The notes under the pieces: model-generated
What the model saw: only the letters and a program-made list of their open reading frames with translations
The model's database searches: none
What the model was told of the DNA's origin: nothing
Part shown: in pieces, positions 1-64,000 of the stretch
How positions within the stretch are numbered: position 1 is the stretch's first letter
Layout of the letters: each line of letters begins with the position of its first letter
DNA from: Mesorhizobium hawassense
Lineage (GTDB): Bacteria > Pseudomonadota > Alphaproteobacteria > Rhizobiales > Rhizobiaceae
DNA: 64,000 nucleotides
Assembly (NCBI RefSeq): GCF_003289945.1
Contig: NZ_QMBP01000001.1
Coordinates: 868,001 to 932,000 of the forward strand
Reading direction: 5' to 3'
Program-made: the position numbers and the translations under genes

Positions 1-769
1 CTTCGGTCGTGTTGAGCAGGGTCTTGGCAGACGGGCCACCGAGATTGACCAGCACCTTCGGGTTGACCAGCTCGATCTGCCTTTCGATGAACGGGCGGCA
101 GATTTCGGTCTCGTGCGGGGTCGGCGTGCGGTTGCCGGGCGGCCGCCAGGGAATGACGTTGGCGATATAGGCAGAGCCGCGGTCGAGGCCGATCGCGGCG
201 AGCATGCGATCGAGCAGCCGGCCGGAGCGGCCGACGAAGGGCAGGCCCTCCAGATCCTCGTCGCGGCCCGGCGCCTCGCCGACCAGCATCAGGTCGGCAT
301 TGGGGTTGCCGTCGGCGAAGACCAGGTTCTTGGCGGTGAATTTGAGGTTGCAGCCATCGAAGGCGGCCATGTGCTGGCGCAACTCGTCGAGCGTCGCGGC
401 GCTGGCCGCGAGCTGCCGCGCCGCGGCCGCCTGTGCTTCGTCGGGAACGGTCGCGGATGCCGGCAGCCGGGCGGGCGCGTCCGGAATATTGCTCGCATCG
501 AGGCCGGAGGGCGGCGCTGGCGGGTTCTCGGCGCGCTCCGGAGCCTGCCCGGGTGGCGGTCGGCTCTCGGGGCCGGGTTCGCGGCGCAGCGCGCCAGGCG
601 CGCGCTCGGCGTGACTGCGTTCGGCCGGACCGCGTCCAGCCGGCCTTGCCGCCGGTTCCGCAAACCGGTTGATCGGCGCGTCTTCCAGCGCGTCGTCGAC
701 GCCGGCGCTGGCATAGAACGCGAGCAGTTCGGCGATCTCGGCTTGTGTGTTGGGGGAGGCGGCAGTCAT
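1..769 (-). CDS. Uracil-DNA glycosylase, family 4 (3' end cut by window edge)
   Basis: This enzyme removes uracil from DNA to start base-excision repair. The minus-strand frame opens at the ATG at 769 and runs off base 1, so about 256 residues are visible and the C-terminus is missing. The family-4 signature GEAPGRDED is followed by a G-x-PFVGRSG stretch, [10 protein letters not shown] and [19 protein letters not shown]. The cysteine in DGCNLK and a later cysteine in EICRPF fit the iron-sulfur ligands of this family. The N-terminal region is Ala/Pro/Arg-rich and probably flexible, as in other rhizobial members. A second uracil-DNA glycosylase, of family 5, lies at 34459-35121. The family call is firm; only the tail is unseen. 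Confidence 0.9.
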
Positions 770-815
770 GGCGCCACCATCGTCCGCGCGGTTTGAATTT
801 GCAACCGCGATGAGA

Positions 816-1472
816 TCATCCTGTCGGTATACGCGGATCCTGCACGATGTAGAACGTCCAGCGCGGCGTGTAGTCGGTGACCAGGAAATCGAAGGTCGCC
901 GTCTTCAGCGGGTCGACCTTCCCGTTCCTGAACAGCAACTGGTCGTAAGGTTCGAACTTGCGCTCGAAATCGGCGAAGTTGCTCGACCAGATGTTGTCGG
1001 GCGTCTTGTTGCGCTGGTCGAAGGACAGGCCGTCGCCGAACACGCTCGGCTGGTCGAGGATCTCCTGCAGCTCGAACTGGAACTCCACCCAGGGGAGCGC
1101 GCTGTTGTTGAGCACGTCGATGCGCATATACATCACGCCGTTGGCGACCTCGCCGGCCTTGCCGAAGGGCTCGATCGGCTTGGTGGCACGGATGGTCAGC
1201 GTCACCGGCGTCGCCGTGTTGAGCTCCTCCTTGATGACCAGCGGATCTTCCTTGGTGCCGATGCCGGACACCCCGGTGATGCGGAAACCGCCCAACTCGT
1301 CGGAAAAGGAATAGGCGCCGGTCGGCCAGACCTTCACCGGATCGGCCCGGACTTGCATGGTCAAAAAGGCCGGCACGGCCAAAAAGAGGAGCGGAAGAAC
1401 CGCGCGCCAGGCCAGGCCGGGCGTGAAGAGTAAGCGCTTCGATGGAAAGCCGGACGGCTCTGGACTGCGCAT
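816..1472 (-). CDS. Conserved hypothetical secreted or membrane-anchored protein
   Basis: A 218-residue protein with no family I recognise. Residues about 20-43 form a hydrophobic stretch after an Arg/Lys-rich start, which reads as a signal peptide or membrane anchor; the rest is a hydrophilic, beta-rich exported domain ([19 protein letters not shown], later [14 protein letters not shown]-like strands). The frame is open further upstream to 1634, but the ATG at 1472 puts the hydrophobic segment at the N-terminus where a signal belongs, so I prefer it. It sits 46 bases downstream of the uracil-DNA glycosylase start on the same strand and diverges from the ETF-QO gene. No function can be assigned. 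Confidence 0.7.
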
Positions 1473-1723
1473 GGCGTGAAGTATTGCCGATAACCAAGCC
1501 GTCGAACAATTAAAAACATGCCGGCGCGGCTTGGCCTGCCAACCGATTGGCGCTGGCCTATGCTTGGCTCGGGCCATGCCATCAGCCGTCCCGCATGCAA
1601 AACCGCGACTTTTTGTCGAAATCGGCGTTGTCACGTCAGCGCCGGTTTCGCGTCGTGAATTGATGCGCTATGCAGCGCGTGAGCCAGCAGAATGCGAAGA
1701 CATGGCGAGCCAGTGAGGGGCCG

Positions 1724-3403
1724 ATGAGCGAAATCGAACGCGAGAGCATGGAATTCGACGTGGTGATCGTCGGCGCGGGCCCCGCCGGCCTCGCCGCCGC
1801 GATCCGTCTGAAGCAGCTCAACCCGGAGCTCTCCGTCGTCGTGCTGGAGAAGGGCGGCGAGGTCGGCGCGCACATCCTGTCCGGCGCGGTCGTCGATCCG
1901 ATCGGCATCGACCGCCTGCTGCCCGGCTGGCGCGAGGAGAACGATCATCCGTTCAAGACGCCAGTAACGGCGGACCATTTCCTGGTGCTTGGGCCCGCGG
2001 GTTCGTTCCGCCTGCCCAATTTCCTGATGCCGCCGTTGATGAACAATCACGGCAACTACATCGTCTCCCTCGGCAATGTCTGCCGCTGGCTGGCGACCAA
2101 GGCCGAGGCGCTCGGCGTCGAGATCTATCCGGGTTTTGCCGCGGCAAGCCTGGTCTACAACGACGCCGGCGCCGTCACCGGCGTCATCACCGGCGACATG
2201 GGCGTCGAGAAGGACGGCACGCATGGCCCGGCTTACGCTCCGGGCATGGCGTTGATGGGCAAATATGTGCTGATCGGCGAGGGCGCGCGCGGCTCGCTCG
2301 CCAAGCAGCTTATCGCCAAATACCAGCTTGCCGACGGCCGCGAGCCCGGCAAGTTCGGCATCGGCCTCAAGGAACTGTGGCAGGTCAAGCCGGAGAACCA
2401 CAAGCCGGGCCTCGTCCAGCACTCGTTCGGCTGGCCGCTCGACATGAAGACCGGCGGCGGCTCCTTCCTCTACCATCTCGAGGACAACCAGGTGGCGGTC
2501 GGTTTCGTCGTCCACCTGAACTACAAGAACCCCTATCTCTCGCCCTTCGAGGAGTTCCAGCGCTTCAAGACGCATCCGGCGATCAAGGGCACCTTCGAGG
2601 GCGCCAAGCGCATCGGCTACGGCGCGCGCGCCATCACCGAGGGCGGCTGGCAGTCGGTGCCGAAGCTGTCCTTCCCGGGCGGCGTGCTGATGGGTTGTGC
2701 CGCCGGCTTCGTCAACGTGCCGCGCATCAAGGGTTCGCACAATGCGGTGCTGTCCGGCATGCTGGCGGCAGAGCATGTGGCCGAGGCGATTGCAGGCGGC
2801 CGCGCCAATGACGAGCTTGCTTCCTACGAGCAAGCCTGGCGCGGCACCGATATCGGCAAGGACCTGAAGAAGGTGCGCAACGTCAAGCCGCTGTGGTCGC
2901 GCTTCGGAACCATCGCCGGTGTCGGCATCGGCGGATTGGACATGTGGCTGAACACGCTGTTCGGCTTCTCGCCCTTCGGCACGCTGAAGCACGGCAAGGC
3001 CGACTATGCGGCGCTCGAGCCGGCGTCCAAGCATCAGAAGATCGCCTATCCGAAGCCGGATGGCGTCTTGACCTTCGACCGCCTCTCCTCGGTGTTCCTG
3101 TCCAACACCAACCATGAGGAAAACGAGCCGACCCACCTGATCGTCGGCGACATGGCGCTGCAGCAGCGCTCCGAGCACGATGTCTTCGCCGGTCCTTCGA
3201 CGCGTTATTGCCCGGCCGGCGTCTATGAATGGGTGGACAAGGACGGCAATGCCGCCGCCGATCCGTCGGCCAAGGATGTGCGCTTCGTCATCAACGCGCA
3301 GAACTGCGTCCACTGCAAGACCTGCGACATCAAGGATCCGAACCAGAACATCAACTGGGTGCCGCCGCAAGGCGGCGAGGGCCCCGTCTATCAAGGCATG
3401 TGA
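1724..3403 (+). CDS. Electron transfer flavoprotein-ubiquinone oxidoreductase (ETF-QO)
   Basis: Inner-membrane flavoprotein that passes electrons from reduced ETF, charged by acyl-CoA dehydrogenases, to ubiquinone. It has 559 residues, the normal length. The FAD-binding GAGPAG is at residues 17-22. The C-terminal 4Fe-4S cluster is complete: Cys496 (CPAGVYE) and Cys528, Cys531 and Cys534 (NCVHCKTCDIKDP), ending in the family-typical INWVPPQGGEGPVYQGM. The start at 1724 follows a purine-rich AGTGAGGGG; the open frame extends upstream but carries no family sequence there. The isovaleryl-CoA dehydrogenase at 16704-17867 is one of the enzymes it would serve. Divergent from the hypothetical gene at 816-1472. 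Confidence 0.96.
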   Translation: MSEIERESMEFDVVIVGAGPAGLAAAIRLKQLNPELSVVVLEKGGEVGAHILSGAVVDPIGIDRLLPGWREENDHPFKTPVTADHFLVLGPAGSFRLPNFLMPPLMNNHGNYIVSLGNVCRWLATKAEALGVEIYPGFAAASLVYNDAGAVTGVITGDMGVEKDGTHGPAYAPGMALMGKYVLIGEGARGSLAKQLIAKYQLADGREPGKFGIGLKELWQVKPENHKPGLVQHSFGWPLDMKTGGGSFLYHLEDNQVAVGFVVHLNYKNPYLSPFEEFQRFKTHPAIKGTFEGAKRIGYGARAITEGGWQSVPKLSFPGGVLMGCAAGFVNVPRIKGSHNAVLSGMLAAEHVAEAIAGGRANDELASYEQAWRGTDIGKDLKKVRNVKPLWSRFGTIAGVGIGGLDMWLNTLFGFSPFGTLKHGKADYAALEPASKHQKIAYPKPDGVLTFDRLSSVFLSNTNHEENEPTHLIVGDMALQQRSEHDVFAGPSTRYCPAGVYEWVDKDGNAAADPSAKDVRFVINAQNCVHCKTCDIKDPNQNINWVPPQGGEGPVYQGM

Positions 3404-3540
3404 GCCACATTCCCGACCGGGCCGTGTCGACCGCGTCGACCGGCCGGGGGGCGCCTCGACAATATATGCCGCCCGACCAACGTTGTTGAAACGGAAACGT
3501 GGCTGTGGTTCCTTCTATCCGCGATAGGGGGAGAAAATTT

Positions 3541-4134
3541 ATGCGGCTGAAGGTTCTGACGTGTCTCCTTGCCATCGGCGCGCTAGGCGCGCCGCAGGCC
3601 TCGGCCGGCAGCAGGATCCAGGTCGAAACCCGCACCTATGACGTCAGCGGCGACTCCGGCGCCGCGCTCATTACGGCCATCAACCGCAAGGGCCCGAAGC
3701 GCGGCTTCATGGCGCATGCCATCGCGCAGACATCCTACACTGCCAACTGGGATATGGTCGTGCTTCAGGACAAGGGCTCTTGCCTGATACGGCAGGCGAA
3801 CGGCGCGATGGATCTGCTCTACACCTTTCCCCGCGTCGTTTCGCCAATGACGCCGGCGCTGAAAAAGCGCTGGGGCCGGTTCTTCGCCGGCGTGCGGGCG
3901 CACGAGGAGACCCACGGCCGCATCGCCAGGCAAATGATGCGCGCCGCCGAGCGGTCGGTCGCCGGCCTGAAGATCGCTAGCGACTCCTCTTGCAACAAGG
4001 CGCGCCGCGAAGCGCGGCGCCGCATCGAGGCCGTCTATGCGCAGTACGAGGCGAAGCAGAACGCGTTCGATGTCAGCGAGCATCGCGACGGCGGCCACGT
4101 CGAGCACCTGGTCATGGCCTTGATCAAGCCTTGA
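3541..4134 (+). CDS. Secreted DUF922-type putative zinc protease
   Basis: A 197-residue exported protein. Residues 1-22 are a classical signal peptide (hydrophobic core, ending ASAGS). The motif HEETH within RAHEETHGRIARQM matches HExxH zinc-peptidases and the general pattern of DUF922 proteins, described as predicted secreted Zn-dependent proteases. Upstream conserved features are the Y-D-V-S-G strand and the TSYTANWDM block. The ATG at 3541 follows a strong GGGGGAG ribosome site; an in-frame start at 3499 would bury the signal peptide and is rejected. It lies 137 bases after ETF-QO on the same strand. The protease activity is inferred from the motif; the substrate is unknown. Confidence 0.8.
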   Translation: MRLKVLTCLLAIGALGAPQASAGSRIQVETRTYDVSGDSGAALITAINRKGPKRGFMAHAIAQTSYTANWDMVVLQDKGSCLIRQANGAMDLLYTFPRVVSPMTPALKKRWGRFFAGVRAHEETHGRIARQMMRAAERSVAGLKIASDSSCNKARREARRRIEAVYAQYEAKQNAFDVSEHRDGGHVEHLVMALIKP

Positions 4135-4185
4135 TGGGGCGCTCCACTCCGCGTCCTTGTGCTCCGGGATGACGAAGCGAGTGTG

Positions 4186-5223
4186 TCAGCCTCGCGGCTC
4201 TGCAGCGGAGACATTCTGCGCCAGCGCCGACTTATGCTCGTCCTCCGGCGTATTGCTGTTGGGCCGCAGCGTGAACTCGACCAATACGGGAAGATGGTCG
4301 GAGCCGGTATCCTCCAGCCGGGCCGACGACAGGATCGTCACCCCGCCCTTGCTGAACACCTGGTCGATCGGCAGGCCGGCATAACGGCGCAGGAAGTCGG
4401 GCAGCGTGCGGTGGATCCAGGTCGGGCCGGCCGAGGGCATCAGCGTCATCCCGCTGAGCCGCGCCACCCGCCGCACCGCCGCGCTCCACGGCACCGCGTT
4501 GCAATCGCCGGCCATGATGGCGGTTTCGCCGAGCGCGGCCAGCGACTCCGACAGTTCGCCGATCTGCCAGTATTGCTCCATCGGCCAGGGCCAGCTCAGA
4601 TGGATCGCGGCGACGTTGACGGGGACGCCGTTGAAATCGATCATGGCGGTCGCCATCGCGCCGCGCGGCTCGCAACGCGGCGCGGTGCCGGCGGCAAAGG
4701 GGCGGCGCGACAGCAGCGCGACGCCGAATACGCCGTTGGGATAGTCGCAAAGGATGCGATAGGGGTAGGCGCTGGCGATATAGCCGAGTTCGGTCGCCCA
4801 CATCGAAGACACTTCGTCCAGCGTGATGACGTCCGGATTGGTCCGGCCGATCAGCGACAGCACCTTCTTCGGCGTCGGGTTGTTGAAGCGCAGGTTCATC
4901 TGCAGCAGGCTGTAGACGATCCGGTCGGCCGGCTTGGCAACCGCCTGCTGCGTCGACAGTCTGGGCAGCGCGCTCATCGTCGTGGCGAGACAGGCAATGG
5001 CGAAGAGCAGCACCGCCACCGCCTGCAGCCGGTACGAGCCGGCAAGCAGCACCAGCGCCAGCAAGGCCGTCAGCACGCTCAGATGCATGCGGAAATGCGA
5101 GAAGGAATCGAAGGCTGGATGCAGCGCGCCGAAGAACCCGGCCAGAAGCGCGGCCGAGCATCCCATCATTGCCAGGAATGTCAGCTGAGCCATCATGCTC
5201 AAGCGCGCGCCGCCCGTTGTCAT
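4186..5223 (-). CDS. Membrane-anchored endonuclease/exonuclease/phosphatase (EEP) family protein
   Basis: A 345-residue protein. The first ~85 residues carry three hydrophobic helices, followed by an EEP (DNase I-like) metal-dependent phosphoesterase fold: LLQMNLR, TLDEVSS (metal-binding Glu), AAIHLSWPW (catalytic His), AGDCNAVPWS (Asp and Asn) and GSDHLPVLVEF (the terminal D-H pair). All core catalytic residues are present. Related proteins act on nucleic acids, phospholipids or inositol phosphates, so the substrate cannot be called. The topology predicts a catalytic domain on one face of the inner membrane. It is convergent with the DUF922 gene and followed upstream by a repeat element. Confidence 0.85.
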   Translation of the reverse strand: MTTGGARLSMMAQLTFLAMMGCSAALLAGFFGALHPAFDSFSHFRMHLSVLTALLALVLLAGSYRLQAVAVLLFAIACLATTMSALPRLSTQQAVAKPADRIVYSLLQMNLRFNNPTPKKVLSLIGRTNPDVITLDEVSSMWATELGYIASAYPYRILCDYPNGVFGVALLSRRPFAAGTAPRCEPRGAMATAMIDFNGVPVNVAAIHLSWPWPMEQYWQIGELSESLAALGETAIMAGDCNAVPWSAAVRRVARLSGMTLMPSAGPTWIHRTLPDFLRRYAGLPIDQVFSKGGVTILSSARLEDTGSDHLPVLVEFTLRPNSNTPEDEHKSALAQNVSAAEPRG

Positions 5224-5240
5224 TTGCTCCGACCGCCTAC

Positions 5241-5343
5241 AGCGTTTTCACCGTTTCACCGAAACGGCGAAATACCCTATGCCCTTTGTTCCGCCGCAAT
5301 TTCGAACGGAAAGCCGCTGCGCGCCTTTCCTGAAATCGCTCTT
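5241..5343 (-). repeat. Intergenic repeat family R1, copy a (inverted)
   Basis: About 100 bases that match, as reverse complement, the element at 10252-10350, with a shorter third copy at 31959-32012. Shared landmarks are a GTTTCACCGTTTC hairpin arm, CTTTGTT, the CGCAATT...ACGGAAAACCGCT block and a CTTTTCCTG-AATTGCTCT end. It lies between the EEP gene and amn. Confidence 0.7.
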
Positions 5344-5429
5344 GGCTATCCGTTCCGACCGCTTATCGGCCAAATTGCGGCTCAAGCAAGACGACCGGCT
5401 GCCTCACCGTGTCCCTGCAACCCCTGCTG

Positions 5430-6932
5430 CTATTGGAAGGCCGTCTCGGAAAAGCTTCTGAGCTTGCGCGAATGCAGCCGTTCCATCGGCATTTCAGCCA
5501 GCTTTTCCATCGCCCTGATGCCAATGGTGAGATGTTGCGCCACTTGCCGCTTGTAGAACTCGGTCGCCATGCCGGGCAGCTTCAGTTCGCCATGCAGCGG
5601 CTTGTCGGAGACGCACAGCAGCGTCCCGTAGGGCACGCGGAAGCGGAAGCCGTTGGCGGCGATCGTGGCCGATTCCATGTCCAGCGCGATGGCGCGCGAC
5701 TGCGACAGGCGCTGCACCGGTCCGCGCTGGTCGCGCAGTTCCCAGTTGCGGTTGTCGATGGTGGCGACGGTGCCGGTGCGCATGATGCGCTTGAGGTCAT
5801 AGCCGGAAAGGCCGGTGACCTCGGCAACCGCCTCCTGCAACGCCACCTGGATTTCGGCCAGCGGCGGGATCGGCACCCAGACCGGCAGGTCGTCGTCGAG
5901 CACATGGTCCTCGCGCACATAGGCATGCGCCAGCACATAGTCGCCCAGCGCCTGTGTGTTGCGCAGGCCCGCGCAGTGGCCGAGCATCACCCAAGCGTGC
6001 GGCCTCAATACCGCGATGTGGTCGGTGATCGTCTTGGCGTTGGACGGCCCGACGCCGATATTGACCATGGTGATGCCGCCATGGCCGGGCTTCTTCAAAT
6101 GATAGGCCGGCATCTGCGGCAGGCGCGGCGGCGGCGTGCCTTCGCTCGGCGCGCCGGCCCCAGCCTTGGTCACCACATTGCCCGGCTCGACGAATTCGCT
6201 GTAACCGCCACCGCCGCTTTCCATCAGTTCGCGGGCGCGGGCGACGAACTCGTCGATGTAGAACTGATAGTTGGTGAACAGCACGAAGTTCTGGAAATGC
6301 TGCGGGCTGGTCGCCGTGTAATGCGTCATGCGGTGCAGCGAATAGTCGATGCGCTGCGCGGTGAACGGCGCCAGCGGCCGCGGTTCGCCGAATGCCACCT
6401 CGAAGGTGCCGTTGGCGATCTGGTCGTCGGTGCCGTCGAGATCCGGCACATCGAACAGGTCGCGGATCGGCCGCTTGATGCGCTCGGCGGCAGCGCCGTC
6501 GACATAGGTACCTTCCAGGAACGCGAAATGGAGCGGGATCGGCGTGGCCGATTCCGACACGGTCACCGTCACGCCGTGATTGCGCATGATGAGCTTCAGC
6601 TGCTCGATGAGATAGTTTTCGAACAACTGCGGCTGCGTGATCGTGGTGGAGAAGTTCCCCGGCGTCGGCATGTGGCCGTATGCCTGGCGCGAGTCGACCT
6701 GGCTGAACGAGGTCGTGGTGACGCCGATCTGCGGATAGAATGCCCGGTAGCGCTTGCTTTCGTCGCCGCCCGCGGCAAGGGCTGTGAAGGAATCACGCAG
6801 GAATTTGGTATTGCGGTCGTAGAGCGTCTGCAGCGCCGCGACGGCCTTTTTGGCGTCGTGGAAATCCTGCTTGCCGAAAGGCTCCGGCATGACGACCGAT
6901 TCGATGGCTTGGGGGTAGATTCGCTTTTCCAT
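5430..6932 (-). CDS. amn: AMP nucleosidase
   Basis: Cleaves AMP to adenine and ribose 5-phosphate, a purine-salvage step that also limits the adenylate pool. The 500-residue length fits the family. The N-terminal half is the AMP-nucleosidase-specific domain (YRAFYPQIGVTT, PTPGNFSTTITQP). The C-terminal half is a purine nucleoside phosphorylase-like domain: VNIGVGPSNAKTITDHIAVL, WVMLGHCAGLR, and the ALDMESATIAANGFRFRVPY ribose-binding segment, then LLCVSDKPLHGELKLPG. The ATG at 6932 begins directly at the family N-terminus (MEKRIYPQAIESVVMPEPFG). It stands alone on the minus strand with no obvious operon partner. Confidence 0.95.
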   Translation of the reverse strand: MEKRIYPQAIESVVMPEPFGKQDFHDAKKAVAALQTLYDRNTKFLRDSFTALAAGGDESKRYRAFYPQIGVTTTSFSQVDSRQAYGHMPTPGNFSTTITQPQLFENYLIEQLKLIMRNHGVTVTVSESATPIPLHFAFLEGTYVDGAAAERIKRPIRDLFDVPDLDGTDDQIANGTFEVAFGEPRPLAPFTAQRIDYSLHRMTHYTATSPQHFQNFVLFTNYQFYIDEFVARARELMESGGGGYSEFVEPGNVVTKAGAGAPSEGTPPPRLPQMPAYHLKKPGHGGITMVNIGVGPSNAKTITDHIAVLRPHAWVMLGHCAGLRNTQALGDYVLAHAYVREDHVLDDDLPVWVPIPPLAEIQVALQEAVAEVTGLSGYDLKRIMRTGTVATIDNRNWELRDQRGPVQRLSQSRAIALDMESATIAANGFRFRVPYGTLLCVSDKPLHGELKLPGMATEFYKRQVAQHLTIGIRAMEKLAEMPMERLHSRKLRSFSETAFQ

Positions 6933-7061
6933 GGCTCAATATAGAGACTCAGGAGAGCGCTTGGGAGGGGGCGGCGGCGCCGCGAAGGCCGACAGCGTCG
7001 ATTTTCTTCAGACGTGTTCAAGGCGGGTTCGGATTGGAGATGGCCGGCCCGACAACGTATC

Positions 7062-7265
7062 CTATAGAGCTTGCCCGCGCTGCAGGCTGACCAGCAGCAC
7101 AAAGCCGACGCTCCTGTTCTTGTGCGCCGGCGCCTCGATCCGGTGGCCAGTGTCGGCGCGCATCATCGGCACCGCCAGCACCGGGGCGGCGAGCAGCATG
7201 AGGATGAGCGTCGCCCGCGGCAGCAGCCTGAGGACATTCGTTGCGGTGGCGGCGATACGGTTCAT
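7062..7265 (-). CDS. Small hypothetical protein with one hydrophobic helix
   Basis: A 67-residue frame starting with ATG at 7265. Residues about 10-35 form a hydrophobic, Leu/Ala-rich helix preceded by arginines, which could be a signal anchor; the C-terminal half is polar (HRIEAPAHKNRSVGF). It lies 66 bases downstream of another small membrane-protein gene in the same orientation, and upstream of amn. Without a homologue I cannot exclude a chance frame. Codon use is similar to neighbouring genes, giving mild support. Confidence 0.4.
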   Translation of the reverse strand: MNRIAATATNVLRLLPRATLILMLLAAPVLAVPMMRADTGHRIEAPAHKNRSVGFVLLVSLQRGQAL

Positions 7266-7331
7266 TTTGGTGGTGTCCCTGTTTTCAGCTTGGTGGCTTT
7301 TCAGCTTGGTCGTTTGAGCGCTTGATTTGGT

Positions 7332-7466
7332 TCACCGAGCCGAGAACACGGCCGCGGGCCGTTCCCACGAGCGAACGGAATGGCCGGCCTGCGCCACCAG
7401 GATGGCGAAGAGCATGCCGAACAGGCTCATCAGCAGGCAGACGATGGTGAAGCGACGCGCAAGCAT
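7332..7466 (-). CDS. 44-residue small membrane protein
   Basis: A short minus-strand frame from the ATG at 7466 to a TGA at 7332-7334. It is preceded by an excellent ribosome site, AAGGAGAGAGAA, directly before the ATG. The product begins MLARRFTIVCLLMSLFGML, giving a positive N-terminus and one transmembrane helix (residues about 7-25), then a polar tail with HSVRSWERP. The ribosome site and the positive-inside helix are the reasons for calling it real. It may be co-transcribed with the small frame at 7062-7265. Function unknown. Confidence 0.5.
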   Translation of the reverse strand: MLARRFTIVCLLMSLFGMLFAILVAQAGHSVRSWERPAAVFSAR

Positions 7467-7611
7467 TTCTCTCTCCTTCAATGCGGGAGAGAATGCCCCG
7501 ATGCCTCTGAACCGGTTCTGAGACCGGTATTCATCTGCGGTTCAAATTGATTGACGAGGGTTTGAACGGGCGCTGGAGACCCTGGGGCGGGTTAGCGAAG
7601 CGCTGCCGGTG

Positions 7612-7645
7612 CAAAAGAAAACGGGGCCGCAGCGGCCCCGTTTCG
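7612..7645 (-). terminator. Rho-independent terminator after the DUF2147 gene
   Basis: A near-perfect 12-base stem, AAACGGGGCCGC against GCGGCCCCGTTT (7618-7643), is followed on the minus strand by the T-rich TTTTCTTTTGC. It lies 21 bases after the stop of the gene at 7666-8007. Confidence 0.85.
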
Positions 7646-7665
7646 GATGGTCTGGAGTTTGGCAA

Positions 7666-8007
7666 TCAGAGCTTGTGCCAGGTCTGGCTCTTGCAGATCA
7701 GGCCGCCGAGCACGCAGCCGCTCATCTTGAGCGTCGTGCCCGTAAGCGTCGCCTTGCCGGAATAGGTCTTGTCGTTGGCCGGGTCGGTGATGTTGCCGGC
7801 ATATTTATTGTCGCCGGCCGCCTTCAGCGAGCCGATCGTCTTGCCGGCATATTTGCCGGTCTTGAGCGTGATCGAGAAAGAACCGCTGCCGCCTATCGCC
7901 GCGGTGTCGCCGGCCTGCGTCTTCCAATTGCCCTCGATCGGGTCGGCCCATGCGGCGCCCGTCATGATCAAGGTGGCCGCCAGGGCCATGCTCATCTTTC
8001 GAAACAT
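7666..8007 (-). CDS. Small exported DUF2147 family protein
   Basis: A 113-residue protein with a signal peptide (residues 1-21, cleavage after AWA) and a compact beta-rich domain. The pattern DPIEGNWKTQAG near the mature N-terminus, GKTIGSLK, a KYAGNITDPANDKTYSGKATL block and the ending LKMSGCVLGGLICKSQTWHKL match DUF2147 proteins, whose C-terminal GC...G..C..QTW is characteristic. The ATG at 8007 is preceded by TAGGAGGAGGACAAC, a strong ribosome site. Monocistronic, with a terminator just downstream. The periplasmic location is predicted; the molecular role is unknown. Confidence 0.85.
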   Translation of the reverse strand: MFRKMSMALAATLIMTGAAWADPIEGNWKTQAGDTAAIGGSGSFSITLKTGKYAGKTIGSLKAAGDNKYAGNITDPANDKTYSGKATLTGTTLKMSGCVLGGLICKSQTWHKL

Positions 8008-8441
8008 GTTGTCCTCCTCCTATGGGCTGCGGCGGGCTCCGATCCGCCTTCCTGCCCCTTACGCAAAGGTAAAGCTAATCCAGCTCCCGCCAAAACAAAA
8101 GCGGTGCCGCCACGGAAGGTTGCAAGGATTTTCGACGCGCGGATGGCTGAAAATAAACGCGACCGGAAAACGCTTCGGTTTCCGTGGTTAGCGAAGTCTT
8201 GATTCCGCTCGCGGCAATTTTCATCGAATTTGATGCAAAACGGCTGAAACGCTGGATTCCCATGCTTAACAGTTTTTCGCGTTTACCTCTTGTTTTAGCT
8301 TTGTTTTCCTCAAATTAAGCAAGCCATTTAACGACGGATTCAAGGCCAACCGTCATCCTCGAAAGCATCGAAAGAGCGGCCCGCCCCAAGCGACACCAAG
8401 GGAAAAGGAGGCAGCTCTCGGGAGCCAGACAGGGGATTGAA
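8008..8441. other. 434-base gene-free region between divergent genes, with three GATTC sites
   Basis: No convincing coding frame. The right half, about 8265-8335, is AT-rich and probably holds the promoter of the gene at 8442. Three GATTC (GANTC, the CcrM methylation site of Alphaproteobacteria) lie at 8201, 8255 and 8337. Confidence 0.5.
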
Positions 8442-8708
8442 ATGGCACGTTTTGAAATGCTGGAAGACGGCTTCGGCGCCATGGGGGCAACCGCCCAGGC
8501 CGACATTCTCTTCGAACTGGGCATGATGTATGCGACCGGCCGCGATTGCGACACCGACGTCGTCGCCGCCCACAAATGGTTCAACATCGCTGCGATCAAG
8601 GGCTCGGCCCGCGCCGCCGAGCTGCGCTCGGAACTGTCGGCCACGATGTCGAAGATCGAGATCGCCAAGGCGCTGCGCGAAGCGCGTGAATGGATGACCA
8701 TGCACTGA
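8442..8708 (+). CDS. Small single Sel1-type repeat protein
   Basis: An 88-residue soluble protein. Residues about 17-55 (AQADILFELGMMYATGRD, then VVAAHKWFNIAAIKGS) match one Sel1/TPR-like repeat: an A-x-x-x-LG-x-MY-x-x-G helix followed by a (A/D)-x-x-A-x-KWF-x-x-AA-x-x-G helix. The remainder is a charged helix (MSKIEIAKALREAREWM). No signal peptide. Single-Sel1 proteins of this size usually mediate protein contacts; no partner can be named. The ATG at 8442 has only a diffuse purine-rich leader, with a stronger AAAAGGAGG some 30 bases upstream. Flanked by an AT-rich promoter region and by a terminator at 8869-8915. Confidence 0.8.
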   Translation: MARFEMLEDGFGAMGATAQADILFELGMMYATGRDCDTDVVAAHKWFNIAAIKGSARAAELRSELSATMSKIEIAKALREAREWMTMH

Positions 8709-9079
8709 TCCCGCGGGCCTCAGACCCGGAAGTCTTCAGAGGATAAGGCCGCGACAAGACGACCGGTTTCCAAGAGCAAGAATGCAACAGGCCGAACCGG
8801 GCGTAGTTGCGCGAAATAACAGGGAAGCGAGCGGGTTTCAGGCGCGGGGGCGTCTGGGGAGCTCGACTGCAAAAGCCGTGACCGACCGAAACAAGGTCGG
8901 CGCGGCTTTTTGCATTACGTTTGGTAATCATGCGCTTGGCCCAAGAAATCCTCGCCGGAATGAACCAAAACCGGCCTCACTGTGCTCTCGACAGTTTCTG
9001 CGAAGGGTGAAATTGTCCCGGCTCTGTGGAAGCAGCGCCGCCGGAGCCGGCGCGCGCAAGTGGAGGAGTTCTTATAGTC
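8709..9079. other. Intergenic region between the Sel1 gene and livK-like gene
   Basis: 371 bases without a credible gene. It contains the terminator at 8869-8915 and then a roughly 160-base leader of the binding-protein gene with a GC-rich potential hairpin around 9035-9055 (CGCCGCCGGAGCCGGCG). No known riboswitch pattern was recognised. Confidence 0.5.
8869..8915 (+). terminator. Rho-independent terminator
   Basis: A long stem pairs 8869-8887 with 8895-8913 (GCAAAAGCCG... against ...GCGGCTTTTTGC) around a 7-base GAAACAA loop, with a run of five T at 8907-8911. It closes the Sel1 transcription unit and insulates the next gene. Confidence 0.85.
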
Positions 9080-10201
9080 ATGAAAAAATTGGGTATTTTG
9101 AGCGCGGCCGCATTTGGCCTGATGATGAGCGCGTCGGTTGCCTTCGCCGACGACATCACCATTTCGGTGGTCGGCCCGATGACCGGGCAACTCGCCACCA
9201 TCGGTGACCAGTTCAAGCAGGGCGCGCAGGCCGCCGCCGACGCCATCAACGCGGCGGGCGGCGTCAACGGTTCTCAGATCAAGCTCGACATCGAGGACGA
9301 CCAGTGCGATCCGAAGCAGGCGGTTTCGGTCGCCAACCGCATCGTCGCCAATGGCGTCAAGTTCGTCGACGGCCATGCCTGCTCGGGCTCCAGCATTCCG
9401 GCCTCGGCCGTCTATGCCGAGGCCGGCACGCTGATGATGAGCCCGGCCTCGTCCAACCCGGTGCTGACCGACGCCGCCGCCAAGTCTGGCTGGCCGACGA
9501 TCATGCGCCTCTACACGCGTGACGACGCGCAGGGCGCCTTCATCGGCCCGTGGATCGCCAAGAAATATGCCGGCAAGAACGTCGTCGTGCTGCACGACAA
9601 GAGCGCCTACGGCCAGGGCGTGGCCGATGCCGTGAAGGCGACGATGAATGCCGGCGGCCTCAAGGAAGTCGACTACGAAGGCATCAATGCCGGCGAGAAG
9701 GACTATTCGGCGCTCGTCACCAAGCTGAAGGAGCTCAAGGCCGATGTCGTCTATTTCGGTGGCTATCACCCCGAAGCGGGCCTCATCCTGCGTCAGGCGG
9801 CCGAGCAGAACGTCAAGTTCCAGCTGATCATGCCGGACTCGATCGCCTCGCCGGAATTCTGGCAGGTCGCCGGCCCGGCCGGTGAAGGCACCATGTTCGT
9901 CTTCCCGTCGGACCCGCAGTCGAAGCCCGAAGCAAAAGACGCGGTCGCCAAGATCAAGGCCGGCGGCTTCACCCCGGAAGGCTTCACGCTGTTCTCCTAT
10001 GCCGTGATCCAGGCCGTTGCCGAAGGTGTCAAGCGCGCCGGCACCGACGATCCGGCCAAGGTCGCCGAGGCGCTGAAGGACGGCAAGCCGATCAGCACCG
10101 TCGTCGGCGACGTCATCTTCGACGAGAAGGGCGACTTGAAGAACGCCAGCTACGACATCAACCAGTGGCACGACGGCAAATACGCGCCGATCCAGCAGTA
10201 A
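9080..10201 (+). CDS. Branched-chain amino-acid ABC transporter substrate-binding protein (LivK/LivJ type)
   Basis: Periplasmic binding protein of the HAAT family that delivers leucine, isoleucine or valine to a Liv permease. 373 residues: signal peptide 1-22 (MKKLGILS..., cleavage after AFA), then a two-lobe type I periplasmic fold beginning ITISVVGPMTGQLATIGDQF. The family landmarks DDQCDPKQAVSVANRIV, VDGHACSGSSIPAS, PTIMRLYTRDDAQG and a late YAVIQAVAEGVK helix are present. The ATG at 9080 follows TGGAGGAG; the longer frame upstream lacks a ribosome site. No permease or ATPase genes are adjacent, so it is an orphan subunit. It faces the leucine-catabolism cluster, which fits a leucine role, by inference only. 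Confidence 0.93.
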   Translation: MKKLGILSAAAFGLMMSASVAFADDITISVVGPMTGQLATIGDQFKQGAQAAADAINAAGGVNGSQIKLDIEDDQCDPKQAVSVANRIVANGVKFVDGHACSGSSIPASAVYAEAGTLMMSPASSNPVLTDAAAKSGWPTIMRLYTRDDAQGAFIGPWIAKKYAGKNVVVLHDKSAYGQGVADAVKATMNAGGLKEVDYEGINAGEKDYSALVTKLKELKADVVYFGGYHPEAGLILRQAAEQNVKFQLIMPDSIASPEFWQVAGPAGEGTMFVFPSDPQSKPEAKDAVAKIKAGGFTPEGFTLFSYAVIQAVAEGVKRAGTDDPAKVAEALKDGKPISTVVGDVIFDEKGDLKNASYDINQWHDGKYAPIQQ

Positions 10202-10216
10202 TCGGTCCTGTTTGTG

Positions 10217-10250
10217 CGAAAATGGCCGGGCTCGTCCCGGCCATTTTCGT
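10217..10250. terminator. Bidirectional rho-independent terminator
   Basis: A perfect 14-base stem, CGAAAATGGCCGGG against CCCGGCCATTTTCG, with a CTCGT loop and A/T tracts on both flanks. It can stop both the binding-protein transcript and the converging mccA transcript. Confidence 0.88.
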
Positions 10251-10251
10251 T

Positions 10252-10350
10252 AGAGCAATTCCAGGAAAAGTGTGAGCGGTTTTCCGTCAGGAATTGCGTC
10301 AAACAAAGAGATAGAGCGGTTCGCCGTTTCCGTGAAACGGTGAAACGCTC
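10252..10350 (+). repeat. Intergenic repeat family R1, copy b
   Basis: The full ~100-base element, matched in reverse by 5241-5343 and in part by 31959-32012. Its right end holds an imperfect hairpin (GAGCGGTTCGCCGTTT against AAACGGTGAAACGCTC) and reaches the stop codon of mccA at 10349. Confidence 0.75.
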
Positions 10351-12313
10351 AGCCCTGGCCGTCCTCCGCGAACCGCACCAGCACCGTGCCGTCGCTGACC
10401 TGCGCGCCCTCGGTCGCGATCTCGGCGATCACCCCGTCATGCGGGGCGGCGATCATATGTTCCATTTTCATTGCCTCGAGGATCAGAAGCGGTTGGCCCT
10501 TGATAACGGCATCGCCCGCCGCGGCGCGTACCAGCTTGACCAGCCCCGGCATCGGCGCGCGCAGGCTACCCGAGGCGGCCCCTGCCTCGTCGGCCTTGGC
10601 CAGCGGATCGGGAACCGCGAACGTGTATCCGACCGCGCCCTCGAAGACGGTGACGTGGCCGGGCCAGCGGGCGGTATGCGGCATCGTCCTCAAATCATGC
10701 GTATTCACCGCATCATGCGGCGCTTCCAGCGCCACCTGGAAGCGGCCGTCCGGCCGCGCCGAAACCCGCGCCAGGATGTTCTCCTCGCCATGGCGCAAGC
10801 GAATGCGGCGCGCGAGCGTGTGGAAATGCGCATAGCCCGAAAGCGTCGCCCACGGATCGGCTGCCGGACCTGGCGCGCCGGCGTCGGTCGCGGCCAGCGC
10901 CGCGGCGGCGATCGTCTCGTCGCTCGGCGCGGGAATGGCGGTGAGCGCCTCCTGATGGCGGCCGATCAGCCCGGTATCGATATCGCCCGCTGCGAAATAG
11001 GCGTCAGCCGCCAGCGCCGCCAGGAAGGCGGTGTTGACGGTCGAGCCGGCCACTTCCGTCCGCGCCAGCGTCTCGCGCAGCGCGCCGAGAGCCGTGGTCC
11101 GGTCCTTGCCGTGCACCACCAGCTTGGCGATCATCGGATCGTAGAAGGGCGAGATCGCGTCGCCGGCACGCACGCCGGTCTCGATGCGCATTGAGCCCCC
11201 TTGCGGCCCTGCGCCGGGAAATTTGAGATGGTGCAGCGTGCCGGTCGCCGGCAGGAACCCTTTCGCGGCGTCCTCGGCATAGAGGCGCGCCTCGAAGGCG
11301 TGGCCCGACAGCGTGATTTCTGCCTGCGTCTTCGGCAGTTTTTCGCCGGAAGCAACGCGCAACTGCCATTCGACGAGATCGACGCCGGTGACCATTTCGG
11401 TGACGGGATGCTCGACCTGCAACCGCGTGTTCATCTCCATGAACCAGAAGCGGTCGGCCTTGAGCCCCTGCGAGGCATCGACGATGAACTCGATTGTTCC
11501 TGCGCCGGAGTAATCGATCGCCTTGGCGGCCTTCACCGCCGCCTCCGTCATCGCCTTGCGCAGCGCCGGCGTCATGCCCGGGGCAGGGGCTTCCTCGATC
11601 ACCTTCTGGTGGCGGCGCTGCGCCGAGCAGTCGCGTTCGTAAAGATGCACCGCATTGCCGAAATTGTCGCCGAACACCTGCACTTCGATATGGCGCGGCT
11701 TGTCGACATATTTTTCCACCAGCACGCGGTCGTCGCCGAAGGCAGCCTTGGCCTCGCGCCGCGCGCCTGACAGCGCCTCGGAGAAATCGTCGGGGTGGTC
11801 GACACGCCGCATGCCCTTGCCGCCGCCGCCGGCGCGCGCCTTGATCAGCACCGGATAGCCGATCTCGCGCGCTTTGGAAGCAAGCAGCACGATCTCCTGC
11901 GCCTCGCCGTGATAGCCGGGCACCACCGGCACGCCGGCCGTTTCCATCAGCCGCTTGGCGGCGTCCTTCAGTCCCATGGCGCGGATCGAGGCGGCTGAGG
12001 GGCCGATGAAGACGAGCCCGGCCGCCGTCACATGGTCGACGAAGTCGGGGTTTTCGGACAGGAAGCCGTAGCCTGGATGGATGGCCTCGGCGCCGGTCGC
12101 AAGTGCCGCCGTGATGATCCGATCGCCGCGCAGATAGCTCTCGCCGACGGGCGAAGCGCCGATATGCACTGCCTCGTCCGCCATCTCGACATGCAGGGCG
12201 CGGGCATCCGCGTCCGAATAGACGGCGACGGTCCGCACCCCGAGCTTGCGGGCGGTGCGGATGACACGACAGGCGATCTCGCCGCGATTGGCGATCAGGA
12301 TCTTGCCGAACAT
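10349..12313 (-). CDS. mccA: 3-Methylcrotonyl-CoA carboxylase, biotin-containing alpha subunit
   Basis: With MccB it carboxylates 3-methylcrotonyl-CoA to 3-methylglutaconyl-CoA in leucine breakdown. 654 residues: the biotin carboxylase ATP-grasp region occupies about 1-450 (KILIANRGEIACRVIRTARK, the ARAGGGGKGMR glycine-rich loop, EMNTRLQVEHPVTE), followed by a linker and a biotinyl domain at about 580-650 with EAMKMEH, biotin on Lys616. Sequence alone could also fit other acyl-CoA carboxylase alpha subunits; adjacency to mccB and ivd decides for methylcrotonyl-CoA. It is separated from mccB by a macrodomain gene and three small secreted paralogues, which is unusual. No hmgL lyase gene is in the window. 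Confidence 0.92.
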   Translation of the reverse strand: MFGKILIANRGEIACRVIRTARKLGVRTVAVYSDADARALHVEMADEAVHIGASPVGESYLRGDRIITAALATGAEAIHPGYGFLSENPDFVDHVTAAGLVFIGPSAASIRAMGLKDAAKRLMETAGVPVVPGYHGEAQEIVLLASKAREIGYPVLIKARAGGGGKGMRRVDHPDDFSEALSGARREAKAAFGDDRVLVEKYVDKPRHIEVQVFGDNFGNAVHLYERDCSAQRRHQKVIEEAPAPGMTPALRKAMTEAAVKAAKAIDYSGAGTIEFIVDASQGLKADRFWFMEMNTRLQVEHPVTEMVTGVDLVEWQLRVASGEKLPKTQAEITLSGHAFEARLYAEDAAKGFLPATGTLHHLKFPGAGPQGGSMRIETGVRAGDAISPFYDPMIAKLVVHGKDRTTALGALRETLARTEVAGSTVNTAFLAALAADAYFAAGDIDTGLIGRHQEALTAIPAPSDETIAAAALAATDAGAPGPAADPWATLSGYAHFHTLARRIRLRHGEENILARVSARPDGRFQVALEAPHDAVNTHDLRTMPHTARWPGHVTVFEGAVGYTFAVPDPLAKADEAGAASGSLRAPMPGLVKLVRAAAGDAVIKGQPLLILEAMKMEHMIAAPHDGVIAEIATEGAQVSDGTVLVRFAEDGQG

Positions 12314-12362
12314 GGAACCTCCCGGTTTGGCCTCGGGCGGCGCCAGTCCTGCGGGCGCCAGC

Positions 12363-12740
12363 CTATTTCGAAACCGCGATTGCGCAGCCGCCGCTCGCGG
12401 TTTTGACCTTCCACTTTTTCAGGCCGTACTGGCAGTTGCGCAAGGCGATCTCTTCCGCCGCCTTCTGGGTCGGCGCGTTGAGTTTCGCTCCACAGATAAT
12501 GTAGAGATCGACGACGCGAGAATAGAAGGTCGTCGCGTAGGCCGAATGCCCGCTCGCCGCTTTGTAGGCGAGATAGGCTTTGTAGCAGGCTTCCTTTGGA
12601 TCCAGCGACAAATTCGGAGCAAACCGCTTGTCGCCGATCTTGCCGGCCAGCGATTCTGCCGTGGCCGTGCCGGCCGTTGTCGCGACAAGCAGCCCGGCCA
12701 GCAGCGACACGCCTACCAGTTTGGTCCTTGCGAAATTCAT
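12363..12740 (-). CDS. Small secreted four-cysteine protein, paralogue A
   Basis: 125 residues with a signal peptide (1-29, ending TATAES). The mature part shares a pattern with the next two genes: (S/G)LAGK-GDKRF, a first Cys near A-C-Y-K-A-Y, GHSAYATTFYSRVVDLYIICG, LNAPTQKAAEE-A-RNC and GLKKWKV-TASGGCAIAVSK. Four cysteines are conserved across the set and could form two disulfides. The closest general resemblance is to DUF4189-like secreted proteins, but I am not sure of membership. The ATG at 12740 follows a G-rich ribosome site. It lies 49 bases upstream of mccA on the same strand. Function unknown. Confidence 0.75.
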   Translation of the reverse strand: MNFARTKLVGVSLLAGLLVATTAGTATAESLAGKIGDKRFAPNLSLDPKEACYKAYLAYKAASGHSAYATTFYSRVVDLYIICGAKLNAPTQKAAEEIALRNCQYGLKKWKVKTASGGCAIAVSK

Positions 12741-12776
12741 TCCGGTCCCCCCAGGGCGAAAAAAGCGGTCTGATGT

Positions 12777-13157
12777 CTATTTCGATGCCGCGATTGCGCA
12801 GCCGCCGCTCGCCGTGTTGAGCCGCCACTTCTTCAGGCCGCCCTGGCAGTTGCGCATCGCTGCGTCCTCCGCGGCCTTTTGCGATGGTGCGTTGAGCGCT
12901 TTGCCGCAAACGACATAGAGGTCCCTGACGCGCGTATAGAAAGTGGTCGCATAGGCCGAATGCCCGCCCGCCGCGACATAGGCATTGTAGGCAATCCTGC
13001 ATTGGTCCTTGGCATTCATCGCCAACGGCGGCGGAAAGCGCTTGTCGCCGACGCTGCCTGCCAGCGATCCGGCAGCCATGCTGATGCCGGACGCCGACGC
13101 GACCAGCGCCGCCGCCATCATCGCCGCAGCCGCTCGTCTCATGTCTATTGATTTCAT
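12777..13157 (-). CDS. Small secreted four-cysteine protein, paralogue B
   Basis: 126 residues, signal peptide about 1-29 (ISMAAGS), same architecture as its neighbours: LAGSVGDKRFPPPLAMN, GHSAYATTFYTRVRDLYVVCG, LNAPSQKAAEDAAMRNCQGG and TASGGCAIAASK. Identity to paralogue A is high, especially in the last 60 residues, so this is a recent tandem duplication. The start at 13157 follows AAGGGGGGCGGA, a strong ribosome site; a start at 13193 is possible but would add a non-signal extension. Four conserved cysteines. Confidence 0.75.
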   Translation of the reverse strand: MKSIDMRRAAAAMMAAALVASASGISMAAGSLAGSVGDKRFPPPLAMNAKDQCRIAYNAYVAAGGHSAYATTFYTRVRDLYVVCGKALNAPSQKAAEDAAMRNCQGGLKKWRLNTASGGCAIAASK

Positions 13158-13196
13158 TCCGCCCCCCTTGGGAAGAAAAAGCCTGTGCCTCATAAC

Positions 13197-13568
13197 CTAT
13201 TTGGATGCGGCGACGCCGCAGGCTCCGGCCGTGGAAACCTTCCACTTCTTGCGACCGGATTCGCAGGATTGAAGAGCGCGAGCCTTTGCGGCTTGCTCCG
13301 AAGGCGCATTGATCGCGATGCCGCAGATCGTAAATTCTGTCGCCCAGTTGAAGGGCGTCATGGCGAAGGCGGAATGACCGCGCGCCGCGATATATTCGCC
13401 ATAATGCTTGCCGCAGCCGCCGGTCGAGCCCGGCGATATGTATACAGGGAAGTGGATATTGCCCTTGCTGCCCGACAGTGTTTCGGCCGCCCAAGCGTTC
13501 GGCGCCACAAATATTAGCAATCCCGCGAGTGCTGAGACGGTCCACTTGCTGCAATATTTCAAGATCAT
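13197..13568 (-). CDS. Small secreted four-cysteine protein, paralogue C (divergent)
   Basis: 123 residues from ATG at 13568 after GGGGTGGAA; a GTG two codons upstream is the alternative. The signal peptide ends around NAWAAE. It keeps the family frame (LSGSKGNIHFPVYISPGSTGGC, ARGHSAFAMTPFNWATEFTICG, INAPSEQAAKARALQSCESG, then KKWKVSTAGACGVAASK) and the cysteine positions, but is clearly further diverged than A and B, with W-A-T-E-F-T replacing R-V-x-D-L-Y. It is the first of the three in transcription order and lies 120 bases after the macrodomain gene. Confidence 0.72.
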   Translation of the reverse strand: MILKYCSKWTVSALAGLLIFVAPNAWAAETLSGSKGNIHFPVYISPGSTGGCGKHYGEYIAARGHSAFAMTPFNWATEFTICGIAINAPSEQAAKARALQSCESGRKKWKVSTAGACGVAASK

Positions 13569-13687
13569 TTCCACCCCACCCCATTTGCCCAGTGCAAGAT
13601 GAGGAATAGCGAATATTTTTTTCCGGCGCTAGCGGGTGCCCGGAAATTCGCATTTGCCTGTATTGAGGAATCATTTGGGCCATAAGT

Positions 13688-14218
<531 letters not shown>

Positions 14219-14220
14219 CG

Positions 14221-15828
14221 TCACATCCTGAACACGCCGAACTTCGTTTCCTCGATGCCGGCGTTGAGCGCCGCGGAAAGGCTCAGCGCCAGCACATCGC
14301 GGGTTTTGGCCGGATCGATGATGCCGTCGTCCCAAAGCCTTGCCGAGGAATAGAGCGGGTGGCCCTCATGCTCGTATTTCATCAGGATCGGTTTTCGGAA
14401 TTTGGCTTCCTCCTCGGCGCTCCATTCACCGCCCTTGCGCTCGATGCCTTCGCGCTTGACCATGGCAAGCACCGTCGCCGCTTGCTCGCCGCCCATCACC
14501 GAGATGCGCGCGTTCGGCCACATCCACAGGAAGCGGGGCGAATAGGCGCGGCCGCACATGCCGTAATTGCCGGCGCCGAACGAGCCGCCGATGATGACGG
14601 TGAGCTTGGGCACACGTGCCGTGGCGACCGCCATCACCAGCTTGGCGCCGTCCTTGGCGATGCCGCCGGCCTCATATTTTCGCCCGACCATGAAGCCGGT
14701 GATGTTCTGCAGGAAGATCAGCGGGATGCCGCGCTGGCAGCAGAGCTCGATGAAATGCGCACCCTTCAGCGCGCTTTCGGAAAACAGCACCCCGTTGTTG
14801 CCGATGATGCCGACCGGCATGCCGTGCAGATGCGCGAAGCCGGTGACCAGGGTGGTGCCGTAATTCTGCTTGAACTCGTCGAACTCCGAGCCGTCGACGA
14901 GGCGGGCGATCACCTCGCGCACGTCATAGGGCTGACGCAGATCCGTCGGCACGACGCCGTAGAGTTCATTCGGATCGTGAAGCGGCGGTGCAGCTTTCCG
15001 CAGATTGAGGCTTACCGCCTTGTTCCGATTGAGGTTCCTGATGATACGCCGGCAAATCGCCAGAGCGTGCTCGTCGTCCATCGCATAGTGGTCGGCAACG
15101 CCGGAAAGTCTCGTGTGCACATCGGCGCCGCCGAGCTCCTCGGCGCTGACATCCTCGCCGGTGGCCGCTTTCACCAGCGGCGGGCCGCCGAGGAAGATGG
15201 TCGCCTGGTTGCGCACTATGATCGTCTCGTCCGACATCGCCGGCACATAGGCGCCGCCCGCCGTGCAGGAACCCATGACGCAGGCGATCTGCGGGATGCC
15301 GGCGGCCGACATGTTGGCCTGGTTGTAGAAGATGCGGCCGAAATGCTCGCGGTCCGGGAAGACTTCGTCCTGGTTGGGCAAATTGGCGCCGCCGCTGTCG
15401 ACAAGGTAGACGCAAGGCAGATTGTTCTGCAGCGCGATTTCTTGCGCCCTGAGATGCTTCTTCACCGTCAGTGGGTAGTAGGTGCCGCCCTTCACGGTCG
15501 CGTCGTTGACGACGACCATCACCTCCGTGCCCTCGACGCGGCCGACGCCGGTGATGATGCCGGCGGCGGGAATGTCCTCGCCATACATCGACCATGCCGC
15601 GAATTGTCCGACCTCGAGGAAGGGCGAGCCGGTGTCGAGCACTTGCGCCAGCCGCTCGCGCGGCAAGAGCTTGCCGCGGCCCTGGTGGCGCTCGCGCGCT
15701 TCGTCGGAGCCGCCCCGCTCGACGCTTGCCGCCTTCTCGGAAATGTCGGCGACCAGCGCCCGCATGCGCTCGGCATTGGCGCGGAAGGTTTCGGAGGAGG
15801 AGGAGATCTGGGTTTGCAGTACCGCCAT
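14221..15828 (-). CDS. mccB: 3-Methylcrotonyl-CoA carboxylase, carboxyltransferase beta subunit
   Basis: Transfers CO2 from carboxybiotin on MccA to 3-methylcrotonyl-CoA. 535 residues in two crotonase-like carboxyltransferase halves. Landmarks: [14 protein letters not shown] at the N-terminus, [40 protein letters not shown] (the MccB hallmark), [26 protein letters not shown] and [16 protein letters not shown]. This pattern is specific to MccB rather than PccB. The ATG at 15828 is chosen; a TTG two codons upstream gives the same protein plus two residues. It is preceded by the DUF1444-like gene with a 9-base gap and followed at once by the macrodomain gene. Confidence 0.95.
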
Positions 15829-15837
15829 CGCCAAACT

Positions 15838-16704
15838 CTATGCTTGAGCCAGGAGCTTACCGTTACGGCGCTCGAAAATCTTGTCGGACAGCAGGTTGAA
15901 GCCGTCCTTGAACGTGACGTCTATCATCTGCCGGGCAGCGTTCTGGGCATTCGGATTGCTCGCGTCGAAGACGAACAATTGGTCCCGGCGCGGCAGCGCG
16001 AACAGAACATCGCCGGGGAAATGCGGCTTGATGGACATCCAAAATTCGTCGAGAAGAATAAGGCTCGTAGAAAGCATCGTGTTGCCTTCTACATAATACA
16101 GATAAGCGATGCCGACGTCACCGTCTGAAACAATCTTTGGCAGCCATTTCTTCACATTGTTCAGTGCGACGTCACGCAAATCCGAAAGTGCTCTCCCTGG
16201 AAAATCCTTTGATGAAATAGGAGAGATTGAATCGTGAAGATCGGCCATATATACAATTGCGAGTTCTCCTACCAACGGCTCGTAGAGTAACTCCGTGCCA
16301 GGTGATTTGAGCTGATCGGCATACTGAAGCGTTCGCACCACAGCGATAAGATTATTTTCGCCAACCTTGGTAAGATGTGCGGCAGTCAAGACCCGGACAA
16401 ACCGGTCGATGGCGGCTTCGGCGTTCTCGTCGGGATAGGAGTTCAGGTAACCGAAGATGTTTGTAACGTCCGAAGTTACGTCCTCGTTGCCGATTCTCGT
16501 GTTGATTTTTGCGGGATCGGATGGATCCGCCACAGCACTTTCGACGCCTGGCAGGCGTTTGATGGCGGCGATGACGATTTCCCTGAATTCTGCGATGTCG
16601 GGGAAGCGCTGTTCCGTTGCCCTGGTGCGTCGCAGAAGGCCCGCAAATGACGCAAACAATGCCATAGAAAATAGTCCTCGCCGCGGGATATCGCCACCTG
16701 CCAT
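15838..16704 (-). CDS. DUF1444-like hypothetical protein
   Basis: 288 residues, soluble, no signal peptide. The block LLYEPLVGELAIVYMADLHDSI...SSKDF and the later LILLDEFW...LFALPRRDQLFVFDA resemble DUF1444 proteins (the Bacillus YtpQ type); this is pattern recognition only. The ATG at 16704 overlaps the ivd stop as TGATG, with AAGGAGGGGG just upstream, so translation is coupled to ivd; an internal ATG at 16665 is the alternative. Base composition is visibly more AT-rich than in ivd and mccB (for example 16075-16500), suggesting a later arrival in the cluster. Role unknown. Confidence 0.7.
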   Translation of the reverse strand: MAGGDIPRRGLFSMALFASFAGLLRRTRATEQRFPDIAEFREIVIAAIKRLPGVESAVADPSDPAKINTRIGNEDVTSDVTNIFGYLNSYPDENAEAAIDRFVRVLTAAHLTKVGENNLIAVVRTLQYADQLKSPGTELLYEPLVGELAIVYMADLHDSISPISSKDFPGRALSDLRDVALNNVKKWLPKIVSDGDVGIAYLYYVEGNTMLSTSLILLDEFWMSIKPHFPGDVLFALPRRDQLFVFDASNPNAQNAARQMIDVTFKDGFNLLSDKIFERRNGKLLAQA

Positions 16705-17867
16705 CACACCCCCTCCTTCATGATCTCCCGCCCAATCAGCCAGCGGCGGATCTCGCTGGTGCCGGCGCCGATCTCGTAGAGCTTGGCGTCGCGCAAAAGC
16801 CGCCCGGTCGGATAGTCATTGATATAACCGTTGCCGCCGAGCAGCTGGATGGCGTCGAGCGCCATCTGCGTCGCTTTCTCCGCCGCGAACAGCACGCAGC
16901 CGGCGGCATCCTTGCGGGTGGTCTCGCCGCGGTCGCAGGCGGCCGCCACGGCATAGACATAGGCGCGGGCCGCATTCATCGTCGAATACATGTCGGCGAG
17001 CTTGCCCTGCACCAGCTGGAAGCTGCCGATCGGCTGGCCGAACTGCTTGCGTTCGTGCACGTAGGGGATCGCTACGTCGAGACAGGCGGCCATCAGCCCG
17101 ATCGGGCCGCCGGAAAGCACCGCGCGCTCGTAGTCGAGGCCCGACATCAGCACCTCGACGCCGCGCCCTTCCTCATGCAGGACATTCTCGAACGGCACCT
17201 CGACATTCTCGAACACCAGCTCGCCGGTGTTGGAGCCGCGCATGCCGAGCTTGTCGAGCTTCTGCGCCACCGAGAAGCCGGCCATCGTCTTTTCGACGAT
17301 GAAGGCGGTGATGCCGCGCGAATGGCGCTCCGGATCGGTCTTGGCATAGACCACCATCGTCCCGGCGTCGGGACCGTTGGTGATCCACATTTTCGAGCCG
17401 TTGAGCACATAGCGGTCGTTGCGCTTTTCGGCGCGCAGCCGAAGCGACACCACGTCCGAGCCGGCGCCTGGTTCCGACATCGCCAGCGCGCCGACGGTTT
17501 TGCCCGAGCAGAGGCCGGGCAGGTACTTCTCCTTCTGCGCCGGCGTTGCCCAGCGGTTGATCTGGTTGACGCAGAGGTTGGAGTGCGCGCCATAGGACAG
17601 GCCGACCGAGGCGGAGGCGCGCGAGATTTCCTCCATCGCCACGACATGCGCGAGATAGCCCATGCCGCTGCCGCCGAAATCCGGATCGGCGGTGATGCCG
17701 AGCAGGCCGAGCGCGCCGAGCTCGCCCCACAGATGCGCCGGGAACTCGTTGGAACGGTCGATCTCGGCCGCGATCGGCGCGATCCGGTCCTGGGCGAAGC
17801 GCCGCACGGTGTCGCGCAATGCCTCGATGTCGCTATCAAGTCCAAAGTTCAGCGTATTCGTGTACAT
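16704..17867 (-). CDS. ivd: Isovaleryl-CoA dehydrogenase
   Basis: FAD enzyme that oxidises isovaleryl-CoA to 3-methylcrotonyl-CoA in leucine degradation, handing electrons to ETF. 387 residues, typical length. Acyl-CoA dehydrogenase landmarks: [58 protein letters not shown], and C-terminal [21 protein letters not shown] followed by [19 protein letters not shown]. The catalytic glutamate is in [13 protein letters not shown], the position used by isovaleryl-CoA dehydrogenases rather than by short/medium-chain enzymes. The ATG at 17867 follows GGGAGGAACGGC. It is first in the structural cluster, 47 bases after the tetR stop. Confidence 0.95.
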
Positions 17868-17914
17868 GCCGTTCCTCCCTGCGCACGCCCCGGTTTTCGC
17901 GGATCATGCCTGTA

Positions 17915-18562
17915 TCAGAGTGCCACGGCGTCCCTGGCGCGCCCGGAGGGACGCGCGGTGCCATGGCTGATTGTCGCGCCGACTAGGCGCATTGTCATCG
18001 AAAGATATGATGCCGTGACTTCAGTGACGGACAGCCGCTCACCGGGCCGGAACCAGACGATGACGCCGGTCATCATCTGGATCAGCGCCATGGCGGTCAG
18101 CCCAGTATCGTCGATCTCGAAAACGCCGGCCTCGGCGCCGTCGCGCAGGATCGCGCGCAACTCCTTCTCATAGGCCGTGCGCATCTTGAGGATTTGCGTC
18201 AGCCGTTCATGCGACAGGCTGCGCAATTCCATGTTGGAGACATGGGTGGAGTGGCGCCGCTCTATGTGGAAGGCGATGTGGTTTTCGACGTAGGCGGCAA
18301 GCCGGCTCATCGGATCAGCCGCGGCCGGTCGCGCCGTGCTCCAGGCTTGCTGCAGGCCTTCCATATGCTCGCGCATCAGCGTGAACAGAAGGTCTTCCTT
18401 GGTCGGGAAATAGCGATAGAGCGCCGCCGCCTGCACGCCGACCTCCGCCGCCAGCTGTCGCATCGACATCGCCTCGTAGCCCAGGCGCGCGATCAGGTTG
18501 ACCGCCGCCTCGCGGACGGCCGCCTCCGTTTTTTCTCCGTCGGAACCCGTGGTGCGCGCCAT
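17915..18562 (-). CDS. TetR-family regulator, probable local controller of leucine catabolism
   Basis: 215 residues. The N-terminal helix-turn-helix spans about 15-60 (AAVREAAVNLIARLGYEAMS, MRQLAAEVGVQAAALYRYFPTKEDLL), a standard TetR DNA-binding domain. The C-terminal ligand domain has the look of acyl-CoA-responsive TetR proteins (IERRHSTHVSNMELRSL...MRTAYEKELRAILRDG). It is immediately upstream of ivd on the same strand, and an inverted-repeat operator candidate lies just before its own start. By context it likely represses ivd-mcc in the absence of a leucine-derived acyl-CoA; that is inference. Start ATG at 18562. Confidence 0.88.
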   Translation of the reverse strand: MARTTGSDGEKTEAAVREAAVNLIARLGYEAMSMRQLAAEVGVQAAALYRYFPTKEDLLFTLMREHMEGLQQAWSTARPAAADPMSRLAAYVENHIAFHIERRHSTHVSNMELRSLSHERLTQILKMRTAYEKELRAILRDGAEAGVFEIDDTGLTAMALIQMMTGVIVWFRPGERLSVTEVTASYLSMTMRLVGATISHGTARPSGRARDAVAL

Positions 18563-18580
18563 GATTGCCTCGTCGATCGT

Positions 18581-18610
18581 GAATTAATAAAACGAACGTT
18601 CAATTAATTC
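18581..18610. promoter_or_regulatory. Candidate TetR operator
   Basis: An AT-rich stretch 19-48 bases before the tetR start with a perfect 8-base core palindrome GAACGTTC, flanked by GAATTAAT on the left and ATTAATTC on the right. The dyad and position fit an autoregulatory TetR site controlling the leucine cluster. Confidence 0.5.
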
Positions 18611-18650
18611 AAGCCCCATACTGTGAAGCCGGCAGGACCTGTACCTTCCG

Positions 18651-18932
18651 TTAGACGATTATCCTGAAGTCGGCAGGCGCATCGCCGGCGCTGTCCTCGA
18701 TCTCGACCTTTGACACCTCAGCACCTCGCGGTCCTTGCCACAGGCGATCGATCATCGCGGCAACCGCCGCATCGGCGCCGGCGATCAGCGCCGATACCGA
18801 GCCGTCGCTTTCGTTGCGCACCCAGCCCGTCAATCCGAGGCGCACGGCTTCGCCGCGCGTCCAGACCCGGTAGCTGACGCCTTGCACGTGTCCGGAAATA
18901 CGCGCCCGAACGATTCTATGCTCGACTTGCAT
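18651..18932 (-). CDS. acyP: Acylphosphatase
   Basis: Hydrolyses acyl phosphates such as carbamoyl or acetyl phosphate. 93 residues, the usual size. The active-site loop [13 protein letters not shown] supplies the phosphate-binding arginine, and [11 protein letters not shown] contains the catalytic asparagine. The ATG at 18932 places the first strand correctly; an in-frame start at 18989 would add about 19 residues without family sequence. It is downstream of the aminotransferase gene in the same orientation, 57 bases away, so the two may share a transcript. Confidence 0.93.
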
Positions 18933-18989
18933 GGGCCAAGCTCCGCGTTGATGCCTGGCGGAATCTGGCACAGCGAAAGGCAAAGGCAA

Positions 18990-20114
18990 CTATTGCTTGG
19001 GCTTGTTGCCGCGCGCAGCCGCCAACGCTCCGGGCAATTCCTCGGCGAAGATGTCTAGCTCATGGTCGAGGCCGACGCTGACCCGGATGCAGCGGTCGAG
19101 CCTGGGCGCCATCGGCTTGCGGATGAACACGTCGCGCGACAACAGACCCTGCATCACTTTCAGCGCGAAGGCGCCGTCGCGGCGGCAGTCGACGGTGACG
19201 AAGTTGGTTGCCGACGGCAACGGCTTCAGGTCGTTCTGCCTGGCGATGCTCGAAATGCGCTCGCGGCCTGCGGCCACGCGCGCCACCACGGAGCGCAGGT
19301 AATCCTGATCGGCAAGCGCTTCGAGGCCGGCAATCTGCGCCATGCGGCTGACGCCGTAGTGGTTGCGGATCTTTTCGAAGTCGCGGATCACCTCGGCCTC
19401 GGCCACGGCGTAGCCGCAGCGTATGCCGGCGAGCCCATAGGCCTTGGAAAAGGTGCGCATGCGGATGACGTTCGGCCGCGCGACATCGATCGGCGGCAGC
19501 GCCGAGGCCGGTCCCAGCTCGCCATAGGCTTCGTCGAGCACCAGCATCGTGGTTTCCGGCAGTGCCTCGATGAAACGGACGACATCCGGCGCCTCCCACC
19601 AGCTTCCCATCGGATTGTCGGGATTGGAGAGATAGACCAGCGGCGCCTTTTCGCTGGCGACTTTGCTCAGAAGTCCGTCCAGGTCTTCCTTGTCATTGGC
19701 ATAGGGCACCGTCACCAGGCGGCCACCGACACCGGCGATATGGAAGTTGAAGGTGGGGTAGGCGCCGAGCGAGGTCACCACCGCATCGCCCGCCCCGACA
19801 TACATGCGCGCCACCAGGCCGAGCAGGCCGTCAATGCCTTCGCCGACGACCACGTTTTCGGTTGCCACGCCGTGGTGCGCAGCCGCCGCCACCTTCAGCT
19901 CGTAATTGTCGGGGTCGCAATACATCCACTGGTCGCGGGCGACGCTCTCCATGCGGGCGATGACGCGTGGCGAAGGCCCGAAACTGCTTTCATTGGCGCC
20001 GATGCGGGCGCGGAAAGGCCGGCCGCGCTCGCGCTCCTGCGCCTCCGGCCCAACGAACGGCACCGTGGTGGGAAGCGCGCCGATGATCGGCGTTAAGGAA
20101 GGGCGCTGGCGCAT
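18990..20114 (-). CDS. HisC-like pyridoxal-phosphate aminotransferase
   Basis: 374-residue fold-type I aminotransferase of the histidinol-phosphate/aromatic class. Landmarks: ANESSFGPSPRVIARM at the N-terminus, VVVGEGIDGLLGLVARMYVG (cofactor phosphate region), YLSNPDNPMGSWW, LVLDEAYGEL and the Schiff-base lysine in TFSKAYGLAGIRCGYAV, then a C-terminal RVSVGLDHEL with the substrate-carboxylate arginine nearby. No other his genes are around, so the true substrate may be another amino acid; Rhizobiales carry several HisC paralogues. Start ATG at 20114. Confidence 0.88.
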   Translation of the reverse strand: MRQRPSLTPIIGALPTTVPFVGPEAQERERGRPFRARIGANESSFGPSPRVIARMESVARDQWMYCDPDNYELKVAAAAHHGVATENVVVGEGIDGLLGLVARMYVGAGDAVVTSLGAYPTFNFHIAGVGGRLVTVPYANDKEDLDGLLSKVASEKAPLVYLSNPDNPMGSWWEAPDVVRFIEALPETTMLVLDEAYGELGPASALPPIDVARPNVIRMRTFSKAYGLAGIRCGYAVAEAEVIRDFEKIRNHYGVSRMAQIAGLEALADQDYLRSVVARVAAGRERISSIARQNDLKPLPSATNFVTVDCRRDGAFALKVMQGLLSRDVFIRKPMAPRLDRCIRVSVGLDHELDIFAEELPGALAAARGNKPKQ

Positions 20115-20265
20115 GGCAAGGGCTCACTTGAAAAGGGTCTACTTGCTAGCGTGAGCGAGAGGTGGGTGCAAGCTGGCAGCGCTGTTTACGCACCAAACCT
20201 CACATAGGCCAAGCGTGAGGCTGCTTCGACTGGATTCTTCTCGCCCCTTTTGCTAGCGAGGCGTC

Positions 20266-21942
20266 ATGAGCAACCGATTACCGCCCGCTTGGGCAAAGCA
20301 CCTCAAAACCAAACGCCCCGCGAAGGCGATGCCGCCGAGAGCTGTGCCGCCGGAAATCCAGCCGACGTCCGGTTCGCTGCGCAATCCGTCCGATGACCTG
20401 GTGCTGAAGCAGGCGCTCGAGCTGCAGGACGCCGGGCGACTGACCGAGGCTGAGGAACTATGCCTTCGCGTGCTGGCAAGGACGCCAAACCATCCGCTGG
20501 CCCTCTATATCCAGGGAACGCTCGGGATCGGCTATGACGATGAAAAGGCGCTGCGCTATTTTGCCCGCGCGGTCGCGGAGGAGCCTCGAAATCCCTACTA
20601 TCACCTTAGCCTCGGCGGAACCTATTTGAGGCTCAGCGAATTCACGCCGGCGATCAAGCACATTCGGCACGCCCTGGATTTGAAGCCGGATCTCGTGGAA
20701 GCGATCTGCACTCTGGGCGATGCTTACAATTCCTTTGACAAGGGGGAACTTGCGCTGCCGCTCTTTGAAAAGGCGCTGAAGATCAATCGGGATCATCCTG
20801 TGGCCCGGTTGGGGCTGCCCCGCGCGCTTGCAAGCCTTGGCCGCATGGACGAAGCCGCGGTTCATCTGAAGGCGGCGATAGAACGGCGCATTGCGGTGCC
20901 GGCTGCCTACAATGCACTAGTGCACACACGCAAGTACCTTGAAGAGCCGCCGGAGCTGGCGGCGATCCTGGCCGAGCTTCAGCACCCGGAGCATGGATCG
21001 GAGGGAGCGGCAGAGCTCCATCACGCCGCCGGAAAGCTGCTCAACGACCTCCATCGCTACAAGGAGGCCATGCAGCATTTCCAGAAAGGCAACCAAGCCA
21101 GAGGCCGTAAATTCGATCTGGAAGCCCACCGCCGCTGGGTCGATGCCACGATCGAGACCTTCACACCGGAATTGGTGGCTTCAATGGCCGCTTTCGGCAA
21201 TCCCTCGGAGGCGCCTGTATTCGTCGTTGGCATGCCCCGCTCCGGCACAACGCTGACCGAGCAGATTTGCGCCAGCCATCCTGGCGTCCATGGCGCCGGT
21301 GAGCTCAACAAGCTTGCACGAACAGCCAACGGGCTCGGGCTCAAGGACCGCGCCGGCGCGGACCTCAGCAAATCGATCGCGGCCATTAGCCCCGAACTGA
21401 CCAGGACGCTGGCCGATGGGCATCTCGCCTATCTGCGCGAGCGGGCTCCTGAGGCGCTGCGAATAGTCGACAAGATGCCCCACAATTTCGAGCTGATCGG
21501 CCTGATCACAATCCTCTTTCCCAACGCGCGCATCATTCATTGTCGCCGCGATGCCATCGACAACTGCATTTCCTGCTACGTCCTGCAATTCAACGAGGCG
21601 CATAGCTACAGCGCCGACCTCGAGACGCTGGGGCTTTACTACAGGGAGTATGATCGCCTGATGCGGCATTGGGACAAGGTCCTCCCAGGCCGGATCTTCG
21701 AAAACCGCTATGAGGCTTTGATTGAAAATCAGGAGGAGCAGTCGCGCCGGCTCATAGACTTTCTCGGCTTGCCTTGGGACGAAGCCTGCCTGCGCTTCTT
21801 CGACCGGAGCGGCTCCGTGAACACTTACAGCAATTGGCAGGTCCGCCAGCCGATCTATACGTCCTCGGTCAAGCGATGGAAGAATTACGAGAGTGAGATC
21901 CAGCCTTTGATCGACGCGCTGGGGGATCTCGCCGACGCCTGA
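20266..21942 (+). CDS. TPR-repeat sulfotransferase
   Basis: 558 residues joining an N-terminal tetratricopeptide array (about 43-280, for example LELQDAGRLTEAEELCLRVL and ALRYFARAVAEEPRNPYYH) to a C-terminal sulfotransferase domain (about 315-540). The PAPS 5'-phosphosulfate loop GMPRSGTTL is at residues 322-330, and the 3'-phosphate region is RIIHCRRDAIDNCIS. Such fusions are frequent in Alphaproteobacteria; the acceptor (glycan, lipid or peptide) is unknown. No signal peptide, so a cytoplasmic or membrane-associated role is likely. Codon use is a little less GC-rich than neighbours. Start ATG at 20266; monocistronic. Confidence 0.9.
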   Translation: MSNRLPPAWAKHLKTKRPAKAMPPRAVPPEIQPTSGSLRNPSDDLVLKQALELQDAGRLTEAEELCLRVLARTPNHPLALYIQGTLGIGYDDEKALRYFARAVAEEPRNPYYHLSLGGTYLRLSEFTPAIKHIRHALDLKPDLVEAICTLGDAYNSFDKGELALPLFEKALKINRDHPVARLGLPRALASLGRMDEAAVHLKAAIERRIAVPAAYNALVHTRKYLEEPPELAAILAELQHPEHGSEGAAELHHAAGKLLNDLHRYKEAMQHFQKGNQARGRKFDLEAHRRWVDATIETFTPELVASMAAFGNPSEAPVFVVGMPRSGTTLTEQICASHPGVHGAGELNKLARTANGLGLKDRAGADLSKSIAAISPELTRTLADGHLAYLRERAPEALRIVDKMPHNFELIGLITILFPNARIIHCRRDAIDNCISCYVLQFNEAHSYSADLETLGLYYREYDRLMRHWDKVLPGRIFENRYEALIENQEEQSRRLIDFLGLPWDEACLRFFDRSGSVNTYSNWQVRQPIYTSSVKRWKNYESEIQPLIDALGDLADA

Positions 21943-22004
21943 CCTTAAGTTTCTGTCGGCGGGTTAGGTCTTTATACAACCGCAGCAGCTTGAAATGGCA
22001 TTCA

Positions 22005-22038
22005 CGCAAATAAACCCGGCGGTCGCCCGCCGGGTTTT
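22005..22038 (-). terminator. Rho-independent terminator of the minus-strand porin
   Basis: An 11-base perfect stem AAACCCGGCGG against CCGCCGGGTTT (22012-22037) with a short TCGC loop, followed on the minus strand by TTTATTTGCG. It lies about 25 bases after the porin stop. Confidence 0.88.
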
Positions 22039-22061
22039 CGATTTCGATCAGACAGCGCCTG

Positions 22062-23213
22062 TTAGAACGAGCGCTGGAAGCGGAGCATGCCGCCGACGCT
22101 GTTCTTCTTGTCGGCATTAGTGAAGTTTACGACGTCGGCGCCCGAAACCCACTCGTCGAACTTGCCGAAGTGATCGTAGTCGACTTCGGCAGTGACCGTG
22201 AAGCCGGGAACGAGGTCGTACGCGACGTTCGCCGCCACGCCGTAGTTCTTGTCCTGATCACCCGACACCTGGAGGTTGAACGAAGTTTTTTCGTTGAACT
22301 TGTAGGTGCCGCCGGCCCAGAACGCCCAGTTGCCGCCCCAGATTTTGTAGAAGCCGCGATCATGTGCGTCGATGGCGTTGGTCGGGTCGTCGAGGTTGTT
22401 GTCGGTGCCGTAGCCGAACATGCCGAACACCGACAGTTCATTGCTGAGGTTGACGTCCACACGGACCTTGCCGGCGACTTCCTCGTAGTTGCTGTCGTAA
22501 GCCACGACACCGCTGATTGCGCCCCAGCCCTGCGTGTACTTCACGCCGCCGACGACATGCGGAACGTAGCTGTCGATGGTGCCGACGACGCCCTCGCCTT
22601 CTTCAAGCGAAACCACGGCGGAGAAGCCGTTGCCGGCGTCGAAGTAGTACTGAACCACGTTGGTGTCGAAGTCGCCATAGGGGACAATCGTGTCGTTGAT
22701 GACGTTGCCGGCATAGCCGATGAACGTATTGAAGGCCGATTCGTCCTTACCGACGCGGAGACCACCGAGCTGGATCCAGGCGAAGTTCAGCGAAACTCCG
22801 CTGTTGCGCGCCGTGTTGTAGTAAACGGCAGCATTCCGGTTGGCGAAGTTGAAGCGGGTCTCGGTGTAGGTCTTCAACGTGCCGAGTTCGGTTTCCTGGC
22901 CGGTCCAGGTCTTCAGGGTGAAGCGGGTGTGCTTCTGGAAGGTGCTGTTTTCGCTGCCGTCCTGGTGGTCGGCGGTCTTGGCGCCGTCGAACGAGCCGAC
23001 ATCCCCGACGCCGATGTCGTAACGGACATAGCCGCCGATGCGCAGGCAGGTCTCGGTGCCGGGGATGTAGAAGTAGCCCGAGCCGTAGACGTCGCAGATC
23101 TTGACGTATTCCGCCGGTTCCGGCTCGGCGACGGTCACAGCGTCGGCGGCGCGAGCACCGGAAACTGCGACGAGGGCCGCAGCTGAGCCGAGAAGAAGGC
23201 TCTTGATGTTCAT
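22062..23213 (-). CDS. Outer-membrane porin, Brucella Omp2 type (minus-strand copy)
   Basis: 383-residue trimeric-porin family protein forming outer-membrane diffusion channels. Signal peptide 1-22 (MNIKSLLLGSAAALVAVSGA, then RAAD). The mature protein starts with the family-typical AVTVAEPEPAEYVKICDVYG and GYFYIPGTETCLRIGGYVRYD, which contains the conserved cysteine pair, and ends GGMLRFQRSF with the terminal phenylalanine needed for outer-membrane assembly. It is a near-duplicate of the gene at 24197-25357 in opposite orientation; they differ mostly in a surface-loop region around residues 270-300 and near the C-terminus. Ribosome site CTGGAGG, 8 bases before the ATG. Confidence 0.95.
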   Translation of the reverse strand: MNIKSLLLGSAAALVAVSGARAADAVTVAEPEPAEYVKICDVYGSGYFYIPGTETCLRIGGYVRYDIGVGDVGSFDGAKTADHQDGSENSTFQKHTRFTLKTWTGQETELGTLKTYTETRFNFANRNAAVYYNTARNSGVSLNFAWIQLGGLRVGKDESAFNTFIGYAGNVINDTIVPYGDFDTNVVQYYFDAGNGFSAVVSLEEGEGVVGTIDSYVPHVVGGVKYTQGWGAISGVVAYDSNYEEVAGKVRVDVNLSNELSVFGMFGYGTDNNLDDPTNAIDAHDRGFYKIWGGNWAFWAGGTYKFNEKTSFNLQVSGDQDKNYGVAANVAYDLVPGFTVTAEVDYDHFGKFDEWVSGADVVNFTNADKKNSVGGMLRFQRSF

Positions 23214-23310
23214 TTTCTGACCTCCAGTCAGAATCGAACGGCAGCGTTGAGGAAAAGAAGGCTAGTTAGGCTGTTTCCTTTCAATTTCAGATGGATAAGT
23301 CCTGAATCAG

Positions 23311-23560
23311 TCAGGAGGGTTCAGTCCGCCAAAACCGTTTGTTGGCGAAGGCCTGCCGGATCCGGTCTTGAAATATTGCTCGAGTTGCCGCGCGTTGGCC
23401 TCGGTTTCGACCCCGATGTAGGCCTTCAAGGTGACAGGCAAATAAGCCTTGGTCGAAGTCACCTGTCCTGATTGATGCGATTCGAAACGACCCGGAGATC
23501 GTTTGTCGATCCGACATAGACATCGCCGTTATGGAGCTGCGGGAAATAGACGTACCACAT
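23311..23560 (-). pseudogene. GIY-YIG nuclease domain gene broken by two single-base deletions
   Basis: The minus strand encodes MWYVYFPQLHNGDVYVGSTN, a GIY-YIG-like start (the WYVYF and YVGSTN halves of the signature). After L-R the frame breaks; restoring one base near 23493 gives RFESHQSGQVTSTKAYLPV and TLKAYIGVETEANARQLEQY, the normal continuation. A second missing base near 23346 must be restored to read RAFANKRFWRTEPS to the stop at 23311-23313. With both repairs the product is 83 residues, a standard short rhizobial GIY-YIG protein. It lies directly downstream of tRNA-Ser on the same strand and between the inverted porins. Two independent lesions argue for a true pseudogene rather than one read error. 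Confidence 0.8.
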
Positions 23561-23656
23561 GGTCCCCCCCACGCTACTTCGTAGCTTCGGGCGACACTCC
23601 CACGCCCAAATGCGGTTCCGGGTGGCCTGCCACCCGAAGCCCGCAGGGGCGTAGGG

Positions 23657-23747
23657 TGGCGGAGAGGATGGGATTCGAACCCACGAGAAGCTTTTGACCT
23701 CTACTCCCTTAGCAGGGGAGCGCCTTCGACCACTCGGCCACCTCTCC
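23657..23747 (-). tRNA. tRNA-Ser (anticodon GCU)
   Basis: On the minus strand, the 5' acceptor arm GGAGAGG (23747-23741) pairs with CCTCTCC near the 3' end, followed by G and an encoded CCA (23659-23657). The anticodon stem-loop CTCCCCTGCTAAGGGAG carries GCT, reading AGC/AGU serine codons. The long variable arm (TAGAGGTC...GCTTCTC region) is typical of class II tRNA-Ser, and GGTTCGAATCC gives the T-loop. 91 bases including CCA. Confidence 0.96.
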
Positions 23748-24196
23748 GTCGCGCCGGTGGATAAAGAAAAGCGTCGGCACAATCAACAAGCCGGCGCCAT
23801 AATCAGCGAAAAATCGGCAGGCGGGCACGGTCCCGCCGTTCCAGATGGCGATTCTGCGGCATCTGCCTGGCGCGCGACTCGCCGACATGCCGCAATTCGG
23901 TCCCGCCATTGCCGGATTCGGCCCGATTCCGGCGCTGCAAGGCCTCGATGGTTAACGAGAGCTTTCGGAGTGAGGCCAAATCGTGTCATTTGTGCAACAA
24001 CCCCCGGGGATAGCGTCCGGACAGCTGTCCCGCCGATACGATCGTGGTTGAACGGCGCCGGCTCATGGGTAAAGGTCATGTTCGAAGGAGCGGCGCGGTG
24101 CGCATCTTTTTCGGTAGTGGGGATGGGGCAGGGAACGCTGTCCTTCAGCAAAAAATACCCAGACCCGTTTTTTAACTTTTGACTGGAGGTCAGAAA
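23748..24196. other. Gene-free upstream region of tRNA-Ser and the plus-strand porin
   Basis: 449 bases between the 5' end of the tRNA (minus) and the porin ATG (plus). I see no credible coding frame. It must hold both promoters. The last 17 bases before the porin ATG (TGACTGGAGGTCAGAAA) are identical to the leader of the inverted porin copy; further upstream the two leaders differ. Confidence 0.5.
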
Positions 24197-25357
24197 ATGA
24201 ACATCAAGAGCCTTCTTCTCGGCTCAGCTGCGGCCCTGATCGCAGTTTCCGGTGCTCGCGCCGCCGACGCTGTGACCGTCGCCGAGCCGGAACCGGCGGA
24301 ATACGTCAAGATCTGCGACGTCTACGGCTCGGGCTACTTCTACATCCCCGGCACCGAGACCTGCCTGCGCATCGGCGGCTATGTCCGTTACGACATCGGC
24401 GTCGGTGACATCGGCTCGTTCGACGGCGCGGCGACCGCCGACCATGAGGATTTCTCCCGGCAGGAAACCTTCCAGAAGCACGCCCGCTTCACGCTGAAGA
24501 CCTGGACCGGCCAGGAAACCGAACTCGGCACGTTGAAGACCTACACCGAGACCCGCTTCAACTTCGCCAACCGGAATGCTGCCGTCCCCTACAACACGGC
24601 GCGCAACAGCGGTGTTTCGCTGAACTTCGCCTGGATCCAGCTCGGTGGCCTTCGCGTCGGTAAGGACGAATCGGCCTTCAACACGTTCATCGGCTACGCC
24701 GGCAACGTCATCCAGGATACGCTGGTTCCCTACGGCGATTTCGACACCAACGTCGTCCAGTACTACTTCGACGCCGGCAACGGCTTCTCGGCGGTCGTCT
24801 CGCTCGAAGAAGGCTCGGGCGTCAAGGGCACCATTGACAGCTACGTTCCGCATGTCGTCGGCGGCGTGAAGTACACGCAGGGCTGGGGCGCCATCACTGG
24901 CGTCGTTGCTTATGACAGCAACTACGAGGAAGTGGCCGGTAAGGTCCGTGTGGACTTCAACGTCAACGACGCGATCTCGCTGTTCGGCATGGTCGGCTAT
25001 GGCAGCGACGACAACCTGTCGGATCCGACCTGGGCAATCCCTGGCACCAGCGGCATCCCAGGGGCGCAGGGCCGCGGCTTCTTCAAGCAGTGGGGCGGCA
25101 ACTGGGCCTGGTGGGTCGGCGGCACCTACAAGTTCAACGAGAAGACCTCGTTCAACGCTCAGGTGTCGGGTGACGACGACAAGAACTACGCCGTTGCGGC
25201 AAACATCGCTTACGACGTCGTTCCCGGCTTCACCGTCACGGCCGAAGTTGACTGGGCTCACGACGGCAAGTTTAACCAGTTTGGTAACTTCAACTGGACT
25301 GGCGCCGACAAGAAGAACAGCGTCGGCGGCCTCCTCCGTTTCCAGCGCTCCTTCTAA
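24197..25357 (+). CDS. Outer-membrane porin, Brucella Omp2 type (plus-strand copy)
   Basis: 386-residue porin, the inverted partner of the gene at 22062-23213. The signal peptide and roughly the first 230 residues are nearly identical between copies. This copy carries a few extra residues in a loop near 275-290 (PGTSGIPGAQGRG in place of AIDAHDRG) and different residues before the C-terminal ADKKNSVGGLLRFQRSF. The terminal Phe and the CDVYG...CLRIGG cysteines are intact. ATG at 24197 after CTGGAGG; the frame upstream to 24179 lacks a better start. It ends with a strong terminator, so it is monocistronic. Expected product: an abundant general-diffusion channel. Confidence 0.95.
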   Translation: MNIKSLLLGSAAALIAVSGARAADAVTVAEPEPAEYVKICDVYGSGYFYIPGTETCLRIGGYVRYDIGVGDIGSFDGAATADHEDFSRQETFQKHARFTLKTWTGQETELGTLKTYTETRFNFANRNAAVPYNTARNSGVSLNFAWIQLGGLRVGKDESAFNTFIGYAGNVIQDTLVPYGDFDTNVVQYYFDAGNGFSAVVSLEEGSGVKGTIDSYVPHVVGGVKYTQGWGAITGVVAYDSNYEEVAGKVRVDFNVNDAISLFGMVGYGSDDNLSDPTWAIPGTSGIPGAQGRGFFKQWGGNWAWWVGGTYKFNEKTSFNAQVSGDDDKNYAVAANIAYDVVPGFTVTAEVDWAHDGKFNQFGNFNWTGADKKNSVGGLLRFQRSF

Positions 25358-25382
25358 GGGCTGGACTGCTACAACTGAAATC

Positions 25383-25415
25383 CGGCCCGGGCGTCTCCAC
25401 GCCCGGGCCGTTTTG
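25383..25415 (+). terminator. Rho-independent terminator of the plus-strand porin
   Basis: Perfect 11-base stem GGCCCGGGCGT against ACGCCCGGGCC with a CTCC loop (25384-25409), followed by GTTTTGCTTT. Located 26 bases after the porin stop. Confidence 0.9.
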
Positions 25416-25598
25416 CTTTCGCGACTGGTTCAACGCAACGAAAGGATGGGGGTGAAACGGTAAGCTGATTGGGTCTGTCGGATGATTTTGTGGGATCCAC
25501 TCCGGTGGATGGGATTGGCCGCAAGACTCGAAAACTCTTGAAAGGACATCTCCAAACGGTTAGGGCTGGTCCCTTAACCACAGGGGGTGTGGCTAAGA

Positions 25599-26675
25599 AT
25601 GTCGAACGAAGCGGTTCAAGAGGCCGAGGCCTCTGGTCATTTTGCGTTCTTTTCTTCTCAGAATTCGAAGTTCAACTACACGTTTAACAAGATCAGAGAA
25701 GTAAAGTCGTATCGGATCGGGGAGCTTTTTGCAGCTTATCGAGATATACTCTGGGATGATGGGCGGCATAAATACAATGTCAGCTCTTTCATCGGTGAAA
25801 TAGACGAGATCCTTCTGGGAGAGCGTTTCAGCACCTTTGACCAGAACACCCTGGACAATCTTATCGGTACATTGCGCCAGCGCGGCAACAGCAACGCAAC
25901 CATCAATCGCAAGATGGCTGCCCTCAGCAAATTGCTGCGTAAGGCGCATAAGATGGGAGATATCCACAGCCTGCCCGAGTTCCGCCGCCAGAAGGAGCGG
26001 GCGGGACGGATTCGTTTCCTCGAAAGGGACGAAGAGGCGAGGTTGTTCGCGGCGATCAAAAGCCGCAGCGAGGATGCCTACCGGCTTTCCGTCTTCCTGG
26101 TCGATACCGGCTGCCGCCTCGGTGAGGCGCTCGGCCTGATCTGGAACGACATCCAGGAGCATCGCGTCTCCTTCTGGATCACAAAATCCGGCCGCAGCCG
26201 CACCATTCCGATGACCGAACGGGTCAAGGACGTGATCAAGCTGCCGCCAAACACCGAAGGGCGTCGGCCAAAGGGCCCGTTCACCAAGCTCACCCAGGCG
26301 CAGTACCGCGCGATCTGGAACGAGGCGAAGACGGAAGTCGGCCTCGGCGCCGACGAGCAGGTTGTGCCGCACATCCTGCGCCACACTTGTGCCTCGCGCC
26401 TCGTCCAGGGCGGCATCGACATCAGGCGCGTGCAAATGTGGCTGGGCCACCAGACGCTGTCGATGACCATGCGTTACGCGCATCTGGCCACCAACGACCT
26501 CGATGGCTGCGTCGTCGTGCTCGAAAAGCCGCGCGGTGACGGCTCGTCATCGCACTCGGCGGAAGCTTCCGCGTTTGCGTCGCCCCTCACGACGCCGACC
26601 TCCGCCCCGTCGTCGCGAAAAGAGCAAGGACCGGAACCGGCCAAGGCGCCAAAAAAGCGCTCGAAAGGCAAATAG
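25599..26675 (+). CDS. Tyrosine-type site-specific recombinase (orphan integrase)
   Basis: 358 residues. A core-binding domain lies at about 30-115 (LDNLIGTLRQRGNSNATINR, MAALSKLLRKAHKMGDI) and the catalytic domain at about 125-305. The active-site set is complete: Arg in DTGCRLGEALGL, Lys near WITKSGRSRTIPM, H-x-x-R in HILRHTCASRL, His in WLGHQTLSMT and the nucleophile Tyr in MRYAHLATND. The last ~55 residues are an unusual Ser/Pro/Lys-rich tail ending KKRSKGK. The ATG at 25599 is preceded by GGGGG 11 bases upstream; a GTG at 25587 is possible. No excisionase, att repeats or phage genes are nearby, so it may be a fixed remnant or a host-adapted recombinase. Confidence 0.88.
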   Translation: MSNEAVQEAEASGHFAFFSSQNSKFNYTFNKIREVKSYRIGELFAAYRDILWDDGRHKYNVSSFIGEIDEILLGERFSTFDQNTLDNLIGTLRQRGNSNATINRKMAALSKLLRKAHKMGDIHSLPEFRRQKERAGRIRFLERDEEARLFAAIKSRSEDAYRLSVFLVDTGCRLGEALGLIWNDIQEHRVSFWITKSGRSRTIPMTERVKDVIKLPPNTEGRRPKGPFTKLTQAQYRAIWNEAKTEVGLGADEQVVPHILRHTCASRLVQGGIDIRRVQMWLGHQTLSMTMRYAHLATNDLDGCVVVLEKPRGDGSSSHSAEASAFASPLTTPTSAPSSRKEQGPEPAKAPKKRSKGK

Positions 26676-26725
26676 GCCCGATCGAACCGGGTTCGCCAGC
26701 GGCAAAAATCTATATTTAGCGGCAG

Positions 26726-26758
26726 AGCCCGGGACCGATATAGTCTCGGGCTTTACTT
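26726..26758 (+). terminator. Rho-independent terminator after the integrase
   Basis: Ten-base stem AGCCCGGGAC against GTCTCGGGCT (one G-T pair) around CGATATA, followed by TTACTTCTATT. It lies 50 bases after the integrase stop and abuts the convergent hydrolase. Confidence 0.75.
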
Positions 26759-27649
26759 CTATTCGACTTGATTTTCGGCCCGATCGAGGAATGCCGCTAT
26801 CTTCTGTGGCAGGCCGCCGGTCTCGAGGAAAGGCGCATGGCCCTGGCCTTCGACGATGATCGCCTCCATGCCGGGGTGCCGCCGTTGCATCTGCTCGAGT
26901 GTTGCCGTGGACAGAAGTTTCGAGTTGGCGCCGCGGATGGCAAGCAGCGGCACGGCGGCAAGCGCGTCGAACTGCGGCCACAGATCCTGCAGCGGTTTCG
27001 AGAAATCGACGCCGGCCAGCGTGTCGACCAAAGCCGGGTCGAAATCCGGCACAAATCCCGCATCGGTCTCGCGGCAGATCGCAGCCACCATGCGTGCCCA
27101 GTCGGCGTTGCCGAGCGCGGGGAAGCTGGCGCCGTGCACGCTCCGCTGAGCTTCGACCGCCTGGGCGAATGTCTTCGGTCTCGGCGCACGGTCGAGGTAA
27201 GCGCGGATATGGGCGAGACCTTCCACCTCGATGACCGGACCGATGTCGTTCAGCACGATGGCCTTCAGCACGGTCGGCTTCATCGCGCCGAGTACATGGA
27301 TGATCAGGCCGCCGCGCGAGGTGCCGATGAAGGCGGCCTGTTCGATGCCTAGCGCCGACAGCCCGGCAAGCACGTCGCCGGCTTCGACCCCGACATTATA
27401 GTGGCCGATATCCGGATCGTAGTCGGATTGGCCGCGGCCGCGATAGTCGAACGCGATGACTTTGCGTGGGCCCCTCGACATGCTCGAAAGGTAGAGCGCC
27501 AGTTCATGGAAGTCGCGGGCGTTGCGGGTGAGGCCGGGCAGGCAGACGACGGGAAGGCCGGAATTCGCCTCGCCATGGATTCGGACATGCAGCTTCAGGC
27601 CGTCAGGTGCGGGATAAAAGAAGTCGGAGAAACCTTCGTCGCTCGCCAT
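26759..27649 (-). CDS. Alpha/beta-fold hydrolase
   Basis: 296 residues. Oxyanion region LPGLTRNARDFHELA, the strand VIAFDYRGRGQSDYD, and the nucleophile elbow GTSRGGLI (G-x-S-x-G, Ser nucleophile) are followed by the acid loop and the catalytic His in VEGQGHAPFLE. This pattern is shared by esterases, lactonases and haloperoxidase-like hydrolases; the substrate cannot be told. No signal peptide, so cytoplasmic. Start ATG at 27649. It converges on the integrase terminator and is followed upstream by a large palindromic repeat. Confidence 0.88.
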   Translation of the reverse strand: MASDEGFSDFFYPAPDGLKLHVRIHGEANSGLPVVCLPGLTRNARDFHELALYLSSMSRGPRKVIAFDYRGRGQSDYDPDIGHYNVGVEAGDVLAGLSALGIEQAAFIGTSRGGLIIHVLGAMKPTVLKAIVLNDIGPVIEVEGLAHIRAYLDRAPRPKTFAQAVEAQRSVHGASFPALGNADWARMVAAICRETDAGFVPDFDPALVDTLAGVDFSKPLQDLWPQFDALAAVPLLAIRGANSKLLSTATLEQMQRRHPGMEAIIVEGQGHAPFLETGGLPQKIAAFLDRAENQVE

Positions 27650-27722
27650 CGGACTGTCGCTCTTCGCTAGGTGAAGCGAGTGCTACAGGCGAGGGTAGGG
27701 ATCGTCAAATGGGAAGCTCTTG

Positions 27723-27870
27723 CCTTCTCCCCTTGTGGGAGAAGGTGGCCTCGCGAAGCGAGGTCGGATGAGGGGTGTTCCAGGGAACGCCAACGCCCCA
27801 CTTCGCTGGAACACCCCTCATCCGTCTCGGCGCTGCGCGCCGATCCACCTTCACCCACAAGGGGAGAAGG
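27723..27870. repeat. 148-base palindromic repeat element R3
   Basis: Two arms of about 62 bases are nearly perfect inverted repeats: both begin CCTTCTCCCCTTGTGGG and end GGATGAGGGGTGTTCCAG when read 5'-3' on their own strands. Each arm contains its own small hairpin, so a cruciform or clover structure can form. It fills the gap between the hydrolase and the lytic transglycosylase and could act as a transcriptional boundary. Confidence 0.8.
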
Positions 27871-27879
27871 AGAATCCCC

Positions 27880-29919
27880 TCAGCTGCGTCCGTTCACGAG
27901 ATCCCCAACGATGTCGTATTTGCCTGAAATACGCATCTTGTAGACCTCGTAATTCTCCATCACGCGCTGAACGTAACTTCTTGTTTCCGTGTAGGGAATC
28001 CGTTCGATCCAGTCGACGACCTCGTCGACCTGCTTGCCGCGCGGATCGCCGTATTTCGCCACCCACTGGGCGGCGCGGTTGGGGCCGGCATTGTAGCCGG
28101 CGAAGGTCAGCACGTAGGAACCGCCGAAGCGGTCGAGTTGCTCGCCGAGAAAGGCCGAACCCAGCGTCGCATTGTAGCCGGCATCGCTCGTCAGCCGCGC
28201 CTGCGAGAAACTCATGCCGGCCTTCTTCGCCAATTGCTTGGCCGTGCCCGGCATCAATTGCAGCAGGCCGCGCGCGCCGGCGCTGGAAACGGCGCCGATA
28301 TTGAACTCGCTTTCCTGGCGGGCGATGGCATAGGCGAGCGCCTTGCCGGGCCCGGAAATGTTGGCCGAATCGGGGATGACGCCGAGCGGATGCGACAGCG
28401 CGCCGACGTCGATGCCGCGCTGGGCGGCAATCTTGCCGACCTTCAGCGCCATGAAATGGTTGTCCTGTTTTTCGGCCAGCACGGCAAGCAGCGCCAGCTC
28501 GCCCGGACTCGTCAACTGACCGGCAAGGTCGCGATAGAGCGTCTCGGCATAGCGGTCATAGCCCGCTTCCTGCAGCCGCTTGATCGCGCTGACCGCCTCG
28601 CGGCCGTCAAAGCTCTGGCGGTCGGCCGCGCTCGGCTTCGGATAGGCGATGTTGAGGGTCCTCAAGCCCACGCGTTCGCCGGCGAGCTGGCCGTAGAAGG
28701 TCGTGCCGTAGCCGGCCGCGCGCGTGAAATAGTCCTTGGCGCTGCCGGGACCGCCGACCTCCGCCGCGCGGCCGAGCCAGTAATAGGCGCGCGCCAGCGA
28801 CACCGGTCCCTGGGCGAACTCGGTGATACGTGTGAAGTGGCCGGCGGCGGTCACAGGGTCGTTGAGGCCGCGCAATGCATACCAGCCGGCATGGAATTCG
28901 GCTTCGGCGGCGTTCAGCGAGCTCTCGGCGGCATGCATGGAGACGATTTTGTAGGCGGTCTTCATGTCGCCCTGGTCGACCATCTCGCGCGATAGCACGC
29001 GGCGCTCGACCCACCATGCGTCCGGGTCGACCAGCGAATCGCGGTCTGTCGGCGCCTTCATCACGACGGAAGCCGCATCGGCGAATTTCTGCTGCTTGCG
29101 CAGATATTCCGCCTCGGCGAAGAAATAGCCGGCCGAGCGCTGTGCCGCCGGCACCGCCTTCAACAGCTTGGCGGCGTTCTTGTCACCCTTGTCGGCCGCC
29201 GCCCAGGCGTCCGCCAGCGGCTGCGCGCCGGCGAGACCGGCGACGCGCAGCGCCGAGGACGGCCGGTCGGCATAAAACATCCGCTCCATGCGATAGCGGT
29301 GGTCGGCCGCCGGGATCAGCGCGCCGAACTCCTTGATGACGGCCGCCTCGTCCTTGGCTTCCAGCTTCTCGCTGCGCCAGAACGGTACCAGCACCGCGCG
29401 GGCCGCAGCTTGGTTGCCCAGCGCCACCTGCGAGCGGGCAAGGATGATCACGCCCTCCGGCGTCAGCGGCTGGCTGCGGCCGAAGGCCTGCACCACCACC
29501 TGCGGCGGCGGATTCTCGCGATAGAGCGCGCGCTCGCTGTTCTTGCGGAGCGCGATCGTGCCCGGCCATCCCGGCAGCATCTTGGCCGCGTCGGCGATCT
29601 CGCCGCTCGGCACCTGGTCGCCGCCGTAAAGCGCGATCGCCCAGGCAAGGATATGCCGGTCGAGCGAAATGGCGGGCAGCGTATCGCGGGCATTGCGCGC
29701 GCCGGCGATATTGTTGGCGGCGAGCGCGTCGAGCCCGCTCTTCAGTTGCGCTATGTCGGGAGAGGGGACGGCCGACGTCTGGCCGGGAGCATCAGGCGCG
29801 TTGGGCATGGGAATAGAAGCCGTGACACGCGCATCGACGCTTCCGCCGATCGCCATGCTAGGCGTCAGCGCGGCGATCGCGCCCAGAAGCGCGAAGAGAT
29901 GAGGCCGCCTCGTCGGCAT
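27880..29919 (-). CDS. Soluble lytic murein transglycosylase (Slt70-like)
   Basis: Cleaves the MurNAc-GlcNAc bond of peptidoglycan in the periplasm with formation of 1,6-anhydro ends. 679 residues: signal peptide about 1-25; a long alpha-helical, superhelical domain (about 60-500, TPR-like helices as in Slt70); and a C-terminal SLT catalytic domain (about 527-660). The catalytic glutamate is Glu536 in AIARQESEFN, followed by SSAGARGLLQLMPGTAK, AGYNAGPNRAAQW and YTETRSYVQRVMENYEVY, all family hallmarks. Alone on the minus strand, upstream of and divergent from dapA, an arrangement I believe is common in Rhizobiales. Confidence 0.94.
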   Translation of the reverse strand: MPTRRPHLFALLGAIAALTPSMAIGGSVDARVTASIPMPNAPDAPGQTSAVPSPDIAQLKSGLDALAANNIAGARNARDTLPAISLDRHILAWAIALYGGDQVPSGEIADAAKMLPGWPGTIALRKNSERALYRENPPPQVVVQAFGRSQPLTPEGVIILARSQVALGNQAAARAVLVPFWRSEKLEAKDEAAVIKEFGALIPAADHRYRMERMFYADRPSSALRVAGLAGAQPLADAWAAADKGDKNAAKLLKAVPAAQRSAGYFFAEAEYLRKQQKFADAASVVMKAPTDRDSLVDPDAWWVERRVLSREMVDQGDMKTAYKIVSMHAAESSLNAAEAEFHAGWYALRGLNDPVTAAGHFTRITEFAQGPVSLARAYYWLGRAAEVGGPGSAKDYFTRAAGYGTTFYGQLAGERVGLRTLNIAYPKPSAADRQSFDGREAVSAIKRLQEAGYDRYAETLYRDLAGQLTSPGELALLAVLAEKQDNHFMALKVGKIAAQRGIDVGALSHPLGVIPDSANISGPGKALAYAIARQESEFNIGAVSSAGARGLLQLMPGTAKQLAKKAGMSFSQARLTSDAGYNATLGSAFLGEQLDRFGGSYVLTFAGYNAGPNRAAQWVAKYGDPRGKQVDEVVDWIERIPYTETRSYVQRVMENYEVYKMRISGKYDIVGDLVNGRS

Positions 29920-30047
29920 TTTACAATCCTAGCACATCGTCAGCAGGCGCGGGCACTCAAAACCCGATGCAAAGCCTAAAGGTAGGTCGTGAAGGGCTCG
30001 TAAACAAAAGGTTATCGAGGCCGTTCGAATTGCGCTTGCTGGCGTCC

Positions 30048-30204
30048 CGATTCTGAAATTCGCATGACCTTGATATCGGGCGCGGCGCGAATTTCAGAAT
30101 CGCAAGGACACCAGCCAACTGTCGAATCCAGTGTCGTTTTGGTTTTCGATGTTCGCTCCGAGCCTGATATCGACGCCTGGCGAACATCGAAAACCACGAC
30201 ACTG
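30048..30204. repeat. Pair of adjacent long hairpins (R5)
   Basis: Hairpin 1 pairs 30048-30063 (CGATTCTGAAATTCGC) perfectly with 30087-30102. Hairpin 2 pairs 30129-30156 with 30180-30204 (CAGTGTCG...GATGTTCGC) with few mismatches. Both loops contain the same GATATCG word, suggesting two units of one palindromic family. Confidence 0.75.
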
Positions 30205-30306
30205 GCACTATTGCGATCCTTGCCGCTGAACCATGTCGAGACTATGGTGCGCGGCTTCGCTTTCGGTTAGAAGGCGCGCAAACAAACCGACCAATGAAAC
30301 ACCAAT

Positions 30307-30426
30307 GCATGTCGCCCAAAAGTGGGAACCGGTTTTGGGATAGCGACATACATCAACCAACAAAGTGCATGTCGCCCAAAAGTGGGAACCGGTTTTGGGA
30401 CAACGACATGCATCAACCAACAAAGT
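30307..30426 (+). repeat. Tandem pair of 60-base R2 repeats
   Basis: Two direct copies (30307-30366 and 30367-30426) that differ at only a few bases. Each has inverted ends, TGCATGTCG and CGACATGCA, and an inner CCCAAAA/TTTTGGG hairpin. A third, diverged copy is at 44270-44330 just after era. Confidence 0.85.
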
Positions 30427-30445
30427 TCCAAGGAGTTTGGAAGAC

Positions 30446-31327
30446 ATGCTGAGAGGCTCGCTGACCGCGCTCGTCACACCGTTCGAAAAGAGCGGGCGTT
30501 TCGACGAGAAAGCCTTTCGCGCTTTCGTCGAATGGCAGATCGCGGAGGGCACCAAGGGTCTCGTGCCGGTCGGCACCACAGGCGAGTCGCCGACGCTCTC
30601 GCATGACGAGCACCGTCAGGTCGTCAAGGTCTGCATCGAGGTTGCCAGGGGCCGTGTTCCGGTCGTCGCGGGCGCCGGTTCCAACAACACCGAGGAAGCG
30701 GTCGGGCTGGTGCAATATGCCGAAAAGGCAGGCGCCGATGCTGCCCTTGTCGTCACGCCTTACTACAACAAGCCCACGCAGCGCGGTCTCTATGAGCATT
30801 TCGCCGCCGTCGCCAAGGCGACCAAGCTGCCGATCATCATCTACAACATCCCGCCGCGTTCGGTGATCGATATGAGCCCGGAAACGATGGGCAGGCTGCG
30901 CCACGACTTCAAGAATATCGCCGGCGTCAAGGACGCGACCGGCAAGGTCGAGCGCGTCTCCTATCAGCGCATGACCTGCGGCAAGGATTTCATCCAGCTT
31001 TCCGGCGAGGACGCGTCTGCTCTAGGCTTCAATGCCCATGGCGGCATCGGCTGCATTTCGGTGACGTCGAACGTGGCGCCGCGGCTCTGCGCCGAGTTCC
31101 AGGAGGCGACGCTCTCCGGCGACAGCGCCAAGGCGCTCGACCTGCAGGATCGGCTTCTGCCGCTGCATGAGGCGATCTTCATGGAGCCCGGCGTTTCCGG
31201 GTCGAAATATGCGTTGTCGAAGTTGGGCAGAATTGAAAACGTGGTGCGCTCGCCGCTGGTCACGGTCGAGACCTCGACTGCGCAAAAGATCGATGCGGCG
31301 CTTAAGCACGCCGGCCTGATCAATTAG
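30446..31327 (+). CDS. dapA: 4-Hydroxy-tetrahydrodipicolinate synthase
   Basis: Condenses pyruvate with aspartate semialdehyde, the first committed step to diaminopimelate and lysine. 293 residues, standard. Active-site residues are visible: Thr44-Thr45 in [11 protein letters not shown], Tyr133 in [10 protein letters not shown] and the Schiff-base Lys162 in GVKDATGK. The ATG at 30446 opens the family N-terminus [13 protein letters not shown] after AAGGAG; a longer frame begins inside the R2 repeat and is not credible. It heads the conserved dapA-smpB pair of Rhizobiales, though here a 145-base palindrome separates them. Confidence 0.96.
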
Positions 31328-31472
31328 CGAGCCCGTTTGGAAACTCTACTCCTGCGGCCATCTGAAGGCGCCACCTGCGCTTCCGGTGCTCACGTACCAT
31401 ATGTACGCTCCGCTCCGGTTCTCGGTGACACCTTCACCTGACTCGCAGGAGCGAGTTTCGAAACGGACTCTA
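31328..31472. repeat. 145-base long palindrome R4, copy 1
   Basis: Fills the dapA-smpB gap. The outer arms (GAGCCCGTTTGGAAACTC against GAGTTTCGAAACGGACTC) and middle arms pair almost throughout; the centre reads TGCGCTTCCGGTGCTCAC, a GTACCATATGTAC loop, then GCTCCGCTCCGGTTCTCG. The same centre, with different arms, occurs at 36413-36557. Confidence 0.85.
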
Positions 31473-31478
31473 GTCGTT

Positions 31479-31958
31479 ATGAATCAAGTCAAGAAAGCCG
31501 ACCCCAACAACAAGACCGTTGCCGAAAACCGCAAGGCGCGCTTTTCCTACGAGGTGCTCGACACGATCGAGACCGGCTTGGTGCTGACCGGCACCGAGGT
31601 CAAGTCGCTGCGCCAGGGCCAGGCCAACATCCAGGAATCTTACGCTTCGGCTGAAGGCGGCGAGATCTGGCTGATTAATTCTTATCTGCCGGAATATCTG
31701 CAGGCCAACCGCTTCAACCACGAGCCGCGCCGGCGCCGCAAATTGCTGGTCTCGAAGCGCGAGATGGCCAAGCTCTCGCAGAGCGTCGAGCGCGAAGGCA
31801 TGACGCTGGTGCCGCTCAAGATCTATTTCAACGACCGCGGTCGCGCCAAGCTGCTGCTCGCGGTCGCTCGCGGCAAGAAGCTGCATGACAAGCGTGAGAC
31901 CGAAAAACAGCGCGACTGGTCGCGTGAGAAGGGCCGGCTGCTGAAGGAGCGCGGCTAA
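31479..31958 (+). CDS. smpB: SsrA (tmRNA)-binding protein
   Basis: Binds tmRNA and rescues stalled ribosomes by trans-translation. 159 residues. Landmarks: [40 protein letters not shown], the [13 protein letters not shown] patch, [23 protein letters not shown] and the C-terminal [15 protein letters not shown] tail that enters the mRNA channel. The ATG at 31479 matches the family N-terminus; the in-frame extension upstream lies in the palindrome. The ribosome site is weak. Confidence 0.96.
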
Positions 31959-32012
31959 AGCAATTCCAGGAAAAGTGCGTAGCGGTTTTCCGTTCGGAAT
32001 TGTGTCAAAACA
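31959..32012 (+). repeat. Intergenic repeat family R1, copy c (short)
   Basis: Begins right after the smpB stop: CAATTCCAGGAAAAGTGCG, AGCGGTTTTCCGTTCGGAATTG, then CAAAACAAA. It matches the first half of copy b at 10252-10350 and lacks the second hairpin. Confidence 0.7.
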
Positions 32013-32111
32013 AAAGAGTTTCTCTGGGACCGGTCGCATCCGGCCGCCTGAAAAAAGCCACCCGCCGGTTCTCTGGTCCGGCGCAATCTCACTTTCCGAC
32101 GGGGGACGGTC

Positions 32112-32822
32112 TTGGGGAAGCGGGTTGTTTTCTGTGGCCTTGCCGGCGTGGTTGTCGCCTGTGCCATCGCGGCGGGCGCCTATTTCTGGTTCCGCGGCTT
32201 TTCCCCTGACCGCGCCGAGTTCCCGATCCGGGGCATCGACGTCTCGCACCATCAGGGAACGATCGACTGGCGGCGCGTCGCGGCCGACGATGTCGCCTTC
32301 GCCATCATCAAGGCAACCGAGGGCGGCACCCATGTCGATACTGAGTTCGCCACCAACCTGCGCGAAGCCCGGGCAGCCGGCCTGGCGGTCGGCGCCTATC
32401 ACTTCTTCACCTTCTGCCGCCCGGGCGCCGATCAGGCGAGGAACTTCATTGCGGTGGTGCCGCGCGGCGAACCGCTCTTGCCGCCGGTGGTGGACATCGA
32501 GTTCGGCGGCAATTGCCCGCAGCGTCCGTCGCCGCAGCAGCTGAACGCCGAGCTTGCCGCTTTCCTCGGCCCGGTCGAGACGGCGTTCGGCAAGCAGGCG
32601 ATTTTCTATCTGACCGACGAGGCGGCCGAGGCCTATTCCGGCGAGATCATCGCGCGGCGGCGCTGGCTGCGCTCATTGGCGATCAGGCCGAGCGGGAACG
32701 GCTGGATCTACTGGCAGTATCACAATATGGGCCGCGTCGACGGCATCAAAGGCGATGTCGATCTCAACGTGCTGAGGGGCAGCCGCCAGACGCTGGCCGG
32801 GTTGTTCGCCCTAACGCCGTGA
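32112..32822 (+). CDS. GH25-family lysozyme, membrane-anchored or secreted
   Basis: A glycoside hydrolase family 25 muramidase. 236 residues: a hydrophobic segment at 5-27 (signal or anchor), then the catalytic barrel. GIDVSHHQGTIDWRRV contains the conserved D-V-S-x-(H/Y)-Q; FAIIKATEGGTHVD and YHFFTF follow, and PPVVDIEFGG carries the D-x-E catalytic pair. YWQYHNMGRVDGIKGDVDLN is the usual GH25 end. The start is a TTG at 32112 with GGGGGAC five bases upstream; no ATG fits the signal region. It is downstream of smpB, probably independent. Role: cell-wall remodelling or an exported lytic enzyme. Confidence 0.88.
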   Translation: MGKRVVFCGLAGVVVACAIAAGAYFWFRGFSPDRAEFPIRGIDVSHHQGTIDWRRVAADDVAFAIIKATEGGTHVDTEFATNLREARAAGLAVGAYHFFTFCRPGADQARNFIAVVPRGEPLLPPVVDIEFGGNCPQRPSPQQLNAELAAFLGPVETAFGKQAIFYLTDEAAEAYSGEIIARRRWLRSLAIRPSGNGWIYWQYHNMGRVDGIKGDVDLNVLRGSRQTLAGLFALTP

Positions 32823-32882
32823 GTGCTCGGCGGCAGCCTCGAACCTGTTTCTGCGGCTTTTTGCGTATATCGCTGAAAAGCC

Positions 32883-33812
32883 TCACGATCCGCGTGACGC
32901 CGGTACATTCAGGCTTGCGCTGGTACCAGGTCTCCCGATCGCCGAGATGGCCATTCCCGCTGCCATGATCGCGATGGCCGCGAACTGGATCGTCATCGGT
33001 GTTTCGCCGAGCACCGCCATGCCGACGAACACCGTGGCGATCGGTATGCAGGGCAGGAACAGAGACGCCGCCTGCGGCCCCAGTTGCCGGACGATGTAAG
33101 TGTAAAGGAACATGGCCGCCGCGCCGGCCAGGATCCCCTGGATCACGATCTGGCTGACGATCTCCGTAGCGGCTGCGGCATGGATATGGCTTGGCGCGAA
33201 GAGATAGAGAGCCGGCAGGGGCAGGCAGGACAGGAACACCACCGCGGCCGTCGCCGTGACAGGATCGGCACGCCAGCGCCTGACAAGAACGGCATAGGTC
33301 GAAAACATCAATCCCGATCCGATGAACAGCATATCGCCGAAGAGGACGCCGCCGGTGCCGTCGCGCGCCGGCGCAATGAACAGCGACAGGCCGGCGATAA
33401 TCGCCAGGACACCGATGGTCCGTTGCCGTGAAGGGCTGTCATTGAAGACGATGCGTGACAGCAGGAACGAAAAGAAGACGATCGACGCTGGACAAAGCGC
33501 CGCCGCGTGGGCAGCAGGCGCATGGGTCAGGCCCCAGTTGATGATCAGCGGGTAAGGCAAGCCTGCCAGCGCCGCCAATATCAAGGCGCGTTGCCAGCCT
33601 AGCGCCCTCATGCTCGCCAAGCCGCCGCGCCAGACGATCGGCACAAAGACTGCGCCTGCGCCGCCAAAGCGCAATGCGGCCAGGTCCGTCGCCGTCAGAT
33701 GCTCCCTGAGGCTGAAGCGCGCGGCGACGAATTGCACGGCGTAGATGCCGATCATGGTCAGGCCGGCAACAATGGCCAGTCTCGTGTTTCCTGCGTCCCC
33801 TGCGTCTGCCAC
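32883..33812 (-). CDS. EamA/DMT-superfamily transporter
   Basis: 309 residues with ten predicted transmembrane helices in two five-helix EamA halves (first half about 10-145, second about 155-295). Conserved features are LAALRFGGAG in helix 2, LTHAPAAHAALC-like helix 4, LGETPMTIQFAAIAIMAAGM near the end. Members export amino acids, purines or other metabolites. The GTG at 33812 is used as start; an ATG 20 codons later would truncate helix 1. Divergent from an Lrp-type regulator, the classic arrangement for an amino-acid exporter and its sensor. Confidence 0.88.
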   Translation of the reverse strand: MADAGDAGNTRLAIVAGLTMIGIYAVQFVAARFSLREHLTATDLAALRFGGAGAVFVPIVWRGGLASMRALGWQRALILAALAGLPYPLIINWGLTHAPAAHAAALCPASIVFFSFLLSRIVFNDSPSRQRTIGVLAIIAGLSLFIAPARDGTGGVLFGDMLFIGSGLMFSTYAVLVRRWRADPVTATAAVVFLSCLPLPALYLFAPSHIHAAAATEIVSQIVIQGILAGAAAMFLYTYIVRQLGPQAASLFLPCIPIATVFVGMAVLGETPMTIQFAAIAIMAAGMAISAIGRPGTSASLNVPASRGS

Positions 33813-33955
33813 GACTTGCCACCCATATGTCGCCGAAGATGAAGACCGTCTCCACCACTGCGGCGAAAGCGCAGGCTATTGTTCAGGCTTCTGCGTTGAA
33901 ATACGCTCCTTTCAGAAAATGATAGTGGAATTCACACCAAAAAGGCAGTTTTAGA

Positions 33956-34429
33956 GTGAATCCAGAAGCAAGCGATCTCGACAGCGTCGACCGTACTCTC
34001 CTTCGGCTGCTGCAGGAGGATGGGCGCCGCACCACGCTTGATCTGGCGGCGCGTGTCGGCCTGTCGCCGACCGGCGCCAGCCTGCGGGTGAAGCGGCTGT
34101 TTCGGGAAGGCTACATCACAGCGGTCAGGGCCGTGCTCAATCCGGCAAAGATCGGGCGCGGCACGCTCGTCTTCATCGAAGTACGTCTCGATCACACGGC
34201 GCCTCATATTTTCGAACGCTTCGCCGAAGCGGTGACCAAGGCGCCCGAGGTTCTCGAATGCCACATGGTCGTCGGCGGTTTCGACTATCTGGTGAAGGCG
34301 CGCATTTCGGAAATGGCCGCTTATCAGCATTTCCTGACCCGGGTCATCCTGCCGTTGCCGGGAGTGAAAGAGACGCACACTTACGCCTCGATCGGCGAGG
34401 TGAAGCCGGATGCCCTGCTGCCGGTCTGA
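33956..34429 (+). CDS. Lrp/AsnC-family regulator
   Basis: 157 residues. N-terminal winged helix (about 8-60: LDSVDRTLLRLLQEDGRRTT, LAARVGLSPTGASLRVKRL) and C-terminal RAM ligand domain (about 70-150: FIEVRLDH, VLECHMVVGGFDYLVKARI, LPGVKETHTYASIGEVK). The start is a GTG at 33956. Divergent from the EamA transporter with 143 bases between, so it probably senses an amino acid and controls that exporter; a GTGGAATTCAC near-palindrome lies in the gap around 33922-33932. Confidence 0.9.
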   Translation: MNPEASDLDSVDRTLLRLLQEDGRRTTLDLAARVGLSPTGASLRVKRLFREGYITAVRAVLNPAKIGRGTLVFIEVRLDHTAPHIFERFAEAVTKAPEVLECHMVVGGFDYLVKARISEMAAYQHFLTRVILPLPGVKETHTYASIGEVKPDALLPV

Positions 34430-34458
34430 ACTGGCTTGGGACTTCAGGGCACTTGAAT

Positions 34459-35121
34459 CTAGGTCTTCAGGAACGCAGCAATCTCCTTGAACACATTGAC
34501 GAACATCTCTTCGGTCAACACGCCCGTATTGGTGTTGTAGCGCGAGCAGTGATAGCTGGAAAACAGCGCGGCGCCACCGGCCTCCTGCCGTCCGCCATGA
34601 CGGAACGGAATGGCCGCGACGCGCTCGCCCAGCGCCCGCACCGTCGACTGGTGCGCGATCGAGCCCAGCGTCAGGATGGCGCGCAAATTGGCGAAGCGCG
34701 CGATGGTCGGCTTCAGAAAAGTCCGGCAGGTGGCGATCTCGGCGCCGACCGGCTTGTTCTCTGGCGGCACGCAGCGCACCGCGTTGGTGATGGCCGTGCC
34801 GACGAGCTGCAGTCCGTCATCCGGCCTTGCCTTGAACTCGCCGCGGGCAAGGCCATGCGCGATCATCGTGCCGTAGAGCAGGTCGCCGGCATAGTCGCCG
34901 GTGAACGGGCGCCCCGTGCGGTTGGCGCCGCGCAGACCGGGTGCCAGCCCGACGATCAGCAGCTTGACCGAATCCTCGCCTTCCGGCGGCAGGAAAGTCG
35001 GCACTGGCGCGTTGAACCAGCCTGGTTCACGCTCGCGCCAGCCGGCGATGAAACCGTGCAGTCGCGGGCACAGCGGGCAGTCACGGCCGGGTTCGGGGGA
35101 GGGCGCGGCGGTCAAGGCCAC
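34459..35121 (-). CDS. Uracil-DNA glycosylase, family 5 (UdgB type)
   Basis: 220 residues. The motif A segment IVGLAPGLRGANRTGRPFTG has the A-P-G-x-x-G-x-N-R-T-G-R-x-F-T-G-D layout typical of UdgB, which lacks the catalytic acid of families 1 and 4 and acts broadly on uracil, hypoxanthine and other lesions. Cysteines in DCPLCPRLH and VRCVPPE fit the iron-sulfur cluster. Motif B reads SSYHCSRYNTNTGVLTEEM, with C-S-R where many family-5 enzymes have P-S-x. The start is GTG at 35121, six bases after the NYN gene stop, so the two are an operon. Also annotated generically as UDG superfamily. Confidence 0.88.
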   Translation of the reverse strand: MALTAAPSPEPGRDCPLCPRLHGFIAGWREREPGWFNAPVPTFLPPEGEDSVKLLIVGLAPGLRGANRTGRPFTGDYAGDLLYGTMIAHGLARGEFKARPDDGLQLVGTAITNAVRCVPPENKPVGAEIATCRTFLKPTIARFANLRAILTLGSIAHQSTVRALGERVAAIPFRHGGRQEAGGAALFSSYHCSRYNTNTGVLTEEMFVNVFKEIAAFLKT

Positions 35122-35127
35122 CGTCCG

Positions 35128-35709
35128 TCAATAATCGTCCTCGTCGACTTCGGCCGGTTCCGGCCGGCGCGCCGGCCGTTCCGACGGGTCACGGCCGACT
35201 TCGCTCTTCAGCGTCATCAGGTCGATGAAATGATCGGCCTGGCGGCGCAGGTCGTCCGAGATCATCGGCGGCTGCGAAGCCATGGTCGAGATGATCGACA
35301 CCTTGCGGCCGCGCCGCTGCAGTGCCTCGACCAGCGTGCGGAAGTCACCGTCGCCGGAGAAGATGACATAGTGGTCGACGACGTCGGCAAGCTCAAGCGC
35401 ATCGACGGTGAGCTCGATATCCATATTGCCCTTGATCTTGCGGCGTCCGGTCGAGTCGGTGAATTCCTTGGCGGGCTTGGTCACCACCTTGAAGCCATTA
35501 TAGTCGAGCCAGTCGATCAGTGGCCGGATCGACGAATATTCCTGATCCTCGACGAGCGCGGTGTAATAATAGGCGCGCAAGAGATAGCCGCGCTTCTGGA
35601 AACTCGACAGAAGCTTGCGGTAGTCGATGTCGAAGCCCAGCGCGCGCGACGTGGCGTAGAGATTGGCGCCGTCGATGAAAAGAGCGATCTTTTCACGGGG
35701 ATCGAACAT
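35128..35709 (-). CDS. NYN-domain (LabA/DUF88) putative ribonuclease
   Basis: 193 residues of a PIN-like NYN fold, expected to cut RNA. The acidic active-site residues are in ALFIDGANLY, KGNMDIELTVDALELA and VIFSGDGDFRTLVEAL; SIISTMASQPPMISDDLRRQAD follows. The tail from about 172 is Pro/Arg/acidic and disordered. The ATG at 35709 is clear. Upstream of udgB in the same orientation. It sits next to rpoZ-rel, as in many Rhizobiales. Substrate unknown. Confidence 0.88.
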   Translation of the reverse strand: MFDPREKIALFIDGANLYATSRALGFDIDYRKLLSSFQKRGYLLRAYYYTALVEDQEYSSIRPLIDWLDYNGFKVVTKPAKEFTDSTGRRKIKGNMDIELTVDALELADVVDHYVIFSGDGDFRTLVEALQRRGRKVSIISTMASQPPMISDDLRRQADHFIDLMTLKSEVGRDPSERPARRPEPAEVDEDDY

Positions 35710-36012
35710 CGAAAAACATTCCTTTCGAAAATTTCTGTCGTCTAAAAGCGTCTGACGAATAGGTCCGACAAATGGTCCTTGCTGCCGTCACATCCGAGAT
35801 AACGCGCAATTTGTGGATATCCAAGGGCACGGCCCGCATTGCAAGCAATTGTGATCGCGACTATGTGAGCAGTCTGATGGCGTGGCGCGATGATGAGCCG
35901 GGCAACGGCCCACAAAGCTGACGCCGCCGCCATAAAGCTTGTATTTCGGCCGCGCCCGCGTTATGGAGCGCGCCAGCTTTCCATCAAATCCATCGCATGA
36001 AAGGGGCAGTCC
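35710..36012. other. Divergent promoter region between the NYN gene and rpoZ
   Basis: 303 bases without a credible gene. A possible rpoZ promoter is TTGTAT around 35939 with TTATGG 16 bases later. GAAAGGGGC just before 36013 supplies the rpoZ ribosome site. Confidence 0.4.
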
Positions 36013-36414
36013 ATGGCCCGCGTAACCGTTGAAGATTGCATCGACAAGGTCGACAACCGATTTGAACTCGTGCTGCTCGCTGGCCACCGCGCCCGCCAGA
36101 TCAGCCAGGGCGCGCAGATCACCGTCCCGCGCGACAATGACAAGAACCCGGTCATCGCGCTGCGCGAGATCGCCGACGAGACGCTGTCTCCCGACGACCT
36201 CAAGGAAGATCTGATCCACTCGCTGCAGAAGCATGTCGAGGTCGACGAGCCGGAAGCCGAGGGCGAGGCGATCGCCGATCAGACCGGCGCGACCGCCGTT
36301 GCCGCCGACACCGACGACGCCGAGGAGAACGTCACTTTCGACCGCATGAGCGAGGAAGATCTGCTCGCCGGCATCGAAGGTCTGGTACCGCCGGAAAAGA
36401 GCGACGATTACTAA
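36013..36414 (+). CDS. rpoZ: RNA polymerase omega subunit
   Basis: Assembly and stability subunit of RNA polymerase that also forms part of a ppGpp-binding site in Gram-negatives. 133 residues: the conserved core is [51 protein letters not shown]; the C-terminal half is an acidic extension (about 75-133) as in other Rhizobiales. It lies just upstream of rel, the classic rpoZ-spoT order, but separated by a 145-base palindrome and about 120 further bases. Confidence 0.96.
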
Positions 36415-36557
36415 GAGCTTTTGATAATTCTACGCAGCCGGTCGCCTGGCGCGGTTTTCTGCGCTTCCGGTGCTCACGGACCTGAACGTCCGCTCCGCTC
36501 CGGTTCTCGAAAACCACACCATACGACTCGGCTGAGCGAATTCTAAAAAGCTCTTAT
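36413..36557. repeat. 145-base long palindrome R4, copy 2
   Basis: Starts at the rpoZ stop. Outer arms AAGAGCTTTT and AAAAGCTCTT and middle arms (AATTCTACGCAGCCGG against CGGCTGAGCGAATT) pair; the centre repeats TGCGCTTCCGGTGCTCAC and GCTCCGCTCCGGTTCTCG of copy 1 around a different GGACCTGAACGTCC loop. Confidence 0.85.
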
Positions 36558-36676
36558 CGGAACTTGCCTGGATCAAGCATCGGGCACTTCCGTCTCGTAA
36601 GTTTCGTGGCTATCTATGGGATGCGTCGCACCTTGGTGCGGCGCATCAATCATTTCAGCACCGCGAGATTCCGCCC

Positions 36677-38908
36677 ATGATGCGTCAGTATGAGCTTGTC
36701 GAGCGCGTCCAGCGCTACAAGCCTGACGTCAACGAGGCGCTGCTCAACAAGGCCTACGTCTATGCCATGCAGAAGCATGGCCACCAGAAGCGCGCCTCGG
36801 GCGATCCCTATTTCTCGCATCCGCTCGAAGTCGCCGCCATCCTCACCGACATGCACATGGACGAGGCGACCATCGCCGTCGCCCTGCTGCATGACACGAT
36901 CGAGGACACGACCGCGACGCGCGCCGAGATCGACGAATTGTTCGGTCCGGAAATGGGCAAGCTGGTCGAGGGCCTGACCAAGCTGAAAAAACTCGATCTC
37001 GTCTCCAAGAAGGCGGAGCAGGCGGAGAACCTGCGCAAGCTTCTGCTCGCGATCTCCGAGGATATTCGCGTCCTTCTGGTCAAGCTCGCCGACCGCCTGC
37101 ACAACATGCGCACGCTCGACCATATGCCCGAGTCCAAGCGCCTGCGCATCGCCGAGGAGACGATGGACATCTACGCGCCTTTGGCCGGGCGCATGGGCAT
37201 GCAAGGCATGCGCGAGGAACTGGAGGAAATCGCCTTCCGCTACATCAATCCGGAGGCCTATCGCGCCGTTACCGCAAGGCTTGCCGAGATTTTCGAGCGC
37301 AACAAGGGCGTCCTGCAGGAGATCGAGACGGCGCTGTCGGGCCTGTTCGAAAAGCATTCCATCAAGGCGAGCGTGAAGAGCCGGCAGAAGAAGCCATGGT
37401 CGGTGTTCCGCAAGATGGAGGCCAAGGCGCTCTCCTTCGAGCAGCTCTCCGACATTTTCGGCTTCCGCGTCGTTGTCGATTCCGTCGACGACTGCTATCG
37501 CGCGCTCGGCGCCATCCACACAACCTGGTCGATGGTGCCCGGCCGGTTCAAGGACTACATCTCGACGCCGAAGCAGAACGACTATCGTTCCATCCACACC
37601 ACCATCGTCGGCCCGTCGCGCCAGCGCGTCGAATTGCAGATCCGCACCAGGGAGATGAACAAGATCGCCGAATACGGCGTCGCCGCGCATTCGATCTACA
37701 AGGACAGCGGCGGTAAGATGAACGGCGCCGGCCACGCGATCTCCAAGGAGACCAACGCCTATGCCTGGCTGCGGCGCACCATCGAGCAGCTGGCCGAAGG
37801 CGACAATCCGGAGGATTTCCTCGAGAACACCAAGCTGGAGCTGTTCCAGGACCAGGTGTTCTGCTTCACGCCCAAGGGCATGCTGATCGCGCTGCCGCGC
37901 GGCGCCACGCCGATCGACTTCGCCTATGCCGTCCACACCGATGTCGGCGACACCTGCGTCGGCGCCAAGGTCAATGGCCGCATCATGCCGCTGATGACGG
38001 AATTGAAGAACGGCGACGAGGTCGAGATCATCCGCTCCAAGGCGCAGGTGCCGCCCGCCGCCTGGGAATCGGTCGTGGTCACCGGCAAGGCGCGCGCCGC
38101 CATCCGCCGCGCCACCAAGAATGCGATCCGCAAGCAATATTCCGGCCTCGGCGCTCGCATCCTCGAACGCGCTTTTGAGCGCGCCGGCAAGACCTTCACC
38201 AAGGAAAGCCTGAAGCCGGTTCTGCACCGGCTGGCGCGCAAGGACATCGAGGACGTGCTGGCTTCGGTCGGTCGCGGCGAGCTGAGCTCGACCGATGTCA
38301 TGAAAGCGGTCTTCCCCGACTACAAGGACGAGCGCGTCACCGTCGCGGCGCCCAAGCAGCGCGAGGAGGGTTGGTCGAAGATCCGCAACGCCGCCGGCAT
38401 GCTGTTCCAGATGCCCGGCACGCGCGCCGCGCGCAAGGACAAGAACCAGCCGCGCGACGGCGCCGTGCCGATCCGTGGCGTGCGCGGTGACCTGCCGGTG
38501 CGCTTTGCGCCGGAAGGCGCCGTGCCCGGCGATCGCATCGTCGGCATCATCCAGCCGGGAACCGGCATCACCATCTATCCGATCCAGTCGCCGGCGCTGC
38601 AGGCCTTCGACGACCAGCCCGAGCGCTGGATCGACGTGCGTTGGGACATCGACGAACGCACCAAGGAGCGGTTTCCGGCGCGCATCTCGGTCACCGCCAT
38701 CAACGCGCCGGGGTCGCTGGCCGACATCGCCCAGGTCGTCGCGTCCAACGACGCCAACATCCACACGCTGTCGATGATACGCACCGCGCCCGATTTCACC
38801 GAGATGCTGATCGACCTCGAGGTCTGGGATCTGAAGCATCTCAACCGGCTGTTGTCGCAGCTCAAGGACAATTCGAGCGTCAGCGATGCGCGGCGTGTGA
38901 ATGGATGA
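36677..38908 (+). CDS. rel: Bifunctional (p)ppGpp synthetase/hydrolase
   Basis: Makes and degrades the stringent-response alarmones; the only long RelA/SpoT homologue visible here. 743 residues: HD hydrolase domain about 30-180 (HPLEVAAILTDM, LLHDTIEDT with His72-Asp73), synthetase domain about 230-350 (FGFRVVVDSVDDCYRALG, GRFKDYISTPKQNDYRSIHT), TGS about 395-455, and a C-terminal ACT domain about 665-740. The RFKD in the synthetase is the R-x-K-D form of bifunctional enzymes, and the HD residues are intact, so both activities are expected. Start ATG at 36677. Also called spoT or relA in related genomes. Confidence 0.96.
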   Translation: MMRQYELVERVQRYKPDVNEALLNKAYVYAMQKHGHQKRASGDPYFSHPLEVAAILTDMHMDEATIAVALLHDTIEDTTATRAEIDELFGPEMGKLVEGLTKLKKLDLVSKKAEQAENLRKLLLAISEDIRVLLVKLADRLHNMRTLDHMPESKRLRIAEETMDIYAPLAGRMGMQGMREELEEIAFRYINPEAYRAVTARLAEIFERNKGVLQEIETALSGLFEKHSIKASVKSRQKKPWSVFRKMEAKALSFEQLSDIFGFRVVVDSVDDCYRALGAIHTTWSMVPGRFKDYISTPKQNDYRSIHTTIVGPSRQRVELQIRTREMNKIAEYGVAAHSIYKDSGGKMNGAGHAISKETNAYAWLRRTIEQLAEGDNPEDFLENTKLELFQDQVFCFTPKGMLIALPRGATPIDFAYAVHTDVGDTCVGAKVNGRIMPLMTELKNGDEVEIIRSKAQVPPAAWESVVVTGKARAAIRRATKNAIRKQYSGLGARILERAFERAGKTFTKESLKPVLHRLARKDIEDVLASVGRGELSSTDVMKAVFPDYKDERVTVAAPKQREEGWSKIRNAAGMLFQMPGTRAARKDKNQPRDGAVPIRGVRGDLPVRFAPEGAVPGDRIVGIIQPGTGITIYPIQSPALQAFDDQPERWIDVRWDIDERTKERFPARISVTAINAPGSLADIAQVVASNDANIHTLSMIRTAPDFTEMLIDLEVWDLKHLNRLLSQLKDNSSVSDARRVNG

Positions 38909-38912
38909 ACGG

Positions 38913-39003
38913 TAGTGAATAGTGAATAGTGAATAGTGAATAGTGAATAGTGAATAGTGAATAGAAGGTTGCTCTCACTACCATTCACCATTCACCATTC
39001 ACC
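38913..39003. repeat. Heptamer tandem array facing an inverted variant array
   Basis: Seven perfect copies of TAGTGAA (38913-38961, plus TAG) are followed after a short spacer by three copies of ACCATTC (38980-39000, plus ACC). The second array is the reverse complement of the first with one change per unit (GAATGGT versus GAATAGT), so a long hairpin with regular A-C mismatches can form between rel and pyrE. Confidence 0.9.
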
Positions 39004-39028
39004 ACTCGCCAGGGTACGGAGCGAACAA

Positions 39029-39607
39029 ATGAACACCGACGAAGTGCTGGGCATTTTTCGCGAGGCCGGCGCTGTTCTCGAAGGGCATTTCATCCTGACC
39101 TCCGGCCTGCGCAGCCCGGTCTTCCTGCAGAAGGCGCGCGTCTTCATGCATGCCGACAAGACCGAGCGCCTGTGCAAGGCGCTGGCCGAAAAGATCCGAC
39201 AGGCGGTGCCCGGCAGGATCGACTATGTCGTCGGCCCGGCCATTGGCGGCCTGATCCCGGCCTATGAAACCTCGCGCCATCTCGGCGCGCCGGCGATCTG
39301 GGTCGAGCGGGAAGGGGGCGAGTTCCGGCTGCGCCGCTTCGAGATCGCCGAGGGCTCGCGCGTCGTCATCGTCGAGGACATCGTCACCACCGGCCTGTCG
39401 ATCCGCGAGACGATCGATTGCCTGCGCGAGATCGGCGCCGAGGTGGTGGCGGCCGCCTGCATCATCGACCGCTCGGCCGGAAAGACCGATGTCGGCGTGC
39501 CGCTGATCGCGCTCGCCGAATATGAGGTGCCGGCCTACCCGGCCGACCGCTTGCCGCCCGAACTTGCCGCCATTCCGGCCGTCAAGCCTGGCAGCCGCAA
39601 CATCTGA
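39029..39607 (+). CDS. pyrE: Orotate phosphoribosyltransferase
   Basis: Converts orotate and PRPP to orotidine monophosphate in pyrimidine synthesis. 192 residues. The PRPP motif is [33 protein letters not shown] and [15 protein letters not shown] give the substrate site. The ATG at 39029 is preceded by GGAG nine bases upstream and matches the family N-terminus; the open frame upstream (through the heptamer hairpin) is an artefact of the repeat. Same strand as rel, with the hairpin between, so it may be transcribed separately or attenuated. Confidence 0.95.
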
Positions 39608-39682
39608 TGTCGTGATGTGCAAAAACAAGCACTTGAGCGCGTCGCTTGAATCTCTTCGCCAGCGGCATGTGTCGAGATCGCG

Positions 39683-40063
39683 GTGATAGCAGGCATCGAC
39701 CATTTCGTGCTGACGGTCCGCTCGGTTGAGGCGACCTGCGCCTTCTACGAGCGTGTGCTCGGCATGCGGCGGCTCGGACAACCGAGCCGGCCGACAGCGC
39801 TTCTGTTCGGCTCGCAGAAGATCAACCTGTACGAAGCCGGCCGCACTTTCGAACCGAAGGCGAAGACGCCGACGCCGGGTTCCGGCGATTTCTGCCTCGT
39901 GGCGGCGGTACCGCTTGCCGAAGTCCAGGCCAGTCTCGAAGCCAATGGCGTGGCGATCGAAGTCGGTCCCGTCGAGCGCATCGGCGCGCGCGGCGCGATG
40001 ATGTCGGTCTATTTCCGCGATCCCGATGGCAATCTGGTCGAGGTCAGCGAATACCTGAAGTAG
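39683..40063 (+). CDS. VOC-family (glyoxalase/bleomycin-resistance fold) protein
   Basis: 126 residues forming one vicinal-oxygen-chelate domain: IDHFVLTVRSVEATCAFYER supplies the first metal-binding His, KINLYEAG the second region, and YFRDPDGNLVEVSEYLK the terminal Glu. Members include glyoxalase-like isomerases and antibiotic-binding proteins; this small stand-alone form is often a lyase or resistance protein of unknown substrate. The start is a GTG at 39683. It follows pyrE by 75 bases. Confidence 0.85.
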   Translation: MIAGIDHFVLTVRSVEATCAFYERVLGMRRLGQPSRPTALLFGSQKINLYEAGRTFEPKAKTPTPGSGDFCLVAAVPLAEVQASLEANGVAIEVGPVERIGARGAMMSVYFRDPDGNLVEVSEYLK

Positions 40064-40075
40064 CCCTCGACAGGC

Positions 40076-40591
40076 TTATCTGAGATCGAGCCGCATCGCG
40101 CAGCGCTGATCCGCAGGCATGCCGTGCTCGGCCTCGTTGCTGAGCAGGTTTGCGAGCCGTTCTCCGATCTCTGCGCCTTCGAGCACGCGAAATCCGAACT
40201 TGCGATAGAAAGGCGCGTTCCAGGCGACGTAGCGAAAAGTGGTCAAGGTCACCGCGGCCAGGCCGCGCTGCCTGCCGCCCTCGATCGTTTGTTCAAGCAA
40301 AGCCCGGCCGATGCCGGAGCCCTGCCGGTCGAGGCGCACGTCCAGTTCCCAGATGTGTAGTGCATCGCCCTCTATCCCGGCGCTCAGGAAGCCGACCGGC
40401 TGGTCATGGTCGTCTGCGGCAACCCAGCACGCGCCTTGCGTGATCAGCGCGCGATGCCGCTCCGCGCTGATATTCTCTCCATCGGCGAGCCACGCCAGTT
40501 CCGGGATGGCGCGGAACGCCAGTCCGGCGGACTGTTCGATTCGCGGCAGTGCCTCGGCTTCCTCGGCTCGCGCCGGTCGAATGGTGATCAT
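40076..40591 (-). CDS. GNAT-family N-acetyltransferase
   Basis: 171 residues of a GCN5-related acetyltransferase. Acetyl-CoA binding motif A is LDVRLDRQGSGIGRALLEQ (the R/Q-x-x-G-x-G/A pattern), with WELDV strand before and AWNAPFYRKFGFRVLE after, the usual motif B. The acceptor (amine of a metabolite or protein) cannot be told. Start ATG at 40591. It is convergent with the VOC gene, with 12 bases between stops. Confidence 0.88.
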   Translation of the reverse strand: MITIRPARAEEAEALPRIEQSAGLAFRAIPELAWLADGENISAERHRALITQGACWVAADDHDQPVGFLSAGIEGDALHIWELDVRLDRQGSGIGRALLEQTIEGGRQRGLAAVTLTTFRYVAWNAPFYRKFGFRVLEGAEIGERLANLLSNEAEHGMPADQRCAMRLDLR

Positions 40592-40803
40592 CAGCTCCGC
40601 ATCCCGGTTGTTTTCCTCAGTTTCGCCGGAATGACGGTGTTGTTACACCTGCGGCAGACCATCGCGGTGGCGTTTCGTTGTTACGCGGCCTGGCTGTCTC
40701 TATATCAAAGTCTTATTGCCTTTCTGCGCCCTCGGAGCGCAAGATGTGTTGGCGCGACCCGGTGGGCAGGGGCAGCGCGTGTTGGACCGGGAACTGGAAC
40801 AGA

Positions 40804-41391
40804 GTGCTTTTTCGACGCCGAGAGCCTGATGGCCTCATTGAGCGGGTGCGTACTTATCTATGGCCGCGCCGCTCGTTTTCGCGTTCCGTGCAGTATTTCT
40901 CCAAACGCATCCTGCGGCTGAAGGCGACGCCGCATTCGGTCGCCGCCGGCGTCGCCGCGGGCGTCTTTGCCTCATTCTTTCCGCTTGGCTTCCACTTCAT
41001 CGTCGCCGCCGTGCTGTGCTGGATAATCGCCGGCAATCTGGTCGCGGCGGCGCTCGGCGCCGTGTTCTTCGGCAACCCGCTGACCTTCCCGCTGCTGTGG
41101 GGCGCGTCCTGGGAAACCGGCAAGCTCATCCTGCATGAGCGCCTGCCGAAGCACGGGCCGCCTGAGCATCTTGGTGAAATGATGCACAAGCTCTCCTTCG
41201 CCAAGTTGTGGCACCCCGTCCTGGAGCCGATGCTGATCGGCGCGGTGCCGCTCGGTCTGATCTTCGGGCTCCTATTCTACGCCGTCACGCGCTGGGGCAT
41301 GACCGTGTTTCGCGAGCAGCGCAAGAAGCGCATGGCCGAGCGCGCCGAAAAGAAGGCGCGGCAGGGCGGACGGGAAGTGCCGGCGGAATGA
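40804..41391 (+). CDS. DUF2062 membrane protein
   Basis: 195 residues. The DUF2062 signature is clear: [20 protein letters not shown], then [20 protein letters not shown] and [15 protein letters not shown]. Three to four hydrophobic helices and a basic C-terminal tail ([19 protein letters not shown]). The likely start is the GTG at 40804 ([10 protein letters not shown] follows), which matches the typical M-L-F-R-R-R beginning; earlier frame has no family sequence. Its TGA overlaps the acpS ATG (ATGA), so the two are translationally coupled, as I believe is common in Rhizobiales. Biochemical function unknown. Confidence 0.88.
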
Positions 41392-41801
41392 TCATCGGCA
41401 TCGGCAGCGATCTCATCGACATCAGACGTATAGAGAAATCGCTGGAGCGGCACGGACAGCGCTTCGTCCAGCGTATCTATACCGAGGTCGAGCAGGCCAA
41501 ATCGGAAAAGCGCGCTGCCCGCGCCGCGTCCTATGCCAAGCGCTTCGCCGCCAAGGAAGCCTGCGCCAAGGCGCTGGGCACCGGCATGGCCGAGGGCGTG
41601 TTCTGGCGCGACATGGGCGTGGTCAACCTTCCGAGCGGCGCGCCGACCATGGCGCTGACCGGCGGCGCCGCCGCCAGGCTGGAGAAAATCCTGCCGAAAG
41701 GCCACCGTGCGCTGATCCATCTCACCATCACCGACGATTTTCCGCTTGCTCAAGCCTTTGTGATCATCGAGGCAGTGCCCGCCGAACAAGCGCCACATTG
41801 A
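41388..41801 (+). CDS. acpS: Holo-[acyl-carrier-protein] synthase
   Basis: Transfers 4'-phosphopantetheine from CoA to acyl carrier protein, activating it for fatty-acid synthesis. 137 residues. The magnesium-binding start [20 protein letters not shown] and the catalytic [15 protein letters not shown] are intact. The ATG overlaps the DUF2062 stop. Followed 79 bases later by lepB in the conserved acpS-lepB-rnc-era order. Confidence 0.96.
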
Positions 41802-41880
41802 TTCCATCTGACCACGAGCGGCACGACGTTGCTCAGCGCGCGCCGAGACTCTATACCAACATCGCACAATCGAGGACGAC

Positions 41881-42630
41881 ATGAGCGTGGCTGAAAAATC
41901 GCAGAAGAAATCCGGCGGGCTTGGCGAAACGCTATCCGTCATCATCCAGGCGCTGCTGCTCGCGCTCGTCATCCGCACACTGCTCTTCCAGCCTTTCTCC
42001 ATTCCGTCCGGCTCGATGCGGCCGACGCTGCTCGAAGGCGACTATCTCTTCGTCACCAAGTGGGCCTATGGCTATTCGCGCTATTCGCTGCCGTTCGGGC
42101 CCGACCTGTTCTCGGGCCGTATCTGGGGCTCGGAGCCCAAGCGCGGCGACGTCGTGGTGTTCAAGTTCCCGCCGGATCCATCCATCGACTATATCAAGCG
42201 CGTCGTCGGCCTGCCCGGCGACAAGATCCAAATGAAGAACGGTCAGCTCTTCATCAACGGCGAGGGCGTGCCGCGCGTGAAGACCGGCCAGATCGAAAAT
42301 CCCGATATCACCGAAGTGCCCCAGCCCGTCGACGTCTACCGCGAGACGCTGCCCAACGGCGTCAGCTACGACACGCTCGACCTGTCGCCCGACTCGATCA
42401 CCGACAACACACGTGAATTCGATGTTCCGCCCGGGCACTATTTCATGATGGGCGACAACCGCGACAACTCCTCCGACAGCCGCCTCAGCGTCGGCTACGT
42501 GCCGGCGGAAAATCTTGTCGGCCGCGCCAACATCATCTTCTTCTCGATCGCCGGCAAGGCGAGCCCGCTCGAGGTCTGGAAGTGGCCGTCGCTGATGCGC
42601 GTCGGGCGCCTGTTCAATTTCGTCCACTAA
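41881..42630 (+). CDS. lepB: Signal peptidase I
   Basis: Inner-membrane serine protease that removes signal peptides from exported proteins. 249 residues with a single N-terminal membrane helix (about 15-37). The catalytic Ser45 lies in IPSGSMRPTL and the general base Lys106 in DYIKRVVGLPGD; GHYFMMGDNRDNSSDSR is the conserved box E. Start ATG at 41881. Probably co-transcribed with rnc, which begins five bases after its stop. Confidence 0.97.
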   Translation: MSVAEKSQKKSGGLGETLSVIIQALLLALVIRTLLFQPFSIPSGSMRPTLLEGDYLFVTKWAYGYSRYSLPFGPDLFSGRIWGSEPKRGDVVVFKFPPDPSIDYIKRVVGLPGDKIQMKNGQLFINGEGVPRVKTGQIENPDITEVPQPVDVYRETLPNGVSYDTLDLSPDSITDNTREFDVPPGHYFMMGDNRDNSSDSRLSVGYVPAENLVGRANIIFFSIAGKASPLEVWKWPSLMRVGRLFNFVH

Positions 42631-42634
42631 GGTC

Positions 42635-43351
42635 ATGGCGGCCAGCAAGCGTTTGACCGCCGATGCCCTTGCCGAAGCGCTTGCCCCGCGCACCGGCCAC
42701 GTCTTCGCCGACCGCCAGCGCCTGCAGCGGGCGCTCACCCATGCCAGCGCGCGCTCGAGCCATGCCGGCGTCGACTACGAGCGTTTCGAATTCCTGGGCG
42801 ACCGCGTCCTCGGTCTCATCGTCGCCGACATGCTGCTCGTTGCCTTCCCCGATGCCGCCGAGGGCGAGCTTTCGCTGCGCCTCAACGCGCTGGTCAATGC
42901 CGAGGCGCTGTCGGAAATCGCCGAGGAGATCGGTCTGCCGGAACTGGTCCGCGCCGGCTCCGACGTGCGCAACCTCGAAGGCCGCAAGCGCACCAATCTG
43001 CGCGCCGACGCGCTGGAATCGTTGATTGCCGTGCTCTATCTGGATGGTGGCCTTGAGACTGCCCGCGCGTTCATCCACCGCTACTGGCAGCCGCGCTCGC
43101 AGGCCATAGGTGCTGCCCGCCGCGACGCCAAGACCGAATTGCAGGAATGGGCGCATCAGGCAGCCGCCGGCGCCGCGCCGGCCTACCGCGTCGATGGCCG
43201 CGAGGGGCCGGACCACGATCCGCTGTTCACCGTCAGCGTCAAGGTCGGCGCTTTCGCTCCGGCAACCGGCAGCGGCCGCTCCAAGCGCGAGGCCGAGCAG
43301 GCCGCGGCGGCTACTCTTTTGCTGCGCGAAGGCGTATGGAGCGCGGCATGA
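42635..43351 (+). CDS. rnc: Ribonuclease III
   Basis: Cuts double-stranded RNA in rRNA maturation and sRNA-mediated decay. 238 residues. The signature FEFLGDRVLGLIVADMLL holds the first acidic metal ligands, and ALESLIAVLYLDGG the second set. A double-stranded RNA-binding domain occupies about 165-235 (KTELQEWAHQ, then the PAYRV and SKREAEQAAA elements). Start ATG at 42635; the stop overlaps the era ATG as ATGA. Confidence 0.96.
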   Translation: MAASKRLTADALAEALAPRTGHVFADRQRLQRALTHASARSSHAGVDYERFEFLGDRVLGLIVADMLLVAFPDAAEGELSLRLNALVNAEALSEIAEEIGLPELVRAGSDVRNLEGRKRTNLRADALESLIAVLYLDGGLETARAFIHRYWQPRSQAIGAARRDAKTELQEWAHQAAAGAAPAYRVDGREGPDHDPLFTVSVKVGAFAPATGSGRSKREAEQAAAATLLLREGVWSAA

Positions 43352-44268
43352 CAGAAATTGAAAACCCTGAAGCACCCGCGACGCGCTCCGGTTTCGTCGC
43401 CCTGATCGGCGCGCCCAATGCCGGCAAGTCGACGCTGGTCAACCAACTGGTCGGCGCCAAGGTGTCGATCGTCACCCACAAGGTGCAGACCACCCGCGCC
43501 ATCGTGCGCGGCATCGCCACGCATGACAGCGCGCAGATCGTCTTCGTCGACACGCCCGGCATCTTCAAGCCGAAGCGGCGGCTGGACACCGCGATGGTGA
43601 CCACTGCCTGGGGCGGCGCCAAGGATGCCGATGTCGTCGTGCTTTTGATCGACGCCGAGCGTGGCATCAGGGGCGATGCCGATGCCATCCTCGACCGGCT
43701 GAAGGACGTCCGCCAGCCGATGCTGCTCGTCCTCAACAAGGTCGATCGCGTCAAGCCGGAAACGCTTTTGGCGCTGGCCGCGGCCGCGAACGAACGCGTG
43801 CCGTTCAAGCGCACCTTCATGGTGTCGGCGCTGACCGGTTCCGGCTGCAAGGACCTGCTCGACTATCTCGCCGAGGCGTTGCCCGCCGGCCCCTGGTACT
43901 ATCCGGAGGACCAGATCTCGGACCTGCCGATGCGCCAGCTCGCTGCCGAGATCACCCGCGAAAAGCTTTATCTGCGGCTGCATCAGGAGCTTCCCTATTC
44001 CTCGCATATCGAAACCGAGAAATGGGAAGAGAAGAAGGACGGCTCGGTGCGCATCGAGCAGGTCATCTATGTCGAACGCGACAGCCAGAAGAAGATCGTG
44101 CTCGGCCACAAGGGCGAGACGATCCGCGCCATCGGCCAGGCCGCGCGCACCGAGATCGCCGAGATACTCGAGCAGAAGGTGCACCTCTTCCTGTTCGTCA
44201 AGGTGCGCGAGAATTGGGGCGACGACCCCGAGCGCTATCGCGAGATGGGGCTGGAGTTTCCCCATTGA
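43348..44268 (+). CDS. era: GTPase Era
   Basis: Ras-like GTPase that binds 16S rRNA and aids 30S maturation. 306 residues: G1 GAPNAGKST, G3 DTPGI, G4 NKVD, and a C-terminal KH RNA-binding domain (about 215-295, with VLGHKGETIRAIGQAARTEI). The ATG at 43348 overlaps rnc by four bases, indicating coupled translation. In many Rhizobiales recO follows directly; here an R2 repeat, an APH-like gene and a CPBP gene intervene. Confidence 0.97.
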   Translation: MTEIENPEAPATRSGFVALIGAPNAGKSTLVNQLVGAKVSIVTHKVQTTRAIVRGIATHDSAQIVFVDTPGIFKPKRRLDTAMVTTAWGGAKDADVVVLLIDAERGIRGDADAILDRLKDVRQPMLLVLNKVDRVKPETLLALAAAANERVPFKRTFMVSALTGSGCKDLLDYLAEALPAGPWYYPEDQISDLPMRQLAAEITREKLYLRLHQELPYSSHIETEKWEEKKDGSVRIEQVIYVERDSQKKIVLGHKGETIRAIGQAARTEIAEILEQKVHLFLFVKVRENWGDDPERYREMGLEFPH

Positions 44269-44269
44269 T

Positions 44270-44330
44270 GCATGTCGCCCAAAAAATGTGAAGCGGTTTT
44301 GGGATGACGACATGCAAATTGATGCTTGTC
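44270..44330 (+). repeat. R2 repeat, diverged single copy
   Basis: Starts right after the era stop: GATGCATGTCGCCCAAAA, AGCGGTTTTGGGATGACGAC, ATGC. It keeps the TGCATGTCG/CGACATGC ends and the CCCAAAA/TTTTGGG stem of the tandem pair at 30307-30426. Confidence 0.75.
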
Positions 44331-44361
44331 GCGTAGAAGATCCCGGCAACGGGTCCGCGGC

Positions 44362-45255
44362 ATGCACAATCCAGGGATAACCATCGACACCGCTCTCGTG
44401 CGCCGGCTGGTCGACGTGCAGTTTCCGCGATGGCGGCATCTCCCGGTCAGCCCGGTCGCCTTCGGCGGCTGGGACAACCGCACCTTCCATCTCGGCGATG
44501 CGATGACGGTGCGGCTGCCGAGCGCTGAGCCTTATGCGATGCAGGTCGAGAAGGAACAGCGCTGGCTGCCGAGACTCGCGCCGCTGCTGCCGCTGCCCAT
44601 TCCGACACCGGTGGCCTGGGGCGAGCCGGCCGAGGGCTATCCGTGGCATTGGTCGGTCTACCGCTGGATCGAGGGCGATACCGCCAGGAACGGGCGCATT
44701 GCCGATCTCAATTCTTTCGCGGTCGCGCTCGCCGATTTCCTCGTCGCGTTGAGAGGCATCGATGCGACGGATGGACCTGCGCCCGGCCAGCATAATTTCT
44801 ACCGCGGCGGACCGCTGAGCGTCTATGACGGCGAGGCGAGGCAAGCGATCGACGCGCTCGAAGGCCGCATCGACACGCAGGCCGCCACCACTGTCTGGGA
44901 AGGAGCGCTTGCCGCCACCTGGCACGGTTCGCCGGTGTGGTTCCATGGCGACGTCGCCTCTGGCAATCTGCTGGTCGAGGACGGCCGCTTGAGCGCCGTC
45001 ATCGATTTCGGCACGTCCGGCGTCGGCGACCCATCCTGCGACCTCGCCATCACCTGGACCTTCTTCGAGGGCGACAGCCGCGAAGCCTTTCGCGCCCGCA
45101 TTGCGGTGGACGACGCGACCTGGGCGCGCGGCCGCGGCTGGGCGCTGTGGAAGGCGCTGATCACCGTCGCCGGACATGACGCCAACCAGGCCGAGGCCGA
45201 AAGGCAGCGTCAGGTGATCGAGGAGGTGCTCGCCGATCATCGGAAATTTGCTTGA
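44362..45255 (+). CDS. Aminoglycoside phosphotransferase-family kinase
   Basis: 297 residues with the protein-kinase-like APH fold. FGGWDNRTFHLG is the nucleotide loop, the catalytic segment is WFHGDVASGNLLVEDGRLSAV and IDFGTSGVGDPSCDLAITW supplies the metal-binding D-F-G. The PTPVAWGEPAEGYPWHWSVYRW stretch marks the common rhizobial subgroup, which is not a proven resistance gene and probably phosphorylates a small metabolite. The ATG at 44362 is chosen; a TTG at 44326 would start inside the repeat. Located between era and recO. Confidence 0.85.
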   Translation: MHNPGITIDTALVRRLVDVQFPRWRHLPVSPVAFGGWDNRTFHLGDAMTVRLPSAEPYAMQVEKEQRWLPRLAPLLPLPIPTPVAWGEPAEGYPWHWSVYRWIEGDTARNGRIADLNSFAVALADFLVALRGIDATDGPAPGQHNFYRGGPLSVYDGEARQAIDALEGRIDTQAATTVWEGALAATWHGSPVWFHGDVASGNLLVEDGRLSAVIDFGTSGVGDPSCDLAITWTFFEGDSREAFRARIAVDDATWARGRGWALWKALITVAGHDANQAEAERQRQVIEEVLADHRKFA

Positions 45256-45260
45256 TGGGC

Positions 45261-46055
45261 TCAGGCGACGGCAAGCCGCGCCCCCGGCCGGCGCACGAAG
45301 CTTTCGGTGCCGTAATAGGCAACGATCGCGGAGGCGATGATCGCCCAGATCGCGACGCCGATCCACTGCTGCTGCACATAGTCGCCGTCGACGAACGCCT
45401 TGCCGAGGAAGCGCACGCTGTTCTGGTGTGTGACATGCATCAGGATGGCGAGAAGCACGCTGCCGGTGTTCTGATAGAGCCACGTGAAGACGATTGCCGC
45501 CAGCACGACATTGATCGTGCCGTAGAGCGAGAGGTCGCCGACAAGGCCGAGCGGGAAGTGCCAGATGGCCCAGATCGCGCCGAGGATCAGGCTGGCGGCG
45601 AGTGCCGAATGGTTGGCCAGCAGGCGAGGGGTCGCAAAGCCGCGCCAACCGGGCTCCTCGCCGAGCGGGCCGCTGAAGACCGCATAGAGCGCGACGATCG
45701 GCAGGATTTCGGAGAAAGCCGGGATATTGCCCCAGGCCGGCGGCGCCGAGCCGAACAGCGGATTGATCAGGATCGAGGCGAGCTGCGCTCCGAACGGCAG
45801 GCCGAAGGCAACGAGATACCAGATCGGCCGAACGCGCCATTTCACCATCGAGGCCAGGATGGCCTTCACCGCGCTCCAGCCGCCGGCAAGTGCGGCGACG
45901 ATGAAGCCCGAGACCGCCGGTCCGAAGGTGAACCAGGGAATGCTCTCGCCATGCGACAGATAGAAGGGGATGAACGCCAGCCATGTCAGGCCGAGCGCCA
46001 GCGCAAAGAAAAAGGTCAACCGGTGCTTCCACACCAAGTCCAGGAAGGAGCTCAT
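45261..46055 (-). CDS. CPBP-family intramembrane metalloprotease (CAAX protease type)
   Basis: 264 residues with about seven transmembrane helices. The Abi/CPBP motifs are complete: motif 1 GEEPGWRGFATPRLL (EExxxR with two glutamates), motif 2 HFPLG (within AIWAIWHFPLG), and motif 3 ILMHVTHQNS. These residues bind zinc in the Rce1-type glutamate proteases. Substrate unknown; bacterial members act in membrane protein processing or bacteriocin self-immunity. Start ATG at 46055. Convergent with the APH gene, stops five bases apart. Confidence 0.88.
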   Translation of the reverse strand: MSSFLDLVWKHRLTFFFALALGLTWLAFIPFYLSHGESIPWFTFGPAVSGFIVAALAGGWSAVKAILASMVKWRVRPIWYLVAFGLPFGAQLASILINPLFGSAPPAWGNIPAFSEILPIVALYAVFSGPLGEEPGWRGFATPRLLANHSALAASLILGAIWAIWHFPLGLVGDLSLYGTINVVLAAIVFTWLYQNTGSVLLAILMHVTHQNSVRFLGKAFVDGDYVQQQWIGVAIWAIIASAIVAYYGTESFVRRPGARLAVA

Positions 46056-46313
46056 GTCGAATCTCTGGTCGGGCCATGGTTGCGAAAGGTCGCCCGCCCG
46101 CGAGGTCGACGCTTCGGGAAAGGCCGGCCGAACCCGTTCGGCGGTCTGCGCCGGCCATCCATCCGGTCAACGCGTCTGTATCTGGCGCCTTCGTCGCCCG
46201 GAAATCCCGAACGCTTTCTGAGAAAATTCCGATATTTTGGTGTGGCAGCAGTCTCGCCGCCTGTGCCCGGCCAATCTTGATTTCGCCGCGCAACGGGTGA
46301 AAAGCTCAAGTCT

Positions 46314-47072
46314 ATGGAATGGCGCGACGAGGGGATCGTTCTCGGCACTCGCAGACATGGCGAAACCAGCGCCATCCTCGAGGTGATGACGCGCGCCCAT
46401 GGCCGCCACCTCGGCCTGGTGCGGGGAGGGCGCTCGCGCAAGCAGCAGCCCGTGCTGCAGGCCGGCAACCGTGTCGACCTTCTGTGGCGGGCACGGCTCG
46501 ACGAGCATCTCGGTGTCTTCCAGGCCGAGGCGATCGAGATGAACGCCGCGCGGCTGATGGACAGCGCCGTCGCCGTCTACGGCCTGCAGACCATGGCCGC
46601 GCATCTCAGGCTTCTGCCCGAGCGCGACGCTCATGGCGGCCTCTATGAGGCGCTTGCCGTAATGATCTCCCATCTGGACGATGCCGACGCTGCGGGCGAG
46701 CTGGTGGCACGCTTCGAACTGCTGATCCTCGACGAGCTGGGCTTCGGCCTCGACCTCAGCCAATGCGCGGCGACCGGCACGCGGCAGGATCTGGCCTATG
46801 TCTCGCCGAAATCCGGACGCGCGGTCTCGCGCGCGGCGGGTGCGGCTTGGCACGACAAGATGCTGGCGCTGCCGGCTTTCCTGCAACGCGGCTCCGGTCT
46901 GCGCGCCGATGCGGCGGCACTGGAAGATGCCTTCCGGCTCAGCGGCTTCTTCTTCACCCGCCATGTCTACGAGCCGCGCGGCCTCGAGCCGCCCGACGCC
47001 CGCGCCGGCTTCCTGGCCGCGCTGCGCCGGCATCATGCGGCGACGAAGGCGATTGCGAGTGAGGCAGGGTAG
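46314..47072 (+). CDS. recO: DNA repair protein RecO
   Basis: Loads RecA onto SSB-coated DNA in the RecFOR pathway. 252 residues: an N-terminal OB fold ([33 protein letters not shown]-like patch with basic residues), then the helical domain ([39 protein letters not shown]). The ATG at 46314 gives the exact family start. 258 bases of non-coding sequence separate it from the divergent CPBP gene. Confidence 0.95.
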
Positions 47073-47084
47073 CAGGAAAGGCGC

Positions 47085-47549
47085 TTAATCCGAGCCGCGC
47101 CGCTCCAGGAAATGGTCGAGCATGGGGCGCTGGCCTTTGAGGATCTTGAGGCCGGCTTTGGGAGGTGAAAACCAGCCGGCCCGATCCACTTCGGGAAACG
47201 CCTTCATGCTTCCCGATTTCGGCGGCCACTCCATGGTGAACATGTTGCTCTTGATGGCGTTCGCGTCGACATCGGCCTCGACGCTCCACGCAATGACGAT
47301 TTTTCCGCCCGGCTGCTTGTAGCTGCCGAGCGGCTCGAAATCGCCCGCGATGGCGACGCCAAGCTCTTCTTCGGCCTCGCGCTTGGCGGCTTCGAGTTCG
47401 TCCTCCTCATCGCCGATCAGCCCCTTCGGGATCGACCACGCGCCCTCATCCTTTCGCGCCCAGAACGGCCCGCCCGGATGGACCAGCAGAAATTCGAAAT
47501 CACCGGCGATGCGCCGGTAAATCAGCAGGCCAGCGCTTCGCTGCGGCAT
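47085..47549 (-). CDS. NUDIX hydrolase
   Basis: 154 residues from the ATG at 47549 (an ATG six codons earlier is also possible). The Nudix box is GLIGDEEDELEAAKREAEEE plus LGV, matching G-x5-E-x7-R-E-U-x-E-E-x-G-U. The beginning RSAGLLIYR and WSIPKGLIGDEED resemble the DR1025/AP4A-type small NUDIX enzymes that hydrolyse dinucleoside polyphosphates; the exact substrate is uncertain. Convergent with recO, 12 bases between stops. Confidence 0.9.
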   Translation of the reverse strand: MPQRSAGLLIYRRIAGDFEFLLVHPGGPFWARKDEGAWSIPKGLIGDEEDELEAAKREAEEELGVAIAGDFEPLGSYKQPGGKIVIAWSVEADVDANAIKSNMFTMEWPPKSGSMKAFPEVDRAGWFSPPKAGLKILKGQRPMLDHFLERRGSD

Positions 47550-47794
47550 TCGAGATTCCCATGGCATTTCTTGTGAACGCGTGAAGATAGCACGAGTATT
47601 TCGCGACAGGCGCCAGGCAATCTCGCAGGCATGCCTCCGCCGCTTGCCATGTCGGCTTTGGATAAGCCTGCCGACCCGCTGGTCATCGGCCGTAAAACAT
47701 GCTCGATCTTACCGGCCGGTAGAGCGCTCATTTGGTAGCCGTCTCATTGCCGCATTTGTCGGCCACGACTGGTCTGGTTTTGAGGGAAACCGCC

Positions 47795-50557
47795 ATGTTT
47801 TTCAGCCTGATCGCCATTGCCGCCGTCATTGCTCTTTTCGTCATCGTTTCACGTCAGCAGAACCGCATCAGCCTGATCGAACGCGAGTTGGGCGCGTTGC
47901 GCAGCTTGGTGCTCTCAGGCGCCGCGCTGCCCCCGTCCAAGGCCGCTGAAGGCGCCCCGGGCGAAGTTATACCTGCGGCTGTCGCCGCTGAGCCTGCGGC
48001 TCGGGACGCCGTTGCTACCGAGCCCACCGCCGCGAAGCCGGGTGCCGCTGAAGCCGAGGTCGCGGCCGGGCCGTGGAAGGGCGAGGCGGGCAAGGACGGC
48101 GCGGCGGAATCCAAAAAAGCCGAACCGGCCGGCGCCGCCGCGCCCGCCGGGACAGCGGCGCCCGCCAAAGCCGCGCGCCAGACGGATGTCGAGACGGCGC
48201 TGGGCACACGCTGGGCGGTCTGGGTCGGCGGCATCGCGCTGGCGCTGGGCGGCGTCTTCCTGATCCGCTACACCATCGAGGCCGGCATTTTCGGCCCCGG
48301 CGTGCGCCTGACGATGGCCGCCATCCTCGGCCTTGTTCTGGCTGGCGGCGCCGAATTCATCCGCCGCACCGGCTTCAAGGTGCCGGTGCAGGGCGCCGCC
48401 GGCGCCTATATCCCGGCAATCCTCACCGGAGCCGGCGCCTTTATCCTGTTCGGCACGGTCTACGCCGCCCACGGCATCTATGGCTTCATCGGCCCGGCGA
48501 CCGCCTTCGCTCTGCTTGGCGTCATCGGCGTCGCGACCATTGGTGCTTCGCTCGTGCATGGCTTGGCGCTGGCCGGCATCGGCCTCGTCGGCGCCATGGT
48601 CACCCCGGCGCTGGTATCGTCGCAGGCGCCCAATCCCTGGGCGCTGTTCGTCTATCTGGCGATCGTGCTCGCGGCGACGGCGGCGATCGCGCGCATCCGC
48701 GACTGGCAGGCACTGGTGGCGGCCGCCTTCGCCGGCACCGGCATCTGGACCATTCTCTATATGACCGACGCGCCGGGCGTGAACCTCGCAGCCGTGCTGT
48801 TCATCAGCCTCGCCACGCTCGCCGTGCTTGCCTTCGTCTGGCTTGCCCCGTTCTTGACGACTGGCCGCGACGACACGGAGCGAGGCTTCGATTGGCCGTC
48901 GATCGTGCCTGGCTTCTTCATCGCCTTGAGCGCGCTCGGCCTGTCCGTCGATCCGGCCTTTGCCAGTGCCGGCGATGCCTTGCACGGCGCGGTCCTGTTG
49001 GCCGCGCTGGTCGCGGTGGCGCTCTACCGGCCGCGAGCGCTGCCGCTGGTCTTTGCCGCCGGGATCGCCACCGTGCTGATCCATCTCGGCATCATCCCGC
49101 CCGCCACGATCGGCGCCAATGCGCTCGATGTCGGCCTGGATGCACAGCCCTTGGCCTCGTCCGACGCGCTGACTTTCCGCGTCGGCATCGCGCTCGGCCT
49201 GGTCTTCCTCGCCGCCGGCTTCTGGGCGGCACGCCGCTTCGCTGTCGCCGCGCCGGTACGCGCTGCTTGCTGGGCGGCCTGGGGTGTGATTGCCCCGCTG
49301 GTGGTGCTGCTCGCGCTGTGGCTGACCTTCGGCGATATCGACCGCGACCTCGGCTATGCGCTGCCGGCGCTGCTGCTGGTGCTGGCCCTTGCCGCTGGCG
49401 GCGAATGGATCGCGCGCGCCGAGGCGCCGCCGCTGACTGGCGGTCCGGCCGTGTCGTTCGCGCTTGGCGGCGCCGGCGTCGCCGGCCTGCTGATGCTGCA
49501 CATGGCCTTCGGTTCAGGCTGGACGACCGTGCTGCTTGGGGCGGCGGCCATCATTCCAGCTTTCGCGACGCGATGGCGGTCTTACCCCGTGCTGGGCTGG
49601 ATCGCGGTGGGCACGGCGGTCGCCGTGCTTGGCCGCGTTGCCTTCGATCCGACCATCGTCGGCGCGGCCTTTCTCTCCAGGACGCCGGTCTTCAACTGGC
49701 TGCTGCCGGGCTATGGCGTTCCGGCGCTCGCCTTCGGTTTCGCCGCCTGGCAGCTCGCCCGCACCACCAACGGCCGGCCGCGTCTTGCCATGGAGGCGGC
49801 CTCGGCGCTGTTCGCGCTACTCACCATTGCCATGCTGGTGCGCCATGCCATGCATGGCGGCGTCATCGATGCCGGCGCCGTGACGCTTGCCGAGCAGGCG
49901 ATCTACACGCTGATCGCCCTCGGCGCCGGCGCCATACTGGTCGCCATCGACATGCGCTCGCCGAGCTCGGTTCTGCGCTATGGCTCGATGGCTGCCGGCG
50001 TGGTCTCGGCCGGCTTGATCGCGGTTCAGCACTTCGTCGTGCTGAACCCGCTGCTGACGGACGAGTCGACAGGCACGATCCCGGTCTTCAACCTTTTGTT
50101 CCTCGCCTACCTGCTGCCGGCCATCGCCGCCGGCGCGCTGGCGCTCTATGTCCGCGACAAGCGTCCGCGGTGGTATGCGGCAATGCTGGCGCTGATCGCC
50201 TCGCTGCTTGCCTTCGCCTATGCGACGCTCTCGGTGCGGCGCCTGTTCAAGGGCGAGTTCATCGCCTGGTGGAGCGGGCTTGGCCAGCTCGAGACCTACA
50301 CTTATTCCGCGCTTTGGCTGGTCATCGGCGTGGCGCTGCTCACCGCCGGCGTCTGGCTGAAATCGCAGGTGCTGCGCATCGCCTCCGCGGTGTTGATCGC
50401 GGTCGCGGTGGTGAAAGTCTTCCTCTTCGACATGTCGGAACTGGAAGGCGTGCTGCGCGCGCTCTCCTTCATCGGCCTCGGCGCCGTGCTGATCGGGATA
50501 GGCCTGTTTTATCAGCGGCTGCTCACGCGGGCGGCGAGGGAGGGGAGAGCGGGCTAG
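47795..50557 (+). CDS. DUF2339 very large polytopic membrane protein
   Basis: 920 residues. After an N-terminal helix (1-20) and a coiled, Ala/Pro/Glu-rich linker (about 45-130), the protein runs through more than twenty hydrophobic helices to the end. The stretch ALGTRWAVWVGGIALALGGV followed by FLIRYTIEAG is the DUF2339 landmark, and GYALPALLLVLALAAGGEW plus ALRALSFIGLGAVLIGIGLF are typical later elements. The ATG at 47795 follows GAGGGAAAC. Proteins of this family have no established function; the linker and size suggest an envelope scaffold or transporter, which is guesswork. Confidence 0.88.
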   Translation: MFFSLIAIAAVIALFVIVSRQQNRISLIERELGALRSLVLSGAALPPSKAAEGAPGEVIPAAVAAEPAARDAVATEPTAAKPGAAEAEVAAGPWKGEAGKDGAAESKKAEPAGAAAPAGTAAPAKAARQTDVETALGTRWAVWVGGIALALGGVFLIRYTIEAGIFGPGVRLTMAAILGLVLAGGAEFIRRTGFKVPVQGAAGAYIPAILTGAGAFILFGTVYAAHGIYGFIGPATAFALLGVIGVATIGASLVHGLALAGIGLVGAMVTPALVSSQAPNPWALFVYLAIVLAATAAIARIRDWQALVAAAFAGTGIWTILYMTDAPGVNLAAVLFISLATLAVLAFVWLAPFLTTGRDDTERGFDWPSIVPGFFIALSALGLSVDPAFASAGDALHGAVLLAALVAVALYRPRALPLVFAAGIATVLIHLGIIPPATIGANALDVGLDAQPLASSDALTFRVGIALGLVFLAAGFWAARRFAVAAPVRAACWAAWGVIAPLVVLLALWLTFGDIDRDLGYALPALLLVLALAAGGEWIARAEAPPLTGGPAVSFALGGAGVAGLLMLHMAFGSGWTTVLLGAAAIIPAFATRWRSYPVLGWIAVGTAVAVLGRVAFDPTIVGAAFLSRTPVFNWLLPGYGVPALAFGFAAWQLARTTNGRPRLAMEAASALFALLTIAMLVRHAMHGGVIDAGAVTLAEQAIYTLIALGAGAILVAIDMRSPSSVLRYGSMAAGVVSAGLIAVQHFVVLNPLLTDESTGTIPVFNLLFLAYLLPAIAAGALALYVRDKRPRWYAAMLALIASLLAFAYATLSVRRLFKGEFIAWWSGLGQLETYTYSALWLVIGVALLTAGVWLKSQVLRIASAVLIAVAVVKVFLFDMSELEGVLRALSFIGLGAVLIGIGLFYQRLLTRAAREGRAG

Positions 50558-50578
50558 GGTTTGCTCGGACCGTTGCCG

Positions 50579-50973
50579 TTATTTCCGGACAATGCCACGC
50601 AGCCGACGCTGGTTGGCTGCCTCTTTGATGAGGCCAGCAATCTTGCGCACGAACGCCGGACTGAAAGAACCGATCGGCTTGGTCGAGACAGGTCGTAAGC
50701 TTCGTCAGTCCGCACCCGGTTGTATTCGTCGAGAATCAGCCATGACGGAAAATCGAGGCCACCCCTCCGGCACTCGATCTCACTGACGGCAATATACGTG
50801 CGGGTCGCATCGGGTTGCTGCGAGGTGAGCGGGAACACGAACAGCGCTGCTGGCGTAGTGGGCGTTCTGACCACGATGCAGACCGGGCGCGCCTTGCGGC
50901 CGGATTCTTCGCCGGCGTCAGCCTGCCGCGCCCACAGATAGTAGTATCGAAGCAGATCGCCGGGTTTAAACAT
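50579..50973 (-). pseudogene. PemK-like toxin gene with a frameshift
   Basis: The frame starts at ATG 50973, overlapping the antitoxin stop, with MFKPGDLLRYYYLWARQADA, GRKARPVCIVV and SWLILDEYNRV, the pattern of PemK-type plasmid-maintenance toxins of Rhizobiales. After EAYDLS an extra TC (TCTC at about 50683-50688) shifts the frame. Removing it gives KPIGSFSPAFVRKIAGLIKE and AANQRRLRGIVRK with a TAA at 50579, the natural end. As written, the protein instead reads on to 50554 with an unrelated tail. The toxin core is complete, so residual activity is possible; a sequencing error is the alternative explanation. Confidence 0.7.
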
Positions 50974-51220
50974 CATCCGGCTCATCACCGGCTATGATGG
51001 CTTCCAACCCCGACATCAGTTCGTCGTGGACCTCGTCCGGTGCGCCTTCCAGCGTGTAAGCGGCGGCATGAGACGAACCGACGAGCTGCCGGTATTGTCT
51101 GGCCGATAGGATGATCAGCTTTTCCTTGCCGCGTTTTGTAAGAGCGACGGGCTCGATCATTGCGGTTTCGAGGATTTCACCCGACGCGCGGTTCATATCT
51201 GAAAAAGTGAATTGCTTCAT
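50966..51220 (-). CDS. Phd/YefM-type antitoxin
   Basis: 84 residues. FSDMNRASGEILETAMIEPV and ALTKRGKEKLIILSARQYRQL match the Phd/YefM N-terminal DNA-binding fold (the A-L-T-K-R-G-K strand-turn), and the acidic C-terminus (EAIIAGDEPDDV) would wrap the toxin. The stop overlaps the toxin start by eight bases, the normal coupled layout. It probably binds the dyad at 51233-51265 just upstream to autoregulate the pair. Start ATG at 51220. Confidence 0.85.
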   Translation of the reverse strand: MKQFTFSDMNRASGEILETAMIEPVALTKRGKEKLIILSARQYRQLVGSSHAAAYTLEGAPDEVHDELMSGLEAIIAGDEPDDV

Positions 51221-51232
51221 CGGCCACCATCA

Positions 51233-51265
51233 TACGTAATATACCTAGTATACCTATATCACGTA
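51233..51265. promoter_or_regulatory. Candidate toxin-antitoxin operator
   Basis: Immediately upstream of the antitoxin gene: TACGTAATATA and TATATCACGTA are inverted with two mismatches around CCTAGTATACC. The stretch is strikingly AT-rich for this genome and contains the direct repeat TATACCT twice. Confidence 0.5.
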
Positions 51266-51434
51266 ATCAAACAATCCATCCTGCGCAGCTTTGGGCCGGG
51301 AATAAACCAGCCTGCGCCATCGTTTTGCATGTGCTTGGGTAATCGCAGCGGTTCGGCCGCTTCGCGCTGACGCTTGCACCGCGCCGGAAAGGCGCGTTCT
51401 ATCGGGATGGAAAGCGACCTCGAAACAAGCGGTC

Positions 51435-51953
51435 ATGGACGACAAGAAGGCAGCGATCCTGAGCGAAATACCGCGGTTGCGGCGCTACGCGCGCTCGCTG
51501 CTGCGCGATCGAGATTCCGCCGACGATCTCGTCCAGGATTGCCTGGAGCGGGCGCTCGTGCGGCTCGACAACTGGCAGACGGGAGAAAGCCCCCGGAGGT
51601 GGCTGTTTACGATCATGCATCACTTGTTCATCGACCAGATGCGCAAGGTTAACCGGCGCGGCGAGGCGGCGATGCTGCCTCTCGAAGCCGGGGAAGCCCA
51701 AGCCGCACCCGCCGATCAGGTCGAGACCATCGCCTCGCGCGAGATCATGGATGCCTTGCAGGCGATCAGCCCCGATCGCCGCGCGGCATTGGTGATGGTC
51801 GCCATCGAGGGCTTTTCCTATGCCGAGGCCGCCAACATCCTTGGCGTGCCCGCCGGCACGCTGATGTCGCGCATCGCGCGCGGCCGCGAGGAACTGCGAG
51901 GACTGCTCGACGACTCATCGCGCCGCCGCTCGATAAGGATCGTTGAAAAATGA
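51435..51953 (+). CDS. ECF-type RNA polymerase sigma factor
   Basis: 172 residues with sigma region 2 (about 10-75: IPRLRRYARSLLRDRDSADD, LVQDCLERALVRLDNWQTGE, RRWLFTIMHHLFIDQMRK) and region 4 (about 105-160: LQAISPDRRAALVMVAIEGF, YAEAANILGVPAGTLMSRIA, RGREELR). It directs RNA polymerase to stress-type promoters. The gene after it, overlapping by four bases, encodes a membrane protein with anti-sigma features, so the sigma factor is probably held inactive until a signal is sensed. Start ATG at 51435. Confidence 0.93.
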   Translation: MDDKKAAILSEIPRLRRYARSLLRDRDSADDLVQDCLERALVRLDNWQTGESPRRWLFTIMHHLFIDQMRKVNRRGEAAMLPLEAGEAQAAPADQVETIASREIMDALQAISPDRRAALVMVAIEGFSYAEAANILGVPAGTLMSRIARGREELRGLLDDSSRRRSIRIVEK

Positions 51954-52744
51954 CCCGCCGCGATTTTTCCGAACGCGATATCCACATGGCCCTCGACGGC
52001 GAGCTGCCGGGCGAGGAGCGCATGGCCTATGAAGCCTGGCTCGAGGCCAATCCCGAAATGAAGGCGAAGTCCGCGCGCTACATTGCCGATCGCACCGCCA
52101 TGCGCGCCGCCTTGGCCGGCGTGATGGACGAGCCGGTGCCGGCAAGGCTGCGGCAGGCGCTGTTCGGTCAGGCGCCAGCGAAAGCACCGGCGTGGCGCTC
52201 GCGCTGGTGGCTCTCGGCCGCGGCTGCCGTGGTGCTCGCCGTCGGCGGGTTGGGTGGCTATGTCGCCGGCATCGATAGCACCAGTCGCGGCGGCGAAGGC
52301 GACGACCAACTCGCCGAACAGGCGATCGCCGCCCATGTCATCTACGCCGCCGAGAAGCGCCATGCCGTCGAGGTCCCGGCGAGTGACAAGGATCATCTCC
52401 AGACCTGGCTGTCGAACCGCGTCGGGCTGAAGCTGGTCGCGCCCGATCTGGCGGCTCAGGGCTTCCAACTGGTCGGCGGCCGGCTGCTGCCTGCCGGCGA
52501 GCAAGGCAAGGCGGCGATGCTGCTCTACGAGGATGCCAAGGGTGAGCGGATTTCGCTCTTCGTCACCGCCGAATCGGCCGCAACCTCCAAGGGCACCTAT
52601 ACGGCCGAGGGGGGCGGACCGGAGGCGGTCTACTGGCTCGACAAGGGCTACGCTTGCGCCGTCGTCGGCTCGTTGCCGCCGGAGCGGCTTTCGGATGTCG
52701 CAAAGAGCGCCTATGGCCAGCTCCTGGCCGGCATATCGAGCTGA
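51950..52744 (+). CDS. Membrane anti-sigma factor
   Basis: 264 residues overlapping the sigma gene by ATGA. N-terminal cytoplasmic sigma-binding part (about 1-80: FSERDIHMALDGELPGEERM, YEAWLEANPEMKAKSARYI), one membrane helix (about 86-108: WWLSAAAAVVLAVGGLGGYV), and a periplasmic domain (GLKLVAPDLAAQGFQLVGGR, LLYEDAKGERISLFV). The N-terminal part is similar in layout to RskA/RsiW-type anti-sigma factors, but the zinc HxxxCxxC motif is absent. The signal is unknown. Confidence 0.88.
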   Translation: MTRRDFSERDIHMALDGELPGEERMAYEAWLEANPEMKAKSARYIADRTAMRAALAGVMDEPVPARLRQALFGQAPAKAPAWRSRWWLSAAAAVVLAVGGLGGYVAGIDSTSRGGEGDDQLAEQAIAAHVIYAAEKRHAVEVPASDKDHLQTWLSNRVGLKLVAPDLAAQGFQLVGGRLLPAGEQGKAAMLLYEDAKGERISLFVTAESAATSKGTYTAEGGGPEAVYWLDKGYACAVVGSLPPERLSDVAKSAYGQLLAGISS

Positions 52745-52867
52745 ACCGGCTGCGTTTTTCGCCGGCCGGCCGCCCTTCGAACGGCAATTCTGTTCAAACA
52801 CTTCGCCCTTTCCTGCCGTGGCGGAAACTGTCACAATTCGGCCCTAATCAAGGAGCGATAGCGCTTG

Positions 52868-54049
52868 ATGAATGCTGGCGTTTCGGCCGGTGTTCGCGAC
52901 GCATCCATCGGGGCCGTTTCCACAACCCAATCGAGGTTTTCCCAAGCCCGCATGCCTGCCGAGATTCGAAAGGCCCGCGCGTCAGACGTCGATGACCTCG
53001 CCGCCATCGAGAAGGCCGTCTTTCCGGGCGACAGGCTCTCGCGCCGCTCCTTCCGTCAGTTCATCGAACGCGAGACCGCCGAGATGCTGGTGGCCGAGAG
53101 CGAGGGCCGCGTCGCCGGCTATGCGGTGGTGCTGTTCCGCAAGGGCAGCGGCGTGGCGCGGCTCTATTCCATCGCTGTCGGTCCCTTCTTTGGCCGGCTC
53201 GGCATCGGTCGCCTGCTGCTGGTGGCGGCCGAGGAAGCCGCCTTCGAGCACGACAGGCTGTTACTGCGCCTCGAAGTGCGCGAGGACAACGATCGCGCCA
53301 TCCGCGTCTACGAGCAGGCCGGCTATCGCAAACTGGGGCGCGAGCCCGACTATTACGAGGATGGCGCCACGGCGCTGCGCTACGAAAAGACGCTGCGCGG
53401 CGACACACCCACGGCGACCAAGGTGCCGTTCTATCAGCAGACCTGCGAGTTCACCTGCGGCCCATGCTGCCTGATGATGGCGATGGCCAATTTCGACATT
53501 GGCTTCGTGCCGGACCCGGTAATGGAAATCCGCCTGTGGCGCGAGGCGACCACGGTCTTCATGATGTCGGGCCCTGGCGGCTGCGAGCCTTTCGGCCTGG
53601 CGGTCGCCGGCTATGAGAGCGGGCTCGCCGCCGAGATATTCGTCTCCTTCTACGGCGCGCTGTTTCTGCAGTCGGTAAGGAGTGAGGACAAGCGCCGGGT
53701 GATGGAGCTTGCCCAGGTCGATTTCCGCCGCCGGGCGGAGCTTTACGGCATCCCGGTCAATTACCGTCCGTTCGGCATCGACGACATCCGCCAAGCCCTT
53801 GCCGAGGGCAAGCTGGTGGTGGTGCTGATCAGCGGCTTCCTTATGTTCGGCAAGAAGGTGCCGCATTGGGTGCTGGCCATCGGCGACGATGGCGACCATA
53901 TCCTGATCCACGACCCCTGGGTCGAGGATGAAAGGCAGGAAACGATTCTCGATGCCGCGAACATTCCAGTGCCCTACGACATCTTCATGAATATGGCGCA
54001 GTTCGGCCGCGACGGTTTGCGCGCCGCCATCACTCTGGGAAAACGCTGA
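52868..54049 (+). CDS. GNAT acetyltransferase fused to a C39-like cysteine peptidase
   Basis: 393 residues in two domains. Residues about 32-175 are a RimI-like GNAT acetyltransferase: acetyl-CoA loop FGRLGIGRLLLVAAEEAA and AIRVYEQAGYRKLGREPDYY. Residues about 185-393 are a peptidase C39-like (papain-fold) domain: CEFTCGPCCLMMAMANFD with the likely nucleophile Cys197, then His333 in VPHWVLAIGD and Asp349 in LIHDPW. The ATG at 52868 follows AAGGAG. The next gene, three bases later, is a RimK-like ATP-grasp ligase. The combination is known in outline from comparative work on amidoligase operons; the substrate and product are unknown. Confidence 0.87.
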   Translation: MNAGVSAGVRDASIGAVSTTQSRFSQARMPAEIRKARASDVDDLAAIEKAVFPGDRLSRRSFRQFIERETAEMLVAESEGRVAGYAVVLFRKGSGVARLYSIAVGPFFGRLGIGRLLLVAAEEAAFEHDRLLLRLEVREDNDRAIRVYEQAGYRKLGREPDYYEDGATALRYEKTLRGDTPTATKVPFYQQTCEFTCGPCCLMMAMANFDIGFVPDPVMEIRLWREATTVFMMSGPGGCEPFGLAVAGYESGLAAEIFVSFYGALFLQSVRSEDKRRVMELAQVDFRRRAELYGIPVNYRPFGIDDIRQALAEGKLVVVLISGFLMFGKKVPHWVLAIGDDGDHILIHDPWVEDERQETILDAANIPVPYDIFMNMAQFGRDGLRAAITLGKR

Positions 54050-54052
54050 ACA

Positions 54053-55516
54053 ATGACCTGGGTAATCCTGACAGGCAGGCAGAACGATCTCGATCAGGTG
54101 GCCACACCCCACAAGATCATCACCAACCGCGACTATCTCGCCCATCCGGCGCTGTTCCGCGGCCAGCGGCCGAAAGTGATCAACCTGTCGAACAATTACG
54201 GCTATCAGAGCCGCGGCTACTACGCCTCGCTGCTGGCCGGCTCGCGCGGCCACAGGGTGATCCCGACGGTCGAGACGATGATCGACCTCTCGGAGCGCAA
54301 GCTCTACGAGCACGCGCTGCCGGAACTCGAGCTCGCTTTGAACAAATGCCGCAAGGACCTCGGCGGGACGTTTCCGGCCAAGGCGGCGATCTTCTTCGGC
54401 ATCGGCCCGTCGAAAGTCTGGGACCGTTTCGCCAAGCTGTTGTTCGACTGGTTCCGCGCGCCGGCGCTGGAGGTCCATATCAAGGACAGCGCCGAATGGG
54501 CCTCGATCCGCAAGATCGGCTTCCTGCCGCTCGCCCGCATGACCGAGGGCGAGGAAGAGCTCTTCCTGCAATGCCTCGACACCTACACCAATCGCGAATG
54601 GCGCGACACCAAGGGCCGCACGCCGGCGCGCTACACGTTCGCGACGCTGGTCGACCCGCATGAGGAATTGCCGCCGTCGGAGATTTCCTCGCTGCGTTAT
54701 TGGGCTCGAATCGCCGAGAAGATGGGCGTCGAGGTCGAGCCGATCACCAGGAAGGACCTCGCCAAGCTCGCCAATTACGACGCGCTGTTCATCCGCGAGA
54801 CGACCTCGATCTCCAACCACACCTACCGCTTCGCGCGCCGCGCCCAGCAGGAAGGCATGCCGGTGATCGACGACCCGCTGTCGATGATCCGCTGCACCAA
54901 CAAGGTCTATCTCAACGAGCTGATGACCTACAACAAGGTGCCGGTGCCGCCGACGGTGATGATCGCCGGCACGTCCGACTTCGAGGTGGCGGCGCAGACG
55001 CTGGGCTTCCCGCTGGTGCTGAAGATTCCGGATTCATCCTTTTCGCGCGGCGTCAAGAAGTGCGAGAACATGGCCGAGCTGACCAAGCTCGCGACCGAGT
55101 GGCTGGACGATTCCGATCTGCTGATCGCGCAGAAATTCATTCCGACCGAATATGACTGGCGCGTCGGCGTGCTCGGCGGCCAGCCGCTGTTTGCCGTGCA
55201 TTACCTGATGGCGAAGAAGCACTGGCAGATCGTCAACCACAAGGCGAACGGCAAGCCAGACCAGGGCGGCATCAAGACCTTCACGCTGAAGCAGACGCCG
55301 CCGCATGTCGTCGAGACGGCGGTCCGGGCAGCAAAATGCATCGGCGACGGCCTCTACGGCGTCGACCTCAAGGAGACCAAGGACGGCGTCTTCGTCATCG
55401 AGGTCAACGACAATCCCAATCTCGACCACGGCTGGGAGGATTCCGGCGAGAAGGACGAGCTGTGGGTACGGTTGACGCAGTGGTTCCTGGAACGCCTGGA
55501 GCGGCCGGAGAAGTAA
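54053..55516 (+). CDS. RimK-like ATP-grasp ligase with an N-terminal RLAN-type domain
   Basis: 487 residues. The N-terminal half (about 20-200) has the RLAN-domain look: KVINLSNNYGYQSRGYYASL, IPTVETMIDL, and EVHIKDSAEWASIRKIGFL. The C-terminal half (about 270-480) is an ATP-grasp fold: IDDPLSMIRCTNKVYLNELM, Lys324 in LVLKIPDSSFSRG, QKFIPTEYDWRVGVL, and the metal-binding Asp438 (YGVDLKE) and Glu450/Asn452 in VIEVNDNPNLDHG. Such ligases join an amino acid or amine to a carboxylate with ATP. It is coupled to the GNAT-C39 gene (3-base gap), pointing to a shared pathway that tags or builds peptides. Substrate unknown. Confidence 0.88.
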   Translation: MTWVILTGRQNDLDQVATPHKIITNRDYLAHPALFRGQRPKVINLSNNYGYQSRGYYASLLAGSRGHRVIPTVETMIDLSERKLYEHALPELELALNKCRKDLGGTFPAKAAIFFGIGPSKVWDRFAKLLFDWFRAPALEVHIKDSAEWASIRKIGFLPLARMTEGEEELFLQCLDTYTNREWRDTKGRTPARYTFATLVDPHEELPPSEISSLRYWARIAEKMGVEVEPITRKDLAKLANYDALFIRETTSISNHTYRFARRAQQEGMPVIDDPLSMIRCTNKVYLNELMTYNKVPVPPTVMIAGTSDFEVAAQTLGFPLVLKIPDSSFSRGVKKCENMAELTKLATEWLDDSDLLIAQKFIPTEYDWRVGVLGGQPLFAVHYLMAKKHWQIVNHKANGKPDQGGIKTFTLKQTPPHVVETAVRAAKCIGDGLYGVDLKETKDGVFVIEVNDNPNLDHGWEDSGEKDELWVRLTQWFLERLERPEK

Positions 55517-55603
55517 TGGGGAACTGAAGAACTGAAGAATTGGAGCGGCTAGGGGAGGCCATCGGGCCTGACTTCCTCAGTTCCTCAGTTCCCCAGTTCC
55601 CGT
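55517..55603. repeat. Octamer-type tandem array facing its inverted variant
   Basis: Right after the ligase stop, GGGGAACTGAAGAACTGAAG pairs with the reverse of CTCAGTTCCTCAGTTCCCCA at 55577-55596. The arms are made of GAACTGAA and CAGTTCCT units and form a long hairpin with regular mismatches, enclosing a small GGCC...GGCC stem. Confidence 0.85.
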
Positions 55604-55631
55604 TTCAAGATCACTCAAACCGAGGCAAAGA

Positions 55632-55904
55632 ATGCTGTTCTTCGTGATCGAGGATTTCCACGGCGCGGACCGCAAGGAAATCTACCGCCGCTTTCGCGAC
55701 AAGGGCCGCCTAAAGCCGGATGAACTCGTCGTGCATCACAGCTGGATTGCCGGCGACATGAGCCGCTGCTTCATGCTGGTGGAAGCCGACGATGCGACGG
55801 TGCTGCAGCGCTGGGTCATCGAATGGGCGGATCTCGTAGAGTTCGAGATCGTTCCGGTGGCCAGCAGCAAGGACATGGTTGTTGCACTGGCTGGTCACCT
55901 CTAA
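55632..55904 (+). CDS. DUF3303-type small protein
   Basis: 90 residues. MLFFVIEDFHGADRKEIYRR, FRDKGRLKPDELVVHHSW, CFMLVEADDATVLQRW and WADLVEFEIVPVASSKD match the DUF3303 pattern (a dimeric ferredoxin-like fold). The ATG at 55632 follows CGAGGCAAAG. It lies downstream of the ligase on the same strand, but a hairpin array of short repeats intervenes, so cotranscription is uncertain. Function unknown. Confidence 0.85.
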   Translation: MLFFVIEDFHGADRKEIYRRFRDKGRLKPDELVVHHSWIAGDMSRCFMLVEADDATVLQRWVIEWADLVEFEIVPVASSKDMVVALAGHL

Positions 55905-55925
55905 GCCGGGTTTGCTTTGCCGCCG

Positions 55926-56849
55926 TCAGGTCGATGGAGTGACCAGTGCCGCCGATCCGACGGCGCGCGCGCATTCCCCGATCAGCCATTCCCGGAACGC
56001 GGCCACGACGTCGCGCCTTGCGCCGCGTTCCGGGATCGTCAGGCAATAGGGCTGGCGCAACGCCAGCGATCGGGCGACGGGCCGGACCAGCCTTCCGTCT
56101 TCCAGTGCCTGGGCGCAGTAGACGCCTTGCGCGAGCGCCACGCCCAAGCCTGAAATGGCGAGATCGAGCGCTGCCCGTGACGAGTTCGCGGAGAGACCGC
56201 GCTGCGCCGCGCGGCTTGGCTCGCTTCCCGCGGCCTCGAACCAGTTGCGCCAGGATGGAAAGGATGCTCCGGTTGGTCCCCAATCGGTGTGGATGAGCGG
56301 CAGGCCGGCAAGGCTTTCGGATTTGGTCGCGCCGGCGAGCGTTGGCGCGCAGACGGGATAGACGGCGTCCCTGACGATCTCCTCGCTCGGATGGTCCCGG
56401 TAATGGGGTCCGTAGGAGAGGCGGATGTCGATAAACTCGTGGTCGAACGGGACGGGGTCGTCATCGCCGCGCAGAGAAATGTCGGCCGCGCCATGGCCGG
56501 CGACGAAGCCGGCGAGCCGCTCCGACAGCCAGCCCATCGCCATCGAAGGCGGCACCGAGATGACGAGCCTTGGCCGGAACGCATCGCCGCCGACATCGCG
56601 CGCGACGCTCCCGATTTCGCGGAAAGCCATGCTGAGCCTCGGCAGCATCTCGACGCCGGCCTCGGTAAGCACCGCGCGCCGGTTGACGCGGTGGAACAGT
56701 TTTCGCCCCATCTGCTCCTCGACGGTGCGGATAAGCTGGCTGACGGCCGCCGCCGAAACCGACAGTTCCTCCGCGGCGGCGGCAAAGCTGCCTGTCCGCG
56801 CCGCCGCTTCGAAGGCCTGAAGTCCGCGCAAGGAGGGAAGAGCGACCAT
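55926..56849 (-). CDS. LysR-family regulator (GcvA-like), divergent from a fatty-acid desaturase
   Basis: 307 residues. The N-terminal HTH is at about 5-65: LPSLRGLQAFEAAARTGSFA, AAAEELSVSAAAVSQLIRTV, LGRKLFHR-type K-L-F-H-R. The C-terminal effector domain carries RLVISVPPSMAMGWL and PLIHTDWG. The ATG at 56849 is separated by 84 bases from the desaturase ATG, and a perfect dyad at 56861-56879 lies between. It is therefore the probable regulator of that desaturase. Confidence 0.9.
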   Translation of the reverse strand: MVALPSLRGLQAFEAAARTGSFAAAAEELSVSAAAVSQLIRTVEEQMGRKLFHRVNRRAVLTEAGVEMLPRLSMAFREIGSVARDVGGDAFRPRLVISVPPSMAMGWLSERLAGFVAGHGAADISLRGDDDPVPFDHEFIDIRLSYGPHYRDHPSEEIVRDAVYPVCAPTLAGATKSESLAGLPLIHTDWGPTGASFPSWRNWFEAAGSEPSRAAQRGLSANSSRAALDLAISGLGVALAQGVYCAQALEDGRLVRPVARSLALRQPYCLTIPERGARRDVVAAFREWLIGECARAVGSAALVTPST

Positions 56850-56860
56850 GGCAATCCAAA

Positions 56861-56879
56861 AGATAAGGTGAGCTTATCT
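56861..56879. promoter_or_regulatory. Candidate LysR operator (perfect dyad)
   Basis: AGATAAG-GTGAG-CTTATCT is a perfect 7-base inverted repeat with a 5-base centre; it contains a T-N11-A box from 56864 to 56876, the LysR consensus form. It sits 12 bases before the LysR start, within the divergent promoter region. Confidence 0.7.
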
Positions 56880-56933
56880 GTTTTACAGAAATCATCGTTT
56901 TTCGAAAGGTTTCTTTCTGGGTATCGTGAACGC

Positions 56934-57851
56934 ATGAACGCAATCGACCACGACGCAACCGTCGACCATCGCTACGTCATAGCTTCGCTGACCAATGAAG
57001 AGCGCGGCCGGCTGACCGGCAAATCGGATGGCCCGGGGCTTGTCCAACTCGCTCTCCATCTCGGCGCGATCAACGTTATCGGCGCGCTGATCGCGGCCAA
57101 GGTGCCGTTCTGGCCGGTCCTGATGCTGCCGCAGGGCATCCTCATCGTGTTCCTGTTCACGCTGCTGCATGAAACGGTGCACCGCACTGCGTTCGAAACG
57201 CAGTGGCTGAACGATATGGTCGCGCGTTTCTGCAGCCTGGCGATCGCGCTGCCCGCCGACTGGTTCCGTTATTTCCACTTCGCCCATCACCGCTTCACCC
57301 AGGATCCGGAGAACGATCCGGAACTGGCCTTCCCGAAGCCCGAGACCTTGCGACAATACATCGTCCACGTTTCAGGCCTGCCGGTATGGCGGGGCCATTT
57401 CATGACCCTCTACACCAATGCGACTGGCGCCTGCCGCGACAGCTATGTGCCGCCCAAGGGCCTGCCCAAGGTGAAGGCCGAGGCGCGGGCGATGATAGCC
57501 TTCTATGTCGCGGTCCTGGCGCTTGCCGTCTGGTTCAAGGCCTATGTGCTGCTCTATGTCTGGATCGTGCCGGCGCTGCTTGGCCAGCCGTTCCTGCGGC
57601 TCTATCTGCTGGCCGAGCATGGCCGCTGTCCCTTCGTCGCCAACATGCTAGAAAATACGAGGACCACCCTGACCAACTGGTTCGTGCGCAAGCTCGCCTG
57701 GAACATGCCTTACCATGCCGAGCATCACGCCTATCCCGGCGTGCCGTTCCACCAGTTGCCGGAATTCCATCGGCTGATCGAGCGGCATCTCAAGGTGGTC
57801 GAGCCCGGCTATGTGAGCTTTCACGAGAAATACATCGAGGCGTTGCGCTGA
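56934..57851 (+). CDS. Membrane fatty-acid desaturase
   Basis: 305 residues with four to five hydrophobic helices and the three histidine clusters of integral di-iron desaturases: HETVH (His79, His83), HFAHH (His115, 118, 119) and HAEHH (His261, 264, 265). It inserts a double bond or hydroxylates a lipid acyl or related chain; the product class is not decidable. The ATG at 56934 has a weak ribosome site. Divergent LysR gene with an operator between. A second, truncated copy of its last ~40 codons lies at 59822-59953. Confidence 0.9.
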   Translation: MNAIDHDATVDHRYVIASLTNEERGRLTGKSDGPGLVQLALHLGAINVIGALIAAKVPFWPVLMLPQGILIVFLFTLLHETVHRTAFETQWLNDMVARFCSLAIALPADWFRYFHFAHHRFTQDPENDPELAFPKPETLRQYIVHVSGLPVWRGHFMTLYTNATGACRDSYVPPKGLPKVKAEARAMIAFYVAVLALAVWFKAYVLLYVWIVPALLGQPFLRLYLLAEHGRCPFVANMLENTRTTLTNWFVRKLAWNMPYHAEHHAYPGVPFHQLPEFHRLIERHLKVVEPGYVSFHEKYIEALR

Positions 57852-57860
57852 CCGCAGGGC

Positions 57861-57891
57861 TCACCCGGACTGGCGCAGCGCCCGCTCTCAG
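57861..57891 (-). pseudogene. Remnant of the 3' end of a GGDEF-EAL gene
   Basis: Read on the minus strand, 57887-57861 encodes E-R-A-L-R-Q-S-G-stop, matching the last residues of the intact gene at 59965 (Q-A-L-L-R-Q-S-G-stop), including the stop codon. It lies directly after the desaturase stop, where the intact downstream arrangement also has a desaturase tail next to this gene. Confidence 0.6.
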
Positions 57892-57964
57892 TGGGCCCAT
57901 TCGGCACGATGAATGGCACGGTTCGGCTCTTTGCGGACATCAATGCCAATACAAGAAAGCCGTC

Positions 57965-58876
57965 TTAGGTCGCTTCGGAAGTCATTTCTTTTGCCACCTC
58001 GCTGATCATCGAACGCAACCACCTGTGGGCCGGGTCGTGGCGATAGCGAACGTGCCAGGCCATCTGCACCGGAAAAGTGCCGAGATCGACGGGCGCCGGT
58101 AGTACCTTCAGGCGCGGATCCCGTGCAAGATTCCGGCAGACAAGGCTCGGCAGCGTTGAGCAGTAGTCCGTGACGGCAAGCATCTCAGGCACGGCAAGGA
58201 AGTGCGTGACCGAAACAGCGACCTCTCGCTTGAGGTTTTGATGCTCCAATGCCTGGAAGAGGCCCGCGCGCAGCCGGCCCGGTGGGAGCACGTTGACGTG
58301 CTTGAGCCTCTCATACTGCTCGCGAGAAATGCGGTCCTGAATTTCGGGATGGTCCTTGCGCACCACGCAGGCCAGCCCATCATCCATGAGATGCTGGACG
58401 ACAAGGTTGTCCGGCGGTTCGACGATCCGGCCAAGCACCATGGCCGTGGTGCCGGAAATGACGCCGGTCTCGGCGAGATCGTTGCCGAATGCCGTCATGC
58501 GCAGCTTGATCCCCGGCGCTCGCTCACGCGTCCTCGCCACGAGGGCCGGCATCAACACCAGCTCCACGTAGCTGTTGGGGGCGAGCGTGAACAGTCGCTC
58601 GGCGTCGGCCGGCTGAAACTCCTGCTGGTTCGAAATGAGATCGTCCAGTTGCGCCAGCGCTGCTTCGATCGTTGGAGCGATCTCCTCGGCGAGTTGCGTC
58701 GGCCTTATGCCGTACCGTTCCCGGATGAACAGCGGATCCCGCAGTGTGTCTCGCAGGCGGTTCAGCGAATTGGACAGCGCTGGCTGGGTGATGCCCAGTC
58801 GCGCCGCTGCCCGTGTCACGCTGCGCTCCTCCATCAGGGCCACGAAAACCGGAAGCAGGTTCAGGTCGTATCTCAT
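57965..58876 (-). CDS. LysR-family regulator (NodD-like N-terminus), divergent from a DJ-1 gene
   Basis: 303 residues. HTH at about 6-65: LLPVFVALMEERSVTRAAAR, LGITQPALSNSLNRLRDTL, the L-F-I-R wing. The effector domain shows PGIKLRMTAF and the SVTHFLAVPEML stretch. Start ATG at 58876. Divergent from the DJ-1/PfpI gene with 165 bases between and an AT-rich dyad at 58884-58901. Likely controls that gene, possibly in response to an electrophile; that is inferred from neighbours only. Confidence 0.9.
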   Translation of the reverse strand: MRYDLNLLPVFVALMEERSVTRAAARLGITQPALSNSLNRLRDTLRDPLFIRERYGIRPTQLAEEIAPTIEAALAQLDDLISNQQEFQPADAERLFTLAPNSYVELVLMPALVARTRERAPGIKLRMTAFGNDLAETGVISGTTAMVLGRIVEPPDNLVVQHLMDDGLACVVRKDHPEIQDRISREQYERLKHVNVLPPGRLRAGLFQALEHQNLKREVAVSVTHFLAVPEMLAVTDYCSTLPSLVCRNLARDPRLKVLPAPVDLGTFPVQMAWHVRYRHDPAHRWLRSMISEVAKEMTSEAT

Positions 58877-58883
58877 TGAGATA

Positions 58884-58901
58884 TATTCTTATATGAATAT
58901 C
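58884..58901. promoter_or_regulatory. Candidate LysR operator
   Basis: ATATTC-TTATAT-GAATAT is a perfect 6-base inverted repeat, 8 bases upstream of the LysR ATG in the divergent promoter region. T-N11-A spacing can be drawn through it. Confidence 0.5.
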
Positions 58902-59041
58902 TGAAATCAAAGAAGTAAATTTCTGAAATATGTAGGTGAGTGCCATTATCCGCTTGTCGATTAGCCGATGCGGCTGATCGAGCTACAAATCAACCGGCGG
59001 CGATGCCCTCACGGCGCGGCATCTGACGAAAGGATCCGACA

Positions 59042-59740
59042 ATGAAAGTCCTCATGGTACTCACCTCCCACGATACGTTGGGCGACACCGGCAGGAAGAC
59101 CGGCTTCTGGCTCGAGGAACTGGCAGCGCCGTACTACGTCTTCAAGGACGCCGGCGCCGAGATCACGCTGGCCTCGCCGAAGGGCGGCCAGCCGCCTCTC
59201 GACCCGAAGAGCGACGAGCCGATGTTCCAGACCGACCTTACGCGGCGCTTCAACGCCGACGAGGTCGCCAAGGCGCAGCTTGCAGAAACGGTGCGCCTGG
59301 ACAGCATCGACCAGAAGGATTTCGATACGGTATTCTACCCTGGCGGCCACGGTCCGCTGTGGGATCTGGCCGAAGATCCGAATTCGATCGAGCTGATTGA
59401 ATCCTTCATCGCGGCCGGCAAGCCGATCGCCCTGGTTTGCCACGCGCCGGGCGTCCTGCGTCACGTGACCAACCCTGGCGGCAGCCCGTTTGTTCAAGGC
59501 CGCTCCGTCACCGGCTTCACCAACGCCGAGGAAGAGGCCGTAGGTCTCACGAAGGTCGTGCCTTTCCTCGTCGAGGACGAACTCATCAGCCTCGGCGCGG
59601 TCTTCTCCAAGGTCAAGGATTGGGGCGTGCACACGGTGGTCGACGGCCGGCTCATCACAGGTCAGAACCCGGCCTCATCGGGTGAGGCGGCGGAGGCGCT
59701 TGTGGCTGCCCTGAGCCAGATGAGGACCAAGGCCGCCTGA
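59042..59740 (+). CDS. DJ-1/PfpI-family type 1 glutamine amidotransferase-like protein
   Basis: 232 residues. VLMVLTSHDTLGDTGRKTGF is the start; DFDTVFYPGGHGPLWDLAED and the nucleophile elbow LVCHAPGVLRHV (Cys) are followed by a GRSVTGFTNAEEEAVGL segment and SSGEAAEALV. The Glu-Cys-His arrangement resembles Hsp31/YDR533c-type proteins, which are glutathione-independent glyoxalases or protein deglycases. ATG at 59042 after AAAGGA. Divergent from a LysR gene. Likely role: detoxification of methylglyoxal-like carbonyls; inferred. Confidence 0.9.
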   Translation: MKVLMVLTSHDTLGDTGRKTGFWLEELAAPYYVFKDAGAEITLASPKGGQPPLDPKSDEPMFQTDLTRRFNADEVAKAQLAETVRLDSIDQKDFDTVFYPGGHGPLWDLAEDPNSIELIESFIAAGKPIALVCHAPGVLRHVTNPGGSPFVQGRSVTGFTNAEEEAVGLTKVVPFLVEDELISLGAVFSKVKDWGVHTVVDGRLITGQNPASSGEAAEALVAALSQMRTKAA

Positions 59741-59821
59741 GCTGGCTCGAGCATCGTGATCTGCCGACGGCTTGCGCCGGTGGCAGATCACTCTCGGAGA
59801 CCGGAGTTTGTCATTGCTTGT

Positions 59822-59953
59822 CCAGCATCACGCCTATCCGGGCATGCCGTTCCATCAATTGCCGGCATTCCACGACCTGATCGAGCGCCACCTCAAAGTG
59901 GAACCCGGTTATGTCAGTTTCGGCGAAAAAATGCATCGAGACGCTGCGTTGAC
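59822..59953 (+). pseudogene. Remnant of the 3' end of a fatty-acid desaturase gene
   Basis: The frame reads QHHAYPGMPFHQLPAFHDLI followed by ERHLKVEPGYVSFGEKMH, matching residues 264-300 of the intact desaturase (EHHAYPGVPFHQLPEFHRLI and so on). Upstream there is no further desaturase sequence and no ribosome site. It abuts, tail to tail, the intact GGDEF-EAL gene, whose stop is at 59965-59967. Confidence 0.75.
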
Positions 59954-59964
59954 GGTGCTTGGCA

Positions 59965-62106
59965 TCAACCGGATTGGCGCAGCAGCGCCTGTGAGCGCAG
60001 CAGCCCGCCTATGTCGGACGCCTTGGTTGGCACCCCGATCAGATAGCCTTGCGCTTCGCCGCAGCCGGCTTTGCGCAACATGTCGAGCTGAGCTTCGGTC
60101 TCGACGCCTTCGGCGGTGACGGTGATGCCGAGCTCCAAGCCGAGCCCGATCACCGTGCGCACGATCGCCGCCGTGTCGCGCTTGTCGAGGTCGCGGATGA
60201 AGGAGCGGTCGATCTTGATCTTGTCGACGGGAAAGCGGCGCAGATAGCCGAGCGAGGAATAGCCGGTGCCGAAATCGTCGAGCGCGATGCGCACGCCGAG
60301 GCCGCGCAACTGGCTGAGCGTCTTCAGCACCGCGTCGCTTTCGTCCATCATCACCGTCTCGGTGATTTCGAGCTCCAGCCGCTCGGCCGGCAGGCGGGAA
60401 AAGGCAAGCGCCGAAATCACGCTGCGGGCGAAGCCGCCGCTCTTGATCTGCGCGGCTGAGACATTGACGGCCATGCGCATGTCGGGCGGCCAGCTTGCAG
60501 CCACGTTGCACGCCTTGCGCAGTGCCCAGTCGCCGAGTTGCACGATCAATCCGGTCTCCTCGGCGACCGGGATGAAGTTTTCCGGCGAGACGAGGCCGCG
60601 CGCCGGCGAGCGCCAGCGCATCAGGGCTTCCGCGCCGACGATTGCGCCGGAGCCTATGTTGAGGATCGGCTGGAAATCGAGCTCGAATTCGCGCTTGGGG
60701 AGTGCTGCTTCGAGTTCGACCTCGAGCGCCCGGCGCTCCCGCATCAGGGCATCCATGCCCGGCTCGAAGAAGCGATAGACATTGCGGCCTTCGCTCTTGC
60801 CCCGGTAGAGCGCCATGTCGGCGTTGGTGAGCAGCGTGTCGGCATCGTGCCCGTCGCCGGGATAGAGCGCGATGCCGAGGCTCGCGCCCACATGCATTTC
60901 GCGCCCCTTGTCGCGATAGGGCTTGCCGACGATCTCGACGATGCGCTTGGCGAGCTTTTCGGCGTCGGCGGCGCTCTTGATGCCGGACTGGATGATGGCG
61001 AACTCGTCGCCGCCGAAGCGCGCCACCACGTCCTTGCTGCCGCGCACGGCGTGCTGCAGCCGCTTGGCGACGCATTTCAGCAGCCAGTCTCCGGCCGGGT
61101 GGCCGAATGTGTCGTTGACGGCCTTGAAGCGGTCGAGGTCGAGCGAGAAGATCGCCAGCGGCCCGGCCTTGGCCTCGCCGAGCGCCTGGTCCAGCCTTTC
61201 GCGAAACATCGAGCGGTTGGGCAGGTTGGTCAGCGTGTCGTGATGAGCAAGATGCGTCATGCGCTCTTCGACGCGCCGCCGCTCGGTGACATCCTCGAAG
61301 GTGGCAACCCAGCCGCCTCCGGCGAGCGGCCGGCGCGAAACAAACAGCGTTCGGCCATCGACGAACTCGCGATAGCTCGAGCGCGACTGGCCCGCGTCCA
61401 GAGCCGCCTTCGTCTTTCCCACCTCGATATCGATTTCAACGGGCATGAAGATGCGCAGGGCAACGAGTTTCTCCAGCATCTGGCCGTGCGTCATGCCAAG
61501 CGCGAAATCCGCGGCCTTGGCGTTGCACAAATCCAGGAAGCGCTGGTTGCGCACGATCAGCCGGCCCTCGGCGCTGTACATCAGCAGGCCCTGCGACATG
61601 TTGGCCAGCGCGGCGTCGAAGCGGCGGTGCTGCTCCTTCAATTCCGCTTCGGCGCGCCGCTGTTCGGTCACATCCTCGTAGATCGACACCCAGCCGCCGA
61701 CGGCGATCGGCCGGTGCGAAATGACGATAATGTGCCCATCCGACAGCACTTCCTCGTAGGTCGAGGGCCTGGCGCCGTCGATATAAGGCTTGCGGATCGC
61801 GTAAAGCGCCGCCGCGCTTTGCGCGGCAATGCCGATATCGACGCTGTGCTGCAGGATATCGAAGAAGCGTATGCCCGGTTTCACCATCTTGGCGTCGAGA
61901 TGGAAGATGTCGATGTAGTTGCGGTTGCAGATGATCATCCGCTCGTCGGCATCGAACATGCACAGGCCATGCGACATGTTCTCGACGGCCGCCGAAAAGC
62001 GTTCATTTTGTGCACGAAGTTCTTCCGCTATGCGTCGAGCCGGACCAATACCGGCCGTTCTTCGCCTGCCGGCGGCCGAGCCAGTCTTGACATGTGCGCC
62101 AGGCAT
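59965..62106 (-). CDS. PAS-PAS-GGDEF-EAL cyclic-di-GMP signalling protein
   Basis: 713 residues from ATG at 62106 (a GTG two codons earlier is possible). Two PAS-like domains (about 30-150 and 155-280: FSAAVENMSHGLCMFDADER, FDAALANMSQGLLMYSAEGR) are followed by GGDEF (about 290-450; active form RFGGDEF, with SLDLDRFKAVNDTFGHPAGD) and EAL (about 465-700; GAEALMRWRSP, ALDDFGTGYSSLGYL, DKIKIDRSFI, TAEGVET). Both signature motifs are intact, so it may make and degrade cyclic-di-GMP, tuned by the PAS sensors. No membrane segment. Its tail end is part of a duplicated junction. Confidence 0.92.
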   Translation of the reverse strand: MPGAHVKTGSAAGRRRTAGIGPARRIAEELRAQNERFSAAVENMSHGLCMFDADERMIICNRNYIDIFHLDAKMVKPGIRFFDILQHSVDIGIAAQSAAALYAIRKPYIDGARPSTYEEVLSDGHIIVISHRPIAVGGWVSIYEDVTEQRRAEAELKEQHRRFDAALANMSQGLLMYSAEGRLIVRNQRFLDLCNAKAADFALGMTHGQMLEKLVALRIFMPVEIDIEVGKTKAALDAGQSRSSYREFVDGRTLFVSRRPLAGGGWVATFEDVTERRRVEERMTHLAHHDTLTNLPNRSMFRERLDQALGEAKAGPLAIFSLDLDRFKAVNDTFGHPAGDWLLKCVAKRLQHAVRGSKDVVARFGGDEFAIIQSGIKSAADAEKLAKRIVEIVGKPYRDKGREMHVGASLGIALYPGDGHDADTLLTNADMALYRGKSEGRNVYRFFEPGMDALMRERRALEVELEAALPKREFELDFQPILNIGSGAIVGAEALMRWRSPARGLVSPENFIPVAEETGLIVQLGDWALRKACNVAASWPPDMRMAVNVSAAQIKSGGFARSVISALAFSRLPAERLELEITETVMMDESDAVLKTLSQLRGLGVRIALDDFGTGYSSLGYLRRFPVDKIKIDRSFIRDLDKRDTAAIVRTVIGLGLELGITVTAEGVETEAQLDMLRKAGCGEAQGYLIGVPTKASDIGGLLRSQALLRQSG

Positions 62107-62219
62107 GAGCACGCCTTCGGACCGTGACCGAACGCAATACTGTCGTGGTCGCCGGTTAATTTAGCGTTCTTTTATGGGGCTGGTTCATGGCAGGAAAGTT
62201 TGCTTCTGACCGGGCGCCG

Positions 62220-62843
62220 TCAAGCGTTCGTCCGGGATGGCTCTCTAGCGCTGTTAAAAGCCGCGGTCTTCATCGTGCGGCTTTGGCGCCTGGAGATCCT
62301 GTAGACGGAAGCAGGCGGGACATTCAACATCGTGCGCCCAACATACGTCGCCGCGAGGTCCAGTCCTTCGAGGATAGGTCGCGCGACCGGACAGCGGGGC
62401 CCATAAGTGAATTGGTAGAATGCCGCGCCGGGTCGCAGATGCGCGAACGCGCCGTCGAGAATTGCTATCACCTTCTGGTCGGGCATGCTCAGCAACGGCA
62501 GGCCGCTGATCACGGCCCCCACCGGTGCATCGCGAAATTCCAACTCTCCCACACAGGCCGCGTCCATCCGAAGCACGCGGGCCCCAGGATATCGAGCTTC
62601 CAGATGTCGAGCGAAGTTCTCACCATATTCAACCAAAGTGAGGTCTTCCGGCCGCACGCCGCGCTCCAAGAGTTTTGCCGTGAAGACGCCGGTACCGGGT
62701 CCCAACTCGATCACCCGTCCCGTCTCGGAAGTGATGTCCTGGGTGATGATCCTGGCGAGCGCGTTGCCGGATGGAGCGATGGCAGCCACCCGCAGCGGTG
62801 CGGCCATCCAGGACCGAAAGAACATCCAGAAATCGCTTTGCAT
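62220..62843 (-). CDS. Phospholipid N-methyltransferase-like (PmtA type) protein
   Basis: 207 residues. The start MQSDFWMFFRSWMAAPLRVA followed by AIAPSGNALAR and VIELGPGTGVFTAKLLERGV (SAM motif I) resembles the Sinorhizobium-type phosphatidylethanolamine N-methyltransferase, soluble or peripheral. PVGAVISGLPLLSMPD and FYQFTYGPRCPV are later common segments. The ATG at 62843 follows GAGGAGG. It would methylate phosphatidylethanolamine toward phosphatidylcholine, or be a related rRNA-dimethylase-fold enzyme. Located 92 bases downstream of the SDR gene on the same strand. Confidence 0.8.
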   Translation of the reverse strand: MQSDFWMFFRSWMAAPLRVAAIAPSGNALARIITQDITSETGRVIELGPGTGVFTAKLLERGVRPEDLTLVEYGENFARHLEARYPGARVLRMDAACVGELEFRDAPVGAVISGLPLLSMPDQKVIAILDGAFAHLRPGAAFYQFTYGPRCPVARPILEGLDLAATYVGRTMLNVPPASVYRISRRQSRTMKTAAFNSAREPSRTNA

Positions 62844-62935
62844 TGAGCCTCCTCGGAAGAGCCTGTGAGTTTCTTGAATGAATGTCGTGGCCGACAAAGC
62901 GAGAATTGCCGGCCCGCGACTTCCGCCTGGTCCTG

Positions 62936-63787
62936 CTAAAGCGCCGCGATGGTATGTTTCCTCGGAGTGCCCTGAGCCGCGTTCGACAGAGCCTGCCACG
63001 CCTCCCAGGTGGCCAGACGGTCGGCATAGGCTGCGCGGGCGGCCGGCAGCCCTTCGGTGCCGACAAAGAAGCGCAGCGGCGGCTCTTGTAGATCGACGAT
63101 CTTCAGTACGGCTTCGGCCGTGGCCTGCGGATCGCCGAATTCCATTGCCGCGCCCGCGGCGAAGACCTGAGCCTTAAGCGCCGCATAGGCCTCTATACCG
63201 CCGGACATTCTAAGCGACGATTGGCTGGAGAAATCCGTTGCATAGGCGCCGGGCTCCAGCAGCGTCACCTTGATGCCGAAGCTCTTGACCTCCTGGGCGA
63301 GGCTTTCGTGCAGAGCCTCGAGCGCCCATTTGGAGGCGTTGTAAAAGCCTACTATAGGGCTTGCCACGATGCCCGAGACGCTGGAGACGGCCAGGATATG
63401 GCCGCTGCCTTGTTCACGCAGCAGTGGCAGGGCGGCCTGGATTACGTGCAATGCACCAAAGAAGTTGGTTTCGAATTCGGCGCGGACGGCCACTTCGGCC
63501 GCTTCTTCCACCGCGCCGACCAGCGCGTACCCGGCGTTATTGAGGACGATGTCGAGGCGGCCGAAATGGCGATGCGCCTGCTCGACCACTTCGGTGGCCT
63601 GACCGCTGTCGGTCACGTCGAGGGCCAGCGGCAGTAGGGCGTCGCCGTAATTCTTCTTGAGGTCGGTCAGGCTCGCTGGGTTGCGAGCCGATGCCGCCAC
63701 CTTGTCACCGCGCTTCAGCGCGGCCTCGGCCCAGATGCGGCCGAAACCGCGCGATGCGCCTGTGATGAACCATATTTTGTCGGACAT
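62936..63787 (-). CDS. Short-chain dehydrogenase/reductase
   Basis: 283 residues. Cofactor loop IWFITGASRGFGRIWAEAA (T-G-x-x-x-G-x-G), LNNAGYALVG, and the active-site Y-x-x-x-K in FYNASKWALEALHESLAQEV (Tyr, Lys) with Ser in AVSSVSGIV. This subclass (KVTLLEPGAYATDF) is frequent in rhizobia; the substrate is unknown. Start ATG at 63787. It is probably upstream of the methyltransferase in one unit. Confidence 0.9.
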   Translation of the reverse strand: MSDKIWFITGASRGFGRIWAEAALKRGDKVAASARNPASLTDLKKNYGDALLPLALDVTDSGQATEVVEQAHRHFGRLDIVLNNAGYALVGAVEEAAEVAVRAEFETNFFGALHVIQAALPLLREQGSGHILAVSSVSGIVASPIVGFYNASKWALEALHESLAQEVKSFGIKVTLLEPGAYATDFSSQSSLRMSGGIEAYAALKAQVFAAGAAMEFGDPQATAEAVLKIVDLQEPPLRFFVGTEGLPAARAAYADRLATWEAWQALSNAAQGTPRKHTIAAL

Positions 63788-63925
63788 ATCTTCCTCGTCG
63801 TTCGGGTTAATTCGACGAGGGTTTGGTAGCGCTCTCGGGTGGATCCCGCAGTGACGAAGGGCGCCAACCGACTTGCGTAAAGCGCCAATGGCGCGGCAGA
63901 CCCCAAGACAGTGCGAGATGCGATT

Positions 63926-64000
63926 TTAGTGAATGAGGCCGCCCGCAACAGCCGGTTTAAAACGATCGAAATTGAGCTCCCGCCAACGGTTGGGCGTCGT
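63926..64000 (-). CDS. Possible C-terminal fragment of a gene entering from the right
   Basis: The minus strand reads T-T-P-N-R-W-R-E-L-N-F-D-R-F-K-P-A-V-A-G to a TAA at 63926-63928 (about 24 residues in frame from the window edge). The composition looks protein-like, but too little is present to identify it. Confidence 0.3.
   Translation of the reverse strand, partial: TTPNRWRELNFDRFKPAVAGGLIH

Follow-up and report, generated by a model that had tools for sequence, protein, structure and literature searches.

Two hairpins flush with stop codons

In the window, a 64,000-nucleotide stretch of the Mesorhizobium hawassense genome (assembly GCF_003289945.1, contig NZ_QMBP01000001.1, positions 868,001 to 932,000), two long palindromes follow directly on protein-coding genes. 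Element 1 (31328-31472) lies between a dapA-like gene, whose TAG stop occupies 31325-31327, and smpB, whose ATG is at 31479; element 2 (36413-36557) lies 3' of rpoZ, whose TAA stop occupies 36412-36414. The features at the two sites are as follows.

30365 to 31327, plus strand: dapA-like gene (listed ORF, true start may be later; name taken from the original prediction)
31325 to 31375, plus strand: element 1 left arm, B subfamily, starting at the stop codon
31376 to 31424, plus strand: element 1 conserved core, TGCGCTTCCGGTGCTCAC-tip-CGCTCCGCTCCGGTTCTCG, with 27 exact copies in its own genome
31425 to 31472, plus strand: element 1 right arm, complement of the left arm
31479 to 31958, plus strand: smpB, 6 bases after element 1, with a match in 99 of 99 genus genomes
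36013 to 36414, plus strand: rpoZ, its stop TAA (36412-36414) forming the 5' base of element 2, with a match in 97 of 99 genus genomes
36412 to 36459, plus strand: element 2 left arm, B subfamily
36460 to 36509, plus strand: element 2 conserved core
36510 to 36557, plus strand: element 2 right arm
31325 to 31472, minus strand: element 1 as the strand probably folded under selection, antisense to dapA
36412 to 36557, minus strand: element 2 as the strand probably folded under selection, antisense to rpoZ

In both elements the stop codon of the preceding gene (TAG of dapA, TAA of rpoZ) forms the 5' base of the stem. Both elements had been predicted from the letters alone as 145-base palindromes with a shared centre and different, still self-complementary arms, and most of that description is borne out. 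The common centre lies at 31376-31424 in element 1 and 36460-36509 in element 2, the tips (GTACCATATGTAC and GGACCTGAACGTCC, respectively) match those originally quoted, and the arms of each element are complementary, so that each folds into one long hairpin. Elements 1 and 2 fold at -69.6 and -65.5 kcal/mol on the plus strand and at -91.8 and -81.1 kcal/mol on the minus strand; the z-scores, in the same order, are -6.93, -7.56, -10.12 and -9.24, and 0 of 200 shuffles fold as well for each of the four strands. Both palindromes are confirmed, and chance does not come near to explaining them. The claim that their arms have little sequence in common stood only in part: aligned without gaps, the two 145-mers agree at 43% of positions, a value that is low partly through a one-base offset, but 31403-31457 and 36488-36542, a stretch that takes in part of the core, are 73% identical. 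When more family copies are compared, both elements belong to the same arm subfamily, B.

A dispersed family with a patchy distribution

Further copies of the centre were collected, as the original prediction had proposed, and a repeat family was found in the genome itself and throughout much of the genus. The long core occurs in 27 exact copies in the 7.33-Mb genome and a shorter core in 39 distinct copies; the core is present in 92 of 99 genus genomes, at up to 49 copies per genome, while a reversed-pattern control gave 0 matches in the own genome and the 99 genus genomes. The unit is a single hairpin of about 145 nt, and outside the tip and core the arms fall into two main subfamilies, A and B. 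The copies were collected through the core, the conservation of which is partly by construction, but that of arms, stops and polarity is not.

A core common to all Alphaproteobacteria was considered and ruled out, because the exact long core occurs in 2 of 385 genomes of the class, one of them the present genome, and a tip-core pattern in 20 of 297 genomes of the order, which represent 5 of its 122 genera. The distribution is patchy, with as many as 16 copies in a single genome of another genus. Among the matches listed are Mesorhizobium, Pleomorphomonas, Sphingosinicella, Asticcacaulis, Bosea, Devosia and a Nitrospirae MAG. A similarity search with an A-type copy hit 33 plasmid records (Sphingobium 14, Shinella 6) and no phage record.

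The stem of the tip covaries (GTAC/GTAC, GGAC/GTCC, GAAC/GTTC, GGGC/GCCC), its second pair being T-A in 202, G-C in 55 and A-T in 26 among 292 copies; the flanks of this stem are invariant owing to the search pattern itself.

Several copies carry further palindromes. A second palindrome, CCTTCGCC..CCGAAG...GGCGTAGGCCGG, lies inside the core between CTCCGG and TTCTCG, with an apparent CCGG duplication, at several unrelated loci (L309, L314, L282, L475, L428 and L436, the last near 7218 on the minus strand). At the dapA-smpB locus, L061, L121, L122, L124, L142 and L156 carry yet another double palindrome (GCGCATGGCCC..GAAAGC... plus AGAGCG...CGCTCT), nested where the core ends. Right arms with an additional segment, ...GTTTGGTCGC.TCGCGC.CGTCTTCGACTCC..., recur at L005, L204, L264, L265 and L267, so that insert-bearing sub-lineages seem to spread. 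In several copies (L192, L218, L486, L498, L501, L517, L528 and L531), mostly from the second high-copy genus, another palindrome, CCGAAAAGTC..CAACTTTTCGG.C, stands in place of the outer left arm. Pairs of copies in the same orientation also lie about 1 kb apart (G000:C7:97086/98290, C12:24221/25167 and C57:103589/104851), where they would bracket possible gene cassettes; by impression rather than computation, such pairs look more numerous than expected for 39 copies.

Anchoring at stop codons

Of 231 distinct copies, 187 have an in-frame, coding-like stop at -62 to -36 relative to the core pattern, and in 148 of these 187 it lies at -55 to -51; the core runs in the sense orientation of the upstream gene. 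All three stop codons are used (TAG 80, TGA 69, TAA 38), and the remaining 44 copies have no stop by this criterion. In the own genome 33 of 39 copies are anchored, and the upstream proteins of 18 of its copies resemble ordinary genes when judged by eye. As a control, an earlier set examined over the same -62 to -36 interval had a left stop in 152 of 186 copies, whereas a right stop belonging to a convergent gene was seen in 28 of 181, 11 times at -54. Where the arms are shortened, the stop is closer to the core and still at the stem base, and the position of the stop is unchanged in orthologous alleles that lack the element. In 25 of 134 anchorable copies the right end exactly complements the triplet of the stop, versus 10.1 ± 2.4 when stops were permuted (maximum of 18 in 2000 permutations).

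The minus strand is the better hairpin

Of 190 copies, 184 fold more stably as the minus strand than as the plus strand (mean -79.3 versus -67.6), whereas among upstream genic pieces used as a control 106 of 186 do so. The arm mismatches were counted in a strand-neutral alignment of the 190 copies, in which the left arm was set against the reverse complement of the right arm and all transitions were scored alike; on the plus strand they comprise 668 A.C versus 255 G.U. A plus-strand A.C is a G.T or G.U pair on the minus strand. When each locus is represented by a single copy, the 801 cells of the outer arms divide into 635 Watson-Crick, 92 A.C, 20 G.U and 54 other, with a nominal p of 3e-12 for A.C against G.U. 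These two counts are free of any bias from minus-strand folds, but the pair lists for the A-type copies and the orthologous loci came from such folds and may favour minus-strand wobble pairs: in 103 of 188 copies (A-type, ungapped), counting only pairs with a Watson-Crick majority, there are 371 compensated cells, 256 A.C, 68 G.U and 261 other, and at orthologous loci A.C outnumbers G.U by 32 to 11 distinct states (nominal p 0.002). All p values are nominal, as the copies share descent and neither cells nor pairs are independent.

The polarity extends to B-type copies (60 of 60) and to the copies from the scan of the order, mostly from the second high-copy genus with some from Mesorhizobium (59 of 64). 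Among the 149 of 190 copies whose neighbourhood could be classed, it hardly differs between convergent (74 of 75) and tandem (69 of 74) arrangements. The sequence flanking A-type copies on the right shows no skew between strands (AT 0.014, GC 0.023), and thus no gross mutational bias is indicated. Three observations lean the other way or limit the result. Mismatches in the tip stem favour plus-strand G.U over A.C (13 versus 8), transversion mismatches show no clear sign of having been purged (261 cells versus 256 A.C in A-type copies), and 21 other hairpins behind genes lean in the same direction as the family (A.C 8, G.U 2), a set too small to serve as a control, so that the polarity may not be peculiar to this family.

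Arms change in concert, by transitions within loci

Two processes had been offered for the differing but complementary arms: compensatory change that keeps the stem, or copying of one arm onto the other. The proposed test for covariation showed that the arms do covary. Among 103 A-type copies, arms pair better with their own partner than with swapped arms over the outer 10 pairs (7.38 versus 4.81 ± 0.15) and the inner 33 pairs (29.17 versus 27.06 ± 0.09), and the same is seen over the outer 9 pairs with one copy per locus at 89 loci (7.13 versus 4.89 ± 0.12). Within five orthologous loci, the distinct non-majority states are A.C 32, other 20, compensated 13 and G.U 11; these come from 38 of 48 core-bearing alleles, after removal of alleles that had a nested insert, were truncated at one end or contained a gap of at least 200 bases, and count only pairs with a Watson-Crick majority. 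The view that compensatory change keeps the stem is supported.

All 13 compensated states within loci are transitions, while 20 transversion mismatch states persist. Compensation by transitions only, together with the excess of A.C (32) over G.U (11), matches the passage of each change through a minus-strand wobble pair and does not match copying of one arm onto the other, and re-templating is not needed to account for the arms. Across the A-type family, however, transversions make up 26 of 53 compensated pair states, given which copying may have occurred at some past step.

The original prediction allowed that arms identical between copies, or stems decaying without compensation, would make both processes superfluous. 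The picture is mixed and does not overturn it: from copy to copy the A-type inner arms are much alike and the outer arms differ, both stay paired, and some alleles have lost the centre.

At dapA-smpB the core is present in 19 of 98 loci and most others have a 28-base gap; at rpoZ it is present in 4 of 102, with 1 further locus from which the core is deleted and 7 with a short outer-arm hairpin only. At ftsK, prfB and rpiR (30 loci each) there are 9, 7 and 9 core-bearing alleles, respectively, and ftsK and prfB also have short alleles without a core. One allele without the element, in G062, consists of the two outer half-stems joined exactly (TGAGAGGCG-CGCCTCA). Filled and empty sites compared at three loci (rpoZ, prfB and G000 C12) show at most 2 duplicated bases. 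The element-free alleles of G062, prfB and rpoZ fit both insertion into a pre-existing small palindrome and an excision scar.

At rpiR, unrelated palindromes occupy the slot right after the same stop codon. In the rpiR orthologues L368, L375-L377, L379, L380, L385-L387, L389-L393 and L396 of other genomes, the occupant is a different palindrome family of the form CCTTCTCCC...GGGAGAAGG.

Resident outer arms and probably exchanged inner modules

The two parts of the arm have separate histories. Among 120 anchored A-type copies from 89 loci, with the outer nine bases per arm compared, outer-arm divergence between loci is 0.44-0.51 at any inner divergence, versus 0.14-0.24 within the same locus (70 orthologue pairs, in small same-locus groups); even the 46 pairs from different loci whose inner divergence is below 3% have outer arms 0.44 divergent. 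Between orthologues, outer divergence tracks upstream coding divergence (rho 0.49, p 2e-5), with values of 0.08, 0.19, 0.31 and 0.36 in successive classes of upstream identity (12, 40, 16 and 2 pairs), whereas inner divergence shows no correlation with it (rho 0.16, p 0.2). The nearest inner relative lies at another locus for 17 of 45 copies and the nearest outer relative for 12 of 45. The simplest reading is that the outer arms are old residents drifting under pairing, and that inner modules are exchanged between loci. Such a mosaic would account for a common centre and differing arms in the window pair, although the measurements come from A-type copies and carry over to the two B-type copies of the window by inference.

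Outer arms of different loci share an RRRYRYRYY pattern, and their deviations from consensus are mainly transitions (left 212 versus 87, right 155 versus 51). Copying of the target flank into the other arm at insertion was considered because the outer arms are locus-specific; it is weakened by the purine/pyrimidine consensus that the outer arms share across loci and by their divergence with the locus.

Relationship to known elements

The attC sites of integrons are imperfect palindromes of similar length that stand after the stop codon of a gene in one orientation, and the bottom (antisense) strand is the one that folds; their end boxes are RYYYAAC and GTTRRRY. The family resembles them in lying at gene 3' ends in one orientation (187 of 231 copies; 33 of 39 in the own genome) and in the preferential folding of the antisense strand (184 of 190). 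Unlike attC, it has its conserved part near the tip and its variable part at the base, and RYYYAAC/GTTRRRY boxes occur in 0 of 190 copies in either strand sense, as they do in 0 control windows. No integron integrase scored above the TIGR02249 cut-off in the 99 genus genomes, with up to 20 candidates per genome scored and the halves of proteins listed apart; other tyrosine recombinases match below the cut-off. The likeness to attC is one of geometry only.

Palindromic and extragenic like the REP/RAYT repeats, including the GTAG/CGTC families, the family differs in its length of about 145 bases, since REP units are given as 20-40 bp; GTAG REP termini are reported often to supply the stop codon TAG (PMC3733652). 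The RAYT/Y1 transposase (PF01797) is present in 17 of 99 genomes and not detectable in 82, including this one with its 39 copies. Mobilisation by a RAYT/IS200 enzyme or an integron was rejected on these grounds: no Y1 transposase here, no integrase above the cut-off and no attC boxes. With regard to MITE features, the ends are complementary but variable between loci, A-type ends sharing a purine/pyrimidine consensus.

CIR repeats of Caulobacter (Chen and Shapiro 2003), associated with CcrM, are described as intergenic inverted repeats of more than 100 bases with GANTC sites, built of two arms and a linker with GANTC at the loop (PMC2229807, PMC10969869). By that description, the present family is likewise alphaproteobacterial, intergenic, longer than 100 bases and composed of inverted repeats with GANTC sites, but it is a single long hairpin with GANTC within the right arm. 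GANTC occurs 1.09 times per element versus 0.12 expected, with at least one site in 141 of 190 copies, mainly at two fixed though not invariant places (75 and 86 of 190 copies). Among 103 A-type copies the right-arm site reads GACTC in 45 and GGCTC in 47, nearly equal shares, and a CcrM-site repeat was rejected as the whole explanation because of this alternation.

The RIME and AB/C motifs of Sinorhizobium (Osteras 1995 and others; PMC2573895) resemble the family in being rhizobial, intergenic and present in dozens of copies. The family could be identical with a RIME or CIR subtype. Br-REP1 and Br-REP2 of Bradyrhizobium are Rhizobiales repeats in 3'-UTRs (PMC5082802) and therefore similar in host order and in position at gene 3' ends; their printed consensus sequences lack this core when compared by eye.

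An intrinsic terminator was rejected, since there is no T-tract at the element end and no excess of predicted terminators over shuffles (6 versus 5.6 in 6 kb), one of the 6 lying within the left arm of element 2. A known RNA family was likewise rejected, as no Rfam 15 covariance model matched over the elements: across window 30000-38000 at E up to 1 there were 4 hits, none overlapping an element, and at 20 loci the only hits at gathering score, a 6S and a tRNA, lay outside the elements. Covariation supporting structure is present in the family. No description of the core was found in the open-access literature searched; a list of Thalassospira small RNAs prints a core-related string in plus orientation (PMC6413936).

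Proposed mechanism and alternatives

The best explanation, to which a probability of roughly 0.55 is assigned, is that these are dispersed, non-coding hairpin repeats of about 145 bases, mobile or once mobile and set flush against stop codons, whose working form would be the folded minus strand and whose arms drift while staying paired as the centre is held or exchanged. The hairpin sits against the stop of the upstream gene with its core in sense orientation. Its folded minus strand, antisense to that gene, would be recognised through the core by a putative factor, and the arms of each locus would drift separately through wobble intermediates under selection for pairing only. The centre would be held both by sequence selection and by exchange between copies, through gene conversion or replacement. 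The arms of the two window copies would then differ because each locus drifted on its own under pairing-only selection. The family, its stop anchoring, polarity, compensation and mosaic structure are observed; that selection acts on the folded minus strand in place is deduced from them. Counting against this explanation, tandem gene pairs leave the minus strand without a gene known to transcribe it.

The folded strand could be RNA or single-stranded DNA. An RNA role is somewhat more natural given the tolerance of G.U-type pairs, while a role of a DNA hairpin in mobility naturally fits the dispersal and the gene-end position. Both may apply, and the odds of the main explanation and its alternatives accordingly overlap.

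Possible, though distinctly less probable than the main explanation, is that transcription of the minus strand turns the hairpin into a structured antisense or 3'-end RNA, its core a putative protein-binding site, which would act as a barrier, terminator or stabiliser that shields the upstream gene end from opposing transcription. Minus-strand wobble tolerance with covariation, a convergent neighbour called in 101 of 181 copies and the stem base flush with the stop codon are all in keeping with such an RNA, and the Thalassospira small-RNA reads carry a core-related string, though in plus orientation (PMC6413936). Polarity, however, is about equal behind tandem and convergent genes (69 of 74 and 74 of 75), and this, the missing T-tract, the absence of a terminator excess (6 versus 5.6) and the lack of an Rfam match argue against it.

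A little less likely again is a purely selfish single-strand hairpin, comparable to attC or to single-strand transposons, in which structure matters only during transposition and copies are dead afterwards. The patchy distribution, element-free alleles, single orientation at gene ends and conserved core are what such an element would leave, but compensation and polarity go on within orthologous loci, the outer arms diverge with the locus and yet stay paired, and neither of the two enzyme families tested offers a candidate (Y1 transposase in 17 of 99 genomes and not in this one, integron integrase in 0 of 99).

Arm-to-arm re-templating, by which template switching or hairpin mismatch repair copies one arm onto the other and pairing needs no selection, appears improbable. 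It would explain the 26 transversions among 53 A-type compensated states, the exact join of outer half-stems in the G062 allele and the loss of inner parts in several alleles; it sits poorly with compensation within loci by transitions alone (13 of 13) while 20 transversion mismatch states persist, with A.C being kept over G.U, and with right flanks of A-type copies that show no strand composition skew. An ordinary sense-strand 3'-UTR hairpin, a terminator or protector of the mRNA end, is very unlikely despite its place directly after the stop codon, its sense orientation and a plus strand that also folds well, as that strand folds less stably than the minus strand in 184 of 190 copies, carries the A.C mismatches and ends without a T-tract.

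Bacterial intergenic palindromes are commonly taken as symmetric, interchangeable repeats or as terminators. This family shows a measurable strand polarity, a fixed relation to the stop codon and a mosaic history, which make it directly testable whether such palindromes act and on which strand, and the testing ground is a genus that can be cultured and of which many genomes hold dozens of copies. More tentatively, and with the balance of probability against it, these may be antisense-strand hairpins at stop codons, each a mosaic of a locus-resident outer stem drifting by wobble and a fixed-core inner module swapped between loci. Should the minus-strand form prove to be a real RNA or single-stranded DNA to which a protein binds, it would represent a novel type of element at gene ends, comparable to attC without an integron.

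Other repeats in the window

An inverted repeat of the CCTTCTCCCCTTGTGGGAGAAGG type lies at 27723-27870 of the window. Upstream of dapA, at 30306-30425, are two 60-base tandem copies that are 95% identical, with a further relative at 44279, and positions 30355-30455 have a weak Rfam similarity, under the gathering score, to the Brucella sRNA CI27. A tandem duplication at 12363-13073 has a spacing of 414 bases and pieces 72-81% identical. At 22062-25357, a long inverted repeat surrounds about 0.9 kb, with arm pieces of 573, 274, 217 and 66 bases that are 82-96% complementary.
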